A DNA stretch of 64,000 nucleotides from Dehalococcoidia bacterium (GTDB lineage Bacteria; Chloroflexota; Dehalococcoidia; Bin125). The notes under the pieces are model-generated. The model saw only the letters and a list, made by a program, of their open reading frames with translations. It was not told the DNA's origin and did no database searches. Within the stretch, counting starts at the first letter, position 1. Each line of letters starts with the position of its first letter. The stretch is taken from contig JAJDTU010000005.1 in NCBI GenBank assembly GCA_022826965.1, forward strand, positions 310,001 through 374,000. The letters are read 5' to 3'. The translations under genes and the position numbers were made by a program. This document shows, piece after piece, positions 1 to 64,000 of this stretch.

Positions 1-658
1 TTATGTCGAGTCAGACCACGAGGTCATCGAAGTCGGCGGAGGAGCCGGCCGGATCGGACTGCCGTTCGCCCTGCGCGCCGCGTCGCTGCTCAACGTCGAA
101 CCGTCGGACGCCATGCGCGAGCAGTTTCGACTCGCGGTCGCCGACTTCGGCATCGACAACGCGACGGTCTTGCCGTCGCGTTGGCCGACCGAAGAGACAG
201 TCCACGCCGACCTCGTCATCACCGCCGATGTCACCTACTTCATCTCCGACATCGAAGCCTTCGTCCGTGCGCTCCACGACGCCGCGCGCCGCCGGGTCAT
301 CATCTTCACCTGGACCGTGCCTCCGCCGAACGTGAACGCCGAACTGTTCGAGGTCGCATTCGGCGAACCGGAAGAACCGTCGCCCGGCTTTCGCGAACTG
401 TTGCCGGTGATCTGGGAACTCGGAATCGTTCCCGACGTTCAGATCGTCGATGAGCCCTTCACCTGGCCGGCGATGAGGGTCACTGACGACGATGACGCCG
501 TTCGCATGGCGCTGGACGAACTCGGACTGCCGGCCGGACATCCCGCCGGCGAACGCATTCGCCCGCACATCGATGACCTGTTCGATCGAAGTCAGGAGTA
601 CCGGCTCAGGTGGCGCACGCCATCGAACGGGATGCTCATCACTTGGAGAACTGACTGA
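1..658 (+). CDS. SAM-dependent methyltransferase, 5' end outside window
   Basis: The frame is open from base 2 to the TGA at 656-658, so the start lies upstream of the window. Near the left edge it reads EVGGGAGRIGLPFALRA, the glycine-rich motif I of class I Rossmann methyltransferases. NVEPSDAM follows, the acidic end of beta 2 that usually holds the SAM ribose, and then DLVITADVTYFI where motif IV is expected. The C-terminal half (FEVAFGEPEEPSPGFREL onward) gives no substrate clue. The ATG at 113 is internal to the domain and should not be used as the start. It converges on tRNA-Arg. The fold is confident; the target molecule is unknown. Confidence 0.8.
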   Translation, partial: YVESDHEVIEVGGGAGRIGLPFALRAASLLNVEPSDAMREQFRLAVADFGIDNATVLPSRWPTEETVHADLVITADVTYFISDIEAFVRALHDAARRRVIIFTWTVPPPNVNAELFEVAFGEPEEPSPGFRELLPVIWELGIVPDVQIVDEPFTWPAMRVTDDDDAVRMALDELGLPAGHPAGERIRPHIDDLFDRSQEYRLRWRTPSNGMLITWRTD

Positions 659-670
659 GAACAGCCGCAG

Positions 671-745
671 TGGCGCCCCCGGTAGGATTCGAACCTACGC
701 ACCCGGCTCCGGAGGCCGGTGCTCTATCCCCTGAGCTACGGGGGC
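671..745 (-). tRNA. tRNA-Arg (anticodon CCG)
   Basis: On the minus strand the acceptor arm GCCCCCG (739-745) pairs with CGGGGGC (675-681), followed by discriminator G and an encoded CCA (671-673). The anticodon stem CCGGC/GCCGG encloses the loop CTCCGGA, giving anticodon CCG. The T arm carries GGTTCGAATCC. All arms close, so this is a complete type I tRNA reading CGG codons. Confidence 0.95.
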
Positions 746-851
746 CGAGTGGTCACGATATCACCGACGATCGGTCACAACGCCGCACCCCAGGCAGCAC
801 CGCCCATACCGGAACGGCGCTGCTTCGTCGCGCTGGTCGGTCGCGTCGGAC

Positions 852-2828
852 CTAGGTGCCGACCACCCCGCCGTCGTTCTTGTACGCCGCGACCACGCTC
901 GGCCGCGGGAAGTCCCCGTCGGGGAACGTGCTGGACGGCTCGTCGAGTCCGTCGCCCTCGCCCGGGTGTTGCACACTGACGAACAGGGTGCCGAAGTCGG
1001 GTGTGAACTCCGGGCCGGCCAACTCGCCGCCCGGCACCCCGGTCATGAACCGCCGTATCCGGCCGCGCTCCGGGCCGGCCGTGGGCACCACGTAGATTGA
1101 GTCCGCTTGTCCGAGCTTGCTCGGCTGACCGTCGGTCGAAATCCACAGGTTGCCGTTGGCGTCGACCGCCAGGTTGTCCGGCGCCGAGATCGAGTCGAGC
1201 TCGCTCTTGTCGAAGCCGGCGAAGTACGTCTCCTGCTCCGAGTCGGACGGGTCGCCGCAGAGGATGAAGATGTCCCAGGTGAACCGCCGCGAGGCCGCGT
1301 CGCCTCCGTTCTCGGTCAGCTCGAGGATGTGTCCGTGCGTGTTCGGACCGCGGGGGTTGGCGCCGTCAACCGCGTCTGACGCGCGCTTGGTGTTGTTCGT
1401 CAGCGCGATGTAGACGCGATGGTTGACCGGGTTGACCTCGATGTCCTCGGGCCGATCCATCGGAGTCGCGCCGACGGCATCCGCGGCCAGACGAGTGAAG
1501 CTGGCGATCCCGGCGTTGGTCCACGTGTACAGTGAGCCGCTGCCGGCGACCAGCGGTAGCCACTCACCGCTGCCGTCGTCGTTGAACCTCGCCACGTAGA
1601 GCGTGCCCGAGGACAGCAGGTCGAGGTTCGCCGAGCGGCTGAAGATGTTGTATCGATCATTGCTGATGAACTTGTAGACGTAGTCGAACCGCTCGTCATC
1701 TCCGGAGTAGACCACCGCCCGGCCATCGTCGGACAGCGTCACCGTCGCTGCCTCGTGCTTGAACCGGCCCATCGCGGTGTGCTTGCGAGGCGTAAACGTC
1801 GGGTCGTACGGGTCGATCTCGACCAGGTATCCGAACCGATTCGGCTCGTTCGGCTCCATGTCTAGGTCGAAGCGGTCATGGAAGTCTTCCCAGTGTCGTC
1901 GCGACGCGCCCGGGGGAATCCCGTACCGCGCGGCTCGGGTTTCCTCGCCGGCGTTCGCGAAGTACTGGTTGAAGTTCTCCTCCGCCGTCAGGATCGTGCC
2001 CCAGGGTGTGCGACCACCGGCGCAGTTGTTCAACATGCCCAGCACGTCGGCGCCGGTCGGGTCGGCCTTCGTGATCGTGTAGACGCTGCGCGCGCCCGGC
2101 CCGGTCAACATCATCGGCGTCTCACCCGTAAGCCGGAAGTTGTGCGAAGACGACGGGTTGTATGACCACGACCCGTCGTCACCGCGCGATACTTCGACCA
2201 CCGACATCCCGTGCGAGGCAATCTCGATCGCCGCCTGCTCGGCGGTGACGTTCTCCGCGTCGTAGCCGGGGAACATGTCGACGCCGCTGGTGTACTCGTG
2301 GTTAACGCCGAGCAGACCGCGCTCGCTCTGTCCTGGCAACAGCGGGAAAAAGCCGTTGTAGTCGCAGTTGAAGCCGAACTGCTTGGCCGCCGCCTCGGCC
2401 GTTTGACCATCCAGGCTGAACTCCGGTGCGCCCGGAGTGACGCCATCGCCCCAGCGGATGATGACGTTCGAGCTGTACCCATCCGCCGTGTTGATCACAT
2501 CCTCGTTGTCGTGAGGGATGCTCTCCAGGCCAACCGTGCTGAACGCCGCGTCGGCCTTGTTCGTCAGCGGGGCCGAGCCGAAAATCTGCGAGCTCAGCGG
2601 CGACGTGCTCAGCGCCAGCAGCGGCGCCCCGGTAATGGTTGCCTTCACCAGCGAGCGCCGCGATATCCGCCGGTTCAGAATCGCCGCGAACGGTTCGTTG
2701 CCGCTCCGGTTCGGAGCCGGCTGGAAGCAAGCGTCGTCGCACGAAATCTCACAGTGGTACGCCGACCTCGCCTTGCGCGATATCCAGTTCAGTGGCGCAA
2801 ATCCGCCCGATGTCTTGTCTGTGTCCAT
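852..2828 (-). CDS. PhoX-type (DUF839) Tat-exported phosphatase-like protein
   Basis: The 658-residue product has a long N-terminal region ending in a twin-arginine motif (SRRSLVKA, about residues 56-63) and a hydrophobic stretch, typical of PhoX proteins folded in the cytoplasm and exported by Tat. The mature part has DUF839/PhoX beta-propeller hallmarks: GLLGVNHEYTSG, GGRTPWGTILTAEENF, FGYLVEIDPYDP, EDIEVNPVNHRVYIA and DNLAVDANGNLWISTDG. Known PhoX enzymes hydrolyse phosphate monoesters with calcium and iron cofactors; phosphate scavenging is therefore inferred. I chose the ATG at 2828 because AAAGGGA lies upstream; an earlier start at 2900 lacks support. It is monocistronic, and no Pho box was recognised. 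Confidence 0.88.
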   Translation of the reverse strand: MDTDKTSGGFAPLNWISRKARSAYHCEISCDDACFQPAPNRSGNEPFAAILNRRISRRSLVKATITGAPLLALSTSPLSSQIFGSAPLTNKADAAFSTVGLESIPHDNEDVINTADGYSSNVIIRWGDGVTPGAPEFSLDGQTAEAAAKQFGFNCDYNGFFPLLPGQSERGLLGVNHEYTSGVDMFPGYDAENVTAEQAAIEIASHGMSVVEVSRGDDGSWSYNPSSSHNFRLTGETPMMLTGPGARSVYTITKADPTGADVLGMLNNCAGGRTPWGTILTAEENFNQYFANAGEETRAARYGIPPGASRRHWEDFHDRFDLDMEPNEPNRFGYLVEIDPYDPTFTPRKHTAMGRFKHEAATVTLSDDGRAVVYSGDDERFDYVYKFISNDRYNIFSRSANLDLLSSGTLYVARFNDDGSGEWLPLVAGSGSLYTWTNAGIASFTRLAADAVGATPMDRPEDIEVNPVNHRVYIALTNNTKRASDAVDGANPRGPNTHGHILELTENGGDAASRRFTWDIFILCGDPSDSEQETYFAGFDKSELDSISAPDNLAVDANGNLWISTDGQPSKLGQADSIYVVPTAGPERGRIRRFMTGVPGGELAGPEFTPDFGTLFVSVQHPGEGDGLDEPSSTFPDGDFPRPSVVAAYKNDGGVVGT

Positions 2829-2993
2829 GTGCCTCAATCCCTTTCCCGCTGTGCTGCATGATGGCTCTTCGAGCTGCTCAACGCAGACTATGAAGCGCAA
2901 CCGGCGCCGCGGATTAACGGGAACGGAACGAGCCGTAAACCTCTCTGGAACACGCGGTGAACGGGCAGCAAACTTGTATCCACACCTGTTCGC

Positions 2994-4547
2994 CTACGCG
3001 AGCTTCGACCTTCTTCGGTATTGGACCGCCTCCGCCACATGCTGAGCGGTGATCACCTCGGACTCAGCCAGGTCGGAAATCGTTCGCGCCACCTTGAGCA
3101 CTCGGTGAAAACCACGCGCCGACAGGCTGAGCCGGTCGACCGCCTCCTGGATCAGCGTCCTCGCCCGATCGTCAAGCTGGTCGTAGCAAAATCGATTGAC
3201 CTCGCGGGCCGAGAGCGACGCATTGGCATTGGGCCCGCACTCCCCGAACCGCTGCTGCTGCACGCGTCGAGCGGACACGACGCGCTGACGAACGTCCGAC
3301 GACGGCTCCGCGCTCGGCGGCGCAGCGCCATTTGATGACTCCATGAGCTTATGCACCTCGACCCTCGGCACATCGACGAACAGGTCGATGCGATCCAGCA
3401 CCGGCCCCGAGATCCGGCGCTGATAGCGGTACACCGCCCCGTCCGAGCAGGTGCAATGCTGCTCCGTCCCGAAGTTCCCGCACGGACACGGGTTCATCGC
3501 CGCGACGAGACAGATGTCCGCCGGATACGTCACGCTCCCGTGCGCCCGCGAGATCGTGATGTGCCGATCCTCCAGCGGCTGGCGCATCGTTTCCAGCGCC
3601 CGAACCGAGAACTCCGGCAACTCGTCCAGGAAGAGCACGCCCCGGTGCGCCATCGTCACCTCGCCCGGCCGCAGACGCTGCCCGCCACCGACCAGACCGG
3701 CGTTCGAGATCGTGTGATGCGGCGCCCGAAACGGTCGTTCGCGGATCAGCCGGTTCCCACCGGTCATCCCGGCGACCGACGCGATCTTGGTCACCTCGAG
3801 CGCTTCCTGAGACGTCAACGGCGGCAAGATGCCTGGCAGACACGAGGCCAGCAGCGTCTTGCCCGCGCCCGGCGGACCGCACATCAGCAGGTTGTGACCG
3901 CCCGCCGCCGCGACTTCCAATGCCCGCTTGACATGTTCCTGTCCACGGACGTCCGAGAAGTCATGGCCGTCGTACGCCGATCCCGGATCGTCATCCGTCG
4001 GATTTGTGGCCGGCCAGATAGCCTCCGACAGCGGCCGCTCCTCCGTCGCCAGTTCGATCCAGTCCCGCAACGAGTCGACCGCCACGACCTCGATCCCGTC
4101 GATCAACGACGCCTCCTCGGCATCGACCTTCGGTACCACGATCCGCCGAACCGAAGCGTCCCTCGCAGCCGCTGCCACCGACAGCACGCCGCGCACGTGA
4201 CGCAACTCACCGTCAAGCGCGAGCTCTCCCAGAAACAGCGTGTCCTGGACCGCCGACTCGCAGACCTGACCCGTGGCGACCAGCATCCCTACCGCGATCG
4301 GCAGGTCGTAACCCGCGCCTTCCTTGCGGATGTGTGCCGGCGCGAGATTGACCGTCACACGCTTGGTCGGGAATCCGGCGCCGGCGTTGCGGATCGCCGA
4401 ACGCACCCGCTCCCGTGCCTCGTCGACCGCCGCGTCGGGCAGGCCGACGATAGTCGTCTTGGGCATGCCCGCCGAGATGTCCACCTCCACGCAAATTGGC
4501 GCTCCGTCCAGGCCGATAACCGCGCCGCTGTTGACTCGCGTATGCAT
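2994..4547 (-). CDS. comM: YifB/ComM family Mg-chelatase-like AAA+ ATPase
   Basis: The 517-residue protein has the three-part YifB/ComM layout. An N-terminal ChlI domain (residues 1-170, MHTRVNSGAVIGLDG... TTIVGLPDAAV) is followed by an AAA+ module with Walker A GPPGAGKTLLAS and Walker B VLFLDELPEF. The metal-binding-like MNPCPCGNFG follows, and the protein ends in the Mg_chelatase_C helical domain. ComM is known as a hexameric helicase that promotes branch migration during natural transformation; the ComEA/ComEC genes at 46-49 kb fit that role. The ATG at 4547 begins the conserved N-terminus; upstream ATGs at 4634 and 4616/4613 would add unconserved residues. The leader holds an AGAACACA/TGTGTTCT inverted repeat. 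Confidence 0.93.
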   Translation of the reverse strand: MHTRVNSGAVIGLDGAPICVEVDISAGMPKTTIVGLPDAAVDEARERVRSAIRNAGAGFPTKRVTVNLAPAHIRKEGAGYDLPIAVGMLVATGQVCESAVQDTLFLGELALDGELRHVRGVLSVAAAARDASVRRIVVPKVDAEEASLIDGIEVVAVDSLRDWIELATEERPLSEAIWPATNPTDDDPGSAYDGHDFSDVRGQEHVKRALEVAAAGGHNLLMCGPPGAGKTLLASCLPGILPPLTSQEALEVTKIASVAGMTGGNRLIRERPFRAPHHTISNAGLVGGGQRLRPGEVTMAHRGVLFLDELPEFSVRALETMRQPLEDRHITISRAHGSVTYPADICLVAAMNPCPCGNFGTEQHCTCSDGAVYRYQRRISGPVLDRIDLFVDVPRVEVHKLMESSNGAAPPSAEPSSDVRQRVVSARRVQQQRFGECGPNANASLSAREVNRFCYDQLDDRARTLIQEAVDRLSLSARGFHRVLKVARTISDLAESEVITAQHVAEAVQYRRRSKLA

Positions 4548-4572
4548 GTCCGTCTTACCCTTCGGGTTCGAT

Positions 4573-4629
4573 AGAACACATCGACGAAACGTGTGTTCTT
4601 GTCCGTAGGACATCATAGAACACGCATTC
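4573..4629. promoter_or_regulatory. Inverted repeat and extra half-site upstream of comM
   Basis: AGAACACA (4573-4580) and TGTGTTCT (4592-4599) form an 8-bp inverted repeat with an 11-base spacer. A third AGAACAC lies at 4617-4623. The third copy continues as GAACACGCATTC, one base from the Gram-positive LexA pattern GAAC-N4-GTTC. A repressor site in the comM promoter region is inferred, not shown. Confidence 0.4.
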
Positions 4630-4700
4630 GTCACAGCGCAACCTCTTCGCTCCCCGTTCCCTCACCGCCTGTCTGTACTCTGTCGTTTGGAGAGCCAACC

Positions 4701-5834
4701 ATGACCACCAACACGTACCCCGTCCTCGACAGCGGCCTCGCCTTCTTCAACCACGCAGGTGTCTCGCCGCTGCCCGCCGATGTCGCCCAGGCCGTCCACG
4801 ACTACGCCGACCAGGCCGGACGCGCCGGCTACTTCGGCTCGACCTGGATGGAGGACATGGACGACTTTCGCGCCGTCTCGGCCGAGTTGATCGGCGCCCG
4901 CAGCCCCGACGAGATCGCATTCGTCCCCAATACCGCCACAGGAGTATCTGTCTCGGCCGGCGCCTTGAATCTGCAGGACGGAGACCGCGTCCTCGTTACC
5001 GACGCCGAGTATCCATCGAATCGCCACTTCTACAACATGCTGCAGCAACGCGGCGTCGAGTTGGACATTGTCTACCAGCAGGAAGACGGCCGCATACCAA
5101 CCGAGGACATCATCTCGGCCGTCAACGAGCGAACCAGGCTGGTCGGCATCTCGCACGTGCAATGGGGCAGCGGCTTCCGCTCCAATCTCCGACCCATCGC
5201 CGACGCCGTGCACGCAGTCGGCGGCCTGCTCTCGGTCGACGCCATCCAGTCGGCCGGCGCGCTGCCCGTCAACGTCGCCGAGGACGACGTCGACATCCTC
5301 GCCGCCGGGGGCCACAAGTGGCTGCTCGGCCCGACCGGCTCCGGCATCCTCTACATCCGCGAGGAGCTCATCGACGGGCTCATCCCTCCTGTCCTGGGAG
5401 CAAACAGCATGGACGGCGGCCTGGCCGCCGGTAACGAGCAACTGATCCTCTCGCCGACCGCATCACGATTCGAGCCCGGCGCCACGCCAACCGCCACCAT
5501 GCTCGGATTGCGAGCCTCGGTCCGACACCTGCTCAACATCGGCATCGACAACGTCTGGGCCCAGCTGGACGCAGTAACGTCCTATCTGCGCGACGCGCTG
5601 AAGGACGCCGGCTGTACCGTCTTCTCACCCTGGGGCGACTCGGAACGCAGCGGCATCGTCATCTTCGATCCACCGCAGGAACTCGCCGCGAAGGAAACGG
5701 TCGACGAGACCTGGGAACGACTCCAGGATTCGGGAATCATCACCGCCGTCCGCTTCGGACGCCTGCGCGCGTCGCCCCACTTCTACACGCCCGAGTCCGA
5801 CATCGATCGGTTGGTTGCAGCGCTCAAGCCCTGA
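4701..5834 (+). CDS. Class V aminotransferase (cysteine desulfurase/epimerase-like)
   Basis: This 377-residue PLP enzyme is of fold type I, class V. The start ATG 4701 follows GGAGAGCC and gives FFNHAGVSPLP, the usual N-terminal substrate-pocket segment. The aldimine lysine is in GGHKWLLGPTGSGILY (about residue 205), preceded by the cofactor aspartate in SVDAIQSAGALPV. It resembles the isopenicillin-N-epimerase/selenocysteine-lyase-like branch rather than IscS, since there is no IscS-type C-terminal active-site cysteine loop that I can identify. The substrate is therefore open. It runs away from comM and converges on relA with only 11 bases between the stops. Confidence 0.88.
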   Translation: MTTNTYPVLDSGLAFFNHAGVSPLPADVAQAVHDYADQAGRAGYFGSTWMEDMDDFRAVSAELIGARSPDEIAFVPNTATGVSVSAGALNLQDGDRVLVTDAEYPSNRHFYNMLQQRGVELDIVYQQEDGRIPTEDIISAVNERTRLVGISHVQWGSGFRSNLRPIADAVHAVGGLLSVDAIQSAGALPVNVAEDDVDILAAGGHKWLLGPTGSGILYIREELIDGLIPPVLGANSMDGGLAAGNEQLILSPTASRFEPGATPTATMLGLRASVRHLLNIGIDNVWAQLDAVTSYLRDALKDAGCTVFSPWGDSERSGIVIFDPPQELAAKETVDETWERLQDSGIITAVRFGRLRASPHFYTPESDIDRLVAALKP

Positions 5835-5845
5835 AGCGAGCGCTG

Positions 5846-8050
5846 CTAGTGCTCGCGATCCACGCTCATCACCCCGTGCACCCCATCGAGCTTTGACATC
5901 ACCCGTTGGAGCTGCCGCAGACCGCTGACCTCCACCGTGAACGTCAGCGTCACCGCACCGCGATCTGGTTCACCTGTCACGAACGAGACCATGTTCACGT
6001 TCTCGTCGGCGCAGATCGCAGCCACGTCGCGCGCCAGTCCCACGCGATCCCACCCCACGACCTCGAGCCGCGCCTCCGTCATGCCTCGGAACGTGTTCCA
6101 GCGGACCGGCACGATTCGCTCGTCCTCACCCACCGCCAGGATGTTCGGACACTCGCTGCGATGAATCGTCACACCGCGGCTGCGCGTGATGAACCCGGTG
6201 ATCGCCTCGCCAAGCTGCGGCGAACAGCAAGGCGCGAGCCGCGTCAGCATGTTCGACCCGCCCAGCACGTGCACGGCATCCGCGCTCGGAGCGACCGCCG
6301 GTTCAACGACCTCGACCTCCGCCGCGTTGACCACTTCCTCTTCGTCCGCAGCCGCCGCCTTAAGCGCCACAGCGTGGGCCGTGATATCGCCCGCCCCGAT
6401 CATCGCCAGCGCATCATCCATCGACTTCGCCCGCGTCGCCTCCATCACCTCCGACTCGACCTTTGACAGTCGCAGGCTCAGCCGGCGCAACTCGCGGTCA
6501 AGTTCGTCCCGCCCCCGCGCAATATTCTCCGTCCGCGCCTGCCGATTGAACCACTGCCGAATCTTGGTCCGCGCGTGCTGCGTCGTCACATAGCCGAGCG
6601 CCGGATTGAGCCAGTCGCGACTCGGACCGCGCGCCGTGCGGCTGGTCACGATCTCGACCACGTCGCCGTTCTCTAACGGAGTCGAGAGGCGCGCCAGTCG
6701 CCCGTTCACCTTCGCCCCCACGCACTGATAGCCGACATCGGTGTGAATCCGGAAGGCGAAATCGAGCGGTGTGGCTCCGGTCCTCAGCGCCAGGATCTCG
6801 CCCTTGGGCGTATGCACGAAGACCTGGTCCTGGAACACATCCGAGCGCAACGTCTCGAGGAAGTCGTCCGCCCCCGCGAGTTCGCCCTGCCACTCCACGA
6901 GCTGACGCAGCCACGACATCCGCTCGCGGTCGTTCATCGCGTTGTGGCGGTTCTCCTTGTACGCCCAGTGAACCGCGACGCCGTACTCCGCCTCCTGGTC
7001 CATCTCGTGTGTCCGAATCTGGACTTCGACAGCATGAGACGCCGACCAGAACGCCGTCGTATGCAGCGACTGATATCCGCTCGGTCGAGGGCTCGCGATG
7101 TAGTCGTCGAACTCGCCTGGCAGCGGACGCCACAGTCCATGCACAACGCCCAGCACCGCGTAGCAATCGCTGGTGCTGTCGGTCAACACTCGCAGCGCGA
7201 GCAGGTCGTAGATGTCGTCGAACGACTTCCCCTGCGCCGAATACTTCTTGATCTTCTCGTGGATCGAGAACAGATGCTTGACCCGTCCGCGAACCTGCGC
7301 GCTCAGCCCCGCTCCCTCCAGCGCATTCTCCAGTTGCACGCGAATCTGGCCCAGATAGCGCTCACGCGTCTGGCGCCGCGAAGCGACCAACTCGGAGATT
7401 CGCCGATAGTCCTCCGGCTCCAGGTACTTGAACGCCAGATCCTCTAGCTGAGCCCGGATCTGCCAGATTCCCAGCCGCGCCGCCAGCGGCGCATAGATCT
7501 CCATCGTCTCCCGCGAGATCCGCACCTGCTGCTCCGGACGCATCACGTCGAGCGTGCGCATGTTGTGCAGCCGGTCCGCCAGCTTGACAATCACAACCCG
7601 CACGTCGTCCGCCATCGCGACGAACATCTTGCGCAGATTCTCGGCCTGGACCTCGCGGTCGATCGTGCCCGTCACCCGTGGAAGCTGAAGCGCAGACAGC
7701 TTCGACGCCCCATCGACAAGTTTGGCGACATCGACACCAAACTCGTTGACGAGCTGCGAGCGCGTCACCCCGCAGTCCTCCATCACGTCGTGCAGCAACG
7801 CCGCCTGCAATGCCGGCACGTCGAGCTGCAACTCGGCGCACGTCACCGCGGCCGCGAGAGGATGCTCTATGTACGGATGCCCGGAACGACGCAGATGCCC
7901 CTCGTGCTTCTCCTTGGCGTACTCGTACGCCGAGAGCACCTGGTCCCGATCCACCGGCGCGAGATACTGTTCCAACACATCGACCAACACGTCGATTGTC
8001 GGGTGCTTCGTCAGATCGACAACTTCCGCCGGCACGGTCTGCGTTGCCAT
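5846..8050 (-). CDS. relA: RelA/SpoT family (p)ppGpp synthetase/hydrolase
   Basis: The 734-residue stringent-response enzyme has the full long-RSH layout. An HD hydrolase domain has IEHPLAAA, LLHDVMEDCG and KLADRLHNMRTLDVM, all metal ligands present. It is followed by the synthetase domain (GEFDDYIASPRPSGYQSLHTT), TGS (FVHTPKGEILALRTGATPLDF), a helical region with a CCSP-type motif, and a C-terminal ACT domain. It makes ppGpp from GTP/GDP and ATP and should also degrade it. The synthetase loop is EFDD, the EXDD type usually seen in monofunctional RelA, while bifunctional enzymes normally have RXKD. I chose the ATG at 8050; upstream in-frame residues are not domain-like. Confidence 0.95.
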   Translation of the reverse strand: MATQTVPAEVVDLTKHPTIDVLVDVLEQYLAPVDRDQVLSAYEYAKEKHEGHLRRSGHPYIEHPLAAAVTCAELQLDVPALQAALLHDVMEDCGVTRSQLVNEFGVDVAKLVDGASKLSALQLPRVTGTIDREVQAENLRKMFVAMADDVRVVIVKLADRLHNMRTLDVMRPEQQVRISRETMEIYAPLAARLGIWQIRAQLEDLAFKYLEPEDYRRISELVASRRQTRERYLGQIRVQLENALEGAGLSAQVRGRVKHLFSIHEKIKKYSAQGKSFDDIYDLLALRVLTDSTSDCYAVLGVVHGLWRPLPGEFDDYIASPRPSGYQSLHTTAFWSASHAVEVQIRTHEMDQEAEYGVAVHWAYKENRHNAMNDRERMSWLRQLVEWQGELAGADDFLETLRSDVFQDQVFVHTPKGEILALRTGATPLDFAFRIHTDVGYQCVGAKVNGRLARLSTPLENGDVVEIVTSRTARGPSRDWLNPALGYVTTQHARTKIRQWFNRQARTENIARGRDELDRELRRLSLRLSKVESEVMEATRAKSMDDALAMIGAGDITAHAVALKAAAADEEEVVNAAEVEVVEPAVAPSADAVHVLGGSNMLTRLAPCCSPQLGEAITGFITRSRGVTIHRSECPNILAVGEDERIVPVRWNTFRGMTEARLEVVGWDRVGLARDVAAICADENVNMVSFVTGEPDRGAVTLTFTVEVSGLRQLQRVMSKLDGVHGVMSVDREH

Positions 8051-8148
8051 AACTCGATCATACAAAGCGAAATCGTTTACCTGCCGACGCCGTATGACCA
8101 AGGCGTCAATTCCAGGCGCGTCTGTACGATGACGTGTGAGGATCGAAC

Positions 8149-9456
8149 ATGACCAGCTCCGGCAACCGACAGTTCCAGACCCCGCGCGGGACTCGCGACC
8201 TGCTGCCCGAGGACTACGCAATCCACGCGCACATCCTCAATCATGCCCGCGAACAGGCGAGACTGGCCGGATTCGGATTCATCGAGCCGCCCACCTTCGA
8301 GCAGGCCGAACTCTTCGCCCGCGGCGTCGGCGAGGGCACCGACATCGTCGAAAAAGAGATGTACATCTTCGAGGACCGCGGCGGCGATCGACTCGCCCTA
8401 CGGCCCGAAGGCACCGCCTCCGTCTGCCGCGCCTACCTGCAACACGGCATGGCCAACCAGACCCAGCCTGTCAAGCTCGCCTATCACCTGCCCATCTTCC
8501 GCTACGAGCGCCCGCAGGCCGGCCGCTTCCGCCAGCACACACAGTTCGGCGTCGAAGCCATCGGCGTGCGCGACCCCGCACTCGACGCCGAGGTCATCGA
8601 TCTCGGTTGGCGGGTCGCCCAATCGCTGGGCCTCACCGACCTCAAGATCCTGCTAAACAGCATCGGCGACACCGAGGATCGCCGCGCCTACGTCCCGCTG
8701 CTCAAGGCCCACTTCGAGCCCCACCTCGACAACATTGCCCCCGACGATCGCGCCCGCTGGGAGCGAGCCCCGATGCGGCTGCTCGACAGCAAGGATGAAC
8801 GGACGAAGCCCTACCAGGCTGGCGCCCCGCTCATCACTGACCACCTGCGGCCCGAGTCTGCCGCCTACTACGAGTCGGTCAAGTCGCATCTCGAGGCGTT
8901 CGACATCCCCTATGAGGAACAACCGACGCTCGTGCGCGGTCTCGACTACTACACCCACACCGTCTTTGAGATCGTCCCGGCCGACATCGCGGGCTCCCAG
9001 GTCACGGTGCTGGCCGGCGGCCGCTACGACGGTCTGATCGAACAGATCGGCGGACCGCCGACCCCCGGCATCGGCTTTGGGATGGGCATCGAGCGCGTGG
9101 CCCACCACCTGCGCGATCAGGGTCTTGCACCCGATGACAGCACTGGCACCGAGGTGCTGATTGCCGCCCTCGGAGAAGGCGCCGACCTCGCCGCTTCAAG
9201 GATCGCCGGCGACCTCCGGCGCAGCGGCATCGCCGCCACGCTCGCCTTCGGTGGACGCTCGCTCAAGGCCCAACTGCGCCAGGCCAACCGCGTTGGCGCT
9301 CGGTTCGCCGTCATCGCCGGCGCCCGCGACCTCGCTGAAGGCCGCGTCACAATCCGCGACCTCCAGTCCTCCGAACAGCGCGAGGTCGAGCTCGATCGCG
9401 TCACCATGGAGATCAGAGAACTCGGCAACCTTGCATATACTCCGCCACAGGAGTGA
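8149..9456 (+). CDS. hisS: Histidyl-tRNA synthetase
   Basis: The 435-residue class II synthetase charges tRNA-His. The N-terminus FQTPRGTRDLLPED is the usual HisRS start. Motif 2 reads FRYERPQAGRFRQHTQFG, the histidine-A motif reads LVRGLDYYTHTVFE, GGRYDGL follows, and motif 3 is GIGFGMGIERV. The C-terminal 95 residues are the anticodon-binding alpha/beta domain. The ATG at 8149 has GAGGATC upstream. It is divergent from relA (98-base gap) and first in a hisS-prfA-prmC-hydrolase run. Confidence 0.97.
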   Translation: MTSSGNRQFQTPRGTRDLLPEDYAIHAHILNHAREQARLAGFGFIEPPTFEQAELFARGVGEGTDIVEKEMYIFEDRGGDRLALRPEGTASVCRAYLQHGMANQTQPVKLAYHLPIFRYERPQAGRFRQHTQFGVEAIGVRDPALDAEVIDLGWRVAQSLGLTDLKILLNSIGDTEDRRAYVPLLKAHFEPHLDNIAPDDRARWERAPMRLLDSKDERTKPYQAGAPLITDHLRPESAAYYESVKSHLEAFDIPYEEQPTLVRGLDYYTHTVFEIVPADIAGSQVTVLAGGRYDGLIEQIGGPPTPGIGFGMGIERVAHHLRDQGLAPDDSTGTEVLIAALGEGADLAASRIAGDLRRSGIAATLAFGGRSLKAQLRQANRVGARFAVIAGARDLAEGRVTIRDLQSSEQREVELDRVTMEIRELGNLAYTPPQE

Positions 9457-9464
9457 GGATCGCC

Positions 9465-10564
<1,100 letters not shown>

Positions 10565-10565
<1 letters not shown>

Positions 10566-11428
10566 TGACCACTCCGGCGATCCTCCGCGACATCTGGCTC
10601 TCCGGCGCGGCCGATCTGGAGAGCGCAGAAATCGACGACGCCCGCTTTGAGGCCGAAGTCCTGCTCAGACACGCCACCGGACTCACTCGTGCGCAGCTCT
10701 ACGCCTCCCTCACCGACGAGGTCGACCCCGCCGCACTGGAACGATTCCAGGCGGCCGTCGCCGAACGCACATCGCGCAAGCCGCTCGCCTACATCACAGG
10801 CACCCGCGAGTTCTACCGTCTCGAGTTCCGCGTCACCCCCGATGTGCTCATTCCCCGGCCCGAATCCGAGTTGCTCGTCGACGCCGCGCTCGACCACATG
10901 CGCCAGGCGCGAATCCGCACCGCCCAGGTCGCCGACGTCGGCGCAGGCTCCGGGGCCGTGGGCATCGCCCTGGCCCGGCACCGCCGAGGCGTCAGCCTGA
11001 TCTGCAGCGACGTCTCACGCGACGCCCTGCTCGTCGCTCGCGACAACGCCGAGCGTCTGCTCAGGCGCCCAAAAGCCGCCTTCGTCCAGGGAGACCTCCT
11101 CACCCCGCTGCCCGGACCGTTCCACTGTGTCGTCGCCAACCTCCCTTACATCCCCGAAGGCCGCCTCGACGACCTCGAACCAGAGGTCGCCGAACACGAA
11201 CCGCGAGTCGCGCTCACGCCGGGCACGAGGGGCACCGAACTCATCCTCCGCCTGATCACCCAGCTCCCATCCCGCCTCCACCCCAATGGGATCGCCGTCC
11301 TCGAGGTCGACCCGGGGCAGGAATCCGCCATCGCCGATGCCGCCGCGCAGATGCTCCCCAACGCCGAGATCACCGTCCTCGACGACGTTTCCCAGCAGCC
11401 AAGAGCCGTTCGCATCATCGCCGGATGA
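10565..11428 (+). CDS. prmC: Release factor glutamine N5-methyltransferase
   Basis: The 287-residue protein methylates the GGQ glutamine of release factors. An N-terminal helical domain precedes a Rossmann methyltransferase with ADVGAGSGAVGIALA (motif I) and the catalytic NLPYIPEG, a usual variant of NPPY. RPESELLVD is the conserved family segment before motif I. The start ATG overlaps the prfA stop by one base (TGATG), so the two are translationally coupled, as often seen for prfA-prmC. Confidence 0.95.
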
Positions 11429-12597
11429 CCCAGCCGGACGACCCCCTGCCATCACCCGCAGATGCGCCCGTCAAGGGCTACTGCGACCCTCGCTTCGTCG
11501 CAGTCCGCGAACAGTTCCAGCAGAACTTCGTCGACCGCTCCGAAACAGGCGCAGCTCTCGCCGTCACCCTCAACGGTGAGCTCGTCATCGACCTCTACGG
11601 AGGCTGGACCGACGCCAGACACACCAGACCCTGGGCCGAGAACACACTCGTCTGCTGCTACTCCGTCGGCAAGGCCATCTGCGCCATCCTCTCCTGGCGC
11701 ATGGCCGAACGAGGCGAGCTCGATATCGACCGACGCGTCGCCGCCTACTGGCCCGAGTTCGCCCAGAACGGCAAGGCCGACATCCCCTTCCGCTGGATCC
11801 TCACCCACCAGAGCGGCCTCGCCGCCATTCGCCGACCACTCCCGCCCGGAGCGTTCCTCGACTGGAATCTGATGACCACCGCCCTCGCCGAACAGGAACC
11901 CTGGTGGCCGCCGGGCGACGGTCATGGCTATCACTCCAACACCCAGGGCTTCCTGATCGGCGAGGTCATCCGCCGCATCACCGGAGTCTCAATCGGCGAT
12001 CATCTACAGCGCGACCTCAGCCAGCCAATCAGGCTCGATTTCCATTTCGGCACCAAGCCCGTACACGACCTTCGCACCGCCGACATGCTCCCGGTCCAGC
12101 AACCCCCCGACTTCCGCCGCGCTCCACCCAGCGCCCTGCAGACACTCGGCGGACGCAACCCGCCGCACATCCCCAGCGGACCCGGCTCCCAGAACACCCG
12201 CGAGTACCGCGCCGCCGAGTTCCCATCCACCACCGGACACGGAGCCGCTCGCGGCCTCGCCCGGCTCTTCGGCGCCCTCGCCACCGACGGCCAACTCGAC
12301 GGCGTCCACATCCTCGACCCCGCCACAATGGAGCGAATGTCGGCCGAGCAGGTCTACGGCGTCGACCGCATCCTCGGTCGACCGACCCGCTTCGCCTCCG
12401 GCTTCCAGATGACCATGGCCGAGCGCCCGCTCGGCCCCAATCCACGAACCTTCGGACACTTCGGCGGAGGCGGCTCGCTCGCCTTCGCCGATCCCGATGC
12501 CCGAGTCGGCTGGGGTTATGTCATGAACCAGGGAAGAGGCGGCTGGCAACACCGCCACACCCGCCGCCTCCTGGACCTCTTCTACGAGGCGCTGTGA
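11425..12597 (+). CDS. Serine hydrolase, beta-lactamase (class C/EstB) family
   Basis: The 390-residue protein is of the beta-lactamase-related serine hydrolase family. The nucleophile motif SxxK is in CCYSVGKAICAILSW (about residue 77), the tyrosine motif is YHSN about residue 172, and a C-terminal FGHFGGGG replaces the KTG/HxG box. ILTHQSGL is the usual conserved segment. No signal peptide is seen, so a cytoplasmic esterase or peptidase is more likely than an exported beta-lactamase. The start overlaps prmC (ATGA). Confidence 0.87.
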   Translation: MTQPDDPLPSPADAPVKGYCDPRFVAVREQFQQNFVDRSETGAALAVTLNGELVIDLYGGWTDARHTRPWAENTLVCCYSVGKAICAILSWRMAERGELDIDRRVAAYWPEFAQNGKADIPFRWILTHQSGLAAIRRPLPPGAFLDWNLMTTALAEQEPWWPPGDGHGYHSNTQGFLIGEVIRRITGVSIGDHLQRDLSQPIRLDFHFGTKPVHDLRTADMLPVQQPPDFRRAPPSALQTLGGRNPPHIPSGPGSQNTREYRAAEFPSTTGHGAARGLARLFGALATDGQLDGVHILDPATMERMSAEQVYGVDRILGRPTRFASGFQMTMAERPLGPNPRTFGHFGGGGSLAFADPDARVGWGYVMNQGRGGWQHRHTRRLLDLFYEAL

Positions 12598-12762
12598 AGA
12601 CTCACGTCATGCCCGCGCTTGCCGCGGGTATCTCAACATGAGCGGCACTCTCGTCGCAAGCGCAATGCTCGTTCCCATCCCCTCTCCCTGAGGGAGAGGG
12701 TTAGGGTGAGGGCCCTTCCGAACTCGAAGGCCAGGACCAACAGCGCGATACGACTGAGACCG
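12598..12762. repeat. Intergenic palindromic repeats (families C and B)
   Basis: Between convergent genes there are two palindromes. GCCCGCGCTTGCCGCGGGTAT (about 12610-12630) is of the common GTCATNCCCGC...GCGGG type. CCCTCTCCCTGAGGGAGAGGG with a TTAGGGTGAGGG tail lies at 12679-12712. Both recur elsewhere in the window and could form transcript hairpins at the 3' ends. Confidence 0.75.
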
Positions 12763-13983
12763 CTAGTCCCGCATCATCTGATACCGCTTGCCTTCGGTCT
12801 TGATCGCCGGGGCAATCACCATCTCCGACTGCTGCAGATCACGAATCGTCTGAGCCCCCACGCTCCCCATGCATGTCCGCAACGCCCCGATCAGGTTCTC
12901 GGTGCCGTCCGTCCGCGAGGTCGGCCCAAACAGCAGCCGATCCAGCGTCGTGTGCTGACCGACATGCACGCGAACCCCACGCGGCAGCTCCGCATGCGGC
13001 GTCGCCATGCCCCAGTGGAATCCCCGACCCGGCGCTTCCATCGCCCCCGCGAACGGCGAGCCAATCATCACGGCGTCCGCCCCCGAGACCAGCGCCTTGC
13101 AGAAGTCTCCACCGGTCCGAATCCCGCCGTCGGTGATGATCGGCACATAGCGACCGGTCCGCTCGTAGTACACGTCGCGCGCGTAAGCGCACTCGATCGT
13201 CGCCGATACCTGAGGCACGCCGATGCCCAGCACCTCGCGCGACGTGCAAGCCGCACCAGGCCCGACGCCGACCAGCAACCCGGCAATCCCCTCTTCCATC
13301 AACTCCAACGAGGCGTCAAACCCGACCGTGTTCCCGACCAGTGTCGGAATCCCGAGCTCCGAGATCAGCTCGCTCAGAATCAGCCCGCGCTCGGAACGCG
13401 ACAGATGCCGCGCCGTCGTCACCGTCGACTGAACCACGAACACGTCGGGCGCAGCTTCCTTCACCGCAGGCGCAAGTCGCTTGGCGTTCGGCGGCGTCAC
13501 CGATACCGCGGCCGCCACGCCGCCATCCTTGATCTCCTGCACCCGTCGACCAACCAGCTCGTCGCGGATTGGCGTCGTGTATGCGCGCTGCAAAATCTCG
13601 GTCGCCGTTTCCGTGTCGCTCGCCGCAACCTCCTCCAGCACCTCAACCGGATCGTCGAACCGGCACTGCAGACCCTCCAGATTCAGCACCCCTAACCCGC
13701 CCCGGCGACCGACCTCAATCGCGAAATGCGGATCGACGACCGCGTCCATCGCCGCTGCCAGGATCGGCATCTCCAGCAGCTGGCCGGCGATCTCGGTAGA
13801 GACATCCGTCACTTCGGGATTGATCGTGAGCACGCCGGGCACGATCGCCACGTCGTCGAAGCCGTAGGCCTCCTGCAGCGACTTGCGCCGCGGATGGCGC
13901 ATCGGCTCCAGCCCGGACTCGTACGCCCCTTGCACCAGCTCCTGGCCGGGGGTCAGCGGTTCGCGCTGTGTCAACGTCGTCAT
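12763..13983 (-). CDS. guaB: GuaB3-like IMP dehydrogenase family protein
   Basis: The 406-residue TIM-barrel protein belongs to the IMPDH/GMP reductase superfamily and has no CBS domains. The catalytic-cysteine loop is GVGPGAACTSREVLGIGVP, the phosphate-binding site is ITDGGIRTGGDFCKAL, and the GADAVMIGSPFAG turn is present. The N-terminal VGRRGGLGVLNLEGL is characteristic of the actinobacterial GuaB3 type, whose function is less settled than that of true IMPDH; IMP dehydrogenase or GMP reductase activity is therefore possible but unproven. The start ATG 13983 has GGGGGAAA upstream. The gene is divergent from rsmI. Confidence 0.87.
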   Translation of the reverse strand: MTTLTQREPLTPGQELVQGAYESGLEPMRHPRRKSLQEAYGFDDVAIVPGVLTINPEVTDVSTEIAGQLLEMPILAAAMDAVVDPHFAIEVGRRGGLGVLNLEGLQCRFDDPVEVLEEVAASDTETATEILQRAYTTPIRDELVGRRVQEIKDGGVAAAVSVTPPNAKRLAPAVKEAAPDVFVVQSTVTTARHLSRSERGLILSELISELGIPTLVGNTVGFDASLELMEEGIAGLLVGVGPGAACTSREVLGIGVPQVSATIECAYARDVYYERTGRYVPIITDGGIRTGGDFCKALVSGADAVMIGSPFAGAMEAPGRGFHWGMATPHAELPRGVRVHVGQHTTLDRLLFGPTSRTDGTENLIGALRTCMGSVGAQTIRDLQQSEMVIAPAIKTEGKRYQMMRD

Positions 13984-14045
13984 CGGTTTCCCCCTGTTCG
14001 GCTGGTCGCTCAGACGGCGCCCGGCTCATCAGGCGTTAAACGCAT

Positions 14046-14068
14046 GAGCGCGGCACATGGCCGCGCTC
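14046..14068. promoter_or_regulatory. Perfect 9-bp hairpin between guaB and rsmI
   Basis: GAGCGCGGC (14046-14054) and GCCGCGCTC (14060-14068) form a perfect stem with loop ACATG. It lies in the 220-base divergent spacer, 63 bases from the guaB start. There is no T tract, so it is not a normal terminator. An operator or 5' leader structure for either gene is a guess. Confidence 0.4.
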
Positions 14069-14203
14069 GTTCGCTTCGACGCCGATGTCCCGTGCAAGCA
14101 AGCACGTGTCCGACCGCCTGTCCTGCCCGCTTCAGTATGCATAAGATACTCGACACCCCGCCAACGGTTGGTAAACAACCGAACAACGACGCGGATCGCC
14201 ATT

Positions 14204-15034
14204 GTGTCCGAACAACCCGGCATCCTCTACGTCGTCGCCACCCCGATCGGCAATCTCGAAGACATCACCATCCGCGCCCTCAGAATCCTGCGCGAGGTCG
14301 ACCTGATCGCCGCCGAGCACGTCCCGGTCGCGCTCACCCTCCTCCGCCATTTCGAGATCGACACGCCCGTCCTCCCCTACCACGACCACGGCCCCGACGC
14401 GCAACGCCTCATCCAACGAATCGATAACGGCGAGTCCGTCGCCCTGATCTCCGACGCCGGCACACCGGGAGTCTCCGACCCCGGCCGAAACCTGGTCGCC
14501 GCAGCCGTCAACGCCGACCTCAAGGTCATCCCGATCCCCGGTCCCGCCGCATCGATCGCGCTCTGGTCGGTCGGCGGATCCGATTCACCCCACGTCGCGC
14601 TGCACGGATTCCTACCCCGCAAGCAGGGCGAACGCCGCGATGCCATCCACAAGATCGCCGAGCGAGGCCAGGAAACACTCATCTTCGAATCGCCCAGACG
14701 ACTCCTCGCCACCCTTCGCGACATCGCCGACACCATGCCCGATGCCCGCCTGGTCGTCGGCAGAGAACTCACCAAGCTGCACGAACAGATCTGGCGAGGC
14801 ACGCCGTCAGAGGCACTCGACGCCTTCCCCGAACCACGAGGGGAGTTCACCATCCTCCTCATTCCCCGAGGCTCCGCTCAACCTCGCTGGACCGACGCCG
14901 AAATCGCCGGCGCCCTCGCCGATGCCGCATCGCAGGGCGCATCGCGATCCCAGGCAGCACGACACGTGGCCCAGCTCTCCGGTCGGCCTCGACGCGAGGT
15001 TTACGCGCTCTGGCCCTTCGACCCGCAGCGATGA
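14204..15034 (+). CDS. rsmI: 16S rRNA (cytidine-1402-2'-O)-methyltransferase
   Basis: The 276-residue tetrapyrrole-methylase-fold enzyme methylates C1402 in the 16S decoding centre. Family motifs include LYVVATPIGNLEDITIRAL at the N-terminus, LISDAGTPGVSDPG and IPGPAASIAL in the SAM site, and GFLPRK(Q)GERR and FESPRRLLATL. RELTKLHEQIWRG follows. I placed the start at the GTG 14204 (VSEQPGILYVV), because the earlier start at 14057 would add about 49 unconserved residues. The C-terminal tail has a small helical extension. Confidence 0.94.
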   Translation: MSEQPGILYVVATPIGNLEDITIRALRILREVDLIAAEHVPVALTLLRHFEIDTPVLPYHDHGPDAQRLIQRIDNGESVALISDAGTPGVSDPGRNLVAAAVNADLKVIPIPGPAASIALWSVGGSDSPHVALHGFLPRKQGERRDAIHKIAERGQETLIFESPRRLLATLRDIADTMPDARLVVGRELTKLHEQIWRGTPSEALDAFPEPRGEFTILLIPRGSAQPRWTDAEIAGALADAASQGASRSQAARHVAQLSGRPRREVYALWPFDPQR

Positions 15035-15126
15035 CATTCCAAACCCGATAACGGCGTAACCTAAAAACAGACCATCCAACGACTCAAAATCTTGAGCTGC
15101 CTGAAACCGAACCTCCCCAACCGACC

Positions 15127-16794
15127 ATGAGCGACAACATCCTCGTCTGCGTGGCCTGGCCCTATGCCAACGGCCCCATCCACCACGGACAACTCGGCGG
15201 CGCCTACCTGCCGGCCGACATCTTCGCCCGCTATCACCGCATCCGCGGCAATCGCGTCGCCATGGTTTCCGGCTCCGATGCCCACGGCACCCCGATCACC
15301 GTCCGCGCCGACGACGAGGGCCGCACCCCCGGCGAGGTCGTCGCCGAGTACCACCAGTCCATCCTCGACACGTGGGACGGCATGGGCATCTCCTTCGACA
15401 CCTTCACCACGACCATGACCGACAACCACGAGGAAGTCGTCCACGGCCTGTTCAACGCGCTGCTCGAGCACGACTACCTCTACAAGCAGACCCAGGATCT
15501 GTTCTACGACCCCGAAGCGAAGCGCTTCCTGCCCGACCGCTACATCGAGGGCGAGTGCCCGCACTGTGACGACAAGAGCGCCCGCGGCGACCAGTGCGAC
15601 ACCTGCGGTCGCCAGCTCGACGCCATCGACCTGATCAATCCCCGCTCGCGCAACACCGGCGCCATTCCCAAGCTGCGCAGCTCGGAGCACTACTTCCTCC
15701 GCCTGACCGCATTTGAGGAACAGCTTGCAGAGTGGCTCGACGACGACAAGGATTTCTGGCGCACCCACGTGCTCAACTTCTCCCGGGGCATGCTGCGCGA
15801 GGGTCTCCAGGACCGCGCCATCACCCGGGACATCGAATGGGGCGTCCCCGTGCCGCTGGACGGCTGGGAGGACAAGCGCATCTACGTCTGGTTCGAGGCC
15901 GTGATCGGCTACCTCTCCGCGACCGTCGAGTGGGCCAGGACCAACGGCGACGCCGAGGCCTGGCGCGACTTCTGGCAATCCGGCGACGCCCGCATCTACA
16001 ACTTCATCGGCAAGGACAACGTCCCCTTCCACACCATCATCTGGCCCGCCATCCTGCTCGGCGCCGGCGGCTACAACCTGCCCTACGACGTGCCGGCCAA
16101 CCAGTACATCACCATGAGCGGCTCCAAGGCCAGCACCTCCCAGCGTTGGGCCGTCTGGGTCAACGACTACCTGACCCGCTACGACCCCGATCCGCTCCGC
16201 TACGCCCTCGCCGCGCAGATGCCCGAAACCGCCGACTCCGATTTCTCCTGGTCCGAGTTCCTGCGCCGCAACAACGACGAGCTCGTCGCCACCTGGGGGA
16301 ACCTGGTCAACCGCGTGCTCTCGTTGATCAACCGCCACTTCGACGCCCAGGTCCCCGACCCCGGCCCGCTCGACCGCGACGCCACCCGAATGCTTGACCG
16401 CGCCCAGTCCGGACTGGAACAGGTCGGGCAGTCGATCGAGGCCGTCCACCTTCGACACGGCATCCAGCAGGCCTTCGCGCTCGCCCAGGAAGCCAACCGC
16501 TACCTCGACCAGACCGCGCCCTGGCAAGCAGTCAAGACCGACAAACAGGCCGCCGCCCGCAGTCTCTACACGGCGCTGAACGTGATTGCCGCCCTGCGCA
16601 CCGCGCTCGCGCCCTACCTGCCGTTCAGTTGCCAGCGCCTCCACGAAATGCTCAACACCGAAGGCACGATCGACGAACTCGGCTGGCAGATGCACGCCCT
16701 CCGACCCGGCGCTCAGCTCCAGAAACCCCAACCGCTCTTCAAGAAGCTCGAACCCTCCATCGTCGACGAAGAAGAGGCCCGCCTCGGAACGTAG
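15127..16794 (+). CDS. metG: Methionyl-tRNA synthetase
   Basis: The 555-residue class I synthetase has the HIGH-type signature as GPIHHGQLGGAYLPAD and a four-cysteine zinc knuckle (CPHCDDKSARGDQCDTC). The substrate region FIGKDNVPFHTIIWPA is followed by the KMSKS-equivalent loop, which reads MSGSKASTSQR. The C-terminal helical anticodon domain is present, but there is no C-terminal EMAP/dimerisation domain. The ATG at 15127 has no evident Shine-Dalgarno sequence, so the transcript may be leaderless or start close by. Confidence 0.95.
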   Translation: MSDNILVCVAWPYANGPIHHGQLGGAYLPADIFARYHRIRGNRVAMVSGSDAHGTPITVRADDEGRTPGEVVAEYHQSILDTWDGMGISFDTFTTTMTDNHEEVVHGLFNALLEHDYLYKQTQDLFYDPEAKRFLPDRYIEGECPHCDDKSARGDQCDTCGRQLDAIDLINPRSRNTGAIPKLRSSEHYFLRLTAFEEQLAEWLDDDKDFWRTHVLNFSRGMLREGLQDRAITRDIEWGVPVPLDGWEDKRIYVWFEAVIGYLSATVEWARTNGDAEAWRDFWQSGDARIYNFIGKDNVPFHTIIWPAILLGAGGYNLPYDVPANQYITMSGSKASTSQRWAVWVNDYLTRYDPDPLRYALAAQMPETADSDFSWSEFLRRNNDELVATWGNLVNRVLSLINRHFDAQVPDPGPLDRDATRMLDRAQSGLEQVGQSIEAVHLRHGIQQAFALAQEANRYLDQTAPWQAVKTDKQAAARSLYTALNVIAALRTALAPYLPFSCQRLHEMLNTEGTIDELGWQMHALRPGAQLQKPQPLFKKLEPSIVDEEEARLGT

Positions 16795-16807
16795 AACCGG
16801 TGTGACC

Positions 16808-16840
16808 CGTCCCCGCCTCGGCGCGGGGACCCGCTCGGTG
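16808..16840. repeat. Family D palindromic repeat between metG and tatD
   Basis: The sequence CCGTCCCCGCC...GCGGGGACCCGCTC forms a hairpin just after metG. Nearly the same unit occurs at 33226-33259 between nuoD and nuoC, so this is a dispersed repeat rather than a gene-specific terminator. Confidence 0.65.
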
Positions 16841-16865
16841 CGACGCTGAAATCTTGGGATCACTA

Positions 16866-17747
16866 GTGTTCTTCGACACCCACGCACACCTCCACGACCC
16901 CTGGATCGGCGACGACCTGCCCGACGTCATGGCCCGCGCCTCGGATGCAGGAGTCGATCGAATCGTCACCATCGGCTGCTCGCTCGAAGACAGCCGAAAC
17001 GCCCTCGCCGTCGCCGAGAAGCACGACAACGTCTACGCCACGATCGGCGTCCACCCGCACGACGCCAAGGACTGGGACGACCACACCGCAGCCGAGTTCA
17101 CCCGCATGGCCCAGAGCAATCAAGTCGTCGCCATCGGAGAAATCGGCCTCGACTTCTACCGAAACCTCTCCCCCCACGCCGACCAGTACGCCGCCTTCGA
17201 GGCCCAACTCACCCTCGCCGACACCCTCAACCTCCCCGTCGTCATCCACTCCCGAGACGCCCACGAAGAGACCTACAGAGTCCTCAAGGAATGGATAGAT
17301 TCCCACTCTCCCCCCGCTCCGACGGGGGAGATGCCATCGCCTCACTCCCCCTCTCCCCCCGCTCCGCGGCAGGAGCTCGCCCCGCACCACGATGCGGGGA
17401 TGTCCCGTAGGGACAGAGGGGGGCCGCTTGGAGTCATCCACTGCTTCTCAGGTGACGTCAGCCTCGCCTACCGCTACCACGACCTCGGCTTCCTCATCTC
17501 ATTCGCCGGCCCCGTCACCTACCCCAAGAACAACGCCCTCCGAGACGCCGCCAAATCCCTCCCCCTCAACGCCATCGTCATCGAAACCGACTGCCCCTAC
17601 TTGAGTCCTCAGCCGCGTCGCGGGAAGCGCAACGAACCTGCCAATGTTCGGTTCACCGCCGAGCAAATCGCTGAGGTCCGGGACGAGTCAATCGATTCCG
17701 TCGCCGAGCAGAGTGCCTTCAACGCCCTTCGGTGCTTCAGAATCTAG
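16866..17747 (+). CDS. tatD: TatD family metal-dependent hydrolase with in-frame repeat insertion
   Basis: The 293-residue TIM-barrel deoxyribonuclease-like enzyme has the metal sites FFDTHAHLHD (HxH), AIGEIGLDFYR (Glu), VVIHSRDAHEE (His), VIHCFSG (His) and IETDCPYLSPQ (Asp). It ends with the family segment NEPANVRFTAEQIAE. GTG 16866 gives the usual start; TTG 16854 is an alternative. Between VLKEWID and VIHCFSG there are about 40 proline/arginine-rich residues absent from the family, encoded by a palindromic repeat at 17303-17432. The insert lies in a surface loop position between two barrel strands and keeps the frame. The last 60 bases overlap the opposing DUF4268 gene. Confidence 0.9.
   Translation: MFFDTHAHLHDPWIGDDLPDVMARASDAGVDRIVTIGCSLEDSRNALAVAEKHDNVYATIGVHPHDAKDWDDHTAAEFTRMAQSNQVVAIGEIGLDFYRNLSPHADQYAAFEAQLTLADTLNLPVVIHSRDAHEETYRVLKEWIDSHSPPAPTGEMPSPHSPSPPAPRQELAPHHDAGMSRRDRGGPLGVIHCFSGDVSLAYRYHDLGFLISFAGPVTYPKNNALRDAAKSLPLNAIVIETDCPYLSPQPRRGKRNEPANVRFTAEQIAEVRDESIDSVAEQSAFNALRCFRI
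17303..17432. repeat. Family A palindromic repeat inserted in tatD
   Basis: This compound copy holds CTCCCCCCGC...GGGGGAGATG, a second CTCCCCCCGCTCCGCGG, and the tail ATGTCCCGTAGGGACAGAGGGGGG. The same unit, stem of C6/G6 followed by ATGTC-N-GACAGAGGGGGG, occurs at 34738-34781 (reversed), 35221-35274 and 50757-50803. Here its length keeps the tatD frame open. Confidence 0.85.
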
Positions 17748-18719
17748 CTCGTCGATAATCGCACGGAGGCGAGGTTCCAGCACTCGCTGGAACCCGGCCA
17801 GTCCCTCCAAACACCACTCCAGCGTTTCTTCAATTCGATCTGGTGAATCATTGATTGACGCATCGCGGAATGTCATCACCCTTCCAGCGATGCGCCCATG
17901 AGGTCCGTCAGGATCCGGCGCAAAGAAGTCAGGGCGGAAGCCCAACTCCTTTTCGATTGCCGCCTTCTCTTGCTCGAGTCCGTTGATAATGGCGTTGTTT
18001 CGATCGATCTCGCCGGTCCTAACGTCGAGTGTTACGGTCGTTACCCCAGTCGTGCGCAGATCAATCCAGTACTTCAACCCCGCTTCATCAACGCGACAGC
18101 TGAAAGACTTGGACTTCGCTACCGAGCTGAAGCCAGTCGAGTTAGTGAGACCCCGTTCGAGTGCGCGGGCAGCAAGGGTGCTGAAAAACTCGACTCGCCT
18201 ATCCCACTCTTCATCGCTCATCTGGGGCTCCGCACTGTGTGACCGTACCCGACGTGACCAGTTGTTCGGAAAGGCGACCGCTCGAAACTGCGGCGCGGGG
18301 GGTGAATCATCAATCCGGATGGCCCGTACTTCGACCCCATAAGTTTCGATGTCCTCTGGTGTCCAGCGGTTGAGCCAGTCGATTGCGGCTCGATGCTCGT
18401 CCTTGAACGTTGGCGCGACCCAGACCAAGATCTCCGCTTCGCGACCGGCAGCGTAACTGAGCAACTGACCCAAGTGCCCGTGATCAGTCTTCCCCAGTTG
18501 ATTCTCGATCACTACAGTGCCGAAGTCCGACTCCGCCACAATGTCAACGGACAGTGTGCCAACCGCGCCTTCTCTCTCCGATGGGATCAGATCGAGGTTT
18601 AGAGCATCACCCAACAGACTGAGATTCTCGTAAAGCCACGGCGTGAAGTCGTGCGGCTCGTTTTCGAACACATCGCTCAACGGCACTTCCGTCACTCGTC
18701 CCATTTCTTGCTTTGGCAT
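17688..18719 (-). CDS. DUF4268-type protein with PD-(D/E)XK-like nuclease N-terminus
   Basis: The 343-residue protein has TLSVDIVAESDFGTVVIENQ at about residues 54-73, a D...E-x-Q arrangement like a PD-(D/E)XK endonuclease core. HGHLGQLLSYAAGREAEILVWVAP follows, as in DUF4268 and RmuC/McrBC-like unknowns. The C-terminal half (YWIDLRTTG, NNAIINGLEQEKAAIEKELGF, GRIAGRVMTFRDASIND) matches the DUF4268 pattern. Such genes occur sporadically and are often near defence genes; a DNA-directed role is inference. The ATG at 18719 has GGGAGGAAAT upstream. Its 3' end overlaps tatD tail-to-tail by 60 bases, which suggests later arrival. Confidence 0.75.
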   Translation of the reverse strand: MPKQEMGRVTEVPLSDVFENEPHDFTPWLYENLSLLGDALNLDLIPSEREGAVGTLSVDIVAESDFGTVVIENQLGKTDHGHLGQLLSYAAGREAEILVWVAPTFKDEHRAAIDWLNRWTPEDIETYGVEVRAIRIDDSPPAPQFRAVAFPNNWSRRVRSHSAEPQMSDEEWDRRVEFFSTLAARALERGLTNSTGFSSVAKSKSFSCRVDEAGLKYWIDLRTTGVTTVTLDVRTGEIDRNNAIINGLEQEKAAIEKELGFRPDFFAPDPDGPHGRIAGRVMTFRDASINDSPDRIEETLEWCLEGLAGFQRVLEPRLRAIIDELDSEAPKGVEGTLLGDGID

Positions 18720-18774
18720 CTCGATTTCCTCCCGCGTTCCACACCGATCAGAGGCCAGAGTACGCTAGTTCCCG

Positions 18775-19755
18775 ATGACCACCCTCGACCGACTCTACGA
18801 ACCAATCGCAGACGACCTGGCCATCGTTGAAGACACGCTCTCCCTCGTCGCTCAATCCGACTTCCTCCCCCTCGAGGCGATGCTCAACCAGGTTCTCTCA
18901 CGCGGAGGCAAGCGCCTCCGACCCGCAATATCCCTCCTCTGCGGCGGTTTCGGCGACTACGACGCCGACACCCAGATTCCCCTCGCCGCCTCCATCGAGT
19001 TGCTCCACACCGCCACCCTCGTCCACGACGACGTGATCGACTCCGCCGACACCCGCCGCGGTCATGTCACCGCCAACGCCACGTTCGGCAATCCTGCTTC
19101 GGTGATGCTCGGCGATTACATGTTCGCCCACGCCGCCGAGCTGGTGGCGCGCACCGGCCACATCGGCGTCATTCGCCTCTTCGCCGACACCCTCATGGTC
19201 ATGGCCAAGGGCGAACTCGCTCAGGACGTCTCCGCCTTCGATGCCGACTCCGGCACCATGCGCGACTACTACCGCCGCATCCACGGCAAGACCGCCTCGC
19301 TCTTCGCCACCGCCGGGGCCGGCGGCGCAATGATGTCCGCCTGCGACGCCGACACCATCGACTCACTCCGCGAGTACGGCCGCTCGATCGGCATGGCCTT
19401 CCAGATCGTCGACGACATCCTTGATTTCTGCGGCACCGAGGAGCAGCTCGGCAAACCGGTCGGCGGCGACCTCTCCGCTGGCACCCTCACCTTGCCCGCC
19501 ATCGTCCTGATGGAGGACGACCCCGAGGACAACCCCATCAACCGCTTCCTCGATGCCAGGGACGACAACGACCGCGCCGAATGCCTCGACCGCGCCCTCG
19601 ATGCCGCGCGTCAGTCCTCAATCGTCGAGCGCTGTATGGAAACAGTCGATGAATGGCGCCACCGCGGTCTCGCCGCGCTTCACGCCGCCCCCACAACCGG
19701 ACCCCGAGAAGAACTCACCGCCATCGCCGAGTTCGTCACCCAACGCGATTTCTGA
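18775..19755 (+). CDS. Polyprenyl diphosphate synthase
   Basis: The 326-residue all-helical trans-isoprenyl synthase elongates allylic diphosphates with IPP, probably for the quinone side chain. Its first aspartate motif is LVHDDVIDSADTRRG and the second is QIVDDILDFCG; SRGGKRLRPAISLL binds IPP. The small residues before the first motif (LLHTATLVHDD) are typical of long-chain (heptaprenyl to nonaprenyl) enzymes, but the chain length cannot be fixed by eye. No Shine-Dalgarno sequence precedes ATG 18775. It is divergent from the DUF4268 gene by 55 bases. Confidence 0.93.
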   Translation: MTTLDRLYEPIADDLAIVEDTLSLVAQSDFLPLEAMLNQVLSRGGKRLRPAISLLCGGFGDYDADTQIPLAASIELLHTATLVHDDVIDSADTRRGHVTANATFGNPASVMLGDYMFAHAAELVARTGHIGVIRLFADTLMVMAKGELAQDVSAFDADSGTMRDYYRRIHGKTASLFATAGAGGAMMSACDADTIDSLREYGRSIGMAFQIVDDILDFCGTEEQLGKPVGGDLSAGTLTLPAIVLMEDDPEDNPINRFLDARDDNDRAECLDRALDAARQSSIVERCMETVDEWRHRGLAALHAAPTTGPREELTAIAEFVTQRDF

Positions 19756-19759
19756 CATC

Positions 19760-19870
19760 CGCTCCCTGCGGGAGAGGGTTGGGGTGAGGGCCCCCTGCAC
19801 ATCACCCCACTCCGGTTCCCTCACCCTCTGGGAGAGGGTGAGAGCCTGCCCCCGCGTAGGCGGGGGGTGA
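19760..19870. repeat. Cluster of family B and C palindromic repeats
   Basis: Three hairpins sit between convergent genes. They are GCTCCCTGCGGGAGAGGG with GTTGGGGTGAGGG tail (19760-19790), CCCTCACCCTCTGGGAGAGGGTGAG (19818-19842) and TGCCCCCGCGTAGGCGGGGGGTGA (19848-19870). They may double as bidirectional terminators. Confidence 0.75.
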
Positions 19871-19881
19871 GTGCCCCGCCC

Positions 19882-20322
19882 CTAGTCCCGCTTCATCGGC
19901 TGCGGCTGAGGCTTCCGCTCCGGCGCCTTCTTCGCCATTCGATCCCGCTTCAGCTCGCGCTCCTTGCGCCGATCCTCCCGCGCCAGCCGACGCTCGTGGA
20001 TCTTCCGGTCCACCAGATCGGCATAGTCCTGCGCTCCCAGCGGCTCCTTCTCGCGCTGCTTCGTGACCTGCGGGTGCTCGTACGGGCGCGCCTTCTTCGG
20101 CAGGTACGTGACCTCCTGCCCCAGGTGCCAGTACGTGCCCTTGTCCGGGATCCGCCGCGGATATCCCTGGCGCATGATGAACGCCGAGAACGAAGACGGC
20201 ATCACGCGCTCGCACTCGTCGTCGCATTCCGGACAGGGCTGCGGTTCCGGAGCCTCCCGAATCGGCCGCACGACCTCGAAAATCCCCGCGCATTCCTCAC
20301 ACAGATACTCATATAGCGGCAC
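19882..20322 (-). CDS. FmdB family zinc-ribbon protein with basic C-terminus
   Basis: The 146-residue protein starts PLYEYLCEECAGIFEVVRPI and continues to CPECDDECERV, the two CxxC pairs of the FmdB regulatory zinc ribbon. GTG 20322 was chosen because PLYEY is the family N-terminus and GAGAGGAG lies upstream. The rest is unusual: a conserved-looking middle (FIMRQGYPRRIPDKGTYWHL) and a highly charged Lys/Arg/Glu tail that should bind nucleic acid. The start overlaps the recO 3' end. The cellular function of this family is not known. Confidence 0.85.
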   Translation of the reverse strand: MPLYEYLCEECAGIFEVVRPIREAPEPQPCPECDDECERVMPSSFSAFIMRQGYPRRIPDKGTYWHLGQEVTYLPKKARPYEHPQVTKQREKEPLGAQDYADLVDRKIHERRLAREDRRKERELKRDRMAKKAPERKPQPQPMKRD

Positions 20323-21136
20323 GTTGCTGCTCCTCTCGCTCGCTCTCGACCACGCGCGACGTCGCGTCGCGGCCAACCATCTCCGCTCGGGCCAGCGCCT
20401 CCGCGAAGCCTGACGACCGCAGGCGACTCTCAAGCGCCTGCTCAAGCGACAACCGTAGGTGACGCTCCAGTTCCGCCGACGCGTCGGCGTCCACGTTCAC
20501 CTGCGCCGTCGCTTCGCACGACGATCGTCGCATATAGCGTAACAAGCGAAACACCGGCGACGACAGTCGCCGCCCGACTCCCGCCCCATGACAGCGAGGA
20601 CAGACCACGCCCCCATCCGCCGCCGAGAACCCGTTGCCCTCCGGTCCGACCTCCGAGCGGCAGCGTACGCAACCCTCAAGTTCCGGCCGATAGCCCTGCT
20701 GATCGAGGAACCGGAGCGTAAACCACCAGCGCACGGCCCGCGGCGACTTCGTCGACGCAAGCTCGTCCAACGAGTGACGCAGGACGTCGTACAGCGGCCT
20801 CGACGAAACATCAACATCGGTCGAGCGGTCGACCAACTCCGCCAACGCCAGCGCCTCCGTCATCCGATCCATGTCGTCGTGCAGCGCCGGCCAGGAGTCC
20901 AACGTCGATGCATCCGTGACCACGTCCAGGTTCCGGCCCTGGGCCAGACCGAACTGCCCGCGGCTCAGCGGTTCCACGTGTCCGGCCAGCTTGCTCAACG
21001 GCTTGCGCACGCCCTTGGCCACCGCCTCAATCCGACCGCGCGTCGGAGAGAACAACACGCAAATCCGATCCGCGTCGCCCAGCGGACGCTGACGCAGCAC
21101 GATCGCCTCCGTCCGGATCGGTCGAATCCGCGGCAT
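20309..21136 (-). CDS. recO: DNA repair protein RecO
   Basis: The 275-residue RecO is a mediator that loads RecA on SSB-coated DNA together with RecR. The N-terminal OB fold starts RTEAIVLRQRPLGDADRICVLFS and GRIEAVAKGVRK. The helical C-terminal domain contains a zinc finger CVRC ... CPRC (about residues 166-197). The tail is arginine- and glutamate-rich. The start ATG overlaps the recR stop by one base, so recR-recO are co-translated. Confidence 0.93.
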   Translation of the reverse strand: MPRIRPIRTEAIVLRQRPLGDADRICVLFSPTRGRIEAVAKGVRKPLSKLAGHVEPLSRGQFGLAQGRNLDVVTDASTLDSWPALHDDMDRMTEALALAELVDRSTDVDVSSRPLYDVLRHSLDELASTKSPRAVRWWFTLRFLDQQGYRPELEGCVRCRSEVGPEGNGFSAADGGVVCPRCHGAGVGRRLSSPVFRLLRYMRRSSCEATAQVNVDADASAELERHLRLSLEQALESRLRSSGFAEALARAEMVGRDATSRVVESEREEQQRAAI

Positions 21137-21762
21137 CAGTCGTCTCCCTGCTGGTCCATCGAGACGCGATGCGTCATCGCCGCCCGCAGGGTCCGTTCAT
21201 CTGCGTACTCCACATCGGCCCCGACCGGCAATCCATGCGCGATCCGCGTGATCCGCACGCCCATCGCGCCGATCACCCGGGACAGGTATCCCGCCGTCGC
21301 CTCGCCCTCCAGGTTCGGATTCATCGCCAGGATCACTTCCTCAACCGCCGCATCGCCCAGTCGCGTCAGCAACTCCCGAACCTTCAGGTCCTCGGGTCCA
21401 ACCCCGTCCATCGGCGAGATCGCGCCGTGCAGCACGTGATACCGCCCGCGATGCACCCCGGCACGCTCGATCGCCGCCACATCCAGCGGTTCCTCGACCA
21501 CGCAGACCGTCGCATCGGAACGCTGCGGATCGAGACACACCGCGCACGGATCCGCATCGGTGATGTTCTGACAGATCCCGCACAGCCGCGTCGAATCCTT
21601 GACCTCGAGCAGCGCCTCCGCCAGCGCCTCCGCCTCCGCCCTCGGCGCTCTCAGGACGTGGTAGGCCAATCGTTGAGCGCTCTTCGGCCCGATCCCCGGC
21701 AGTCGGTGAAACGCCTCGATCAGGCGCGCGATCGTGGGCGCGGTCGCCGGCGAGCGCTGCAT
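21136..21762 (-). CDS. recR: Recombination protein RecR
   Basis: The 208-residue RecR has the N-terminal HhH segment LPGIGPKSAQRLAYHVL and the zinc motif CGICQNITDADPCAVC. A Toprim domain follows (VCVVEEPLDVAAIER, YHVLHGAISPMDGVGPEDL), and the C-terminal Walker-B-like region ends in THRVSM. It forms a ring clamp and acts with RecO in gap repair. The gene lies directly after ybaB and dnaX, the classic bacterial order. Confidence 0.96.
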   Translation of the reverse strand: MQRSPATAPTIARLIEAFHRLPGIGPKSAQRLAYHVLRAPRAEAEALAEALLEVKDSTRLCGICQNITDADPCAVCLDPQRSDATVCVVEEPLDVAAIERAGVHRGRYHVLHGAISPMDGVGPEDLKVRELLTRLGDAAVEEVILAMNPNLEGEATAGYLSRVIGAMGVRITRIAHGLPVGADVEYADERTLRAAMTHRVSMDQQGDD

Positions 21763-21773
21763 TGCGACGGCTC

Positions 21774-22160
21774 CTACTGCAGGCCCGGCAGCGACAACCC
21801 GTCCGTCAAACCCGACATCCGCTCCTGCTGCAGCTCTTCCAGCCGATCCTGCGCCTCGTTCACCGCCGCGAGCACCAGGTCTTGCAGCATCTCCGTGTCG
21901 TCCGGGTCCACGACGTCCGGATCAATCGTCACATCGCGCAACTTGTGATCGCCGCCCAGCGTCACCGAAACCACTCCTCCGCCGACCGACGCCTCCACGG
22001 TCGCCTCCTTCAGTTCGTCCTGTGCCTCGGCCAACTGCGTCTGCAGTTCCTGCGCCCGACGCACCATGTCCGGAGAAAAGCCGCCGCCTCCCGCGACGCC
22101 CTGACCTCGCGCCTTGTTCGACCGAGCCGGGCGGAACATCCCACCCTTCCGCTTCGCCAT
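21774..22160 (-). CDS. ybaB: YbaB/EbfC nucleoid-associated protein
   Basis: The 128-residue product has the YbaB core: two helices around a central sheet (MVRRAQELQTQLAEAQDELKEATVEASVGGGVVSVTLGG, shortened in the middle of the match; DVTIDPDVV; LQDLVLAAVNEAQDRLEE). ATG 22160 follows AAAGGGC. The N-terminus MAKRKGGMFRP is a lysine/arginine- and glycine-rich extension of about 25 residues, longer than the usual family start. YbaB proteins bind and bridge DNA as dimers. The order dnaX-ybaB-recR is widely conserved. Confidence 0.92.
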   Translation of the reverse strand: MAKRKGGMFRPARSNKARGQGVAGGGGFSPDMVRRAQELQTQLAEAQDELKEATVEASVGGGVVSVTLGGDHKLRDVTIDPDVVDPDDTEMLQDLVLAAVNEAQDRLEELQQERMSGLTDGLSLPGLQ

Positions 22161-22270
22161 CGCCTGCCCTTTCGCCGGCTCCTGTTCTCTCCAGTCTACG
22201 CGCTCGCCCACCGGCCCAGCGGCAGCCCAGAGCCAGCCCCTTGCCAACTCAGTGCCAGCTCAGTACCAGC

Positions 22271-23977
22271 TCAGTTCGACTGATACGGCCTCGCCCCAAA
22301 CCGAGACCTCGCCTCCCGCTGGATCACCCCCTCTTTCGGCTGCTGCGCAGTCGGTCGATCTGCGCCGCGACCATCCCCGTCGCCCCCGGTCGTCGCACCG
22401 TCAAGTGGCACGCAGCGCACCGACACCTGACGCTTGAGCACCTCCGACGCCGCCGCCCCGACATCCGACGCCGCATCGCTCACTTTCTGCATATGCACCT
22501 GCTGATAGTTCGGCAGGAATCCCAACGTCACCGTGTCTTCGCCCTGCTCGATGATCCGGCAGGAGCCGTTCAACATCGTCGCGATCAGACCCTGGTTCCG
22601 ACGCCGCAGCGCCGTCCGAATCTGTTCGAGCAGATCCGTCGCCGCATCGCCGCCACGCGACCCGGCAGCCGGCTCAGGCGTTCGCGCAGCCGCGGGCGGC
22701 TCTGGTTTCGGCGCGTCGTCGTTCACCGACCGCTGCCCCTGCCCCGAAACCCGAGGCAGATTGCGCGTCGCCTGCTGCTCACGGCGCTGACCCTGCTGCC
22801 GACGCGCACCGTCCGCTCGCTGCTGTCCCGGCTGACCCTGCTGACCCTGTTGACGCTGTTGACGTTGCTGACGTTGCGGCCGCTGAGCAGGGGCTGGCGC
22901 CGCGGACGCCGTTGCCGCGGCGGCCGGCGGCCCGTAGACGATCGCCGCCAACGCTAACTCAAGCGGCAGCGGCTGATACGGATCCCGACGCACATCCGCT
23001 TCCGAGAAGGCCTTCAGCGCCGTCACCGCCGCCGACGCCTCCACCCCCTGGCAGACCTCCTCCAGACGCTCCATCTCCGGCCCGGAGAGAGACAACGTCC
23101 CCGTCGCTCCAGTCAGCGTCAGCAGCGCGTGCCGCAGATGCGTCACGACCTGTCGCTTGAATCGGCCAAAATCGATCGCGTCCTCTTGCACCGCCGAAAG
23201 CACGCCGAGACCCTCCACCAGCTCCCCCCGCAACGCCGCCGAGGCCAGCTCCATCGCCCGCGCGTCCGGGCTCAATCCCAACGCCTCCTGCGCCGCCTCC
23301 AGCGTCACCGACGAACCGCACATCACCCAGACCTGGTCAAGCAGATTCACCCCGTCCCGCAGCGATCCCGTCGCTTCACGACTGATCAGCCGAAGCGCTT
23401 CGTCGGGAATCTCAATCTCCTCCGACTCCGCGATCTGCCGCAGCCGAGAGACCATGTCGTCCACGCTCACTCGGCGGAAGTCGAATCGCTGGCAGCGGCT
23501 CAGAACCGTCGCCGGGAGCTGCTCCGGATCCGTCGTCGCCAGGATGAACACCACATGGGGAGGGGGTTCTTCAAGAATCTTCAACAGCGCTTCGCTGGCC
23601 GCCTTCGACAGACGATGCACTTCGTCAATCAGGTAGACCTTGAATCTCGCTGAGTTCGGCTGATAGATCGCCTTCGAGCGCAGTTCGCGAACATCGTCCA
23701 CCCCGCTGTTCGACGCAGCGTCAATCTCAATCAGGTCGAGGTCTTCCGCTTCGCCGAAACTCAGGACGCCCGGCGAGGCCGCTCGACCGTTGATCGCCCG
23801 CGCCAGGATCCGCGCCGTGGTCGTCTTACCCGTGCCCCGCGGCCCGCAAAACAGATAGGCGTGAGAAATCTTGTCCTGCGCCACCGCGTTCTTGAGCGTG
23901 CGCACGACCGTCTCCTGGCCGACGACCTCATCGAAGTCGGCCGGTCGCCACTTCCGATACAGCACCGTTCCGCTCAC
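22271..23977 (-). CDS. dnaX: DNA polymerase III subunit gamma/tau
   Basis: The 568-residue clamp-loader ATPase starts at GTG 23977 (VLYRKWRPADFDEVVGQE) behind GGAGGAGC. Walker A is GPRGTGKTTTARILA, Walker B is VYLIDEVHRLS, sensor 1 is FILATTDPEQLP and the arginine finger region is VLSRCQRFDF. The usual four-cysteine zinc module between Walker A and DLIEIDAASN is missing and replaced by NGRAASPGVLSFGEAE. A glutamine/glycine/arginine-rich linker (about residues 350-400, DNA made of repeated CTGTTGACGNTG-like units) separates the AAA+ part from a C-terminal tau-like domain. The full-length product is tau-like. Confidence 0.95.
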   Translation of the reverse strand: MSGTVLYRKWRPADFDEVVGQETVVRTLKNAVAQDKISHAYLFCGPRGTGKTTTARILARAINGRAASPGVLSFGEAEDLDLIEIDAASNSGVDDVRELRSKAIYQPNSARFKVYLIDEVHRLSKAASEALLKILEEPPPHVVFILATTDPEQLPATVLSRCQRFDFRRVSVDDMVSRLRQIAESEEIEIPDEALRLISREATGSLRDGVNLLDQVWVMCGSSVTLEAAQEALGLSPDARAMELASAALRGELVEGLGVLSAVQEDAIDFGRFKRQVVTHLRHALLTLTGATGTLSLSGPEMERLEEVCQGVEASAAVTALKAFSEADVRRDPYQPLPLELALAAIVYGPPAAAATASAAPAPAQRPQRQQRQQRQQGQQGQPGQQRADGARRQQGQRREQQATRNLPRVSGQGQRSVNDDAPKPEPPAAARTPEPAAGSRGGDAATDLLEQIRTALRRRNQGLIATMLNGSCRIIEQGEDTVTLGFLPNYQQVHMQKVSDAASDVGAAASEVLKRQVSVRCVPLDGATTGGDGDGRGADRPTAQQPKEGVIQREARSRFGARPYQSN

Positions 23978-24021
23978 ATCGCTCCTCCGAGGTCTCCCAT
24001 CACGTATTGAAGATAGAACAT

Positions 24022-24050
24022 ATTATCTATCGCTCTGTCCGGAATGTCAA
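24022..24050 (-). promoter_or_regulatory. Sigma70-type promoter of dnaX with overlapping palindrome
   Basis: On the minus strand TTGACA (24045-24050) is followed after 17 bases by GATAAT (24022-24027), almost a consensus promoter. The -10 lies inside a palindrome, GATAGA (24012-24017) and TCTATC (24026-24031), so a repressor or activator could act there. The -35 overlaps the last codon of ybeY. It should drive dnaX-ybaB-recR-recO. Confidence 0.65.
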
Positions 24051-24523
24051 ACGCGCGCCGCCGACTCGAGTCCCGCCCTGCCGAGCGCTATCCGCTCCAG
24101 CTCCTTCATCTGCCGATCCTCCTCCGCCTCCTCGTGGTCGAACCCGAGCAGATGCAACGTCCCATGCACGGTCAGCAGGGCCAACTCTTCGGCCAGGGTC
24201 ACCGCGCGTTCCCGCGCGCCGCGTGCGGCGACCGGCAACGCGATCACGATCTCGCCCAGTTCGGCCGAGCCGTCAGGTCGGTGCAGACCCTCGAAGTCCG
24301 TGTTGAACGAGAGGACATCCGTCGTCGAGTCCTCCCCGCGAAACCGTCGATTCAGTCGGCGCACGGTCCGCGAATCGGTCACGTGGATAGCGACAACGCG
24401 TGCGATCCGCAGTCTCCGCGAGGCCAGCGTCGCTCGCACGCAGCGCTCAAGAGCATCCACATCCACACGGTGGACAAAGGCCGGATCAACCTGGATGTCT
24501 ACGAAATGCCGCTCGGCCGTCAC
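24047..24523 (-). CDS. ybeY: Endoribonuclease YbeY (rRNA maturation factor)
   Basis: The zinc-dependent RNase matures 16S rRNA 3' ends. The metal motif HGTLHLLGFDHE is complete, and LNRRFRGEDSTTDVLSF and GEIVIALP are the family segments before it. I placed the start at GTG 24523 next to the nuoN stop, giving about 158 residues; an ATG at 24562 inside nuoN would add 13 unconserved residues. It follows nuoN directly and is probably translated from the nuo transcript by coupling, as well as preceding dnaX. Confidence 0.9.
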   Translation of the reverse strand: MTAERHFVDIQVDPAFVHRVDVDALERCVRATLASRRLRIARVVAIHVTDSRTVRRLNRRFRGEDSTTDVLSFNTDFEGLHRPDGSAELGEIVIALPVAARGARERAVTLAEELALLTVHGTLHLLGFDHEEAEEDRQMKELERIALGRAGLESAARV

Positions 24524-24524
24524 A

Positions 24525-25997
24525 TCAGGAGAATATGGCCGCCACGGCCGCCTCGGCGGCATTAATCAACAGGCCCGGGTGCAGGCCGATCACGAGCACG
24601 CCCGCCGTCACCAGACCCATCGTGGCGAGCACGCTGGTCGACGGGCGAGGAAGCGGCGCTGCCTCGTCCTCGTCGTCGGCCGAATCGATGAACATCGCCT
24701 TGACCGGACGCAGGTAATACGCAGCCGAGATCAACGTATTGACCGTGCCGATCACCGCCAGCCAGGCCAGGCCGCTCTGTACGGCCGTCTCAAACAGGTA
24801 GATCTTGCCGAAGAACACCGCCGTCGGCGGCAGACCGATCAACGAGATCAGCGCGAACGCCAGCACGATTGACAGCCACGGCGACTTCTTGCCCATGCCC
24901 GCGTACGAGCGAATGTCGTAGCTGCCGCCGTTCTGGTTGGCAATCAGGATGATCACCGTGAACGCGGCCAGGTTGGTCACCGTGTAGCCCGCCAGGTAGA
25001 AGAGAATCCCGCTCGCCCCGAGCAGCTCGCCCCGGTCCGCCGAGATCGCGGCCAGACCGATCATCAACGTGCCGGCTTGCGCCACCGACGAGTACGCCAG
25101 CATCCGCTTGATGTTGTTCTGCCGGATCGCGAAGAAGTTGCCCACGAACATCGAGATCGTCGCCAGCACGGCGAAGATCGTCTTCCAGTGCTCGGCCAGC
25201 AGGTCGTCGCCCAGCGCCTCGAAGAAGACACGGATCAGGATCGCGAACGCCGCCGCCTTCGAAGCAACCGAGAGATACGCCGCAATCGGCGTCGGCGCGC
25301 CGGTGTACGCGTCGGGCGCCCACATCTGGAACGGCGCAACCGCCGCCTTGAACCCGAATCCCGCGATCAGGAAGACCGCCGCCAGCATCAGCGCCTCTTC
25401 CTTGCCGTCGCCCTGCCAGGCGATGTAGTTGGCGATCTCCGAGAGGTTCGTCGAGCCGGTCAGGCCAAGCAGGATCGCCATGCCATAGAGCAGCACCGCC
25501 GACGCCACCGCGCCGGTCAGCAGGTACTTCAGTCCGCCCTCCGACCCCCAGCGATCCTTGTAGAACCCGACCAGGATGTATTGCGAGATGGAGGTGAGCT
25601 CCAACGCGATGAAGATCATGATCAAGTCGCGCGACCCGGCCAGCAGTTGCAGCCCGGCGGTTGAGAACAGGATCAGCGCCAGGTACTCGCCGCGACGCGA
25701 CGGCGTCCGCTGCATCGTTTCGGTCGAGACCAGCACCGCCGCCATCGCCGCTCCGGCCAGCAGGATCTGGAAGAAGATCGCGAACTTGTCCACCACCAGC
25801 ACCCCGCCGAACCCCTGCGATCCGACGTGCCCCTCGGTCAGCAGCACCGCCGAATAGAGGATCGAGCCGAGCAGCGCCGCCAGCGTCACCCCCATCAGGA
25901 TGCGCCGGTCCTTGATGAACAGGTCCGCGATCAGCAGGAAGCCGCCCACCACCAGCAGGACGAGCTCAGGACCGAGCAGGTTGACGTCGCTCAGCAT
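24525..25997 (-). CDS. nuoN: NADH-quinone oxidoreductase subunit N
   Basis: The 490-residue, about 14-helix antiporter-like membrane subunit of complex I has the conserved segment WAPDAYTGAPTPIAAYL and the lysine-containing helices expected for proton translocation (KRMLAYSSVAQAG). It is the last nuo gene. Its ATG overlaps the nuoM stop by one base. Confidence 0.95.
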   Translation of the reverse strand: MLSDVNLLGPELVLLVVGGFLLIADLFIKDRRILMGVTLAALLGSILYSAVLLTEGHVGSQGFGGVLVVDKFAIFFQILLAGAAMAAVLVSTETMQRTPSRRGEYLALILFSTAGLQLLAGSRDLIMIFIALELTSISQYILVGFYKDRWGSEGGLKYLLTGAVASAVLLYGMAILLGLTGSTNLSEIANYIAWQGDGKEEALMLAAVFLIAGFGFKAAVAPFQMWAPDAYTGAPTPIAAYLSVASKAAAFAILIRVFFEALGDDLLAEHWKTIFAVLATISMFVGNFFAIRQNNIKRMLAYSSVAQAGTLMIGLAAISADRGELLGASGILFYLAGYTVTNLAAFTVIILIANQNGGSYDIRSYAGMGKKSPWLSIVLAFALISLIGLPPTAVFFGKIYLFETAVQSGLAWLAVIGTVNTLISAAYYLRPVKAMFIDSADDEDEAAPLPRPSTSVLATMGLVTAGVLVIGLHPGLLINAAEAAVAAIFS

Positions 25998-27550
25998 CAG
26001 CCGCCTCCCGCCCCGCTCGAGACAAACGTCTCGATGTTCTCGACGATCGGCTCAACGCCCATCTCCAGCAGGTCCATCACGATCGACGGGTACACGCCGA
26101 GCAGCACGATCAGCGCCATCAGCGCGCCGATGATCGTGAACTCGCTCCAGTGGTTGGCGTCGGGCAGATGTGACCATTTCTCATCCTTGGGCCCGAAGAA
26201 CGTCCGCTGCAGCGCCCAGAGGATGTAGGCCGCGGCCAGCAGCACGCCCAGCAGCGCCACCGAGACCGCCGCCGTCTGCGATTCGAACGCGCCCAGGAAG
26301 ATCGTGATCTCGGCCACGAATCCGGCCAGCGCCGGCAATCCCAGCCCCGCCAGTCCGGCGAAGACCATGCCGATCCCGAGCAGCGGGATGTAGTGCGCCA
26401 GGCCCCGCATGTCGGCGATCTGCCGCGTATGCGTGCGGTCGTAGACCAGCCCGACCATCACAAACAGCATCCCCGTGATCAGGCCGTGGGTCACAAGCTG
26501 CATCGCCGCGCCGCTCATCCCCGTCACTCCGAGCGCGGACACGCCCAACAACACAAACCCCATATGCGACACGGAGGAATACGCGATCAGCCGCTTCAAG
26601 TCCGTTTGTCTGATCGTCACAATCGCGCCGTACACGATCGAAACCACCCCGATAATCGCCAGGGCGAGATCGGCGTCGGCCCCGACATCTGGCATCAGCG
26701 TGAAGAGCAGGCGCAAAATCCCGTAGCCGCCCATCTTCAGCAGTACGCCCGCCAGGATCACCGACACCGCGGTTGGCGCGTCCGTATGCGCGTCGGGCAG
26801 CCAGGTATGCAGCGGCACCACCGGCAGCTTGATCGAGAACGCGATCAGAATGAACGCGAAGATCACCGGAGCTGGTAGGAACGCGGCCGTCAGCGCATCC
26901 TGCCGAATCTCGCGGATGTCGAACGTGTCCGCCGCGACGCCCATCGCCAGGAATCCGGCCAGCATGAAGGCCGAGCCGAAGACTGTGTAGAGCACGAACT
27001 TGAGCGCCGAGTAGTTGCGGTTGCCGCTGCCCCAGATCGAAATCAGCAGGAACATCGGCACCAGCTCGAGCTCCCAGAAGAGGAAGAAGAAGATCAGGTC
27101 AAGCGAGGTAAACACGCCCAGCACCGACGTCTCGAGCACCAGCAGCCAGGCGAAGTACTCCTTCGTCCGCAGGTCAATCCGCCACGAGACCAACACCCCC
27201 ACGACCGTCAGGAAGGCCGTCAGGAAGACCAGCGGCATCGACAATCCGTCAACGCCGAAGGCGTAGGTGACGTTGAAGCCGACCGCCTCGGCGGAGATCC
27301 AGTCGAACTCGTCCACGAACTGGAAGCCCGAGACCGACCGGTCGAAGATGATGAACATCACCAGCGCAATGATCAGCGTCGCCAACGCGATGCCCAGCGC
27401 GATCCACTTCGGGTAGTCCACAGGTTGGCCCGGAGCGTTCTGGACCAGCCACTCCGTCCGCGTATGTCGACCCGGCAGCAGGGCAATCAGCAAGACACCC
27501 GCGAGAGGCAGGAAAATCAGCAGCGACAGCACGGGGAAGCCCGGATCCAT
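25997..27550 (-). CDS. nuoM: NADH-quinone oxidoreductase subunit M
   Basis: The 517-residue antiporter-like subunit has 13-14 predicted helices, the motif LPDAHTDAPTAVSVILAG and the key lysine region DLKRLIAYSSVSHMGF. FFLFWELELVPMFLLI carries the conserved membrane glutamate. ATG 27550 follows GGAGCG, with nine bases after nuoL. It pumps protons in the membrane arm between NuoL and NuoN. Confidence 0.96.
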   Translation of the reverse strand: MDPGFPVLSLLIFLPLAGVLLIALLPGRHTRTEWLVQNAPGQPVDYPKWIALGIALATLIIALVMFIIFDRSVSGFQFVDEFDWISAEAVGFNVTYAFGVDGLSMPLVFLTAFLTVVGVLVSWRIDLRTKEYFAWLLVLETSVLGVFTSLDLIFFFLFWELELVPMFLLISIWGSGNRNYSALKFVLYTVFGSAFMLAGFLAMGVAADTFDIREIRQDALTAAFLPAPVIFAFILIAFSIKLPVVPLHTWLPDAHTDAPTAVSVILAGVLLKMGGYGILRLLFTLMPDVGADADLALAIIGVVSIVYGAIVTIRQTDLKRLIAYSSVSHMGFVLLGVSALGVTGMSGAAMQLVTHGLITGMLFVMVGLVYDRTHTRQIADMRGLAHYIPLLGIGMVFAGLAGLGLPALAGFVAEITIFLGAFESQTAAVSVALLGVLLAAAYILWALQRTFFGPKDEKWSHLPDANHWSEFTIIGALMALIVLLGVYPSIVMDLLEMGVEPIVENIETFVSSGAGGG

Positions 27551-27559
27551 CTATCGCTC

Positions 27560-29575
27560 CTAGAACAGCACGACGGCGATCCAGATGATCATGCCGCCGA
27601 GTCCAATCGAAAGTGTGCCCGCCTGCACCCAGCCGTTCTGCACGAACCGGGCGCCGTTGGAAATCGTCAGGCCCTCCCGCCAGGCGCGGTTGACCACGCC
27701 GTCAACGACGGCCGCGTCGAACCAAGCAGACGATCGGGCAATCCAGCCGTAGAAGACTCGCCGGGCCAGCAGGTTCTCAGCCAGCGAGTCGAGATAGAAC
27801 AGCTCCGTCGCAAACTTCTGCGCCTCTGGAATCGGCCAGATTCCCCCAACACCCCAGCTGCGCACTCGCTCACGGTTGCGCATGAACCAGTACGCGACAA
27901 ATCCCGCCCCGACCGCAAGCGCCGTCGAGCCCAGGAAGATGCCCCAGCTCCAGTGGAACTTCCCCGCATGCGGATCCGGCAACGCGCCGTAGACCCAGGT
28001 CTGGAACTCGCCGCCGAACGTCAGGAATCCGGCCAGCACAGAGATCACCGCCAGAATGATCAGCGGCGTCGTCATGCTCCGAGGCGACTCGTGAGGGTGG
28101 GACGGATCCTCGTTGCCGTGCTCGCCCGGCGCGACTTCCTCGCCGCCGCGGTACTCGCCGAAGAACGTCATGTACACCGCGCGCACCATGTAAGCCGCCG
28201 TCAGCCCCGCAGCCAGCAGACCCAGCACGAACACGCCCTTGTTGTTCTCCCAGGCCTCGATCAGGATCTCGTCCTTCGACCAGAACCCCGACAGCGGCAC
28301 GATTCCCGCCAAGGCCAGCGTGCCGATGATGAAGGTCCCGAACGTGATCGGCATCAGCGTCCGCAGACCGCCCATCCTGCGCATGTCGAACGTGTTCGTC
28401 GAGTGATTCACCGAGCCCGACCCGAGGAACAGCATCGCCTTGAAGAACGCGTGCGTCATCAGGTGGAACACCGCCGCCGCATAGCCGCCCACCCCGATCG
28501 CGAACATCATGTACGCAAGCTGTGAGATCGTCGAATACGCAAGCACCCGCTTGATATCAACCTGAACCATCGCCAGGATCGCCGCTCCCAGGGCGGTCCC
28601 CGCGCCAATCCAGGCAATCAGATCCGACGCCGTCGACGAGGCGTGAATCACCGGGAAGAAGCGCGCCAGCAGGTAGACGCCGGCCGCGACCATCGTCGCC
28701 GAGTGCACCAGCGCCGAGACCGGCGTCGGGCCCTCCATCGCGTCCGGCAGCCAGATGTGCAGCGGGAACTGCGCCGACTTGCCCACCGCGCCCGCAATCA
28801 GTCCCAGCCCGAACAGCGTCATCGCCGTCTGCCCGATCAGCAGTCCGTTGAACGCGAACATCCCCGCCTCGGCCCCGCTGTCGGCCAGCGCATTGATCGA
28901 CGCGATATCCAGCGTCCCCGTCTTGCTGAAGATCAGGATCATCGCCGCCAGCATCCCCAGGTCGCCCAATCGCGTGACCAGGAACGCCTTCTTCGCCGCC
29001 GCCGCGGCTGCCGGACGATGGAACCAGAACCCGATCAGCAGGTACGAGGTCAGACCGACCAGCTCCCAGAAGGCAAACAGCATCAGCAGGTTGTCGGCCA
29101 GCACCAGACCCAGCATCGATGTCGTGAACAGCGCCATGAAGGCGAAGTAGCGACGGTACCCGTGGTCGCCGTCCATGTAGCCGGTTGAGTACACCTGCAC
29201 CAACAGCGACACCCCGGTCACCACCACCAACATCACCGAGGTCAGACCGTCGATCCGTATCCCGACGTTGACCACCAACTCGCCCGCCGTGAACAGCTCG
29301 TGCGTACCGATCCCCAATGGCAGACCCCGCAACCCGATCGAATCGATCAGGTTGATCACCGCCAGCAGGAATGCAACCGCGAGCGCAATGATCAGCGGAG
29401 TCGAAGCCAGGCGCGGACCGCAGAACTGGTCCGCAATCGGCTTCCACGACCGCGGGTAGTTCGGATCCCATTCCGGAATCTGTCGTTGCAGGTGCTGGTT
29501 GACCGCCGAAATGCCGGCCAACACGAACGCAGTCAGCGGCAGAAACAGGATCACCCAGAAGATGGTCTCGGGCAC
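27560..29575 (-). CDS. nuoL: NADH-quinone oxidoreductase subunit L
   Basis: The 671-residue distal antiporter subunit has N-terminal Proton_antipo_N helices, the lysine/histidine segment PVSALVHSATMVAAG, the glutamate helix FAFWELVGLTSYLLIG and DIKRVLAYSTISQLAYM. The C-terminal part should form the lateral helix along the membrane arm. The start is GTG 29575 behind GAAGGTG. A periplasm- or cytoplasm-facing loop rich in His/Glu (GGEEVAPGEHGNEDPSHPHE) lies in the C-terminal third. Confidence 0.96.
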   Translation of the reverse strand: MPETIFWVILFLPLTAFVLAGISAVNQHLQRQIPEWDPNYPRSWKPIADQFCGPRLASTPLIIALAVAFLLAVINLIDSIGLRGLPLGIGTHELFTAGELVVNVGIRIDGLTSVMLVVVTGVSLLVQVYSTGYMDGDHGYRRYFAFMALFTTSMLGLVLADNLLMLFAFWELVGLTSYLLIGFWFHRPAAAAAAKKAFLVTRLGDLGMLAAMILIFSKTGTLDIASINALADSGAEAGMFAFNGLLIGQTAMTLFGLGLIAGAVGKSAQFPLHIWLPDAMEGPTPVSALVHSATMVAAGVYLLARFFPVIHASSTASDLIAWIGAGTALGAAILAMVQVDIKRVLAYSTISQLAYMMFAIGVGGYAAAVFHLMTHAFFKAMLFLGSGSVNHSTNTFDMRRMGGLRTLMPITFGTFIIGTLALAGIVPLSGFWSKDEILIEAWENNKGVFVLGLLAAGLTAAYMVRAVYMTFFGEYRGGEEVAPGEHGNEDPSHPHESPRSMTTPLIILAVISVLAGFLTFGGEFQTWVYGALPDPHAGKFHWSWGIFLGSTALAVGAGFVAYWFMRNRERVRSWGVGGIWPIPEAQKFATELFYLDSLAENLLARRVFYGWIARSSAWFDAAVVDGVVNRAWREGLTISNGARFVQNGWVQAGTLSIGLGGMIIWIAVVLF

Positions 29576-29579
29576 GCCG

Positions 29580-29774
29580 CTACACCTTCCCCAGGATTTC
29601 CCGAGCCACGTGCGTCTTCGAGTCCGGCACCATCAGGATCACCGGCGCGAAATCACCCTCATCCTTGCGATCCGGCTCAACCACGAACCGCACCGACACG
29701 CCCTCGGCAAAGAGCAACTCCCGCAGCGTCTCAGCCACGTAGCGATTCGACGCGGTCATCAAGGGTGCCCACAT
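29580..29774 (-). CDS. Small DUF2007-like protein inside the nuo operon
   Basis: The 64-residue soluble protein lies between nuoK and nuoL, with GAGGGG upstream of ATG 29774 and four bases before nuoL. The sequence (ASNRYVAETLRELLFAEGVS ... VILMVPDSKTHVAREIL) resembles the DUF2007 putative signal-transducing fold, in which a helix and strand precede a VP-x-x-x-A-x-x-A/REIL ending. No cysteines or membrane helix are present. Its conserved-looking codon use and placement suggest translation with complex I, perhaps as an assembly or regulatory factor; that is inference. Confidence 0.65.
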   Translation of the reverse strand: MWAPLMTASNRYVAETLRELLFAEGVSVRFVVEPDRKDEGDFAPVILMVPDSKTHVAREILGKV

Positions 29775-29780
29775 GGCGCG

Positions 29781-30095
29781 TCAACCCCTCAACAACGTCG
29801 TGCGGTCGACAGAGATCGTCTGCCGGTTGCGATAAACCACAAGCGCCAGCGCCAGCCCGACCGCCACTTCCGCCGCCGCCACCGCAATGATGAACACGAC
29901 GAACACCTGCGTCGACAGCGCCACCTCCGCCGAACCGAAGCGCGAGAACGCCACCAGCGTCAGGTTCACCGCGTTCAGCATCAGCTCGACGCCGATCAAC
30001 ACCCCGATCGCATTCTTCTTCGACCACGCAATGAAGAAGCCGATGCAGAACAGCAACGCCCCCAGCGTCAGGTAGTGCTCGATCCCAATAGTCAC
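29781..30095 (-). CDS. nuoK: NADH-quinone oxidoreductase subunit K
   Basis: The 104-residue, three-helix membrane subunit has the two conserved glutamates in VLIGVELMLNAVNL and VAAAEVAVGLAL. The start is GTG 30095, overlapping the nuoJ stop (GTGA). It forms part of the proton channel near NuoH and NuoJ. Confidence 0.96.
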   Translation of the reverse strand: MTIGIEHYLTLGALLFCIGFFIAWSKKNAIGVLIGVELMLNAVNLTLVAFSRFGSAEVALSTQVFVVFIIAVAAAEVAVGLALALVVYRNRQTISVDRTTLLRG

Positions 30096-30712
30096 GAGGA
30101 CGCCTCCGAATCCGAGGCGTCCGCAGCGATCGGCGGATCGACCACATCAACCGGATCCACCGCGCCTTCGCCCTCCAGCTCCGCCTGCAGCGACGCCGCG
30201 TGGATCGCCGCGTCCTCATCGTCCTGCCGAGCCAGCGCAATCGCGCCCACCAGCGCCGCCGTCAACAGCACCGCCCCGATCTCAAACGGCAGGATGTAAT
30301 GCTTGATCAGACTCTCCCCGATCAGGCGAGCCTGCTCCGTCAGAGCCGCCTCACGAACCGCGCCCCAATCCGTATCAATCGCCACCCACATCGTCGCGAT
30401 CATCACCATCAGCACCACCAACCCGGCCGGACCCGCCGTCTTGATGTTCTGCGAGTTATCCCGTTCCGCCCGAGGCGTCAGCATGATTGCGAACAGCATC
30501 AACACCGAAATCGCCCCCACATAGATCAACACCTGCACCACCGCGATGAAATCCGCCGACAGCGTCAGATACAGTCCTGCCACGCCGAGCATCGACATCA
30601 CCAGCCAGATCACCGCGTGAATCAGGTTGCGGCTGATCAGGATCATCGACGCGCCGCCGATCGTCATCGCCCCAAGCGACCAGAACGCCAGGTGGAAACC
30701 GAAGTCGCTCAT
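30092..30712 (-). CDS. nuoJ: NADH-quinone oxidoreductase subunit J
   Basis: The 206-residue membrane subunit has five predicted helices, including the pi-bulge region AVVQVLIYVGAISVLMLFAIML. It carries an acidic cytoplasmic tail of about 35 residues (DDEDAAIHAASLQAELEGEG) that is longer than usual. The ATG at 30712 is three bases past the nuoH stop. In most nuo operons nuoI precedes nuoJ, but here there is no room for it. Confidence 0.94.
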   Translation of the reverse strand: MSDFGFHLAFWSLGAMTIGGASMILISRNLIHAVIWLVMSMLGVAGLYLTLSADFIAVVQVLIYVGAISVLMLFAIMLTPRAERDNSQNIKTAGPAGLVVLMVMIATMWVAIDTDWGAVREAALTEQARLIGESLIKHYILPFEIGAVLLTAALVGAIALARQDDEDAAIHAASLQAELEGEGAVDPVDVVDPPIAADASDSEASS

Positions 30713-30715
30713 GAC

Positions 30716-32032
30716 CTAGTCACCACCCACCTGCAACTGCGGTTCCTCTGTCCGCGAGGCAACCTGGCGGGCAGCTCTCAGACCACCAATCTGCGCGCCG
30801 GCCATCCGGATCCGAGCCGGACGCCGCAACGGAGCCGGTCGTGAAACGCGCGCAAACAGGACGATCGCGCCCAGCGTCAGGGCAATGTTGATCACCGCCA
30901 TCACCGGAAGCGCCACGGTCGTGTCCCAGCCCTCCGAAATCAATAGCGTCCGCTCGACGAACGCCACCACCACAAACAACAGCGTCGCCGGCACCAGCGC
31001 CTTCCAGCAGAAGCCCATCAGTTGGTCAACCCGCAATCGAGGCAGCGTGCCCCGAGTCCAGATCAGCAGGAAGTACACCGCTCCAGTCTTGACCAGCAGG
31101 ATGATCCAGCTCGGCACCCACTGATCCAGGCCCCACAACCACCACCCGCCCAGGAAGAACGTCGCAATGAACGCCGACACGACCAGCGTGTTGCCGAGCT
31201 CGACCGCGTAGAACAGCCCGAATCGCATCCCCGAGTACTCGGTGTGGTAGCCCGCCACAATCTCCGACTCCGCCTCCGAGATATCTGCCGGCGTCCGGTT
31301 CAGTTCCGCCGACGCCGCGAAGAAGAACGCGATCGCCGAGAGGGGGAACAACAGGATGAAGATCACATCCTCCTGCTGTTGCCACTGCACGATCCCGTTG
31401 ATCGACATCGTGCCCGAGAACACCACCAGCGTCAGCAGCGCCAGCACCATCGGCACCTCGTACGAAATCGACATCGCCACCGCCCGCATCGCCCCGAACA
31501 ACGCGTACTTGTTGTTCGACGACCAGCCCGCCATGAAGATCACCAGCACCGTCGTACCGGACACCGCCAGCAGGAACAGCACGCCGACGTTGAGATCGGC
31601 CACCGACATCCGCGGACCGAAGGGCAGCACGCCCCAGATCAGCACGCCGGGCACGAAGATCAACACCGGCGGCAGGAAGAAGATCAGCTTGTCCGCCGCA
31701 CGCGGCGCGAGTTGTTCCTTCAGGATCAGCTTGACCGCGTCCGCCACGGGCTGCAGCAGTCCCTTGGGACCAACCCGATTCGGCCCGTAGCGCTGCTGGA
31801 AGCGCGCGATCACCTTGCGCTCCACCCAGATCAGGATCAGCAGCGTCGGACCGATCACGCCCAGGATCCCCAGCGTCCCCAGCACGCCCGCGATGATCGA
31901 CGCCAGCCAGTCCGGACCCCAATCGGCGATCCACTCCGTGATCAACCGCTGCAGGTTGTTCAGGTCGCGGAAGTCGTACCAGGCCCCCAACGTGGAGCCG
32001 AGAACGCTGACCAGGCCGGCGGGATCGGTCAT
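30716..32032 (-). CDS. nuoH: NADH-quinone oxidoreductase subunit H
   Basis: The 438-residue quinone-site membrane subunit has the signature RYGPNRVGPKGLLQP, the SEAESEIVAGYHTEYSG loop at the quinone cavity and LPRLRVDQLMGFCWK. It extends at both ends beyond the usual about 330 residues: roughly 40 residues before the first helix and a basic C-terminal tail. Its ATG overlaps the nuoD stop (ATGA). It couples the hydrophilic arm to proton movement. Confidence 0.96.
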   Translation of the reverse strand: MTDPAGLVSVLGSTLGAWYDFRDLNNLQRLITEWIADWGPDWLASIIAGVLGTLGILGVIGPTLLILIWVERKVIARFQQRYGPNRVGPKGLLQPVADAVKLILKEQLAPRAADKLIFFLPPVLIFVPGVLIWGVLPFGPRMSVADLNVGVLFLLAVSGTTVLVIFMAGWSSNNKYALFGAMRAVAMSISYEVPMVLALLTLVVFSGTMSINGIVQWQQQEDVIFILLFPLSAIAFFFAASAELNRTPADISEAESEIVAGYHTEYSGMRFGLFYAVELGNTLVVSAFIATFFLGGWWLWGLDQWVPSWIILLVKTGAVYFLLIWTRGTLPRLRVDQLMGFCWKALVPATLLFVVVAFVERTLLISEGWDTTVALPVMAVINIALTLGAIVLFARVSRPAPLRRPARIRMAGAQIGGLRAARQVASRTEEPQLQVGGD

Positions 32033-33189
32033 CGATCGATCTCCCCCACCACGATGTCAATCGAACCCAACGTCACGATCGCGTCCGCCAGCGTACCGCC
32101 GATCGACATCTCCTTCAGCGCCGAAAGATTGATCAGCGACGGCGGCCGGCAGTGGAACCGGTACGGTGCAGGTCCTCCGTCCGAGACCAGGTAGAAACCC
32201 AGTTCGCCGCGCGGCGATTCAACCCGCGCGTACGACTCGCCTGGCTCAGGTCGCGCGTGCAGCGGCACGTCGGCCAGCCACGGACCGTCCGGCAGGTTGT
32301 CCACCACCTGGCGCAGGATCCGCAAGCTCTCCTTGACCTCGGCCATCCGCACCAGGAATCGGTCGAAGCAGTCGCCCTGCTCGCCGACCGGCACGTCGAA
32401 CTCGTAGTCCTCGTAGCCGCAGTACGGATTCGCCTTGCGCAGATCCCACGGCACACCCGTCGCCCGCAGCACCGGACCTGACAGCGACGAATTGATCGCC
32501 ATCTCCGGCGAAATCACACCGATCCCCCGTGCCCGCGCATGAAGAATCTCATTCTCCAGCAGCAGCGCCTCGTAGTTCGCGATGTTCTCCGGCATGTCGG
32601 CCAGGAACTGCTCCAGCGTCGGCAAGAGCTCATCGGGTAGATCGAAGGCGACCCCGCCGATCCGCATGTAGTTCGTCGTCAGCCGCGCGCCGCAGGTCAT
32701 CTCGAACATGTCCAGCACCCGCTCGCGGTCGCGGAACATGTGGAACAACGGCGTGTGCCAGGCGCCGCAGTCGTTGATGAACGTGCCGTTCGCCATCGCG
32801 TGCGAAGCCACCCGCTGCAACTCGGCGAACATCACCCGGATCGCGTTCGCCCGAGGCGGAACCTCCACGCCGAGCAACTCCTCGGCTGCCAGGCAGTAGG
32901 CCAGGTTGTTCGACATCGCCGCCAGGTAGTCAATCCGGTCGGTGAAGGGAATGTTCTGCGTGTAGGTGCGTTCCTCGGCCAGTTTCTCCATCGAGCGGTG
33001 CAGATACCCGATCCGCATCTCCGCGTCCTGCACGATCTCCCCGTCCAGCGTCACCTTCAGCCGAAACACGCCGTGCGTCGACGGATGCTGGGGACCGAGA
33101 TTGACCACGACCGGTTCCGAACCGTCGCCGGTCGTCAGGGCCTCGATCGTCCCCTGCATCGCAAGACGGGTGTCATCCGCAGTCGTCAT
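32029..33189 (-). CDS. nuoD: NADH-quinone oxidoreductase subunit D
   Basis: The 386-residue 49-kDa-type subunit lines the quinone pocket. It has GPQHPSTHGVFRL (the quinone-binding histidine loop), EMRIGYLHRSMEKLAE, YLAAMSNNLAYCLAAE and the C-terminal SIDIVVGEIDR. ATG 33189 behind GGTGG was chosen over a TTG at 33204. A family D repeat lies between it and nuoC. Confidence 0.96.
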   Translation of the reverse strand: MTTADDTRLAMQGTIEALTTGDGSEPVVVNLGPQHPSTHGVFRLKVTLDGEIVQDAEMRIGYLHRSMEKLAEERTYTQNIPFTDRIDYLAAMSNNLAYCLAAEELLGVEVPPRANAIRVMFAELQRVASHAMANGTFINDCGAWHTPLFHMFRDRERVLDMFEMTCGARLTTNYMRIGGVAFDLPDELLPTLEQFLADMPENIANYEALLLENEILHARARGIGVISPEMAINSSLSGPVLRATGVPWDLRKANPYCGYEDYEFDVPVGEQGDCFDRFLVRMAEVKESLRILRQVVDNLPDGPWLADVPLHARPEPGESYARVESPRGELGFYLVSDGGPAPYRFHCRPPSLINLSALKEMSIGGTLADAIVTLGSIDIVVGEIDR

Positions 33190-33277
33190 GCCGCCACCTG
33201 CCAATGCCCGTGCACGAACGGGGATCCCGTCCCCGCCCCCGAGCGGGGACCCGCTCCCCGGCCGTCATTCCCACGCA
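33190..33277. repeat. Family D palindromic repeat between nuoD and nuoC
   Basis: CCCGTCCCCGCCCCCGAGCGGGGACCCGCTCCCC (33226-33259, written here as two halves of a hairpin) matches the unit at 16808. It is inside an operon, so it either tolerates read-through or tunes expression of the genes after nuoC. Confidence 0.65.
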
Positions 33278-33877
33278 TCACGACGATTCCTCGCCTTCTT
33301 CCGAGACGACCAGGTCACCCTCCGGCTGCGGGTCGTTGGGATGCTGAGGCCGCTGAGGCACGCTACCCGGAACGGGCCACGCGTTCTCTTCGCTCTCGTG
33401 CGGGAAGCCGGGCAATCCGGCCCGCACCTGGCCCGGCATCTGCAGGAAATCCTTGCGCAGCGGATAGCCCGGGAACCCGTCCCAGAGGAACATGCGCCGA
33501 AGATCGGGGTGCCCCTCGAAGCGGATCCCGAACAGGTCGTAGACCTCGCGCTCCTGCAAGTGAGCGCCGTGGTAAACGCCGGTCAAGGACGGCAGCGCCG
33601 GATCTTCCCGATCGGTCACCCGCGCCTTGACCTGGAGCAGGTGATTCCGGTCCAGCGACTGCAGGTGGTACACCACCTCGAAGTGAAGCTCGCGATCAAC
33701 GGCGGTCAGATTGGAGAGAAACACCAGGTCGCTCTCCTCTGAATCACGCAGCGTCTGCACCGCGCCGGCCACTTCCGAGGGTTCGAGGTACAGGACGCCG
33801 TCCTCGACGCAGGCCGCGCCCGGCGCGTCTGCGTTGACGATCTCCATCGCTGCGGTGGCGTCGTATTGGCTGGTCAC
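33278..33877 (-). CDS. nuoC: NADH-quinone oxidoreductase subunit C
   Basis: The 199-residue 30-kDa-type subunit of the hydrophilic arm has the signature EREVYDLFGIRFEGHPDLRR followed by MFLWDGFPGYPLRKDF. The N-terminal 80 residues match the usual alpha/beta domain (VFLSNLTAVDRELHFEVVYH). GTG 33877 lies one base after the nuoA stop, so nuoB, normally between A and C, is absent. The acidic tail after PLRKDFLQMPG is a species-specific extension. Confidence 0.95.
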   Translation of the reverse strand: MTSQYDATAAMEIVNADAPGAACVEDGVLYLEPSEVAGAVQTLRDSEESDLVFLSNLTAVDRELHFEVVYHLQSLDRNHLLQVKARVTDREDPALPSLTGVYHGAHLQEREVYDLFGIRFEGHPDLRRMFLWDGFPGYPLRKDFLQMPGQVRAGLPGFPHESEENAWPVPGSVPQRPQHPNDPQPEGDLVVSEEGEESS

Positions 33878-33878
33878 G

Positions 33879-34259
33879 TCAGCGCCACTCCAGCGCCTGT
33901 CGGCGCCATTCGTAGACCAGCCCCAGGAACAGCACCGCGATGAAGATCAGCGCCGCCACCAGTCCCGTCACGACAACGGAATCCAGCGCCACGGCCAGCG
34001 GGAAGAGAAAGATCACCTCGACGTCGAAGAGCACGAAAATCAGCGCGACCAGGTAGTAGCGGAAGTTGAACTGGACCCAGGTCGGACCCTCGGTCTCGAC
34101 CCCGCACTCGTAGGTGTCCGACTTGACCGCATTGGGCAACCGCGGACGCAGACCGAACTTGAACATCGCCCACGAGGCGATCAGCGGGAGCGAAGGGAAC
34201 AACGCGGCAAAGATCAGCAGGATGCCGAGGTGCCCGTACTGCTCCAGCACATTCTCCAT
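33879..34259 (-). CDS. nuoA: NADH-quinone oxidoreductase subunit A
   Basis: The 126-residue, three-helix membrane subunit is the first gene of the operon. The family loop KSDTYECGVETEGPTWVQFNFRYY carries the conserved cysteine, and LIFVLFDVEVIFLFPLA is the glutamate/aspartate helix. ATG 34259 was chosen. The upstream promoter must be in the repeat-rich spacer to its right; I could not assign it. Confidence 0.95.
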   Translation of the reverse strand: MENVLEQYGHLGILLIFAALFPSLPLIASWAMFKFGLRPRLPNAVKSDTYECGVETEGPTWVQFNFRYYLVALIFVLFDVEVIFLFPLAVALDSVVVTGLVAALIFIAVLFLGLVYEWRRQALEWR

Positions 34260-34994
34260 CTGGACGACCCCGCTCTGGCCTGCCCCGCACTCGATGAGGG
34301 ACTCAAGCCCCCGCCGACGACGGCAGGTGACTCTGAGGGAGTATATGCACCAGCTTCAACTCACTCAATCGCCCCCCGGAACCCGCCGCCACTGAACGCG
34401 AACTCGCCCCGCAGAACTCAAACCAGTCCCCGCCCAGTTCAAGGTCGCCCCCGCGCAACTCCAAGTCGCCCCCGCGCAGGCGGGGGCCTCGCTCCCACTC
34501 CCTCTCCCTCTCCCTCTGGGAGAGGGCCGGGGTGAGGGCTCCCCCACCACTGAAGTCGCCCCCGCGCAGGCGGGGGCCGAGAACCCTCCCCTCTCCAGCC
34601 GCTCCCCTCCAGGTCGCCCCCGCGCAGGCGGGAATCCATCCGCCTATCCGGTCAGCAAGCATCGAAACCGATCGAATCCCACCGATGACTGATTTACGTG
34701 CAGGCCTCCCGAGCGAGAGGACTCGCCGGCGAGGGAACCCCCTCTGTCGCTATGCGACATCTCCCCCTTGGAACGGGGGAGAAATTTGGGAGGAGGCGTC
34801 TCGATAGGTCCCAACGCCAGACGCGATCCGAATTTGCTCCCCTTCCGAAGGGGAGCTCCCGCGAAGCGGGTGAGGGGTCCCCTCGGGGTGAGGGCCCCCT
34901 CTGTCACCCGGCAACACAACCACATCCCCAACCCCAACCAAACCACACTACAATCAGAACATACGTCCATATCGAATCAAGGAGCACCCCAACC
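34260..34994. repeat. Repeat-rich 735-base intergenic region without a gene
   Basis: No convincing coding frame is present. The region holds four or more copies of GTCGCCCCCGCGCAGGCGGGGGCC-like units (34444-34487, 34554-34577, 34613-34640; family C). It also holds a family B hairpin (34501-34538), a reversed family A unit (34738-34781) and a further CTCCCCTTCCGAAGGGGAG hairpin (34838-34856) with a GGGGTGAGGGCCCCCTCTGTC tail. The nuo promoter (leftward) and that of the small gene at 34995 (rightward) must lie at its two ends. It looks like a landing zone for mobile repeats. Confidence 0.75.
34949..34968 (+). promoter_or_regulatory. Possible -10 element and LexA-like box before the 34995 gene
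   Basis: TACAAT (34949-34954) is a good -10 hexamer, but no matching -35 is seen. GAACATACGTCC (34957-34968) follows, one base from GAAC-N4-GTTC. A similar near-match, GAACTGATGTAC, stands before the small gene at 49245. Regulation by LexA is speculative. Confidence 0.3.
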
Positions 34995-35321
34995 ATGCCC
35001 AACCCCTACCACTTCCGAGCCCGCATCGACCGCCTCTGGCGCCGAGCCAACAGCTCCCTCCCCGGCTACATCCGGCTCAAGGCCCTCGACACCGTCGCCC
35101 GGGAACTCTACCGCCCCACCGACAAAGCCCGCCAAAACCTCAAGATGTACCTCGCCACCGACCCCTACGAAGTCGCCCAACACAAACTCCGCCACCTCCA
35201 CGACGCCACCTACGCGTTCCCCTCTCCCCCCGCCTACGGCGGGGGGAGATGTCTCGTAGAGACAGAGGGGGGCCTCGCACAGGACGAGCAACCACACGAC
35301 GAAGACGACGACCCCTTGTAA
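34995..35321 (+). CDS. Small basic protein of unknown function, 3' end made from a repeat
   Basis: ATG 34995 follows AAGGAG and opens a 108-residue frame. The first about 74 residues are a compact, basic, helical-looking sequence (YHFRARIDRLWRRANSSLPG, YIRLKALDTVARELYRP, TDPYEVAQHKLRHLHDATYA) with no family I recognise. Residues 75-95 (SPPAYGGGRCLVETEGG) are encoded by a family A repeat, and the protein ends in an acidic tail DEDDDPL. The original C-terminus has probably been replaced by the repeat insertion. Confidence 0.65.
   Translation: MPNPYHFRARIDRLWRRANSSLPGYIRLKALDTVARELYRPTDKARQNLKMYLATDPYEVAQHKLRHLHDATYAFPSPPAYGGGRCLVETEGGLAQDEQPHDEDDDPL
35221..35274. repeat. Family A repeat, complete unit
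   Basis: A 25-bp palindrome CTCCCCCCGCC-TAC-GGCGGGGGGAG (35224-35248) is followed by ATGTCTCGTAGAGACAGAGGGGGG, itself with a GTCTC/GAGAC stem. This is the cleanest copy of the family and lies inside the reading frame of the 34995 gene. Confidence 0.85.
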
Positions 35322-35443
35322 CCGCCAACCTCATTTCTTCTTTTCCCGCGCGTTTTTTTCTGAGAGGGGAGATCAGCCGACCCCGGCCTTGCCGTGCCCC
35401 CTCCCGGAGCTCATCCAGACGGGTGATACCATGACACTCGCCC

Positions 35444-35488
35444 AGCTAACAGCAGTTAGCGATCACCATTGAGCTAACACCAGTTAGA
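35444..35488. promoter_or_regulatory. Two tandem palindromic operators upstream of the PHP gene
   Basis: GCTAACAGCAGTTAGC (35445-35460) is a perfect 16-bp palindrome, and GCTAACACCAGTTAGA (35473-35488) is a second copy whose centre is 28 bases away. Twenty-eight bases is close to 2.7 helical turns. Both sit directly before ATG 35496. Such paired sites usually bind a dimeric repressor; the protein that binds is not identified. Confidence 0.7.
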
Positions 35489-35495
35489 TGCCTAC

Positions 35496-36203
35496 ATGCT
35501 GATTGACCTTCACAACCACACGTGGCCGCGCTCGCACGACTCCGTGCTCGACCCCAGGGATCTCGCCACTCGCGCCAAGGAGGCAGGCCTCGACGCCATC
35601 TCCTTCACCGAGCACGACGCCCTCTGGCCGCACGACGAGGTACAGAAGATCGCCGAGGAAGTCGGCATCATCATCATTCCCGGCTGTGAAGTCTCGACCG
35701 ACCCCGGCCACATCCTCGCCTGGGGCATGGAGAAGTACGTCTTCGGCATGCACCGCGTTGAGCGCCTGGCCCAGCATGTCTACGAGCGCGGCGGCGCGCT
35801 CGTCTTCGCCCACCCCTATCGTCGCCAGATCGCCTGGAAGGACGATCCCGAGGACTGGGAAATCGCGGTTCAGCGCGCACTCAACAGCATGGCCATGGAA
35901 CATGTCATCGCGCTCGAGATCCTCAACGGCCGCGGCAAGGAGCGAGAGAACCGATTCTCCGCCGATCTGGCCGCTGCCTCGGGTATGAACGGCACCGCCG
36001 GGACCGACTCCCACGCCGTCCACGACATTGGCAAGGTCGCCACCTGGTTCGAGACCGACTCGATCGAGACCTGGCAGGACCTCGTCCGCGAGCTCAAGAC
36101 CGGCAACTTCTGCGCCGTCGACATGGCCACCGGCGAAGAGTTCGCCGTCCCCTCGCGCGCCCCCAAGTTCAGGATTGTCGGAGCAACCGCCAGCGGCAGC
36201 TAA
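35496..36203 (+). CDS. PHP domain phosphoesterase-like protein
   Basis: The 235-residue protein has the PHP (polymerase and histidinol phosphatase) metal sites: LIDLHNHTWPRSHDS, ISFTEHDALWPH, IIIPGCEVSTDPGHI, ALVFAHPYRR and GTAGTDSHAVHDIG. All histidines and acids expected for a trinuclear metal centre are present, so hydrolysis of a phosphoester is likely. It could act on a nucleotide, a 5' end of an oligonucleotide or a small metabolite. No Shine-Dalgarno sequence precedes ATG 35496 because the operator palindrome occupies that place. Confidence 0.88.
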   Translation: MLIDLHNHTWPRSHDSVLDPRDLATRAKEAGLDAISFTEHDALWPHDEVQKIAEEVGIIIIPGCEVSTDPGHILAWGMEKYVFGMHRVERLAQHVYERGGALVFAHPYRRQIAWKDDPEDWEIAVQRALNSMAMEHVIALEILNGRGKERENRFSADLAAASGMNGTAGTDSHAVHDIGKVATWFETDSIETWQDLVRELKTGNFCAVDMATGEEFAVPSRAPKFRIVGATASGS

Positions 36204-36262
36204 ACTTCGATCCGTCCATTACACACATCGCGAACCCACCTGACGAACAAGGGAGGAGTCCA

Positions 36263-36781
36263 ATGGCAGATCAACAGTTTGAGTCGGTCATCACCGACGA
36301 GATGCGCGCCATGATCGGCGTCAAGGGCGAAGAAACGGTCAGCGAACTGACCACCACCAGCGTGCGCATGTTCGCCCGCTCGGTCGGCTACGTCGATCCG
36401 GCCTTCTACGACGAAGCGGTCGCGCGCGACCGCGGCTTCCGCAGCCTGCCGGCGCCTCCGGGCTACCTCGGCACCCCGATCTACAACCCGGCCGATTCCG
36501 ACCCCACCTTCGGCGGCCGTCGCGGCTCCGGTGGCTTCCGCTCGCCCTACCCACTCGTGCTCAACGGCGGCACAGACATTGAGTACACCGGCGAGCAAAT
36601 CTGCGCCGGCGACACGCTCACCTCCGCGACCGCCCTGGCTTCGCTCAACGAGCGCTGGAGCGGCGCCCTCGGCGTACCGATGCTGATCCAGGTGTCGGAG
36701 ACCACCTACACCAACCAGAACGGCGCGGTCGTCGCCATCTCACGCGGCACAGGCATCTCCTACCCGCGTCCGGGCGACTAA
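36263..36781 (+). CDS. FAS1-like/MaoC N-terminal dehydratase domain protein
   Basis: The 172-residue single hot-dog domain corresponds to the MaoC_dehydrat_N (FAS1-like) type: MIGVKGEETVSELTTTSVRMFARSVGYVDP at the start (conserved parts only), LNGGTDIEYTGEQICAGDTLTS in the core and LIQVSETTYTNQNGAVVA near the end. GGGAGGAG precedes ATG 36263. Together with the next gene it would form a heterodimeric enoyl-CoA-type hydratase, in which the catalytic Asp/His come from the partner. The substrate acyl-CoA is unknown. Confidence 0.87.
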   Translation: MADQQFESVITDEMRAMIGVKGEETVSELTTTSVRMFARSVGYVDPAFYDEAVARDRGFRSLPAPPGYLGTPIYNPADSDPTFGGRRGSGGFRSPYPLVLNGGTDIEYTGEQICAGDTLTSATALASLNERWSGALGVPMLIQVSETTYTNQNGAVVAISRGTGISYPRPGD

Positions 36782-36796
36782 GCAACACCCCCACAT

Positions 36797-36830
36797 CCCC
36801 TCTCCCTCTGGGAGAGGGTGAGGGTGAGGG
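36797..36830. repeat. Family B repeat between the MaoC-type genes
   Basis: CCCCTCTCCCTCTGGGAGAGGG with the tail TGAGGGTGAGGG separates two genes that should be co-expressed. The same unit occurs at 12679, 19760, 34501 and 56434. Confidence 0.75.
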
Positions 36831-36904
36831 TCCGGCGCAGGAGCGCATCCGCCCCGAAGCGGCGCACCAGCTACAATCCAAAACCAGACGCAAGGAGCGC
36901 ACAG

Positions 36905-37372
36905 ATGACAGACGCAGTGCCCGACCAGATCTACTTCGAAGACATCGACGTCGGCGACAGCATCCCTGAACTCGAGAAGAGCCCTACCAGCCAGCAGCTC
37001 GTCCAGTGGGCCGCCGGCTCCGGCGACTTCTACCAGATTCACTACGACACAAGCTACGCGCAGGACACCGGCCTCGAAGACATCATCGTCCACGGCGCGC
37101 TCAAGCACGCCTTCCTCGGTGAGTTGCTCTGGCGCTTCGCCGGTCCCGAGGGCCAGGTTAAGCGCGTGCAGTGCTCCTACCGCGGCATGGACCCCGCCGC
37201 CCAGGGCCGCGAGTCGGCGCAGGAGAAGAAGTTCACCCTGCGTGGCACCGTCACCCGCAAGTACACCGAAGGCGAGCGCAACTTCGTTGAGCTCAGCGTC
37301 GAGGGCGTCCGCGCCGACGGTTCCGTCAGCACCCCCGGCACCGGCACCGTCGTCCTCCCCAGCCGCGGCTAA
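36905..37372 (+). CDS. MaoC family dehydratase/hydratase
   Basis: The 155-residue hot-dog protein has the hydratase-2 catalytic motif SGDFYQIHYDTSYAQDTGL (Asp and His of the D-x4-H pattern) followed by DIIVHGALKHAFLGELL. ATG 36905 is preceded by AAGGAGC. It pairs with the FAS1-like gene at 36263 and would carry the catalytic residues of a two-subunit hydratase acting on 2-enoyl- or related acyl-CoA. Confidence 0.9.
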   Translation: MTDAVPDQIYFEDIDVGDSIPELEKSPTSQQLVQWAAGSGDFYQIHYDTSYAQDTGLEDIIVHGALKHAFLGELLWRFAGPEGQVKRVQCSYRGMDPAAQGRESAQEKKFTLRGTVTRKYTEGERNFVELSVEGVRADGSVSTPGTGTVVLPSRG

Positions 37373-37385
37373 CCAGGAACCTCCC

Positions 37386-37440
37386 CCGCCGCTCAAGACC
37401 TCCCCCTCTGGGGGAGGTGCCCAGGAGGGGCGGTGGGGGC
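37386..37440. repeat. Palindromic repeat after the MaoC gene
   Basis: ACCTCCCCCTCTGGGGGAGGT (about 37398-37418) forms a strong hairpin followed by GCCCAGGAGGGGCGGTGGGG. It is close in type to family A/B but not identical, and lies between convergent genes, where it may terminate both. Confidence 0.6.
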
Positions 37441-37454
37441 GTCTCCCTCGTCCG

Positions 37455-38021
37455 TCAACGCGCCCCGCGCCGTTGGTACTCCCGATCCCAGAACCACTCT
37501 CGCAACACGTGCATCTGGTGGAATCGGTGTCGGCCGCGCCGCACTCGACCGCAGTCTTCGAATCCCGCCGCGGCAAACGATCGCTGCGCCCGCACGTTCC
37601 AGTCCAACGTGTGCAGGTAGATCCGCGTCAACGATGTATTCGTGAACACATGGTCTATCAACAACCTCACCGCTTCGCGACCATACCCACCGTTCCAGCA
37701 GGTACGATCGCCTAGCAGGATGCCAAGCTCCGTCTCCCGACGTTGGAAGTCGGTGTTGTAGTACATCACGTTGCCGATATGGCGCGGATCCTCGATTGTT
37801 TCGACCGCAAACGTCGAGCGATAGACCGGCGTCGATCGAAGCTGCCAGGCGTACTGGTTGCGGTACTGCTCAAACGTCAGCGGGCTGACCGTCGCCGCAT
37901 CAAGTTCGGCCAGTTCTGCGTCGGTCCGCCAGATCCAGTCCAGCTCCGCGTCTCCCAGACGCTTGCGTCGCAACAGCACCAGCTTGCCTTCAGCGACAAC
38001 ATCGGCCGGACTCGTGACCAC
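37455..38021 (-). CDS. GNAT family N-acetyltransferase (RimJ/RimL type)
   Basis: The 188-residue protein matches the RimJ/RimL branch: KLVLLRRKRLGDAELDWIW at the start, HIGNVMYYNTDFQRRETELGI, the acetyl-CoA loop DRTCWNGGYGREAVRLLIDHVF, and LTRIYLHTLDWNVRAQRSFAAAGF (conserved pieces). GTG 38021 with GGGAG upstream was chosen; earlier starts would overlap the Nudix gene with unconserved residues. The substrate is probably a protein N-terminus or an amino compound, not determinable here. Confidence 0.85.
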   Translation of the reverse strand: MVTSPADVVAEGKLVLLRRKRLGDAELDWIWRTDAELAELDAATVSPLTFEQYRNQYAWQLRSTPVYRSTFAVETIEDPRHIGNVMYYNTDFQRRETELGILLGDRTCWNGGYGREAVRLLIDHVFTNTSLTRIYLHTLDWNVRAQRSFAAAGFEDCGRVRRGRHRFHQMHVLREWFWDREYQRRGAR

Positions 38022-38079
38022 GACGCGACTCCCGGGCTGCTCCGCCGCAACTGACGACTGCCGTAGGCTACGACGCTGG

Positions 38080-38589
38080 TCAGACCTGTGCAGGCCCGAC
38101 CCGCCGATCCAACATGGCCGCCGCGTCCTCCAACAGCGACGCCGTGTTCGGATAGCTGACCATCCGCATCGCGTCGCCCAACCCAACCCAACGCACGTCG
38201 ATGTGCTCGTCGTCGTGATGCTCGAACGACCCGCCGGTTGCCTGCATCAGCCAGAAGTGGACCGCCTTGTCAATCCGTGCTTCCTCTCCGAAGAACGAGT
38301 AGCGCATCACCCCGATCTTCTCATCCAGCTGAACCTGCAGCCCGGTCTCTTCCGAAACCTCGCGCAACGCCGTATCGGGCAGCTTCTCGCCGTTCTCCGG
38401 CGTCCCCTTGGGCAGCGACCATCGCCGCTGCGGGGTCTGCACCAGTACAACCTCGACCTCACCGTCGGTGTCGGTCTCGCGCCACACCACGCCCCCCGCG
38501 CTGACGGCAATCCCCTTGCGAATGGACTTTGCTGACCGTGTGGTTCGTCGATTTCCGTTTCGTCGTCGGCGCTCACCTGTACTCCGCAC
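38080..38589 (-). CDS. Nudix hydrolase
   Basis: The 169-residue protein has a complete Nudix box, GTPENGEKLPDTALREVSEE plus TGL, in the usual place after RWSLPKG. AVSAGGVVWRE forms the first strand. The start is GTG 38589; the basic N-terminal about 25 residues (RRRRNGNRRTTRSAKSIRKG) are unusual and the true start could be further in. Family members hydrolyse nucleoside diphosphates linked to another moiety; mutT-like or diadenosine-polyphosphate activity are candidates. Confidence 0.85.
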   Translation of the reverse strand: MRSTGERRRRNGNRRTTRSAKSIRKGIAVSAGGVVWRETDTDGEVEVVLVQTPQRRWSLPKGTPENGEKLPDTALREVSEETGLQVQLDEKIGVMRYSFFGEEARIDKAVHFWLMQATGGSFEHHDDEHIDVRWVGLGDAMRMVSYPNTASLLEDAAAMLDRRVGPAQV

Positions 38590-38692
38590 GCCTCAGCTCC
38601 TCGTCAATTCGAACTCATGAATTTCAATCTATCAGAGGGCCGCCAACTGGCTCCGCGCCTTCGCACACGGATCATTCCTCCACGCAGCGCAC

Positions 38693-39691
38693 CTACTCGT
38701 TCGTCCAGCCGAGGGGATCGCGGCCGTCGGAAGGATCGTCCAGTTGATCGAGCCACGTCGCCTCCTCGAGCGCCGCTTGCGCGGTCTCGCGCACGGTCGG
38801 ATCCGGATGGGTTCGCAATCGCTCCAGTTCCTCGACCGCGTCCTCGCTGCCGATCTCGCCGAGCGCGGCGACGGCCGCGCGGATCAGTTCCTCGGAGGCC
38901 GAGGGATCGTCGAACAGCTCCAGCAACATCGGAGCGCCGTCCTCCGAGCCGATCTCGCCGATCGCCTGCACCGCCGCGATTCGTTCATCCTCGTCCTCCG
39001 CGACCAGTGAACCTTCCAACACCGGCAGCCAGTAGACATCCGCATTGCGCCCCATCGCCTGTACCGCCCCCAGGTGCAGAGCGGCCGCATCGCTATCGAA
39101 CGCATCCTCGATCAGCCCCGTCACCCAGGACTCGGAAATCACGCCGATTCCAGACAACGCTGAGGCTCTCAACCCCTCATCCTCTCTCTCGTCCTCAACG
39201 ATCGTGCGCAGCGCGCCGACGACTTCGCCCGCATCTTCGCTCGCGGCCCAACCCAACTCCACTCGCATGGCCACCTCACCGAGCGCCGTCACCGCTTCGC
39301 GCCGCACTCCGGTTTCCTCTTCATCGGAACGTGCAGTGGCCAACAGCGCCACTGTCGCCCCGGCCGTCTCGCACAGAGCCAGCCCACTGACCGCCATCGT
39401 CCGCACAGATGCGTCTTCGTCCGTGAGCATCGCTCCAAAGAAAACCGTGAAGTCGTAACCGCCAAACTCAGCGCCGACATCGCGGAGACGGTCGAGCAGC
39501 GCGAATCGCTCCGCCGAATTGAGTTCACCAAGCTGTTCGCGGACCACGTCGTCTGACCCGGCAGCGAGCCGCGAGACCGCGTGCAGATCCTCGGGATCCA
39601 GTTCGACCACGCCCGATGTGATCGCGCCGATCACCCGGCGCAGTCCATCGACCGGCTCGGCTTCGTCGTCGTGTCCGGTCTGCTGCGACAT
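38693..39691 (-). CDS. HEAT-repeat protein
   Basis: The 332-residue acidic protein is built of about eight HEAT/PBS-lyase-type helical repeats, seen as recurring AVxALGEIGSEDA-like units (VTALGEVAM, VQAIGEIGSEDGA, VAALGEIGSEDAVEELE). No catalytic motif or membrane segment is visible. HEAT proteins are scaffolds. It is the last gene of the cdaA-cdaR-der-plsY-gpsA run, with its ATG overlapping the gpsA stop, but nothing in the sequence ties it to those functions. Confidence 0.85.
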   Translation of the reverse strand: MSQQTGHDDEAEPVDGLRRVIGAITSGVVELDPEDLHAVSRLAAGSDDVVREQLGELNSAERFALLDRLRDVGAEFGGYDFTVFFGAMLTDEDASVRTMAVSGLALCETAGATVALLATARSDEEETGVRREAVTALGEVAMRVELGWAASEDAGEVVGALRTIVEDEREDEGLRASALSGIGVISESWVTGLIEDAFDSDAAALHLGAVQAMGRNADVYWLPVLEGSLVAEDEDERIAAVQAIGEIGSEDGAPMLLELFDDPSASEELIRAAVAALGEIGSEDAVEELERLRTHPDPTVRETAQAALEEATWLDQLDDPSDGRDPLGWTNE

Positions 39692-40689
39692 CAGCCTTCC
39701 ACGGTTGGGGCGCGCTCCATGAGCACCCGGATCGCTTCGCGGGCCTCCAGGCCTTCGAACAACACTCTCGAGACCACTTGGGCGATGGGCATCTGGACAT
39801 CGAGCGCCTCGGCCACCTCCAGCACGACGCGCGTGGTCTCGACGCCTTCGACCACGTGCGGGTTATCCGCCATCGCCTCGGCCAGCGCCATGCCACCGCC
39901 GATCTTCTCGCCCAGGGTTCGATTGCGCGATCGAGGGCTGCTGGCGGTGGCTAACAGATCCCCCAGGCCCGCCAGTCCGGCAAACGTCGATGGCGAAGCC
40001 CCCATGGCCACGCCCAGGCGGGCAATCTCGGACAGGCCACGCGTCATCAACGCCGCGCGCGCATTGTCGCCCACATCCAATCCCGTCGCGGTGCCGACCG
40101 CAATCGCGATCACGTTCTTCAGCGCTCCGCCGATCTCAACGCCAACCACATCTTCATTGGTGTAGACACGGAAGGCGGATGAGTTCAAGGCCTGTTGCAG
40201 CCGCTCACGGTCTTGCGGACCCTCAGCTGCCACCACGGTGGTCGCGGGCAAGCCGCGCGCGACTTCTCGGGCGATGTTCGGCCCCGATACCGCGCCAACT
40301 CTCGCCTCCCGCCCGGTCAGGTCCAGTTCCTGGCTCATGACCTCTGTCATGCGCAGATGCGAGCCTTTCTCCAGGCCCTTGGCCGCCGACGCATGCACCG
40401 TGTCGCCCGGCGTAAGCATCGGCAGGACGCTACGCAGGTTCTCTCGTAGCCGCTGCGACGGCGTCGCCCAGATCACGACAGGCGGAGGTGAACCCGAAGC
40501 ATCGGCCGTGAAGATCAAGCTTTCCGGCAGCGGAACGCCCGGCAGCAATCGTCGATGCTCCCGCGCGGCAGCCAGTTCAGCGGCTTCCTCATCCGTGCGG
40601 CACAGAACAATCGTCTCGTTGCCCGCCCGGTCGGCGCAGGACGCCAGGGTGCAGCCCCACGACGTCGCGCCGACGACCATGACCCGCAT
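39691..40689 (-). CDS. gpsA: Glycerol-3-phosphate dehydrogenase (NAD(P)+)
   Basis: The 332-residue enzyme makes sn-glycerol 3-phosphate from DHAP for phospholipid synthesis. The N-terminal Rossmann motif is VVGATSWGCTLA, where GxGxWG has become GATSWG. Catalytic lysines are in SAAKGLEKGS and GGALKNVIAIAVG, SGPNIAREVARGLPA and GLAGLGDLLATASSPRSRNR complete the family set. ATG 40689 overlaps the plsY stop, placing it next to the acyltransferase that uses its product. Confidence 0.94.
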   Translation of the reverse strand: MRVMVVGATSWGCTLASCADRAGNETIVLCRTDEEAAELAAAREHRRLLPGVPLPESLIFTADASGSPPPVVIWATPSQRLRENLRSVLPMLTPGDTVHASAAKGLEKGSHLRMTEVMSQELDLTGREARVGAVSGPNIAREVARGLPATTVVAAEGPQDRERLQQALNSSAFRVYTNEDVVGVEIGGALKNVIAIAVGTATGLDVGDNARAALMTRGLSEIARLGVAMGASPSTFAGLAGLGDLLATASSPRSRNRTLGEKIGGGMALAEAMADNPHVVEGVETTRVVLEVAEALDVQMPIAQVVSRVLFEGLEAREAIRVLMERAPTVEG

Positions 40690-41303
40690 TACGTCGACCT
40701 GCCCATCGACAGCACGCGCTCCGTACCGGCTGCCAGTCGCTCCAGGTTGTCCTTGTGACCCCAAAAGACCAGCGCCCAGGTACCCACGGCGTAGCCGATG
40801 TATGCGTCGGGCGCGGCGCCGAATGCGGCCAACAGCGAGATGCCAACCGCAGCCGATGTCGCCCCGGTTAGAGTCGCCAGTGACATCACCCTGATGCGCA
40901 GCAGGATCGGAATAGCCGACCCCAGAGCGAACAGAGCCCCCATCGGCATAATCGCGATCATTCCGCCCAGCGCCGTCGCCGCCCCCCGGCCGCCTCGAAA
41001 TCCTGCAAACAGCGGGAACTGGTGCCCGACGACCGCTGCGAGACCGCCCACGACTTCTCCGGTCGGGCTGTCCCAGACCGCCATCACGATCAGGATCGGC
41101 AACGCGCCCTTGAGCGCATCGAGCACCAGCACAGTGACCGACCATCGAATCCCGAGCGCTCGAAAGGTGTTCGTCGCGCCGATCCGACCGCTGCCGGAGG
41201 CGCGGATATCACTGCCGCCCCGCCATTGTCCGATCCAGAGTCCGGTCGGAATGGAGCCGAGCAGGTAGCCGATGACTCCGCCGACGATCCAGGCCTCAAC
41301 CAC
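40689..41303 (-). CDS. plsY: Acyl-phosphate glycerol-3-phosphate acyltransferase PlsY
   Basis: The 204-residue membrane protein has five or more helices. The three active-site loops are GSIPTGLWIG, GSGRIGATNTFRALG and GFRGGRGAATALGG, and GHKDNLERL lies near the end. The loop usually read as KGGKGVAT is here RGGRGAAT. PlsY transfers acyl chains from acyl phosphate to glycerol 3-phosphate, the first step of phosphatidate synthesis. Start GTG 41303 overlaps der by eight bases. Confidence 0.95.
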   Translation of the reverse strand: MVEAWIVGGVIGYLLGSIPTGLWIGQWRGGSDIRASGSGRIGATNTFRALGIRWSVTVLVLDALKGALPILIVMAVWDSPTGEVVGGLAAVVGHQFPLFAGFRGGRGAATALGGMIAIMPMGALFALGSAIPILLRIRVMSLATLTGATSAAVGISLLAAFGAAPDAYIGYAVGTWALVFWGHKDNLERLAAGTERVLSMGRST

Positions 41304-42705
41304 GTCGACCGCCTCCGTCGTCCGACTCGGCCGGATCCCGACCGCGCAAGACGCAGCGTAGCGGCGTGCCGTCGAATCCGAAGGTGCGCCGAATTCGTCC
41401 CATCAGGAATCGCTCATAGGAAAAGTGAACGGCGTCCGGATAGTTGACGAAGAACGTGAAGGTCGGTGGCGCGAAGTCGGTCTGCACGCCGTAGTAGAAG
41501 CGAATCCGCTTGCCCCGATACGTGGCGGGAGGCCGTTCGACCTGCGCCTGACGCAGCATGGCGTTCAACCGCGGCGTAGGAATCCGCTGGCGGCGCGCTT
41601 CGGCAACATGCAAAGCCGCAGCGACGACGCTGTCAACCGCTTCACCGTTGAGGGCCGAGATCCAGACAATCGGCGCCCAGCTGACGAACCGCGCCCGGCC
41701 CGCCAGTTGCCGCTCTCGGCTGTTGCGCAATCCGTCCTGCTCGTCGACGAGATCCGATTTGTTCATCACAATCACGATGCCCGAGCCGTCGTCCATGGCC
41801 ATACCCAGGACATGCAGATCCTGCGAAGTGACTCCCTCGAAGGCATCAATCACGACCGCCGACACGTCAGCGCGGCGCACGGCGGCGCCAGCTCGGCGGA
41901 CGGACGCTCGCTCGATGCCCGGCGCGACCCTTCCCGGGCGCCTGATACCAGCCGTGTCGACCAGTGAGACTCGCTCGCCGCCGAAACTCAGCATTGTGTC
42001 TACCGCGTCCCTCGTTGTACCGGGAACTTCCGAGACGATCATGCGCTCGTCTCGAAGCAGTGCGTTGACCAGTGACGATTTGCCCACATTCGGACGACCG
42101 ACGATCGCCAGCCGACAAGCGACATCGTCGGCGTCGATCGGTTCTGTGACGGCGAGATTGGCGGTGACACGATCGAGCAGATCGTCGATCCAACGACCGT
42201 GATGCGCAGAGATCGCGACCGGTTCGCCGAGGCCGAGGCTGAAGAACTGCGCGGCCGCAGCGGCGAGCAGATCGTTGTCCGCCTTGTTGGCGCAGACCAT
42301 GACCGGCTGCACCGCCTCGCGCAGCAATGCCGCCACATCCTCATCCGCGGGAAGCGGTCCCGCTTGCACATCGACCACCAGGACGATGGCGTCCGCCTCG
42401 GACATCGCCTGTGCGACCTGTTCGGCGACCGACGTCGCGAAGGGGCCGGTGAGCTGTTCACCCAACAGCCCCCCGGTATCGATCACGGAGAAGTGCTGGC
42501 CCCGCCACTCGGTGTCGGCGTAGTTGCGATCCCTGGTCGTGCCTGGCTCGCCGCGAACGATGGCCTGTCGCCGTCGGACGAGGCGATTGAACAACGTCGA
42601 CTTCCCCACGTTGGGCCGGCCGACAATGGCGACGGTTGGCAGTACGTTCCCGGGCACTGCGCGCACGTCGACCTGCGGCAGCGATCCGGTACCTTCGTCA
42701 CTCAT
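41296..42705 (-). CDS. der: Ribosome biogenesis GTPase Der (EngA)
   Basis: The 469-residue protein has two tandem GTPase domains: GRPNVGKST (residue 29) with DTGGL and NKAD, and GRPNVGKSS (about residue 207) with DTAGIRR and NKSDLVDE. A C-terminal KH-like domain follows (RGKRIRFYYGVQT ... FVNYPDAVHFSYERFL). Der acts in 50S subunit assembly. ATG 42705 has AGGAGGGGG upstream, an exceptionally strong site within the operon. NFxR-type ends continue to RGRDPAESDD. Confidence 0.96.
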   Translation of the reverse strand: MSDEGTGSLPQVDVRAVPGNVLPTVAIVGRPNVGKSTLFNRLVRRRQAIVRGEPGTTRDRNYADTEWRGQHFSVIDTGGLLGEQLTGPFATSVAEQVAQAMSEADAIVLVVDVQAGPLPADEDVAALLREAVQPVMVCANKADNDLLAAAAAQFFSLGLGEPVAISAHHGRWIDDLLDRVTANLAVTEPIDADDVACRLAIVGRPNVGKSSLVNALLRDERMIVSEVPGTTRDAVDTMLSFGGERVSLVDTAGIRRPGRVAPGIERASVRRAGAAVRRADVSAVVIDAFEGVTSQDLHVLGMAMDDGSGIVIVMNKSDLVDEQDGLRNSRERQLAGRARFVSWAPIVWISALNGEAVDSVVAAALHVAEARRQRIPTPRLNAMLRQAQVERPPATYRGKRIRFYYGVQTDFAPPTFTFFVNYPDAVHFSYERFLMGRIRRTFGFDGTPLRCVLRGRDPAESDDGGGRRG

Positions 42706-44038
42706 CTGCCCCCTCCTCTGACGAGTCAGTCTCGCCCTCCGATGATGTCTCGTCGCCGGCCTCGCCCTGGACTTCGTCGTCTGTTTCGCCCTCCTCGCCG
42801 TCCTCCTGCTCAACCGGGGGAGGCGCGGGGCGGGGCAGTGCCGCCAGGGTGACGATCATTCGATCCGGAGACAGCTCCAACAACTCCAGGCCAATCGGCG
42901 CGTTCCAGCGTAGGTCGATTCGATGCCGCCCGATGCCGTAGTCGCTCAGGTCCACCACAATCGGCGAAAGTGGACCGGCCAACTCCGAAACGATCGAGAC
43001 CGGACCCCGGAGGGTCACGTTCACGCTTGTCGGACTCGCTACGGCCAACCGCAGATCCTCGGCCACCCCGTCAGTCTGTACCTCGACCGGGAGTGTGACT
43101 GTCGTGATCACCGGCTCAATCACCACGACGACCCGTACCGAGGTCTCCGTATCGCTGGCTGCGGGCGCGTCATCACCGAAGACCAGCCCGGCGATCGTCA
43201 CCAGGTTGGAGTCCATGCCGGAGATATCGAGCGGCACCGTCTTAACCTCGACCTCATCGTCAAGCACGTCAACTGAGACCAGGACTTCGACCGTTGCAGG
43301 GGTCGCGCGCACCGTTCGGACTCTGTAACCGTCAGCGGGTGTGCCAGTCACATCCGGCAAGATCGATGCCGTCCGTCTGAAGACCTCCTGAACGATCGGA
43401 ACGCGCACGTTGGCGACTCGGGGATTCACCACGACCTGTGTCACGGCGCCGCCGGCGGCAGTACGCGCCTCGAGGATGACATCGCGTTCGACGGATGCTT
43501 CTGCCCCTCCCAGATCGAGTCGCGCGACTACGGAATCGACTGCATCGACCTCTGAAGCGATGCCCGACACGATCGCTGTCTCTGGCCTCACCTCGGGCGT
43601 TCCGACACGGAATCCGATCTGCGGAAAGTTTGACGGTTCGACCACGACCGGCACCTCACGCTCGACGGTCTCCTGCAGGATGACGACCACCGTCTCGGGC
43701 TGCACTGCGCGCACTCGCACATCGCCCTCCACCGCCTCGACCCGGACCGGGAGGCTGTGCCGACCAGCGGCCCGATTCCTCAGGGAAACCGTCGCGAGAA
43801 AGTGTTCGGGTCGGGCCGCCTCAAGGTCATCTTCACGGCCAACGACGGTCACCGTCACCGGCAATGGCTCCCCGGCAACCACGAGGTTGGAGGCGAGACC
43901 CTGAACCTCCACCTGCAGTGAGAAACCAAGGCGCTCTTCGATCTCTCGATTCTCCGCATCGGCAATCACGAACCAGACCGCGAGCGCCAACACGATCACC
44001 GTGGCCAGCAGCGTCGCTTCTTGCGCCGCGCGTCGCAC
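42698..44038 (-). CDS. cdaR: YbbR-domain protein CdaR, regulator of diadenylate cyclase
   Basis: The 446-residue protein has one N-terminal membrane helix (ATLLATVIVLALAVWFVIA) and several YbbR beta repeats, recognisable as V-x-V-x-PxTVxV units (VRAVQPETVVVILQE, VRTVRATPATVEVLVS, VASPTSVNVTLRG). An acidic Glu/Asp-rich tail of about 40 residues ends it. In Firmicutes CdaR modulates CdaA at the membrane. GTG 44038 lies directly after the cdaA stop. Confidence 0.9.
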   Translation of the reverse strand: MRRAAQEATLLATVIVLALAVWFVIADAENREIEERLGFSLQVEVQGLASNLVVAGEPLPVTVTVVGREDDLEAARPEHFLATVSLRNRAAGRHSLPVRVEAVEGDVRVRAVQPETVVVILQETVEREVPVVVEPSNFPQIGFRVGTPEVRPETAIVSGIASEVDAVDSVVARLDLGGAEASVERDVILEARTAAGGAVTQVVVNPRVANVRVPIVQEVFRRTASILPDVTGTPADGYRVRTVRATPATVEVLVSVDVLDDEVEVKTVPLDISGMDSNLVTIAGLVFGDDAPAASDTETSVRVVVVIEPVITTVTLPVEVQTDGVAEDLRLAVASPTSVNVTLRGPVSIVSELAGPLSPIVVDLSDYGIGRHRIDLRWNAPIGLELLELSPDRMIVTLAALPRPAPPPVEQEDGEEGETDDEVQGEAGDETSSEGETDSSEEGADE

Positions 44039-44947
44039 CTATGACCCCGTTGCGTCTCCGCCGGCAGTTGTCGGCGCGCCCTGACCTGGTCCCGACGTTC
44101 GTCCCATGAACGGCACTCCCAGGCGATCGCCCCAGCGGCGGGAGTGCAGATGCCTGGACAGCGCCCCTTCAAGCTCCGACGCGGTCAACGGCGGTGAGAG
44201 CAGACCACCGGCCGACAAGGAGATGACCCCGGTCTCCTCCGATATCACTACTGCAATAGCGTCCGTCTCTTCGGAGATCGTCAGGGCAGCCCGATGGCGG
44301 GTACCCAGATGCCCGCCGAACTGGTCATTGTTCTGCCCGCGAGTGGCAAAGTCTCCGGGCGGTGACGGCAGGATCACGGCAGCCGCGACAACCTCCGATG
44401 GGCGCAACAGCACCGCGCCGTCGTGCAGTGGCGAGCCGGGCCAGAAGATACTCTCCAACAAATCGGGCGTCGGCGCCGCGCCGAGCCTGACGCCTGCCTC
44501 CGCCAACTCTTCCAGTCCGGTGTCACGTTCGAAGACGAACAGGCCGCCCACGCCCTTCTGAGACAGGCGGTACGCCACCGCCGCGGTCATCGGAATCAGC
44601 GAGCGATACGGCTGTCCGCGGCTACCCCAGTGCCTCAACCCTCCCGCTCGTCCAACGTGCTCAAAGGCCCGACGGAACTCGGGCTGAAACACGAGCAGCA
44701 CGAGGATTAACAGGACTGCCAGCGCGTTGTCGACGATCCAGTTCAGTACGACCGAGTCCACAACCCGACCGATCACGATGATCGCCACCACGACCAGGAC
44801 CATGCCGCGCACGACTGACATCGCCGTCGTACCGCGCAGCAATCGCAGGCCGGCGTAGAACACGACGGCGATCGCCGTGACCTCGAGCGCGTTGGTCCAG
44901 CTGAAGTCGCCGAACGCCACCTGAATGTCGTTGATCAGACTGTCCAC
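44039..44947 (-). CDS. cdaA: Diadenylate cyclase CdaA
   Basis: The 302-residue enzyme makes c-di-AMP from two ATP. Three N-terminal membrane helices (EVTAIAVVFYAGLRLL, VVRGMVLVVVAIIVIG, ALAVLLILVLLVFQPE) precede a DAC domain with SPLHDGAVLLR (DGA motif) and GTRHRAALTISEETDAIAVV (RHR motif). The C-terminal 45 residues are a flexible, proline/glycine-rich tail. GTG 44947 begins the membrane part. It heads the six-gene overlapping run down to the HEAT protein. Confidence 0.95.
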   Translation of the reverse strand: MDSLINDIQVAFGDFSWTNALEVTAIAVVFYAGLRLLRGTTAMSVVRGMVLVVVAIIVIGRVVDSVVLNWIVDNALAVLLILVLLVFQPEFRRAFEHVGRAGGLRHWGSRGQPYRSLIPMTAAVAYRLSQKGVGGLFVFERDTGLEELAEAGVRLGAAPTPDLLESIFWPGSPLHDGAVLLRPSEVVAAAVILPSPPGDFATRGQNNDQFGGHLGTRHRAALTISEETDAIAVVISEETGVISLSAGGLLSPPLTASELEGALSRHLHSRRWGDRLGVPFMGRTSGPGQGAPTTAGGDATGS

Positions 44948-45029
44948 GACATCAGCCTCTGTTCTCTATCGAGGTCCAGACCAGATTCGACGCTCGCCAT
45001 GCTAGGCGAACGGCTGCCCCTCCATAGGA

Positions 45030-45941
45030 CTAGCCAAACAGCCAGGCCAGCAACGCCTGCTGAGCGTGCAGACGATTCTCTGCCTGATCGAGGACGATCG
45101 ACCGCGGACCGTCCAGCACGTCGTCGGTGATCTCTTCGCCGCGATGCGCCGGAAGGCAGTGCATCACACAGGCGTCCGGCGAGGCCTTGCCAACTAGGTC
45201 AACGTCGACCTGGTACCCGTCAAATGCCTCCAGCCGCTGTTTTGCCTCAAGCTCCTGACCCATCGATGTCCACGTATCGGTGTAGACCACATCTGCGCCA
45301 TCGACCGCCTCATCCGGATTGCCAATGGCAGTCACAGAGCCACCGGAGCCTACCGCCCGTTGCGATGCAACCGTGATGCTGGCCTCATCAAGTTCGTAGC
45401 CCGAGGGCGAAGCGATCCGCACATCCATGCCCTCGCCCGCCGCCGCAATCGCCAGCGACCGAGCCACATTGTTGCCGTCGCCGACGTAGGCCAGTGTTCG
45501 GCCTGCGGTTCCTCCATGCTCGCGAATCGTCAGCACATCGGCCAGGGCCTGGCAGGGATGCTCCCAGTCGCTCAGTGCATTCACAATCGGCACGCCCGAC
45601 GCGGCCGCAAGGCGTTCCAGATTGCTCTGATCGAACGTGCGACACACGATCAGATCGCAGTAGCGCCCTGCGACGCCGCCAACATCCTCCGGCGATTCGC
45701 GTTCGCCAATTCCGACCTCAGGCGGCGAGAGATACAGGGCGCGACCACCGAGGTTGTCGACCGCCAACTCGAACGACACGCGAGTTCGCAGCGAAGGCTT
45801 CTGAAAAATCAACAGCGCGGTCTTGCCTTCGAGCGACCTGGGGCAGGAGTTCTCACCGGCCTTCGTCTGCAGCGCAAGATCCAGGACCTCACCAATCTCG
45901 GTGGCGGAGAGATCAGCCACTGTCAACACCGAGCGAGACAT
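45030..45941 (-). CDS. argF: Ornithine carbamoyltransferase
   Basis: The 303-residue transferase makes citrulline from ornithine and carbamoyl phosphate. Carbamoyl-phosphate loop: [13 protein letters not shown] (SLRTR form). [15 protein letters not shown] and [17 protein letters not shown] are the other active-site motifs, with [12 protein letters not shown] for ornithine binding. ATG 45941 behind GAGGTGG was chosen over an upstream start at 45965. It is divergent from comEA and not adjacent to other arg genes. Confidence 0.95.
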
Positions 45942-46052
45942 GCCCCGACCACCTCTCAGATCCAACTGTACCCGTCACGAGATTCACTTTTGCTACCTCC
46001 TTCGTTTAATGTCTATCCGTCCCAGGCATCCAGAACCGATCTGAAGCGCTCC

Positions 46053-46481
46053 ATGTCAATCTGGTCGGAAGTCCGCCCGCCGAGACGCGATGACGCCGAA
46101 AGCCGGGCAAGCTGTCTACGAGCCATTTGGTCTGTCCGCAGAGCAATTGTCTTCGCCCCGTTGGTTCTCGCGGTGATCGCGGCTCTAGCGGGTCTGGCAG
46201 CAATCGCAGATCAGCAGTTGAAGGCAGATCCTCCTCTGATCGTGAAATCGGTCGAGCTGCCAACGACCTCTGCGCCCAGCCTCATCGATCTGAACACGGC
46301 GACGGCCGCTGAACTGGCCACGCTGCCCGGGCTCGGTGAAACTCGAGCCAGGGCGATCATCGTCTCACGCGAACGATCCAGGTTCACTTCGCTCGCCGAC
46401 CTGGTGGATCGAGGCATCCTTCGCCCCACGCAGCTCGCAGCCATCGCCGAGCAGGCGGCCGTATATGTCACCTTTGACTAG
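46053..46481 (+). CDS. comEA: ComEA-like helix-hairpin-helix DNA-binding protein
   Basis: The 142-residue protein has a single N-terminal membrane anchor (AIVFAPLVLAVIAALAGLAAIA, about residues 26-47 in part) and a C-terminal HhH pair, LIDLNTATAAELATLPGLGE plus TRARAIIVSRE and FTSLADLVDRGIL. This matches ComEA, the receptor that holds incoming double-stranded DNA outside the membrane, but there is no large linker domain. ATG 46053 is chosen by the anchor; the frame extends further upstream. It overlaps comEC by 17 bases. Confidence 0.87.
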   Translation: MSIWSEVRPPRRDDAESRASCLRAIWSVRRAIVFAPLVLAVIAALAGLAAIADQQLKADPPLIVKSVELPTTSAPSLIDLNTATAAELATLPGLGETRARAIIVSRERSRFTSLADLVDRGILRPTQLAAIAEQAAVYVTFD

Positions 46482-48993
46482 GTCGCTCCCGTTGCATCGG
46501 ACGCGGTTCGGGCCGTCGTACCAGCCGCCGTTGCCGCTCTGGACGCTGGCGTTCACGGCCGGCGCAGTGCTCGCGCTCCTCGACGCCGACCCATGGATCG
46601 CGGCAGCAGCGACCGCCGCGGCGACCATCGCGGCGTTCGCTTCGGCGTCCGCGGCTCCCCGGACGTCGAGATTCTGGCGCGTGAATGTTGTCCTGCTTGT
46701 GATCTCACCGACGCTGGTCGGGGCCGGTTTCTGGCGCGCCGAGTCAACCTCATTCGAGCCCGACAGCATCGCATGGGTCGACCTCTCCGCGCAGGTGGTG
46801 CGGCTCAGGGGAGTGGTTGCCGACGACCCGGTCTTTCGGTCCGACGGTCTAAGCCTGCTGCTCGACGCAACCACCGTCTCTCTTGGTTCAGAGCACCGGT
46901 CAGTTCGCGACCGTGTCCGACTGCAAATCCCCGAACCGATCCAGATTGAGCGCGGCGACGAGATCACTCTGAGCGCTACGATCGCCCCGGTCGGTGGCAG
47001 CGACGACGACTATCTCAGGTGGCTGGCAAATCAGCGAGTTGCAGCATCGGCAAGCGCGAGGCCCGGCAGCGTTCAGGTAATCAGGACCGATCGGCTGTCC
47101 TGGTGGCAGTCGATGGCAGCGGACGTTCGCAACGCCCTGAACCAGAGTTTGCGCGACGCCTTGCCTCCGCCGCTCTCCGGCATCGCGCAGGGGATGATCA
47201 CTGGACGCCGCGACGCCATCGATCCGGCGCTGCGCAACGACCTCAACGACACATCGCTTTCTCATCTGATTGTCATCTCCGGCAGCAATCTCACGCTGCT
47301 CACGGCGATCGTGATGGCGGCGTCGGCCTGGCTCCTGGGGCGCAGATCGGCTGCCCTGCTGGCCATCCTCGCCGCGTTGTCCTACGGCGCGCTGATCGGA
47401 CCCGACCCACCGGTACAGCGAGCCATGTGGATGGCGATCGTGTTCGCCACCGCCCATCTGTTGGGTCGCGGCTCATCCGCGTTCTATGCGGTCGCAGCTT
47501 CAGCCGGAATCCTGGTTGGGCTGGAGCCCCACATTCTGCTGGACCTGTCATTCCAACTGACCCTCGCCGGCACCCTCGGCATCGTCCTGCTGATGCCGCT
47601 ACTGTCGCAAGGATTTCTCAGCGGAGAACAGGGCGCGGCCGCATCAATTCGCGACGCGGCGCTTGTGACTTTCGTGGCCGGGCTGGCCACGATGCCGCTG
47701 ATCATCCTGCATTTCGAGCGTGCGGCATTGATCGGGCTGCCGGCCAACGTGCTGGTCACACCCTTGTTCAGTTGGATGCTGCTCGGCTCGGCCGCCACTG
47801 CTGTCATTGGTCTGGCCTCCGAGAGCGCTGCGCTCGCGCTCGCCTGGCCGTTCGCCTGGCTGCCGCTGCGCTGGCTGACATTCGTAACCGAGCAGGCGGC
47901 GCACGCTCCCGGCGCCGGCGTCCCCGTTCAGGGCTTCAATCACTGGCACCTGCTGTTGATCTACGCCGCCGTCCTCGTCGCCGCTTGGCGACCACACAGG
48001 GAGCGAGTCGCGCGCTGGTATCGCAGACCTGCAGGCGGCCGGCCTGCGATTCGGCTCTGGCGCACAGTCCCGTTGCATCTTGAGTTCATTCCTCACTTGC
48101 GATCGCACCTGATGCCGGTTGCCGTAGGTGCAGCAGCCTCGGCCCTCGCGGCCGCGCTCTGGCTTTCCGTCCTCAGCGGTGGCGAAGAGCGCCTGCGCGT
48201 ACATTTCCTCGATGTCGGACAGGGCGACGCCACCCTGTTGGTCACGCCTGAAGGACGCTCCGTCCTGATTGACACGGGCGAGCGCGCGGACTCCATCCTC
48301 GCCGCGTTGCGCGAGCACCTCCCCGATGGAGCACGCTCGATCGAGATAGTGGTGATCACGCATCCACAATCGGACCATGGAGAGGCGTTGTGGCCGATCC
48401 TCGAGCACTACGACATCGGCCACCTGGTGGTCAATCGCTACTTCAACGCGACGCGGTTCGGTCAGGGATTGATCGGACTCGCGAAACAGCGCGATATCCC
48501 CACGATCGCGGCCGAACCCGGGCAACGTATTGTCGTCACGGGACGCTCCGACCTCGTGCTTGACTTGCTCTGGCCTCCCGTTGCGGGACTACCCGAGAGC
48601 TATCTCGCCGATCCCAACGCCACCTCCACCGTCTTGCGAGCCAGTTACGGCGATGCGGTGTTCCTCTTCACTGGCGACATCAACGCACAACAGGAGCTCG
48701 ACCTGGTACGAGGTGCCTGCATTCGCTCCGTTCGCCCATGTGACATCGGAGCGGACGTGCTCAAGGTGTCGCACCAGGGCAGCCGCTTCTCTTCGGCCAG
48801 CCTCTTCCTGGACACCGTCCGTCCCACCATTGCCGTCGTCAGCGCCGGACTACGCAACCCGCATGGCCATCCGCACGCCGAAGTGATGGCCAATCTGGAC
48901 CGGATCGGCGCGACCGCGCTGGTCACGGCGGTAAGCGGGGACATTTCGCTCAGCACCGACGGCCGTTCGATCAGCTTCACGACCAAACGTTGA
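46465..48993 (+). CDS. comEC: ComEC/Rec2 family DNA uptake channel protein
   Basis: The 842-residue protein has N-terminal hydrophobic helices and a DUF4131-like OB region, then the Competence domain membrane core (IAQGMITGRRDAIDPALRND, LSHLIVISGSNLTLL, GPDPPVQRAMWMA). A C-terminal metallo-beta-lactamase domain follows, with HFLDVGQGDATLLVTPEGRS, LIDTGER and VVITHPQSDHGEA. It should form the inner-membrane channel and a nuclease-like domain for DNA uptake. ATG 46465 gives MSPLTRSLPLHRTRF. All competence hallmarks are intact. Confidence 0.93.
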   Translation: MSPLTRSLPLHRTRFGPSYQPPLPLWTLAFTAGAVLALLDADPWIAAAATAAATIAAFASASAAPRTSRFWRVNVVLLVISPTLVGAGFWRAESTSFEPDSIAWVDLSAQVVRLRGVVADDPVFRSDGLSLLLDATTVSLGSEHRSVRDRVRLQIPEPIQIERGDEITLSATIAPVGGSDDDYLRWLANQRVAASASARPGSVQVIRTDRLSWWQSMAADVRNALNQSLRDALPPPLSGIAQGMITGRRDAIDPALRNDLNDTSLSHLIVISGSNLTLLTAIVMAASAWLLGRRSAALLAILAALSYGALIGPDPPVQRAMWMAIVFATAHLLGRGSSAFYAVAASAGILVGLEPHILLDLSFQLTLAGTLGIVLLMPLLSQGFLSGEQGAAASIRDAALVTFVAGLATMPLIILHFERAALIGLPANVLVTPLFSWMLLGSAATAVIGLASESAALALAWPFAWLPLRWLTFVTEQAAHAPGAGVPVQGFNHWHLLLIYAAVLVAAWRPHRERVARWYRRPAGGRPAIRLWRTVPLHLEFIPHLRSHLMPVAVGAAASALAAALWLSVLSGGEERLRVHFLDVGQGDATLLVTPEGRSVLIDTGERADSILAALREHLPDGARSIEIVVITHPQSDHGEALWPILEHYDIGHLVVNRYFNATRFGQGLIGLAKQRDIPTIAAEPGQRIVVTGRSDLVLDLLWPPVAGLPESYLADPNATSTVLRASYGDAVFLFTGDINAQQELDLVRGACIRSVRPCDIGADVLKVSHQGSRFSSASLFLDTVRPTIAVVSAGLRNPHGHPHAEVMANLDRIGATALVTAVSGDISLSTDGRSISFTTKR

Positions 48994-49020
48994 ATCTTCG
49001 ATATCGTCACATCACGCCGT

Positions 49021-49107
49021 GCCGGGATGGCGGAATTGGCAGACGCGGCGGACTTAAAATCCGCTGGCCTCACGGCCGTGTGGGTTCGAGCCCCTCTCCC
49101 GGCACCA
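49021..49107 (+). tRNA. tRNA-Leu (anticodon UAA)
   Basis: Acceptor GCCGGGA (49021-49027) pairs with TCCCGGC (49097-49103), followed by discriminator A and encoded CCA. The anticodon stem GCGGA/TCCGC encloses CTTAAAA, giving TAA. The long variable arm TGGCCTCACGGCC-type marks a type II tRNA. It follows comEC by 27 bases. Confidence 0.96.
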
Positions 49108-49182
49108 CATCGCAATCCCAATACTCCACGCCCTCCCCGTCCCCACTCCCCTACTTCCTCCGTAAACCCCAACACAACCATA

Positions 49183-49194
49183 GAACTGATGTAC
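49183..49194. promoter_or_regulatory. LexA-like near-palindrome before the small 49245 gene
   Basis: GAACTGATGTAC is one base from GAAC-N4-GTTC. It lies 51 bases before ATG 49245 and resembles the box at 34957. No clear -35/-10 pair is seen. The assignment is weak. Confidence 0.25.
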
Positions 49195-49244
49195 GTATAC
49201 CATCAATCCCTCTCAGTCGCGCGGTCCCGAGCAAAGGAGCAGCC

Positions 49245-49520
49245 ATGCCCGTTCTCAGCACTCCCAACACCACGAACACCGTTCCAACCACGCCGAACGC
49301 TGCCGAACAAACCCGAACATTCCCGAACGGATCGGACGCCCTCGATCGCCGAGGAAACCTGAAAAAGCTGAAAAAACCTGAAAGCGCCGAACAGACGATC
49401 TCCAGCAATACATTGAAGATCGTCTCGTATCCCGTCTGGTTCAGGCCGAAAAAAAAAGTTGCCGAAAACCTGAAAGTCGCCCCCGAACGGCCCAACTCAC
49501 GCCCCACGAACGAACCCTGA
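49245..49520 (+). CDS. Small low-complexity protein of unknown function
   Basis: A strong ribosome site AAAGGAGCAGCC precedes ATG 49245. The 91-residue product is threonine/proline/asparagine-rich at first (VLSTPNTTNTVPTTPN) and lysine-rich later (NLKKLKKPES, PKKKVAENLK), with no recognisable domain. The DNA is AT-richer than its surroundings and contains an A9 run at 49450. It could be a real disordered, possibly nucleic-acid-binding protein, or a chance frame behind a good ribosome site. Confidence 0.4.
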   Translation: MPVLSTPNTTNTVPTTPNAAEQTRTFPNGSDALDRRGNLKKLKKPESAEQTISSNTLKIVSYPVWFRPKKKVAENLKVAPERPNSRPTNEP

Positions 49521-49620
49521 TCGGCCATTCCGCAAGCGCCCTTCAGCATCCCCTAGACTGCGCTGCGCAACGGCGCGCCCACGCCAATTGTTCTGCGCCG
49601 TGCCCAGAAAGGATGTCGCG

Positions 49621-50706
49621 ATGAAAGCCGCAGTCTTCCACGGCCCGAATCAGGATTTGACGATCGAGGACGTAGACGTTTCCAAGCCCGGCCCGCGTGA
49701 GGTGCTGGTCAAGACGGCCGCCTCGGGCGTTTGCCACTCTGACCTGCACTTCGTCGAAGGGCTGTACCCCTTCCAGGCGCCCGGCATCCTCGGACACGAG
49801 GCGGCCGGCGTCGTCGAAGAGGTCGGAGATCTGGTTCAACAGTTCAAGTCAGGCGACCACGTAATCATGTGCCTGTCGGTCTTCTGCGGCAATTGCTCAT
49901 ACTGCCTCAGCGGACGACCCAACCTCTGCCGCAGCCCGGAGACCCAGCGCCGACCGGATGAAGACCCGCGTCTTTCCTGGAACGGCAACCCGGTCGCACA
50001 ATTCGCCAACCTCTCCACATACGCCGAGTACACGCTGGTCCACGAGAACGCGCTCGTCTACGTCGATGACGAGATGCCCCTGGACAAGGCCGCACTGATC
50101 GGTTGCGGCGTCATGACGGGCGCCGGCGCGGCGATGAATACCGCCAAAGTGCATCATGGCAGCACGGTCGCGGTCTTCGGCGCTGGCGGTGTCGGTCTGT
50201 CCGCGATTCAGGGAGCGCGCATCGCCGGCGCCAAGCAGATCATCGCGGTCGACCTGCACGAGCACAAGCTTGCGCTGGCTCGCGAACTCGGCGCAACTCA
50301 CTCGGTCGACGCTTCCACCGGCGACCCGGTCGCCCAGATCCAGGACATGACCGACGGCGAGGGCGTCGACTTCAGCTTCGAAGCGATCGGCCTCAAGTCC
50401 GTGGCCGAACAATGCTTCGCTGCGATCAAGCGCGGCGGCGTGGCCACGATTATCGGCATGGTCCCGCTCGGACAAACGCTGGAGATTCCGGCGCACGAAT
50501 TGCTCTCCGAGAAGGTCCTGCAGGGCTCGAGCATGGGCAGCAACCGCTTCCGCACCGACATGCCCAACCTGGTCGACTACTACCGTCAGGGCCGGCTGAT
50601 GCTGGACGAAATGGTCAGCGTCACCGCGCCGCTGGAGGACATCAACGAGGCCTTCCGAGCAATGAAGGCCGGCGAGGTCGCCCGAACCGTCCTGACCAGC
50701 TTCTAG
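49621..50706 (+). CDS. Zinc-dependent alcohol dehydrogenase (class III/NDMA-type)
   Basis: The 361-residue medium-chain dehydrogenase starts at ATG 49621 behind AAAGGA. Catalytic zinc ligands are in GVCHSDLHF, GHEAAGVV and LIGCGVMTG, and the structural zinc site is CGNCSYCLSGRPNLC. The NAD site is VFGAGGVGLSAIQGARIAGA. The segment pattern SNRFRTDMPNLVDYYRQGRL is typical of the class III and NDMA/mycothiol-dependent branch. The natural alcohol or aldehyde substrate cannot be given. Confidence 0.92.
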   Translation: MKAAVFHGPNQDLTIEDVDVSKPGPREVLVKTAASGVCHSDLHFVEGLYPFQAPGILGHEAAGVVEEVGDLVQQFKSGDHVIMCLSVFCGNCSYCLSGRPNLCRSPETQRRPDEDPRLSWNGNPVAQFANLSTYAEYTLVHENALVYVDDEMPLDKAALIGCGVMTGAGAAMNTAKVHHGSTVAVFGAGGVGLSAIQGARIAGAKQIIAVDLHEHKLALARELGATHSVDASTGDPVAQIQDMTDGEGVDFSFEAIGLKSVAEQCFAAIKRGGVATIIGMVPLGQTLEIPAHELLSEKVLQGSSMGSNRFRTDMPNLVDYYRQGRLMLDEMVSVTAPLEDINEAFRAMKAGEVARTVLTSF

Positions 50707-50715
50707 CCCGCTCCC

Positions 50716-50803
50716 ATCTCCCCCCGCTGCGGGGGGAGACGCGGCCTTTCTCATTTCTCCCCCCGCGCAGCGGGGGGAGATGTCACAGCGTGACAGTGGG
50801 GGG
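50716..50803. repeat. Two tandem family A repeats between adh and tRNA-Ser
   Basis: The first unit is CTCCCCCCGC-TGC-GGGGGGAG (50719-50739 region). The second is CTCCCCCCGCGCAGCGGGGGGAG followed by ATGTCACAGCGTGACAGTGGGGGG (50757-50803). The second copy keeps the GTCA/TGAC mini-stem seen in the 35221 unit, with different bases but preserved pairing. The strong hairpin may also terminate the adh transcript. Confidence 0.85.
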
Positions 50804-50843
50804 CTCCCTCGAGCCCACTGCTCACCTGTACGCTGAATCCCGC

Positions 50844-50933
50844 GGAGGGGTGGCCGAGCGGACGAAGGCGGCGGTCTTGAAAACCGTTAGGCGTGCAAGC
50901 GTCTCGGGGGTTCGAATCCCTCCCCCTCCGCCA
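50844..50933 (+). tRNA. tRNA-Ser (anticodon UGA)
   Basis: Acceptor GGAGGGG (50844-50850) pairs with CCCCTCC (50923-50929), with discriminator G and encoded CCA (50931-50933). The anticodon stem GCGGT/ACCGT (one mismatch at the end) encloses CTTGAAA, giving TGA. The long variable arm is present, as in all serine tRNAs. It is not tRNA-Sec. Confidence 0.95.
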
Positions 50934-50955
50934 TCATCTCTCCATGTTGAGGTTC

Positions 50956-51582
50956 TTACGCGGCCCCCGCGATGGCGCGCGCCACCGTGACAACCGCATC
51001 GACAGTTGTCGGGTACGGCAGTCCCTCGCCGGTTCGATGCGCCGCCACCCGCACCAGCGACGCGGACGGCACCACTTCGACCTGAATGATCCCCGGCTCT
51101 CGCAGTGCGCTGCTCACCCATCGGGCTACCCGCTCGTTCCCGGCAAGCAGTTCGACCACCTCAGACGCCCCCGCGCCCGTCGCGTCCAGCGGACGCCAGG
51201 CAAATTCGCGCACCTCGCCGACGCCGTCGCGAGCGGTGTCCGGCTGCGCATGGATCGCGGTGGCCCACCGGGACGGCCACTGCTCGGGTAGCGCCCGTCT
51301 GTCCAGCGTCACGTGAATCCCCGTCACCGTAATGCGACCCGAGTGACCGGCCGCGTCGCCGCCGATGCGCGAGGCGATCACATGCCGCAACGGCGCCTGG
51401 CCGACCTCCAGATCGATCACCGCCAATGCGCGTGTGCCCCTGGGGAACGACAGCTCGCTGACAATCGCCTGGCCCTCCGCCGCAGGCTGACCGCTGACGT
51501 TGCGCTTGGCGAGCATATCGATCACCGCATGCGTCGCCTCGGCGTCGGGCCCGCGCCGAAACAGTCGACTGAGGATGCTCAC
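50956..51582 (-). CDS. Conserved-looking protein of unknown function
   Basis: GTG 51582 (VSILSRLFRRGPDAEATHAV) has AAGGGAAG upstream and was chosen over ATG 51627, which has none. The 208-residue product has no signal peptide or membrane helix. Alternating strands (RALAVIDLEVGQAPLRHVIA, GRITVTGIHVTL) and a C-terminal helix (TTVDAVVTVARAIAG) suggest an alpha/beta fold. I recognise no family. It lies between tRNA-Ser and a divergent NIPSNAP-like gene. Confidence 0.7.
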   Translation of the reverse strand: MSILSRLFRRGPDAEATHAVIDMLAKRNVSGQPAAEGQAIVSELSFPRGTRALAVIDLEVGQAPLRHVIASRIGGDAAGHSGRITVTGIHVTLDRRALPEQWPSRWATAIHAQPDTARDGVGEVREFAWRPLDATGAGASEVVELLAGNERVARWVSSALREPGIIQVEVVPSASLVRVAAHRTGEGLPYPTTVDAVVTVARAIAGAA

Positions 51583-51656
51583 GAGACTTCCCTTGCTTCG
51601 TGCGAGCTCTTTGGCGCTGTGCGCCATAATGCTACGCGCTGAACAGGAGGCAACCC

Positions 51657-52058
51657 ATGCTGGTCGTGATGCGCAGGTTTTGGATTCAGAAGGACTCGTT
51701 CGACGAGTTCGAACGACTCAGCCGCGAAGAGATATGGCCGGCGATAGAAGCTGCCGGCGCCCGCATCCTGGGTATGTTCCGCGCCGAGGAGCCCCATCCG
51801 AATGACGAGGTCACCGAGCCCTGCGACATGGTGGTCCTGCTCACGCAATACACGGATCGCGACCACTGGCACGCCACTCGCGCTGGCGAAGACTCGTGGC
51901 GTGGTCCCGACGACGTGCGAGCAAAGCTCGCCCTGGGAGGGCGCGCAAGGCATCAACTCACACTGGCCACGCATCCAACGTTTACCGAGCCGGTACACGT
52001 GAAGATCGGCGGTCCCTTCTTCACCTGGAAGGAGGAGCCGATGGGAAGCGTTGATTGA
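51657..52058 (+). CDS. NIPSNAP-like dimeric alpha/beta-barrel protein
   Basis: The 133-residue protein starts VVMRRFWIQKDSFDEFERLS and continues to IEAAGARILGMFRAEEP and DMVVLLTQYTDRDHWHATR, the ferredoxin-like pattern of NIPSNAP/dimeric alpha-beta-barrel proteins. CAGGAGG precedes the ATG. No active-site residues can be named. The 3' end overlaps the opposing methyltransferase gene by 38 bases. Confidence 0.75.
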   Translation: MLVVMRRFWIQKDSFDEFERLSREEIWPAIEAAGARILGMFRAEEPHPNDEVTEPCDMVVLLTQYTDRDHWHATRAGEDSWRGPDDVRAKLALGGRARHQLTLATHPTFTEPVHVKIGGPFFTWKEEPMGSVD

Positions 52059-52896
52059 CACCCTTGGTCGCTCGCAGCGAGAACATCAGCGGCAGCCGAC
52101 GGTCCGCTTGGCTATCGCGGTCGGGCAGCCGCCAGATGCCGCGTCCCGTCTCGACCAGCCAGGGCAACGCCCGGTAGACCGTCCACTCCTGCTCATGCAG
52201 GAACTCGACCTGCAGACCAGCGTCGATCACCGCCGTCACAATCTCACCCAGGCTGTGATTCCACTCGTACGAGTCGTGATGCTCGAGCGAGGCAGAATCA
52301 TCTGCATAGTCCTCGCCGCCGGCCCAGTGCTGCGGTTGAGACTGCTCAAAGTACGGATACCGCAAACGCAGGTCTCCGGCAGCCGCTTCGTCGTCCAGGG
52401 ACTGGGTCACCGGATGGACATCTCGCACGTAGAGGATGCCTCCATCGCGCAGGAATCCCGCGCAGACGCGGGCCCAGCCGGCAATGTCGGGCAACCAGCA
52501 CAGGGCGCCCAGGTTCACGTAGACGATGTCGAAGGTCCCCAGGTGATCGGCCAGAGCATTGGCCGACGCATACAGCTCCGACTCGACGAATTCAGCTCGC
52601 AGACCGGCGCGCCTGGCAATCTCAGATGCGGTCTGTACGGCCGACGGCGCGAAGTCCACGCCGACGACCTCCGCTCCCAACCGAGCCCACGACAGCGTGT
52701 CGAGGCCGAAGTGACACTGGAGATGCAGCAGCGACTTCCCCTCGACATCGCCGACTTCGTCGATATCCAGCGCAAGCAACGTTGACTCGCCCGCCAGGAA
52801 GCGATCGACGCCGTAGAACTCCGAAGCGGCGTGGATCGCGACCGACTCGTCCCAGCGAGCCCGGTTCGCGGCCAGATACTCGTCAAGCGATGACAC
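52021..52896 (-). CDS. Class I SAM-dependent methyltransferase
   Basis: The 291-residue protein has SLLHLQCHFGLDTLSWARLG (motif I, with a less usual LQCHFG), EVVGVDFAPSAVQTASEIAR for the ribose acid, FDIVYVNLGALCWLPD for motif IV and YVRDVHPVTQSLDD later. It resembles the UbiE-like small-molecule methyltransferases sometimes annotated as methyltransferase type 11. Start GTG 52896 (VSSLDEYLAANRARWDE) overlaps the serS stop. The substrate is unknown. Confidence 0.88.
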   Translation of the reverse strand: MSSLDEYLAANRARWDESVAIHAASEFYGVDRFLAGESTLLALDIDEVGDVEGKSLLHLQCHFGLDTLSWARLGAEVVGVDFAPSAVQTASEIARRAGLRAEFVESELYASANALADHLGTFDIVYVNLGALCWLPDIAGWARVCAGFLRDGGILYVRDVHPVTQSLDDEAAAGDLRLRYPYFEQSQPQHWAGGEDYADDSASLEHHDSYEWNHSLGEIVTAVIDAGLQVEFLHEQEWTVYRALPWLVETGRGIWRLPDRDSQADRRLPLMFSLRATKGVNQRFPSAPPSR

Positions 52897-54145
52897 GCGA
52901 ACCCATCCGCGAAGCCAACACTTCAGGCAGGATGACCGAGCCGTCCGACTGCTGACCGTTCTCCAGGAGGGCGGCAATTGCACGTGGCAAGGCCAAACCG
53001 GAACCGTTCAACGTATGCACGAATCGCGTGCCCTTCTTGCCAGCGGGCCGATAGCGAACGTTTGCACGCCGAGCCTGGAAGTCCGTGCAGTTGGAGATGC
53101 TGGACACCTCCAGCCACTCTTGAGCGCCCGGCGCCCATATCTCCAGGTCATAGCTCACCGAGGCGCTAAATCCGAGGTCGCCGCTGCAAATCTGCAGTAC
53201 TCGGTACTCCAGCTCCAGACCCCTGAGCAGCGACTCCGCCGAAGCCAGCATCTCGTCTAACGCAGACGGTGACGCCTCCGGGGTAGTGAACTGGTACATC
53301 TCCACTTTCTCAAACTGATGCACTCGCTTGATTCCGCGCACGTCACGGCCCGCGCTGGTCTTCTCGCGCCGAAAGCATGGTGTGTGTGCTGCGTATCGAA
53401 TCGGCAGCTGGTCTTCGGAGAGGATCTCGCCCGCGTGCATGTTGGTTAGTGGGACCTCGGCCGTGGGGACGAAGTAGTAGTCCTCCTCTTCGTCGCGGTA
53501 GAGGTTGTCGCGAAACTTCGGCAGCTGACCTGAGGCGCGCATAGCATCCTCTCGGACCATCGCCGGGACGTAGCACTCCTCGTAACCCGACTCGCCGTGG
53601 CAATCGAGGAACCAGCCGATCAGTGCGCGCTGGAGGCGGGCGCCCGCCCCACGCAACGCGTACATCCGAGAGCCGGACATCGCGGCGGCACGTTCGATGT
53701 CAATGATTCCCAGTTGTTCGCCAATCTCCCAGTGCGGCTTCGGCTCAAAGTCAAAGCGTCGCCGTTCGCCCCACTCGCGGATCACGACGTTTGATTCCTC
53801 GTCATCGCCGTCGGGAGTCGCTTCGTCGACCACATTGGGGATCTCGGCCAGCAAGGCATTCATCGACGATTCGACTTCGCGCAGCTGCTCCTCCAGCTCG
53901 TCGATCCTCGCCGCCGATTCGCGTTGCGCGGCGATCAGTCGCTGGCGTTCGTCGCTGTCTTTGGCCTTGCCGATAGCGCGGCCGGCATTGTTGCGTTCCG
54001 CGCGGAGCTCTTCAAGTTCAACGAGCACTATGCGCCGCTGCTCGTCGGCGTTGATCGCCTCGTCAAGCGGAGCTTGCTCACGACGGCGCGCCAATGAACG
54101 ACGAATCGTGTCCGCTTCCTCCCGGATCATCTGCGCTGAAATCAC
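52883..54145 (-). CDS. serS: Seryl-tRNA synthetase
   Basis: The 420-residue class II synthetase has an N-terminal tRNA-binding coiled coil (about residues 20-105, ERNNAGRAIGKAKDSDERQR). The catalytic core contains FVPTAEVPLTNMHAGE, FRREKTSAGRDVRGIKRVHQ (motif 2), SSISNCTDFQARRANVRYR and LNGSGLALPRAIAALLEN (motif 3). Start GTG 54145. It charges tRNA-Ser and also tRNA-Sec, which matters because this window encodes a probable selenoprotein. Confidence 0.96.
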   Translation of the reverse strand: MISAQMIREEADTIRRSLARRREQAPLDEAINADEQRRIVLVELEELRAERNNAGRAIGKAKDSDERQRLIAAQRESAARIDELEEQLREVESSMNALLAEIPNVVDEATPDGDDEESNVVIREWGERRRFDFEPKPHWEIGEQLGIIDIERAAAMSGSRMYALRGAGARLQRALIGWFLDCHGESGYEECYVPAMVREDAMRASGQLPKFRDNLYRDEEEDYYFVPTAEVPLTNMHAGEILSEDQLPIRYAAHTPCFRREKTSAGRDVRGIKRVHQFEKVEMYQFTTPEASPSALDEMLASAESLLRGLELEYRVLQICSGDLGFSASVSYDLEIWAPGAQEWLEVSSISNCTDFQARRANVRYRPAGKKGTRFVHTLNGSGLALPRAIAALLENGQQSDGSVILPEVLASRMGSRVIA

Positions 54146-54663
54146 GCGTTGGTCTCCTCGAACGTTGCTACATGATCGATTGCCGCCATCCCCAGGATCC
54201 GCACATCCTCCGAGATTCGCGCCGAGACGCCCTTGAGCGTCATCGGCGCATCATCTTCCAGTTGTTGCCTGCCGATCCATCGCCAGCTTGTACCGGGCGG
54301 ATCAGGACGAATCGCGGCCACCGGTTTCGAGAAGTAGATCATGTCGATGTGGTGATGCGCGTCCTCGCCGCCGAATGAACGGATCGGCTCCACCATGATC
54401 GTCGCCGGTGCGGACAGTTGCGGTGGGTCGTCATATGCAAACGATTTCGCCGTCGGCAAGATCTGCACCGCGATGCCCGTCTCCTCCAGTGCCTCGCGAC
54501 GCGCGGCCTGCATGGGATCCTCATTCGGCTCAACGTGGCCGCCGGGCGGCAGCCAGAGTCCAACTTTACGGTGCCAGTGCAGCAGCGTCGCACCGTCCAT
54601 GGAGACGAATGTGGTCACTGTGAAGTGTCGGATACCGTCCACGGGATTTACCGTATCGCACAT
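54142..54663 (-). CDS. Nudix hydrolase
   Basis: The 173-residue protein has the box GGHVEPNEDPMQAARREALE followed by ETG, after GLWLPPGG. The HWHRKVG strand is typical of the mRNA-decapping/ADP-ribose-like Nudix group. The start ATG at 54663 is the complement of the ATG at 54662 of the divergent gene, so the two genes share a CATG. The stop overlaps serS by four bases. The substrate is not assigned. Confidence 0.86.
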   Translation of the reverse strand: MCDTVNPVDGIRHFTVTTFVSMDGATLLHWHRKVGLWLPPGGHVEPNEDPMQAARREALEETGIAVQILPTAKSFAYDDPPQLSAPATIMVEPIRSFGGEDAHHHIDMIYFSKPVAAIRPDPPGTSWRWIGRQQLEDDAPMTLKGVSARISEDVRILGMAAIDHVATFEETNA

Positions 54664-55414
54664 GGAACTAATCTCTGCCGAGAACGGGATGTCGCCGACC
54701 TGGTCGCCGGATGGGAACTCGATTGCGTTCCTCAGCAACCGGGCAGAGGGCTGGGACCTCTACACGATGCCTGCCACGGGCGGGCAGGCGACTCGGTTGA
54801 CGAGCGGGTCGACGGCCGACAATCCTGCCTGGTCGCCGGATGGCGAGTGCATCGCGGTTGAGCGGAATCACCGGATTGAGGCGGTGTCGCCTGACGGCCG
54901 GAGGCGTTCGGTTCTAGTGAATGACGCGGCTCACCCGACCTGGTCGCCGTCCGGCCAACTGGCATTCACGCGCAATCGAGACCTGCACGTCCGCGAGTCG
55001 GACGGCACGGAGCGGACGGTGCTGCGAGACGCCGATCAGCCTCAGTGGTCTCCTGATGGGCGCACAATCGTCTTCAAGAGGCGAGGGATCTGGGAGCTCA
55101 ATGTTGACGCCGGCAGTCTCAGGCAGCGGACGCAGAACCCGTCGGATGAGTCGCCTTGCATTCGTGCTGACGGCGACGTCATCTTCATCCGCAACGCTCA
55201 GCTGATGATCATCCACCAGGATGATTCGATGACGGACATCTCGTATCTGCCCTCGCCGGCCGGCGCGCCCGCGCCACACCCCCTGGAGATCGACACGATC
55301 GCATATCAGCTTCACGACGGGGGCAACTGGGATATTGTCACCGCCTCGCTTGAACGGGGCGATGTCCGACGACTGACCCGGGCGACATGGACCTCGTGGA
55401 ATGCTCGGTTGTGA
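54662..55414 (+). CDS. TolB-like beta-propeller protein
   Basis: The 250-residue protein consists of repeated blades with the signature WSPDGxxIAF (PTWSPDGNSIAFLSN, PAWSPDGECIAVE, PTWSPSGQLAFTRN, PQWSPDGRTIVFKRR). This is the WD40-like PD40/TolB type. No signal peptide is visible from ATG 54662, so it would be cytoplasmic. A second ATG at 54689 is possible but truncates the first blade. Partner and role are unknown. Confidence 0.85.
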   Translation: MELISAENGMSPTWSPDGNSIAFLSNRAEGWDLYTMPATGGQATRLTSGSTADNPAWSPDGECIAVERNHRIEAVSPDGRRRSVLVNDAAHPTWSPSGQLAFTRNRDLHVRESDGTERTVLRDADQPQWSPDGRTIVFKRRGIWELNVDAGSLRQRTQNPSDESPCIRADGDVIFIRNAQLMIIHQDDSMTDISYLPSPAGAPAPHPLEIDTIAYQLHDGGNWDIVTASLERGDVRRLTRATWTSWNARL

Positions 55415-55438
55415 GCCGCGCTTCAGTATCGTGAGTTC

Positions 55439-55921
55439 ATGTCTCACTTTCTGATTCGACAGGCGGCGCGGGTCATCGCCGGTTCCGCGGGACCGCAAGT
55501 GGCCTCACAGCTGGCACAGCGCTTGACCGGTCAGCAGACGCGCGACGAAGACCGCCGCCGCTTCCTGATCTGGCTCGCCGGTCCGTTCAAGCAGTCTCAG
55601 CCGAGCGCGTACGAGCAGCTCTGGCCTCGGTTGCGCGGGAACGATGAGACGATCAACGCGCTGACCGGCGTGTTCCTCGAACTGCAGACCGCCGGACCGA
55701 GCGCGACGGCAGCCTGGTTCATGCAATTGGCCGAGTCCGATCAGCAACATTTCGAGGAGTTGATCGAGGCGATGCAGCCGAAGCAGGCAGACACTCAGCG
55801 GCTGATGAAGCAAGCCTCGAAGGAGGCTGAGTCCACGTTCCGCGGGGCGGCGCGGTTCCTTGGTCGCACCTACCGCAAGACGAGCCAGACACGTCAGGAC
55901 CGACGCAAGCGAAAGCGATAG
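55439..55921 (+). CDS. Helical, highly charged protein of unknown function
   Basis: The 160-residue protein has an N-terminal FLIRQAARVIAGSAGPQVAS that is weakly amphipathic. Helical segments follow (RRRFLIWLAGPFKQSQPSAY, ATAAWFMQLAESDQQHFEEL), and a very basic tail RTYRKTSQTRQDRRKRKR ends it, suggesting nucleic-acid or membrane-surface contact. I recognise no family. The PPOX-like gene starts six bases after its stop, so the two are likely co-transcribed. Confidence 0.65.
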   Translation: MSHFLIRQAARVIAGSAGPQVASQLAQRLTGQQTRDEDRRRFLIWLAGPFKQSQPSAYEQLWPRLRGNDETINALTGVFLELQTAGPSATAAWFMQLAESDQQHFEELIEAMQPKQADTQRLMKQASKEAESTFRGAARFLGRTYRKTSQTRQDRRKRKR

Positions 55922-55926
55922 TACCG

Positions 55927-56421
55927 ATGCCGATGATCGATCACATCACCGACGAGCAGGCGGACTTGATCCGCAATGCGAAGGTGTTCTTTGTCGCGTC
56001 CGCCGACCCCACGTTCGGGGAGGGTCCGAATGGCGAGGGTCCGGTGAACCTGTCGCCGAAGGGCGCGGCCGACCTGCAGGTCATCGACCGGCATACGATT
56101 GCCTACTTCGACTATCGCGGCAGCGGCAACGAGACGGCGCGGCATACCGCCGCGGGCGGTCCGATCACGGTGATGGTGACCTCGTTTGACGAGGACGCTG
56201 CGATTGTGCGTCTGTACGGCCACGCGGTGGCGAAGCCGCTGGAAGACTCGGTGCTGGCCGAGCAAGCAGAGGCACTGCGCGCGGTCGAGATGCCGACACC
56301 GGAGCGGCAGGTGATCGAGATCAGCGTCGATTGCACGCAGACCTCCTGCGGCTACGGGGTGCCGATGTATGAGTACCGGGGCGACCGCAGCGTGGATCAG
56401 CGGGGGCGTCGGTACAAGTAG
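55927..56421 (+). CDS. Pyridoxamine 5'-phosphate oxidase-like flavin protein
   Basis: The 164-residue split-barrel protein has RNAKVFFVASADPTFGEGPN, VNLSPKGAADLQVID, RTIAYFDYRGSGNETARH (as DRHTIAYFDYRGSGNETA) and AIVRLYGHAVAK, matching the PNPOx-like putative FMN-binding family. It ends with DCTQTSCGYGVPMYEY, the C-terminal cysteine segment common in this group. It is not a true PdxH by length. An F420- or FMN-dependent reductase is possible. Confidence 0.85.
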   Translation: MPMIDHITDEQADLIRNAKVFFVASADPTFGEGPNGEGPVNLSPKGAADLQVIDRHTIAYFDYRGSGNETARHTAAGGPITVMVTSFDEDAAIVRLYGHAVAKPLEDSVLAEQAEALRAVEMPTPERQVIEISVDCTQTSCGYGVPMYEYRGDRSVDQRGRRYK

Positions 56422-56433
56422 CGGCCGTAGTCG

Positions 56434-56469
56434 GGGCCCTCACCCCAGCCCTCTCCCTCAGGGAGAAGG
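56434..56469. repeat. Family B palindromic repeat
   Basis: GGCCCTCACCCCAGCCCTCTCCCTCAGGGAGAAGG is a reversed family B unit (shown here beyond its core only in part) between two convergent genes. A degenerate half copy occurs at 57382-57408 (CCCCTCTCCCCGATGGAGAG). Confidence 0.7.
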
Positions 56470-56493
56470 AGTCGGAGGGCCTTCGTCCGCCCA

Positions 56494-57330
56494 CTACGCA
56501 ATCAGCGCGGCCAGACGATCGAGTTCGGGTACAACCTCGTCTGCGTCCGCGTGGGGGAGGCGGAAGATGAGGCGGTCGACGCCCATTCGCTCGTACTCGG
56601 CGATCTGGTCGTCGTCTCCGCCGAAGACGTTGATCGAGATTTCGTCGAAGTCTCGGCCGGCCTCGTGGGCGCGGGACTGGATGTCCTGGATGCCGCGCTC
56701 GACGAAGCCCGGGGCGGTGATGTTGGGCAGCCAGCCGTCGGCCCAGTCGACCACGCGCTGCCGCGCCCACTTGCTGCCGGCGCCGATCAGGATCGGGGGA
56801 TTTGGCGACTGGACCGGTTTGGGAATCACGTAGGTCTTGGGGATGTCGACGAACTCCGAGTGATACTCGGCCTCCTCCTGGGTCCACATCTCCTTCATTG
56901 CCGCGATCCGTTGTTCGGTGACCTTCCAACGGTCCTGGAAGCGGACGCCGAACGGCTCCATCTCCTCGGCCAGCCAACCTGCACCGATGCCGAAGTCGAA
57001 GCGGCCGCCCGAGATCATGTCGAGCGAGGCGATCTGCTTGGCCAGAGCGATTGGCTCGTGTTCGGTGACCAGGCAGATGCCGGTGCCGAGACGAATTGTG
57101 GAGGTGGCGCCGGCGGCCGCGCCGAGGGCAACGAAGGGGTCGTGGATTCGGCGGTACTCCTCGGGCAGGGAGCCGTCTTCTGAGCGTGGGAATTGGGTTT
57201 CGCGGTCGACCGGCATGTGGACGTGCTCGGGCACGAAGAGCGATTCGAAGCCGCGTTCTTCTGCGGCGACCGCCAGGTCGGCTGGATCCATGGCGAGGTC
57301 GGTTGCGAAGATGAAGACACCAAATTTCAT
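56494..57330 (-). CDS. LLM class (F420-type) flavin-dependent oxidoreductase
   Basis: The 278-residue TIM-barrel protein starts FGVFIFATDLAMDPADLAVA. GFESLFVPEHVHMP, IRLGTGICLVTEHEPIALAK and SGGRFDFGIGAGWLAEEME follow, the pattern of the F420-dependent LLM subgroup. ATG 57330 is preceded by AGAGGATT. It should use reduced F420 or FMN on a small substrate that cannot be named. Confidence 0.9.
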   Translation of the reverse strand: MKFGVFIFATDLAMDPADLAVAAEERGFESLFVPEHVHMPVDRETQFPRSEDGSLPEEYRRIHDPFVALGAAAGATSTIRLGTGICLVTEHEPIALAKQIASLDMISGGRFDFGIGAGWLAEEMEPFGVRFQDRWKVTEQRIAAMKEMWTQEEAEYHSEFVDIPKTYVIPKPVQSPNPPILIGAGSKWARQRVVDWADGWLPNITAPGFVERGIQDIQSRAHEAGRDFDEISINVFGGDDDQIAEYERMGVDRLIFRLPHADADEVVPELDRLAALIA

Positions 57331-57434
57331 CGTCAAATCCTCTCAGGGGGAAATCGCACTGGTCACAGCCTAGAACCTCTCTTATCCCCTCTCCCCGATG
57401 GAGAGTGAGTTCTTGTTCCCCGTACTCTGACGCC

Positions 57435-58367
57435 ATGCAACATCACATCCTCATCCCTCCATCGCCGCCGAGCCGCGTACCGATGGTGCTGGATACGGAT
57501 ACGGCCAACGAAATTGACGACCAGTTCGCCGTGGTGCATGCGCTGCTGTCGCAGGACCGGCTGCAGTTGGAGGCGATGTACGCGACGCTGTTTCTGCGCC
57601 AGGGAGACTCGCCCGCGCGGGGGCTGGACGAGTCCGACGCCGAGATTCATCGCCTGCTCGAGCGACTGGGGGTTGACGGCAGCGGACGGGTGCATCGCGG
57701 GGCGGATCGATTTCTGTCGGAGGATGTCGGCTCGGTCAACAATGCTGCTTCGGACGATCTGATCCAGCGGGCGATGGAGCCGAGGCAGGGACCGCTCTGG
57801 GTGGTGGCGATCGGCGCGCTCACCAACATTGCCTCGGCGCTCAACTCTGCTCCCTACATTGCCGGGCGGATCGTGATTGTCTGGTTGGGTGGACAGCCGC
57901 AGCATCGCGAGGACGCGAGGGAGTTCAACCTGTACCAGGACCCGGTCGCGGCGCGGACGGTGTTCGCCAGCGGTGCGCCACTGGTGCATATCCCCTGTTA
58001 CGGCGCCGCTTCACACCTGTTGACGAGCACGGCGGAGCTGGATGCGTACGTGCGTCCGCAGGGGGCGATCGGGGAGTATCTGGCCGAGATTTTCCGCGAT
58101 CACAACGAGCAGTATCCGGGGCGCTCGAAGGAGATCTGGGACCTGTCGGCGACCGGGTACGTGATTAGTCCATCGTGGGTGCCGACTCGAAGCGTGGGGC
58201 GACCGATGCTGTCAGCGGAGATGAAGTGGGTGGCGCCGCCGGACGACGCGCCGCTGGCGGCGTTTTCCGAGGCTCAGTATGTGCGTCGGGATCCGATCTT
58301 CAACGATCTGTTCACGAAGCTGGCGGAGTTTCATCGCGGCGAGCGGACTGCGGGGTTCGCTGATTAG
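57435..58367 (+). CDS. Inosine-uridine-type nucleoside hydrolase
   Basis: The 310-residue protein has the calcium-binding motif VLDTDTANEIDDQFAVVHAL at about residues 18-37, GALTNIASALNSAP in the middle and NLYQDPVAARTVFASGAPLV later (family EFN/D). It should cleave N-ribosidic bonds. In the metal motif DTDTANEIDD the usual xDTDPGxDD proline-glycine is replaced, as in the more divergent plant/bacterial branch. Substrate preference is open. It converges with the selenoprotein operon by five bases. Confidence 0.87.
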   Translation: MQHHILIPPSPPSRVPMVLDTDTANEIDDQFAVVHALLSQDRLQLEAMYATLFLRQGDSPARGLDESDAEIHRLLERLGVDGSGRVHRGADRFLSEDVGSVNNAASDDLIQRAMEPRQGPLWVVAIGALTNIASALNSAPYIAGRIVIVWLGGQPQHREDAREFNLYQDPVAARTVFASGAPLVHIPCYGAASHLLTSTAELDAYVRPQGAIGEYLAEIFRDHNEQYPGRSKEIWDLSATGYVISPSWVPTRSVGRPMLSAEMKWVAPPDDAPLAAFSEAQYVRRDPIFNDLFTKLAEFHRGERTAGFAD

Positions 58368-58372
58368 AGGAC

Positions 58373-59440
58373 TCAGAGCGGGACGGTGACGGGGCGGGTC
58401 ATGCCTCCGAAGGTGGGCATCCAGCAGGAGTGCTTGCCGGGGCCTCCGGCGACGATGATGTGGATCTCTTCGGGCTTGTCGGTGATCGGGAGCCATTCAT
58501 CGGCGTCGTGCTCGGCCAGGACGCCGCCGGCCATGCGGATGTTGACTGACTCGAGGAACTCCTCGCTCAGTTTGCTTGCCGGGTAGCGGGCGTTCTCCCA
58601 GAGATATTCCTGGATGGCCTCTCGGGTCCAGCCCTCGGAGGCGACGGTTTCGGCATGCTCGGGACCGAAGGCGAGGACGGGTTCGCCCTTACCGAGGATG
58701 TTGTTCGAGCCGGCCTGACCCATGGCGCCGGCGACGGTCTGGAGGATGCCGGCGGCGGTGTTGCTGCCGTGGTCCTGGATATTGTGCGGACCCTCGCAGG
58801 CCCAGGTCGTGACGCAACTGTCCTCGGCGTTGAGTTCGCGGGTGGTGTGGAAGGGCGGCCAGGGCGAGGCATCCTCGCGCTCGGTGGCGCAGAAGGCGAA
58901 CTTGGCCGGGGTGCCCTGGGTCGCCCGATCGCCGCGACCTGGCGTCGCACCGGCGACGTTGAGCTGGACCAGGCGAACAGCGCGGCCGATGGTCGCGTTG
59001 GATGGGAAGGTGGGTCCGAAGCAGCCGGAGCCGCCGTGGATGCCGGCGGTTCGCGCGGCGGGGCCGGAGGCGAGGATGAAGACGGCGCAAGGGTGCGTGG
59101 TGGCGTTGATGCCGTCGAGGTTGAAGGGTGGCTGGGCGATGGCCTCGACAGCGGCGAGGACGACCGGGAACTGCTGCGGTCGGCAGCCGGCCATGACGGC
59201 ATTGATCGCGATCGCCTCGACCGTGGCTTCGCCCTGGCGGGGAGCGAGGACGCCCAGGACTTCGAGGGGGTCTCGGCCTGAGGACTGAACCATCGCGTCT
59301 ACGCGGTCGGCGGTCGGCGGAATGAGGGGGAGTCCGTCGGACCAGCCTCGACGCTGGCATTCCTGGGAGAAGTCGAAGAGGTCGGAGGGCAACGTGAATC
59401 GGTCGGCCTCACGGCCTTGTGCTGTGGCACCGACCGTCAC
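58373..59440 (-). CDS. Partner protein of the UGSC selenoprotein, unknown function
   Basis: The 355-residue soluble protein begins near RRGWSDGLPLIPPTADRV, a motif I associate from memory with proteins encoded beside UGSC proteins. Conserved-looking glycine- and cysteine-containing segments follow: AINAVMAGCRPQQFPVVLAA, NATTHPCAVFILASGPAA, GIHGGSGCFGPTFPSNATIG, CVTTWACEGPHNIQDHGS and GKGEPVLAFGPEHAE. No cofactor motif is recognised. GTG 59440 overlaps the selenoprotein stop (GTGA), so the two are translationally coupled and likely form one enzyme or complex. The cysteines could work with the selenol. Confidence 0.8.
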   Translation of the reverse strand: MTVGATAQGREADRFTLPSDLFDFSQECQRRGWSDGLPLIPPTADRVDAMVQSSGRDPLEVLGVLAPRQGEATVEAIAINAVMAGCRPQQFPVVLAAVEAIAQPPFNLDGINATTHPCAVFILASGPAARTAGIHGGSGCFGPTFPSNATIGRAVRLVQLNVAGATPGRGDRATQGTPAKFAFCATEREDASPWPPFHTTRELNAEDSCVTTWACEGPHNIQDHGSNTAAGILQTVAGAMGQAGSNNILGKGEPVLAFGPEHAETVASEGWTREAIQEYLWENARYPASKLSEEFLESVNIRMAGGVLAEHDADEWLPITDKPEEIHIIVAGGPGKHSCWMPTFGGMTRPVTVPL

Positions 59441-59982
59441 GAGTTGTCTCCCTGTCCGAGCAGGGCGGCTTCCAGGCGGTCGAGGACGGCGTCGTCGATG
59501 CGGGCTCGGACGCGCTCGGGACGCAGGCCGCCGAGCGGATGCGGCACGATCAGGCGATCGAGATCAGGCAGGCCGCGCTGCTCGGCTTCGAGCTGGAGCA
59601 GGTCGGTGAAGGCGGAGGTGCCGACCGTGACGGTGGGGATTCCCATGTCTTCGAAGAGGACGGAGGCGTGGACACTCCACGTCGTGCAGCTGCCTCAATC
59701 GCAGCTTCCAATGAGAAGGAAGTCGGCGCCATTGCGCAGGGCGTCGATGGTGGAATCGGAGGGCGGGCCGCCGACCGGCTTGCTGCCGACGACGAGGTCG
59801 CCGAGGTCGTGGCGTTCGCCGAGGCGCTCGACCATGGTCTCCATGAGGAGCCGGGCGTTGGCCTTGCGGTTCTCGAGGATGCCGGGTCGGAGGCCGTCGA
59901 GGGAGAGCGGGCGGGGGGCGGCGGTTGCCTCACGGACGGCGACGTGGGCGAGAGGGCTGAGGACTTCGATGGTGTCGGACAT
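59437..59982 (-). CDS. UGSC family selenoprotein, in-frame TGA read as selenocysteine
   Basis: Reading from ATG 59982 gives 95 residues ending NGADFLLIGSCD, then TGA at 59695-59697, then GSCTTWSVHASVLFEDMG and an uninterrupted frame to 59437. Read as Sec, residues 96-99 are U-G-S-C, the motif that names this family, and the total is 181 residues. Downstream of the TGA a hairpin CGTGGA-GTG-TCCACG lies 13 bases away, with a GU-containing loop as in bacterial SECIS elements. The U/C pair separated by two residues suggests a thiol-selenol redox site. The function of the family is not known. An automatic call would give two ORFs, 59695-59982 and 59437-59646. SelA, SelB, SelD and tRNA-Sec are not in the window. 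Confidence 0.85.
59661..59697 (-). promoter_or_regulatory. Candidate bacterial SECIS hairpin just after the Sec codon
   Basis: On the minus strand the TGA (59695-59697) is followed by GGCAGCTGCACGA and then the hairpin CGTGGA-GTG-TCCACG. An outer GAGG/CCTC pairing can close it. The apical loop starts 19 bases after the TGA and its first base is G, in line with the known bacterial SECIS rules (G in the loop start, 16-37 bases). Confidence 0.7.
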
Positions 59983-60056
59983 GGGGAGGCTCCGATGGAG
60001 TGGACCTTGATGTTTCGCGGATCAGAGTAGCGAGTCTCTGGGCCGCTTCCTGCTGG

Positions 60057-61304
60057 CTACTCGTCGTTCGGATCAATCACGATGACCTCGGAGTAGCCGA
60101 CGAATCGTGGTTCCTGTGATCGGCCTCCTGGGCATTTGGTGGTGACTCTGACTAAGACCCGGCCTGCGACTGTCGGAGTGCCCGTGACTTGCACTCCCCG
60201 CTCACCGGTCTTCGCGTTTGAGTAGCCGACCAGTTCAAGTCCATTCCATTCTCCTCCGGGGTTCACGGAGAATTCCGCTCTGGGACCGAACCAGGAGAAG
60301 TAGGTCGTGCCATCCGAGTGACTGCTTTCGACCCGGCAGGACGGCGCGAACTCCGATGTGGCGACGTTCAGATCGTCGATACCGGAGTAAGACTGGCCCA
60401 GTTCGAGCTCGACTCGGAGCAGCAAGTCCGCCGCATCGATTCGCGAGTCGTCGGACGGGAGCGGAGGCGGTACCTTGGCGAACAGCTCACGCACGATAGT
60501 AGTTCTGCGGGAGACCGGTAGTACGTCGGGAGGATTCCCCACGCGCACCGAGTATCGATCGGCGAGTTGCAGCGCGCGCTCGGTGTCGAAGCTAGGGACA
60601 TAGCGGTCCCAAACCATGAGCACCATCGCTGTGAACTCTTCGTTATGGCCATTTTCGGTCCCTGCCAGCACATGAGCGAGTTCGTGCAGGATCGTGTTTG
60701 CGCTGGCATACGAGGTATAGATGGTGCGTCCGGAGGCGTACGCTTCCCAGCCAACGATATCCAGCACATGCAGTTCTACCGGTTCAATGTTTCCGCGATA
60801 CAAGTCATCGACTATTGCCGCAATCCATCGACGGACTTCCGCCCAATAGGCATCCCAATCCGGTAGCAGGAAGTACGCAGAGTGGTTAAACGACAACGGT
60901 ATGAGCTCCTGTGCGATTCGAGTTTCCCAATCATAAGCCCGATATTGCTGCCGGTCGCCGATGGTCCCTACGACCGGTTCGTGGATGAAATGGTGAGTTC
61001 CGTCGACGATCTCGCGATCAGCGCTGACCCACACGCCACTTCCACTGCTACGTAGCTGGATCCATCCGCGAGGAGTTGGATCGCCAGATGCTCCACTTCT
61101 ATCGATGTGGATGTGGTACCAACCCTCCGACGCATCGACGATGAACTGACGGCGAGTAACATAGATTGTGAAGTCCACTTCGCTCACGGTCCTGGGATCA
61201 ACGCTGATCCGCTCCCGGCCTATGCAGGGGTATCCGGGAGCGACCGTTGTCGTGACTCCTCCTGAAACCTCGATTCTTCTGTCGCAGGTGTCGCCGAAGA
61301 TCAC
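60057..61304 (-). CDS. Putative secreted-type HExxH metallopeptidase, damaged 5' end
   Basis: From GTG 61304 the 415-residue frame contains a zinc peptidase motif ILHELAHVLAGTENGHNEEF (HExxH with a further His/Glu) in the middle. The C-terminal region looks like an immunoglobulin/putative cell-surface domain (GVQVTGTPTVAGRVLVRVTT). N-terminal repeats (GWYHIHIDRSGASGD, GWIQLRSSGSG) suggest beta-sandwich binding modules. No signal peptide is present from this start. A TGA lies immediately upstream in the same frame, and protein-like sequence (FWPFEFTRDTNVLITAFDD) continues above it to about 61469. The gene is probably 5' truncated by the neighbouring IS and/or carries a stop. Confidence 0.65.
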   Translation of the reverse strand: MIFGDTCDRRIEVSGGVTTTVAPGYPCIGRERISVDPRTVSEVDFTIYVTRRQFIVDASEGWYHIHIDRSGASGDPTPRGWIQLRSSGSGVWVSADREIVDGTHHFIHEPVVGTIGDRQQYRAYDWETRIAQELIPLSFNHSAYFLLPDWDAYWAEVRRWIAAIVDDLYRGNIEPVELHVLDIVGWEAYASGRTIYTSYASANTILHELAHVLAGTENGHNEEFTAMVLMVWDRYVPSFDTERALQLADRYSVRVGNPPDVLPVSRRTTIVRELFAKVPPPLPSDDSRIDAADLLLRVELELGQSYSGIDDLNVATSEFAPSCRVESSHSDGTTYFSWFGPRAEFSVNPGGEWNGLELVGYSNAKTGERGVQVTGTPTVAGRVLVRVTTKCPGGRSQEPRFVGYSEVIVIDPNDE

Positions 61305-61469
61305 TCAATCGTCGAACGCAGTAATGAGAACGTTGGTATCGCGGGTGAATTCGAACGGCCAAAAGAGGGAGGTGTCTCCTAAGTCAAGCAACGCACCACC
61401 AGGAACGAGCTGACCTCTAAATCGAAAGGGAACTAAGTAGTTGACTCCACGTGGAATAGCCGATACTAT
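61305..61469 (-). pseudogene. 5' remnant of the HExxH protein gene, in-frame TGA at its end
   Basis: The 54-codon frame (61308-61469) reads convincingly as protein, PFRFRGQLVPGG, LLDLGDTSLFWPFEF and TRDTNVLITAFDD, and runs into TGA 61305-61307 and then VIFGDTCDRR in the same frame. There is no start codon before the TAG at 61470-61472. It therefore looks like the upstream part of the same gene, cut by IS insertion and interrupted by a stop. Sec read-through is less likely but not excluded. Confidence 0.55.
61441..61469 (+). promoter_or_regulatory. Promoter of the IS1595-type transposase
   Basis: TTGACT (61441-61446) and TACTAT (61464-61469) are separated by exactly 17 bases and lie 22 bases before ATG 61491. 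The pair is close to the sigma70 consensus. It lies inside the remnant frame of the HExxH gene, so the promoter may come from the element's left end. Confidence 0.7.
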
Positions 61470-61490
61470 CTACTCATAAGGAGATCGGTG

Positions 61491-62414
61491 ATGAGCAAGT
61501 CCACGATCAGCACTTACCAACTCTTCCAGATGTACCCCGACGCGGAAGCCGCACGGCTGTACTTCGAGGGCAGGCGATGGCCGAACGGCCCCATCTGCCC
61601 GCACTGCGACAGCGGCGAGCAGATCACCAAACGCGGTGGCAAGCGCATCGGTTACTACCGTTGCCGCGACTGCGACAAGGAATTCACGGTTCGAACCGGG
61701 ACCATCTTCGAGCGCTCGCACGTGCCGCTCAACAAATGGCTGTACGCGATGTACATCGTCGTCACGGCCCGCAAAGGCGTCTCCTCGTTGCAGCTCGCCA
61801 AAGAGATTGGCGTGCAGCAGAAGACGGCCTGGTTCATGCTCCAGCGGCTGCGCGAGGCTTGCGGCGGCGATGACGATCAGCTCGACGGGATCGTCGAAGT
61901 CGATGAGGCTTACATCGGTGGCCTCGAAAAGAACAAGCACGCTCACAAGAAGCTGAAGGCCGGACGCGGAACTGCTGGCAAGACGGCGGTGCTCGGCATG
62001 CGCGAACGCGGCGGTCGCTCGATTGCGCATCCCGTCGCCGGAACCGATATGGCGACGCTGCGAGCTGAGATTGAGCAGCACGTCAAGCCAGGCGCGACGA
62101 TCTACACGGACGAGCACGGTGGCTACAACGACTTGCCGGACTACCTGCGCGGAACCGTCGCTCACTCGCTCGGCGAGTACGTCGGCCCCGGCGATGTGCA
62201 CATCAACTCGGCCGAGTCGATGTGGGCTGTGCTCAAGCGCAGCATTCACGGAACCTGGCACTCCGTCTCTGTCAAGCACCTTGAGCGCTACGTCCACGAG
62301 GCGATGTTCCGGCTCAACGAGGGCAACGTCAGGATTCACACGCTGGACCGGCTGGCCGCGTTCGCTGACCACGCGTTCACAACTCGGATCACATACAGGG
62401 AGTTGACGGCATGA
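61491..62414 (+). CDS. IS1595-family transposase (ISXO2-like DDE)
   Basis: The 307-residue protein starts at ATG 61491 behind AAGGAG. The N-terminal zinc ribbon is CPHCDSGEQITKRGGKR and YYRCRDCDKEF. Helix-turn-helix segments follow (GVSSLQLAKEIGVQQKTAWFM). The DDE-like catalytic residues are in DGIVEVDEAYIGG, IYTDEHGGYND and HINSAESMWAVLKRS (N/E type). This is the IS1595 (ISXO2/ISNwi) pattern. The sequence is intact and probably active. Confidence 0.92.
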   Translation: MSKSTISTYQLFQMYPDAEAARLYFEGRRWPNGPICPHCDSGEQITKRGGKRIGYYRCRDCDKEFTVRTGTIFERSHVPLNKWLYAMYIVVTARKGVSSLQLAKEIGVQQKTAWFMLQRLREACGGDDDQLDGIVEVDEAYIGGLEKNKHAHKKLKAGRGTAGKTAVLGMRERGGRSIAHPVAGTDMATLRAEIEQHVKPGATIYTDEHGGYNDLPDYLRGTVAHSLGEYVGPGDVHINSAESMWAVLKRSIHGTWHSVSVKHLERYVHEAMFRLNEGNVRIHTLDRLAAFADHAFTTRITYRELTA

Positions 62415-62668
62415 CCAACGTTCCTGAGCTCGATCAGTTCACCGACAGAGTGCTAGCGTATGGGGCAGAGAATCATAAGGAGGTGGACGTGAACGGAACT
62501 ATCTGGTTCACGCTCCCGGAGCCGATCCGGGCCACGGTGACGATTGAACACGGGCCAACTGAATCCCAGCACGAAGAGCCTTCCGCAGATGCTCCGCCTG
62601 CTTCTGATTCAGTTGAAACTCCAGAGACATCGGACCGGCGCCTCGAACGCCCAAGCGACTCGCCTTGA
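62411..62668 (+). CDS. Small ORF coupled to the transposase
   Basis: The ATG overlaps the transposase stop (ATGA). The 85-residue frame begins TNVPELDQFTDRVLAYGAE and VNGTIWFTLPEPIRATVTIE and ends in low-complexity acidic/proline sequence. The first 45 residues look like protein; the rest overlaps the opposing 62508-62774 gene and may be non-coding. Small accessory ORFs after the transposase occur in some IS1595 elements. Function unknown. Confidence 0.5.
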   Translation: MTNVPELDQFTDRVLAYGAENHKEVDVNGTIWFTLPEPIRATVTIEHGPTESQHEEPSADAPPASDSVETPETSDRRLERPSDSP

Positions 62669-62774
62669 TCGTCAGCAAGAATCCCTCGCTTGATTCATCC
62701 ATGCTGATACCAACCCTCTGAACCCCAATCTCGTATCGCTCTCTGCCTTCGTCGTCTACGTGATGAGACATCAT
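62508..62774 (-). CDS. Small unknown protein beside the restriction system
   Basis: AGGAGAAGGAGAAC upstream of ATG 62774 is a very strong ribosome site. The 88-residue frame reads SHHVDDEGRERYEIGVQRVG and MSLEFQLNQKQAEHLRKALRAG (selected pieces) with a strand-helix appearance. No HTH typical of a C protein is present. It lies 21 bases after the restriction gene and could belong to that operon. Its 3' half overlaps the IS accessory ORF, so the IS may have replaced its original end. Confidence 0.55.
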   Translation of the reverse strand: MMSHHVDDEGRERYEIGVQRVGISMDESSEGFLLTIKASRLGVRGAGPMSLEFQLNQKQAEHLRKALRAGIQLARVQSSPWPGSAPGA

Positions 62775-62795
62775 GTTCTCCTTCTCCTATTGGAT

Positions 62796-63407
62796 CTACG
62801 GTTCGACGCCGATCATCCACAGAGGAACGGCTGGCACGCCACGTCCCTGGCGCAGGACATTGACTAAATCGCGCTCGTAGTACGGAACTCCGCTCGACAT
62901 CTCGCGCTCCATCGTCTTCATCGGCAGAATCTCGATCCCGACGTCGATCGCGTCCGAGACGTAGAAGTGAAGGTGCTTGACGAAGAGATCGTGCGCGACG
63001 AAGGCGTACTTGCCGAACTGGACTTCGACCGCAACGCGCTCCTTCACGAAGTCGATTTGGTTGTACGAGAAGATCGGCTCCAAGCCCGCAGCTTGAATCT
63101 GGGCTCGCTGCTCATTTGCTGGGAGACTGTGAATCCCACGCACTAGCCGCTCGTCGCTGGTCACCCAGAATTGGATCCGTCGGTCTTGCCAACCGCGTTT
63201 GACGAACCCGAGTTTGAAGGCCTGATTCAGCGCTGGCGGAGAGAACAGCATCCGGCCCACCATGCCCCGCTCCCGCGATCTCTTCGTACGCAGAGAGTCG
63301 GCGTCCACTGAGCCGATCACTTCTAACACTTCCGCGTGGAGAGCTGGTCTGTGCACCAGCAAGTACTCCTCACCGTTCAGGTGGGAGTAAGTGGCTCCGA
63401 TCTGCAT
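62796..63407 (-). CDS. BglII/BstYI-like type II restriction endonuclease
   Basis: The 203-residue protein matches the BglII/BstYI family. The catalytic part is IDFVKERVAVEVQFGKYAFV (about residues 117-136, D...E-x-Q as in BglII), HDLFVKHLHFYVSDAIDVGI follows, and the C-terminus MSSGVPYYERDLVNVLRQGRG plus PAVPLWMIGVEP is characteristic. Known members cut AGATCT or RGATCY; the exact site here is not determinable. The start ATG overlaps the methyltransferase stop (TGATG), so methyltransferase precedes nuclease in one transcript. Confidence 0.9.
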   Translation of the reverse strand: MQIGATYSHLNGEEYLLVHRPALHAEVLEVIGSVDADSLRTKRSRERGMVGRMLFSPPALNQAFKLGFVKRGWQDRRIQFWVTSDERLVRGIHSLPANEQRAQIQAAGLEPIFSYNQIDFVKERVAVEVQFGKYAFVAHDLFVKHLHFYVSDAIDVGIEILPMKTMEREMSSGVPYYERDLVNVLRQGRGVPAVPLWMIGVEP

Positions 63408-64000
63408 CAGTGACCGCCGTTTGGCCGCGTCGGGTCGTACACCGGCTTGCCCATTGGCCGCGTGCGTAATGTGCCAGCTTCAAGCTCTGCGATTCGCTGG
63501 CGTGCGATATCGACGTATTCCTGCTCAATGTCGCAACCGTAGGCCTCGCGCTCATGTTTGAGCGCGGCGATCAGCGAGGAGCCAACTCCCATGTACGGGT
63601 CAAGCACGATATCGCCCGGATCCGTCATCGAGAGCACCAACCGCTCGACCAGCTCTACCGGGAACTGGCAGGGGTGAACCGTCTTCTCGATGTGGTTGTT
63701 CTTGACGTTGGGAATCTCCCAAACGTCGCTCGGATTCTTGCCGCGGGGGTTGCCCGACAGTTGCCCGGCCTTCGGCCCTTTGAAGTGCCGCTTGTTCGGA
63801 TACTTGGACGGCACGCGGATCGGGTCAAGATGCCAGGTGTAATCGGCACTCTTCGTCCACCAGTTGATCGTCTCATACCGGCCCGAGAGCCGCTTGCTGG
63901 CATGCAAGCCGTGGCCGTAGTGCCAGATGATCCGATTGCGGAGCTGCAAGCCGTGAGACTGGAAGATCGGCCAGAGCGCGATATCGAGCGGGACGATCTC
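63407..64000 (-). CDS. Type II DNA methyltransferase (beta class), 5' end outside window
   Basis: The frame is open through the right edge. The C-terminal part shows motif I, GDIVLDPYMGVGSSLIAALK, and the following SAM acid segment YGCDIEQEYVDIARQRIAEL, so motif I comes late as in beta-class N4-cytosine/N6-adenine enzymes; the catalytic (S/D)PPY motif would lie beyond the window. IIWHYGHGLHASKRLSGRYE and NWWTKSADYTWHLDPIRVP are typical target-region sequences of this class. It protects the site cut by the adjacent nuclease. Family for BglII/BstYI pairs is usually m4C or m6A. Confidence 0.9.
   Translation of the reverse strand, partial: EIVPLDIALWPIFQSHGLQLRNRIIWHYGHGLHASKRLSGRYETINWWTKSADYTWHLDPIRVPSKYPNKRHFKGPKAGQLSGNPRGKNPSDVWEIPNVKNNHIEKTVHPCQFPVELVERLVLSMTDPGDIVLDPYMGVGSSLIAALKHEREAYGCDIEQEYVDIARQRIAELEAGTLRTRPMGKPVYDPTRPNGGH

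Follow-up and report, generated by a model that had tools for sequence, protein, structure and literature searches.

A UGSC-family selenoprotein gene and its near-obligate partner gene in a Dehalococcoidia bacterium: a possible two-component selenoenzyme with a putative link to GrdB/PrdB

The window analysed here is a stretch of 64,000 nucleotides from a Dehalococcoidia bacterium (assembly GCA_022826965.1, contig JAJDTU010000005.1, positions 310,001 to 374,000), which carries two overlapping genes on its minus strand. The first (59437..59982) almost certainly encodes a Sec-decoding selenoprotein of 181 amino acids in which the UGA at codon 96 is read as selenocysteine, to judge from the sequence comparisons below. 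Read from 59982 down to 59437, its frame comprises 95 codons, a TGA (59695..59697, minus strand) and then GSC, yielding a translation of MSDTIEVLSP...GADFLLIGSCD-U-GSCTTWSVHASVLFEDMGIPTVTVGTSAF...GQGDNS with the motif U96-G97-S98-C99 at 59686..59697 (minus strand). It ends at a second TGA, codon 182, at 59437-59439 (minus strand), and a GGAG at 59990..59993 (minus strand), 7 nt 5' of the ATG, may serve as its ribosome-binding site. The first-pass annotation placed the open frame and motif exactly, and had anticipated that standard gene calling would split the gene; table-11 ORF finding indeed produces two pieces of 95 and 69 aa. The second gene (58373..59440, minus strand) encodes a partner protein of 355 aa, and its GTG start overlaps the UGSC stop in the sequence GTGA.

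Several other features surround this pair. A 415-aa gene 5' of it (60057-61304, minus strand) matches nothing in Pfam or NCBIfam, and its product is 27-46% identical among congeners, compared with ~90% for the UGSC protein and its partner. Convergent to the pair lies a nucleoside hydrolase-like gene (PF01156; 57405-58367, plus strand) that is syntenic across the genus, and a 308-aa ORF further away (61488-62414, plus strand) resembles, by eye only, an IS1595/ISXO2-type transposase. An Rfam search of the window returned ordinary tRNAs only.

With Cys substituted for Sec, the protein matches Pfam PF24696 (UGSC) across the whole domain (residues 6-167 of 181; E 3e-41, 141.9 bits against a cut-off of 25), bearing out its initial assignment to this family. 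Its match to the NCBIfam '(seleno)protein' model NF041046 (E 1.6e-30) scores 106.1 bits, below the curated cut-off of 125, and thus places it outside that equivalog, in a divergent UGSC subfamily. UGSC-containing selenoproteins have already been described (PMC2398784) and also appear in PMC9312934 and PMC13188914; they rank among the most abundant selenoproteins of aquatic metagenomes, with 255 sequences in the GOS data (PMC2398784). The window protein shares with these its U-G-S-C motif, length, whole-domain Pfam match, Sec decoding and aquatic bacterial distribution, but differs in its equivalog score and in having TTWSVHA after the motif where TSWSVHD is common. It therefore extends a known family by a somewhat divergent new member. 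The motif is invariant in an alignment of 32 sequences, and this conservation suggests that it forms the active site. A second UGSC-like subclass, with the pattern U-G-S/A-C-x-P-A-V-V/L/M-R and no Trp, was seen at L159:396-938, L168:76-354 and L176:7035-7577.

One competing reading of the in-frame TGA, and the one implied by the 95-aa and 69-aa ORFs, is that it is a true stop, leaving two short genes, a pseudogene or a sequencing error. Eleven other genomes of the genus, assembled separately, have orthologues that are 89-95% identical to the UGSC gene and without exception carry TGA at this codon, which disposes of the sequencing error that had been considered at the outset. Purifying selection acts on both sides of this codon. 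Relative to the window, the 168 aligned codons show 394 synonymous against 67 nonsynonymous changes 5' of the TGA and 220 against 58 on its 3' side, and third positions account for 240 of the 294 substitutions after the TGA in the 11 congeners. This synonymous excess and third-position bias indicate that the part 3' of the TGA is translated in the UGSC frame. In a survey of 301 Chloroflexota genomes, UGSC genes were found in 32, and nearly every match contained one TGA. Taken with the covarying SECIS element and complete Sec machinery described below, these observations make a true stop highly improbable.

A genome-wide reassignment of TGA, for example to Trp or Gly, would equally keep the UGSC frame open, as would any sense reading of the codon. 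However, the UGSC gene itself terminates at a TGA acting as a normal stop, relatives carry Cys at the site, and the source genome (G000; 3.0 Mb, 97% complete) encodes the dedicated Sec apparatus. This comprises a tRNA-Sec (70.2 bits, over cut-off; called by ARAGORN as tRNA-SeC with anticodon tca, i.e. UCA), selA (522.9 bits), selB (347.5 bits, for a frame that includes its neighbours) and selD (351.9 bits), so that all the sel genes the first-pass annotation had proposed to look for are present. We consider reassignment vanishingly improbable, and favour decoding of the UGA as selenocysteine. The selD gene (G000:C12:264989-265930) has one in-frame TGA of its own, and SelD is probably itself a selenoprotein. 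Four UGSC copies occur in the source genome, each with one TGA. Essentially all the Chloroflexota genomes with UGSC genes also have a selA match, although this co-occurrence is weak evidence because selA exceeds its cut-off in 243 of the 301 genomes anyway.

The identity of the site codon was also surveyed in a set of 80 loci retrieved with the partner protein, which come from Dehalococcoidia, Rokubacteria, Proteobacteria, Actinobacteria and others. The codon is TGA in 76 sequences, TGC in two, TGT in one and TAG in one, so that, as foreseen, homologues in this one survey have U or C at position 96. The TAG lies in a Blastococcus UGSC gene (L143:3196-3198) whose hairpin is intact; this is consistent with the known decoding of UAG as Sec in Geodermatophilaceae, whose UGSC selenoproteins are mentioned in PMC5330540.

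A putative bacterial SECIS element, the stem-loop CGUGGA-GUG-UCCACG, lies within the coding region at 59667..59681 (minus strand) and begins 13 nt 3' of the UGA. Counting the U of UGA as position 1, its layout is C17-A22 / G23 U24 G25 / U26-G31, with the loop G23U24 at 59675-59674. The hairpin had initially been described as stable, with a GU loop 13 bases past the TGA. Its position and loop hold, and comparative analysis supports it; its stability finds no such backing, as the single sequence folds with an energy no better than that of shuffles (z = +0.28, not significant). The case for the hairpin is accordingly carried by the comparative data. Pairs 18-30 and 21-27 each join third codon positions and can thus be tested against synonymous freedom. 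We compared 106 unique Sec sequences with a null of 2000 sets redrawn synonymously from the codon usage of the partner genes. All 106 have U24 (null mean 13.2, maximum 27), all keep pair 18-30 (null 39, maximum 55) and all keep pair 21-27 (null 65, maximum 78), while the GU and all six pairs are intact in 97 (null 1.5, maximum 8). Pair 21-27 is G-C in 81 sequences and C-G in 25, with zero exceptions. The G-C state combines a TGG Trp codon with Val, Ile, Leu or Phe codons ending in C, and the C-G state combines TGC, GGC, AGC or GCC with codons ending in G; the sequences share descent and the draws are therefore not independent, but the C-G state recurs with four different codons.

Within the genus, hairpin codons 101-105 show no change in 55 comparisons, against 278 of 737 elsewhere 3' of the TGA. 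Conversely, the Cys homologues L135, L151 and L155 have GC rather than GU in the loop and at least one broken stem pair each. On these comparative grounds we regard the SECIS hairpin of the UGSC gene as real; the analysis provides a codon-level demonstration of selection on a SECIS element, with the loop GU lost in all three Cys homologues seen. The E. coli fdhF SECIS, our control, is likewise a hairpin in the coding region directly 3' of the UGA with GU at 23-24; the UGSC family hairpin differs from it in having a three-base loop and no bulged U. In L176, a member of the second UGSC-like subclass, a hairpin with a GUGG loop of four bases can be drawn if it is shifted one base towards the UGA.

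The partner gene accompanies the UGSC gene in nearly all cases. Its GTGA overlap with the UGSC stop is kept in all nine congeners listed. The first-pass annotation took this coupled start as proof that ribosomes reach 59437; the conserved overlap suggests translational coupling, which falls short of such proof. In one relative, G010, UGSC and partner lie ~650 bp apart (L208:3038-3713) and the overlap is broken. A UGSC gene is present in 76 of the 80 partner loci and within 300 bp in 74; among those 76, UGSC comes first in 68 and the partner in eight. Two of the four loci with no UGSC gene have the partner at a contig end. In the source genome, six partner copies adjoin the four UGSC copies. 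Natural single-chain fusions occur in both orders, UGSC-partner and partner-UGSC (L193-L203; for instance L203:885-2474).

No Pfam or NCBIfam model matches the partner family, and nothing significant was found for it among PDB sequences. Its Cys86 (85 in alignments; codon 59183..59185, minus strand), in the motif NAVMAGC, is invariant in all 32 aligned partners. Further invariant residues are D, G, P, N, R and E, and together with Cys86 their conservation suggests a role in catalysis or ligand binding. In the available portions of the papers on the known UGSC family (PMC2398784, PMC9312934, PMC13188914), no partner is named apart from a UGSC/'Unknown_1' fusion noted in the 2008 GOS paper (PMC2398784), whose 'Unknown_1' domain may be the partner domain. 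The partner family was likewise not found in the passages of open-licence papers that we searched. We suggest that a separate family entry be made for it.

To place these proteins structurally, we modelled the UGSC protein with AlphaFold2. The model (pLDDT 92.1, pTM 0.85) is an alternating beta-alpha domain in which Sec96 lies at the start of a helix, after a strand. A Foldseek comparison with the PDB gave weak flavodoxin/Rossmann-type matches (TM up to ~0.5), and thioredoxin is absent from the best 50; the predicted fold is thus flavodoxin/Rossmann-like rather than of thioredoxin topology. A natural UGSC-partner fusion was modelled with still higher values (pLDDT 93.8, pTM 0.93), which points to a defined arrangement of the two predicted domains. 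In size, the PDB matches of the fusion model correspond roughly to the UGSC domain, and none covers the partner well, leaving the partner fold with no clear PDB relative.

A comparison of profiles provides a further clue to the relationships of the UGSC domain. GrdB/PrdB-type proteins of the relatives show a local pattern in which a hydrophobic strand and U-x-x-(C/x) are followed by a helix, by E-x-x-G-I-P and, further on, by (F/H/Y)PxG. Aligned with hhalign, the UGSC profile and that of GrdB/PrdB-type Sec domains match at 94.8% (P 5.4e-8) over 98 columns with Sec on Sec, from small alignments of 32 and 6 sequences. Controls gave 0.36% for a reversed profile and at most 1.3% for 40 column shuffles, and masking of the Sec-motif columns lowered the match to 77%. 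By this profile comparison, UGSC appears remotely homologous to the Sec domain of GrdB/PrdB. The shared features with GrdB, PrdB and FarB (PF07355; Sec subunits of glycine, D-proline and fluoroacetate reductases) are the superposed Sec, the helix, the E..GIP strand and [HF]PxG, a Sec within UxxC or UxxT, and function alongside a second subunit, which is probable in the case of UGSC. In contrast, UGSC is one small domain that lies outside PF07355 by direct search (0 of 32 members match, at E up to 10), and the profile comparison shows no relationship between its partner and GrdE (PF09338). We had considered the partner as a GrdE homologue and rejected this, as the profile comparison with PF09338 reached 0.24%; the partner also failed to match the GrdB domain, and searches of the UGSC, partner and GrdB profiles against PDB sequences returned nothing significant. 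The UGSC-GrdB link was not found in the passages of open-licence papers searched, a scope that does not allow priority to be claimed. Both the source genome (G000:C4:595606-595998 and G000:C2:373767-375507) and the genus encode short proteins whose match to GrdB (PF07355) is confined to its C-terminal part, with no accompanying GrdE gene; a search of the source genome for PF09338 found none. These are further candidate GrdB/PrdB-related selenoproteins.

These results bear on whether the UGSC protein is simply a thioredoxin-type protein. It resembles thioredoxin-fold selenoproteins (Trx-like, Prx-like) in carrying UxxC at a helix N-terminus after a strand. The predicted fold differs from theirs, however, and a near-obligate partner gene, natural fusions and the profile link to GrdB/PrdB also speak against this reading, which we judge distinctly unlikely. 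A two-component enzyme formed by UGSC and its partner is probable by comparison of gene order, fusions and models, although linkage, fusions and a confident fusion model are no proof of a complex.

SelB and tRNA-Sec(UCA) almost certainly insert selenocysteine at UGA codon 96, guided by the hairpin immediately 3' of it within the coding region. In the enzyme that we propose, UGSC and partner would act as the two subunits of a single redox enzyme. The Sec96 selenolate, at a helix N-terminus of the flavodoxin/Rossmann-like domain, would attack a small electrophilic substrate at the interface between the two proteins. The selenium adduct would be resolved by Cys99 of the UxxC motif, possibly with partner Cys86, and the resolved adduct reduced by a thiol donor. 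We hold this enzyme scheme, as distinct from the Sec decoding, to be evenly balanced between right and wrong. The attack by Sec96 is drawn by analogy with GrdB/PrdB and with FarB, the GrdB-like protein of a fluoroacetate operon for which Sec-mediated attack on the C-F bond has been proposed (PMC10838667). GrdB-like reductive chemistry for UGSC is, on this analogy, a tentative suggestion that falls a little short of even.

Alternatively, the partner may be the catalytic enzyme, acting through its invariant Cys86, with UGSC as its dedicated reductant only. UxxC motifs often act as reductants, which favours this arrangement. It leaves unexplained the relationship to GrdB/PrdB, in which Sec attacks the substrate, and we find it rather doubtful. 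Our preferred reading, with Sec96 as the attacking residue, may extend further: UGSC and the 355-aa partner could represent a new two-component selenoenzyme class, in which a free-standing protein related to the GrdB/PrdB Sec domain has exchanged GrdE/PrdA for an unrelated protein with no recognised fold, and which has diversified into many paralogous pairs and fusions that presumably reduce different small organic substrates. We put this forward tentatively, as slightly less than an even prospect. The near-obligate partner, the fusions in two orders and the remote link to glycine and proline reductases nonetheless offer a concrete two-protein enzyme in place of a 'hypothetical redox protein'.

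The neighbourhoods of UGSC-partner pairs provide a hint as to substrates. Catabolic neighbours include TctC-type binding proteins, acyl-CoA dehydrogenase, TPP enzymes and amidohydrolases, hinting at organic acids. TctC-type proteins make up 19 of the 135 neighbouring proteins scanned beyond the pair, and are a lead only because such proteins are expanded in Betaproteobacteria. Separately, some Chloroflexota relatives (G045, G046) show a large paralogous expansion of the family, with at least 31 UGSC matches per genome, many of them as UGSC-partner fusions.
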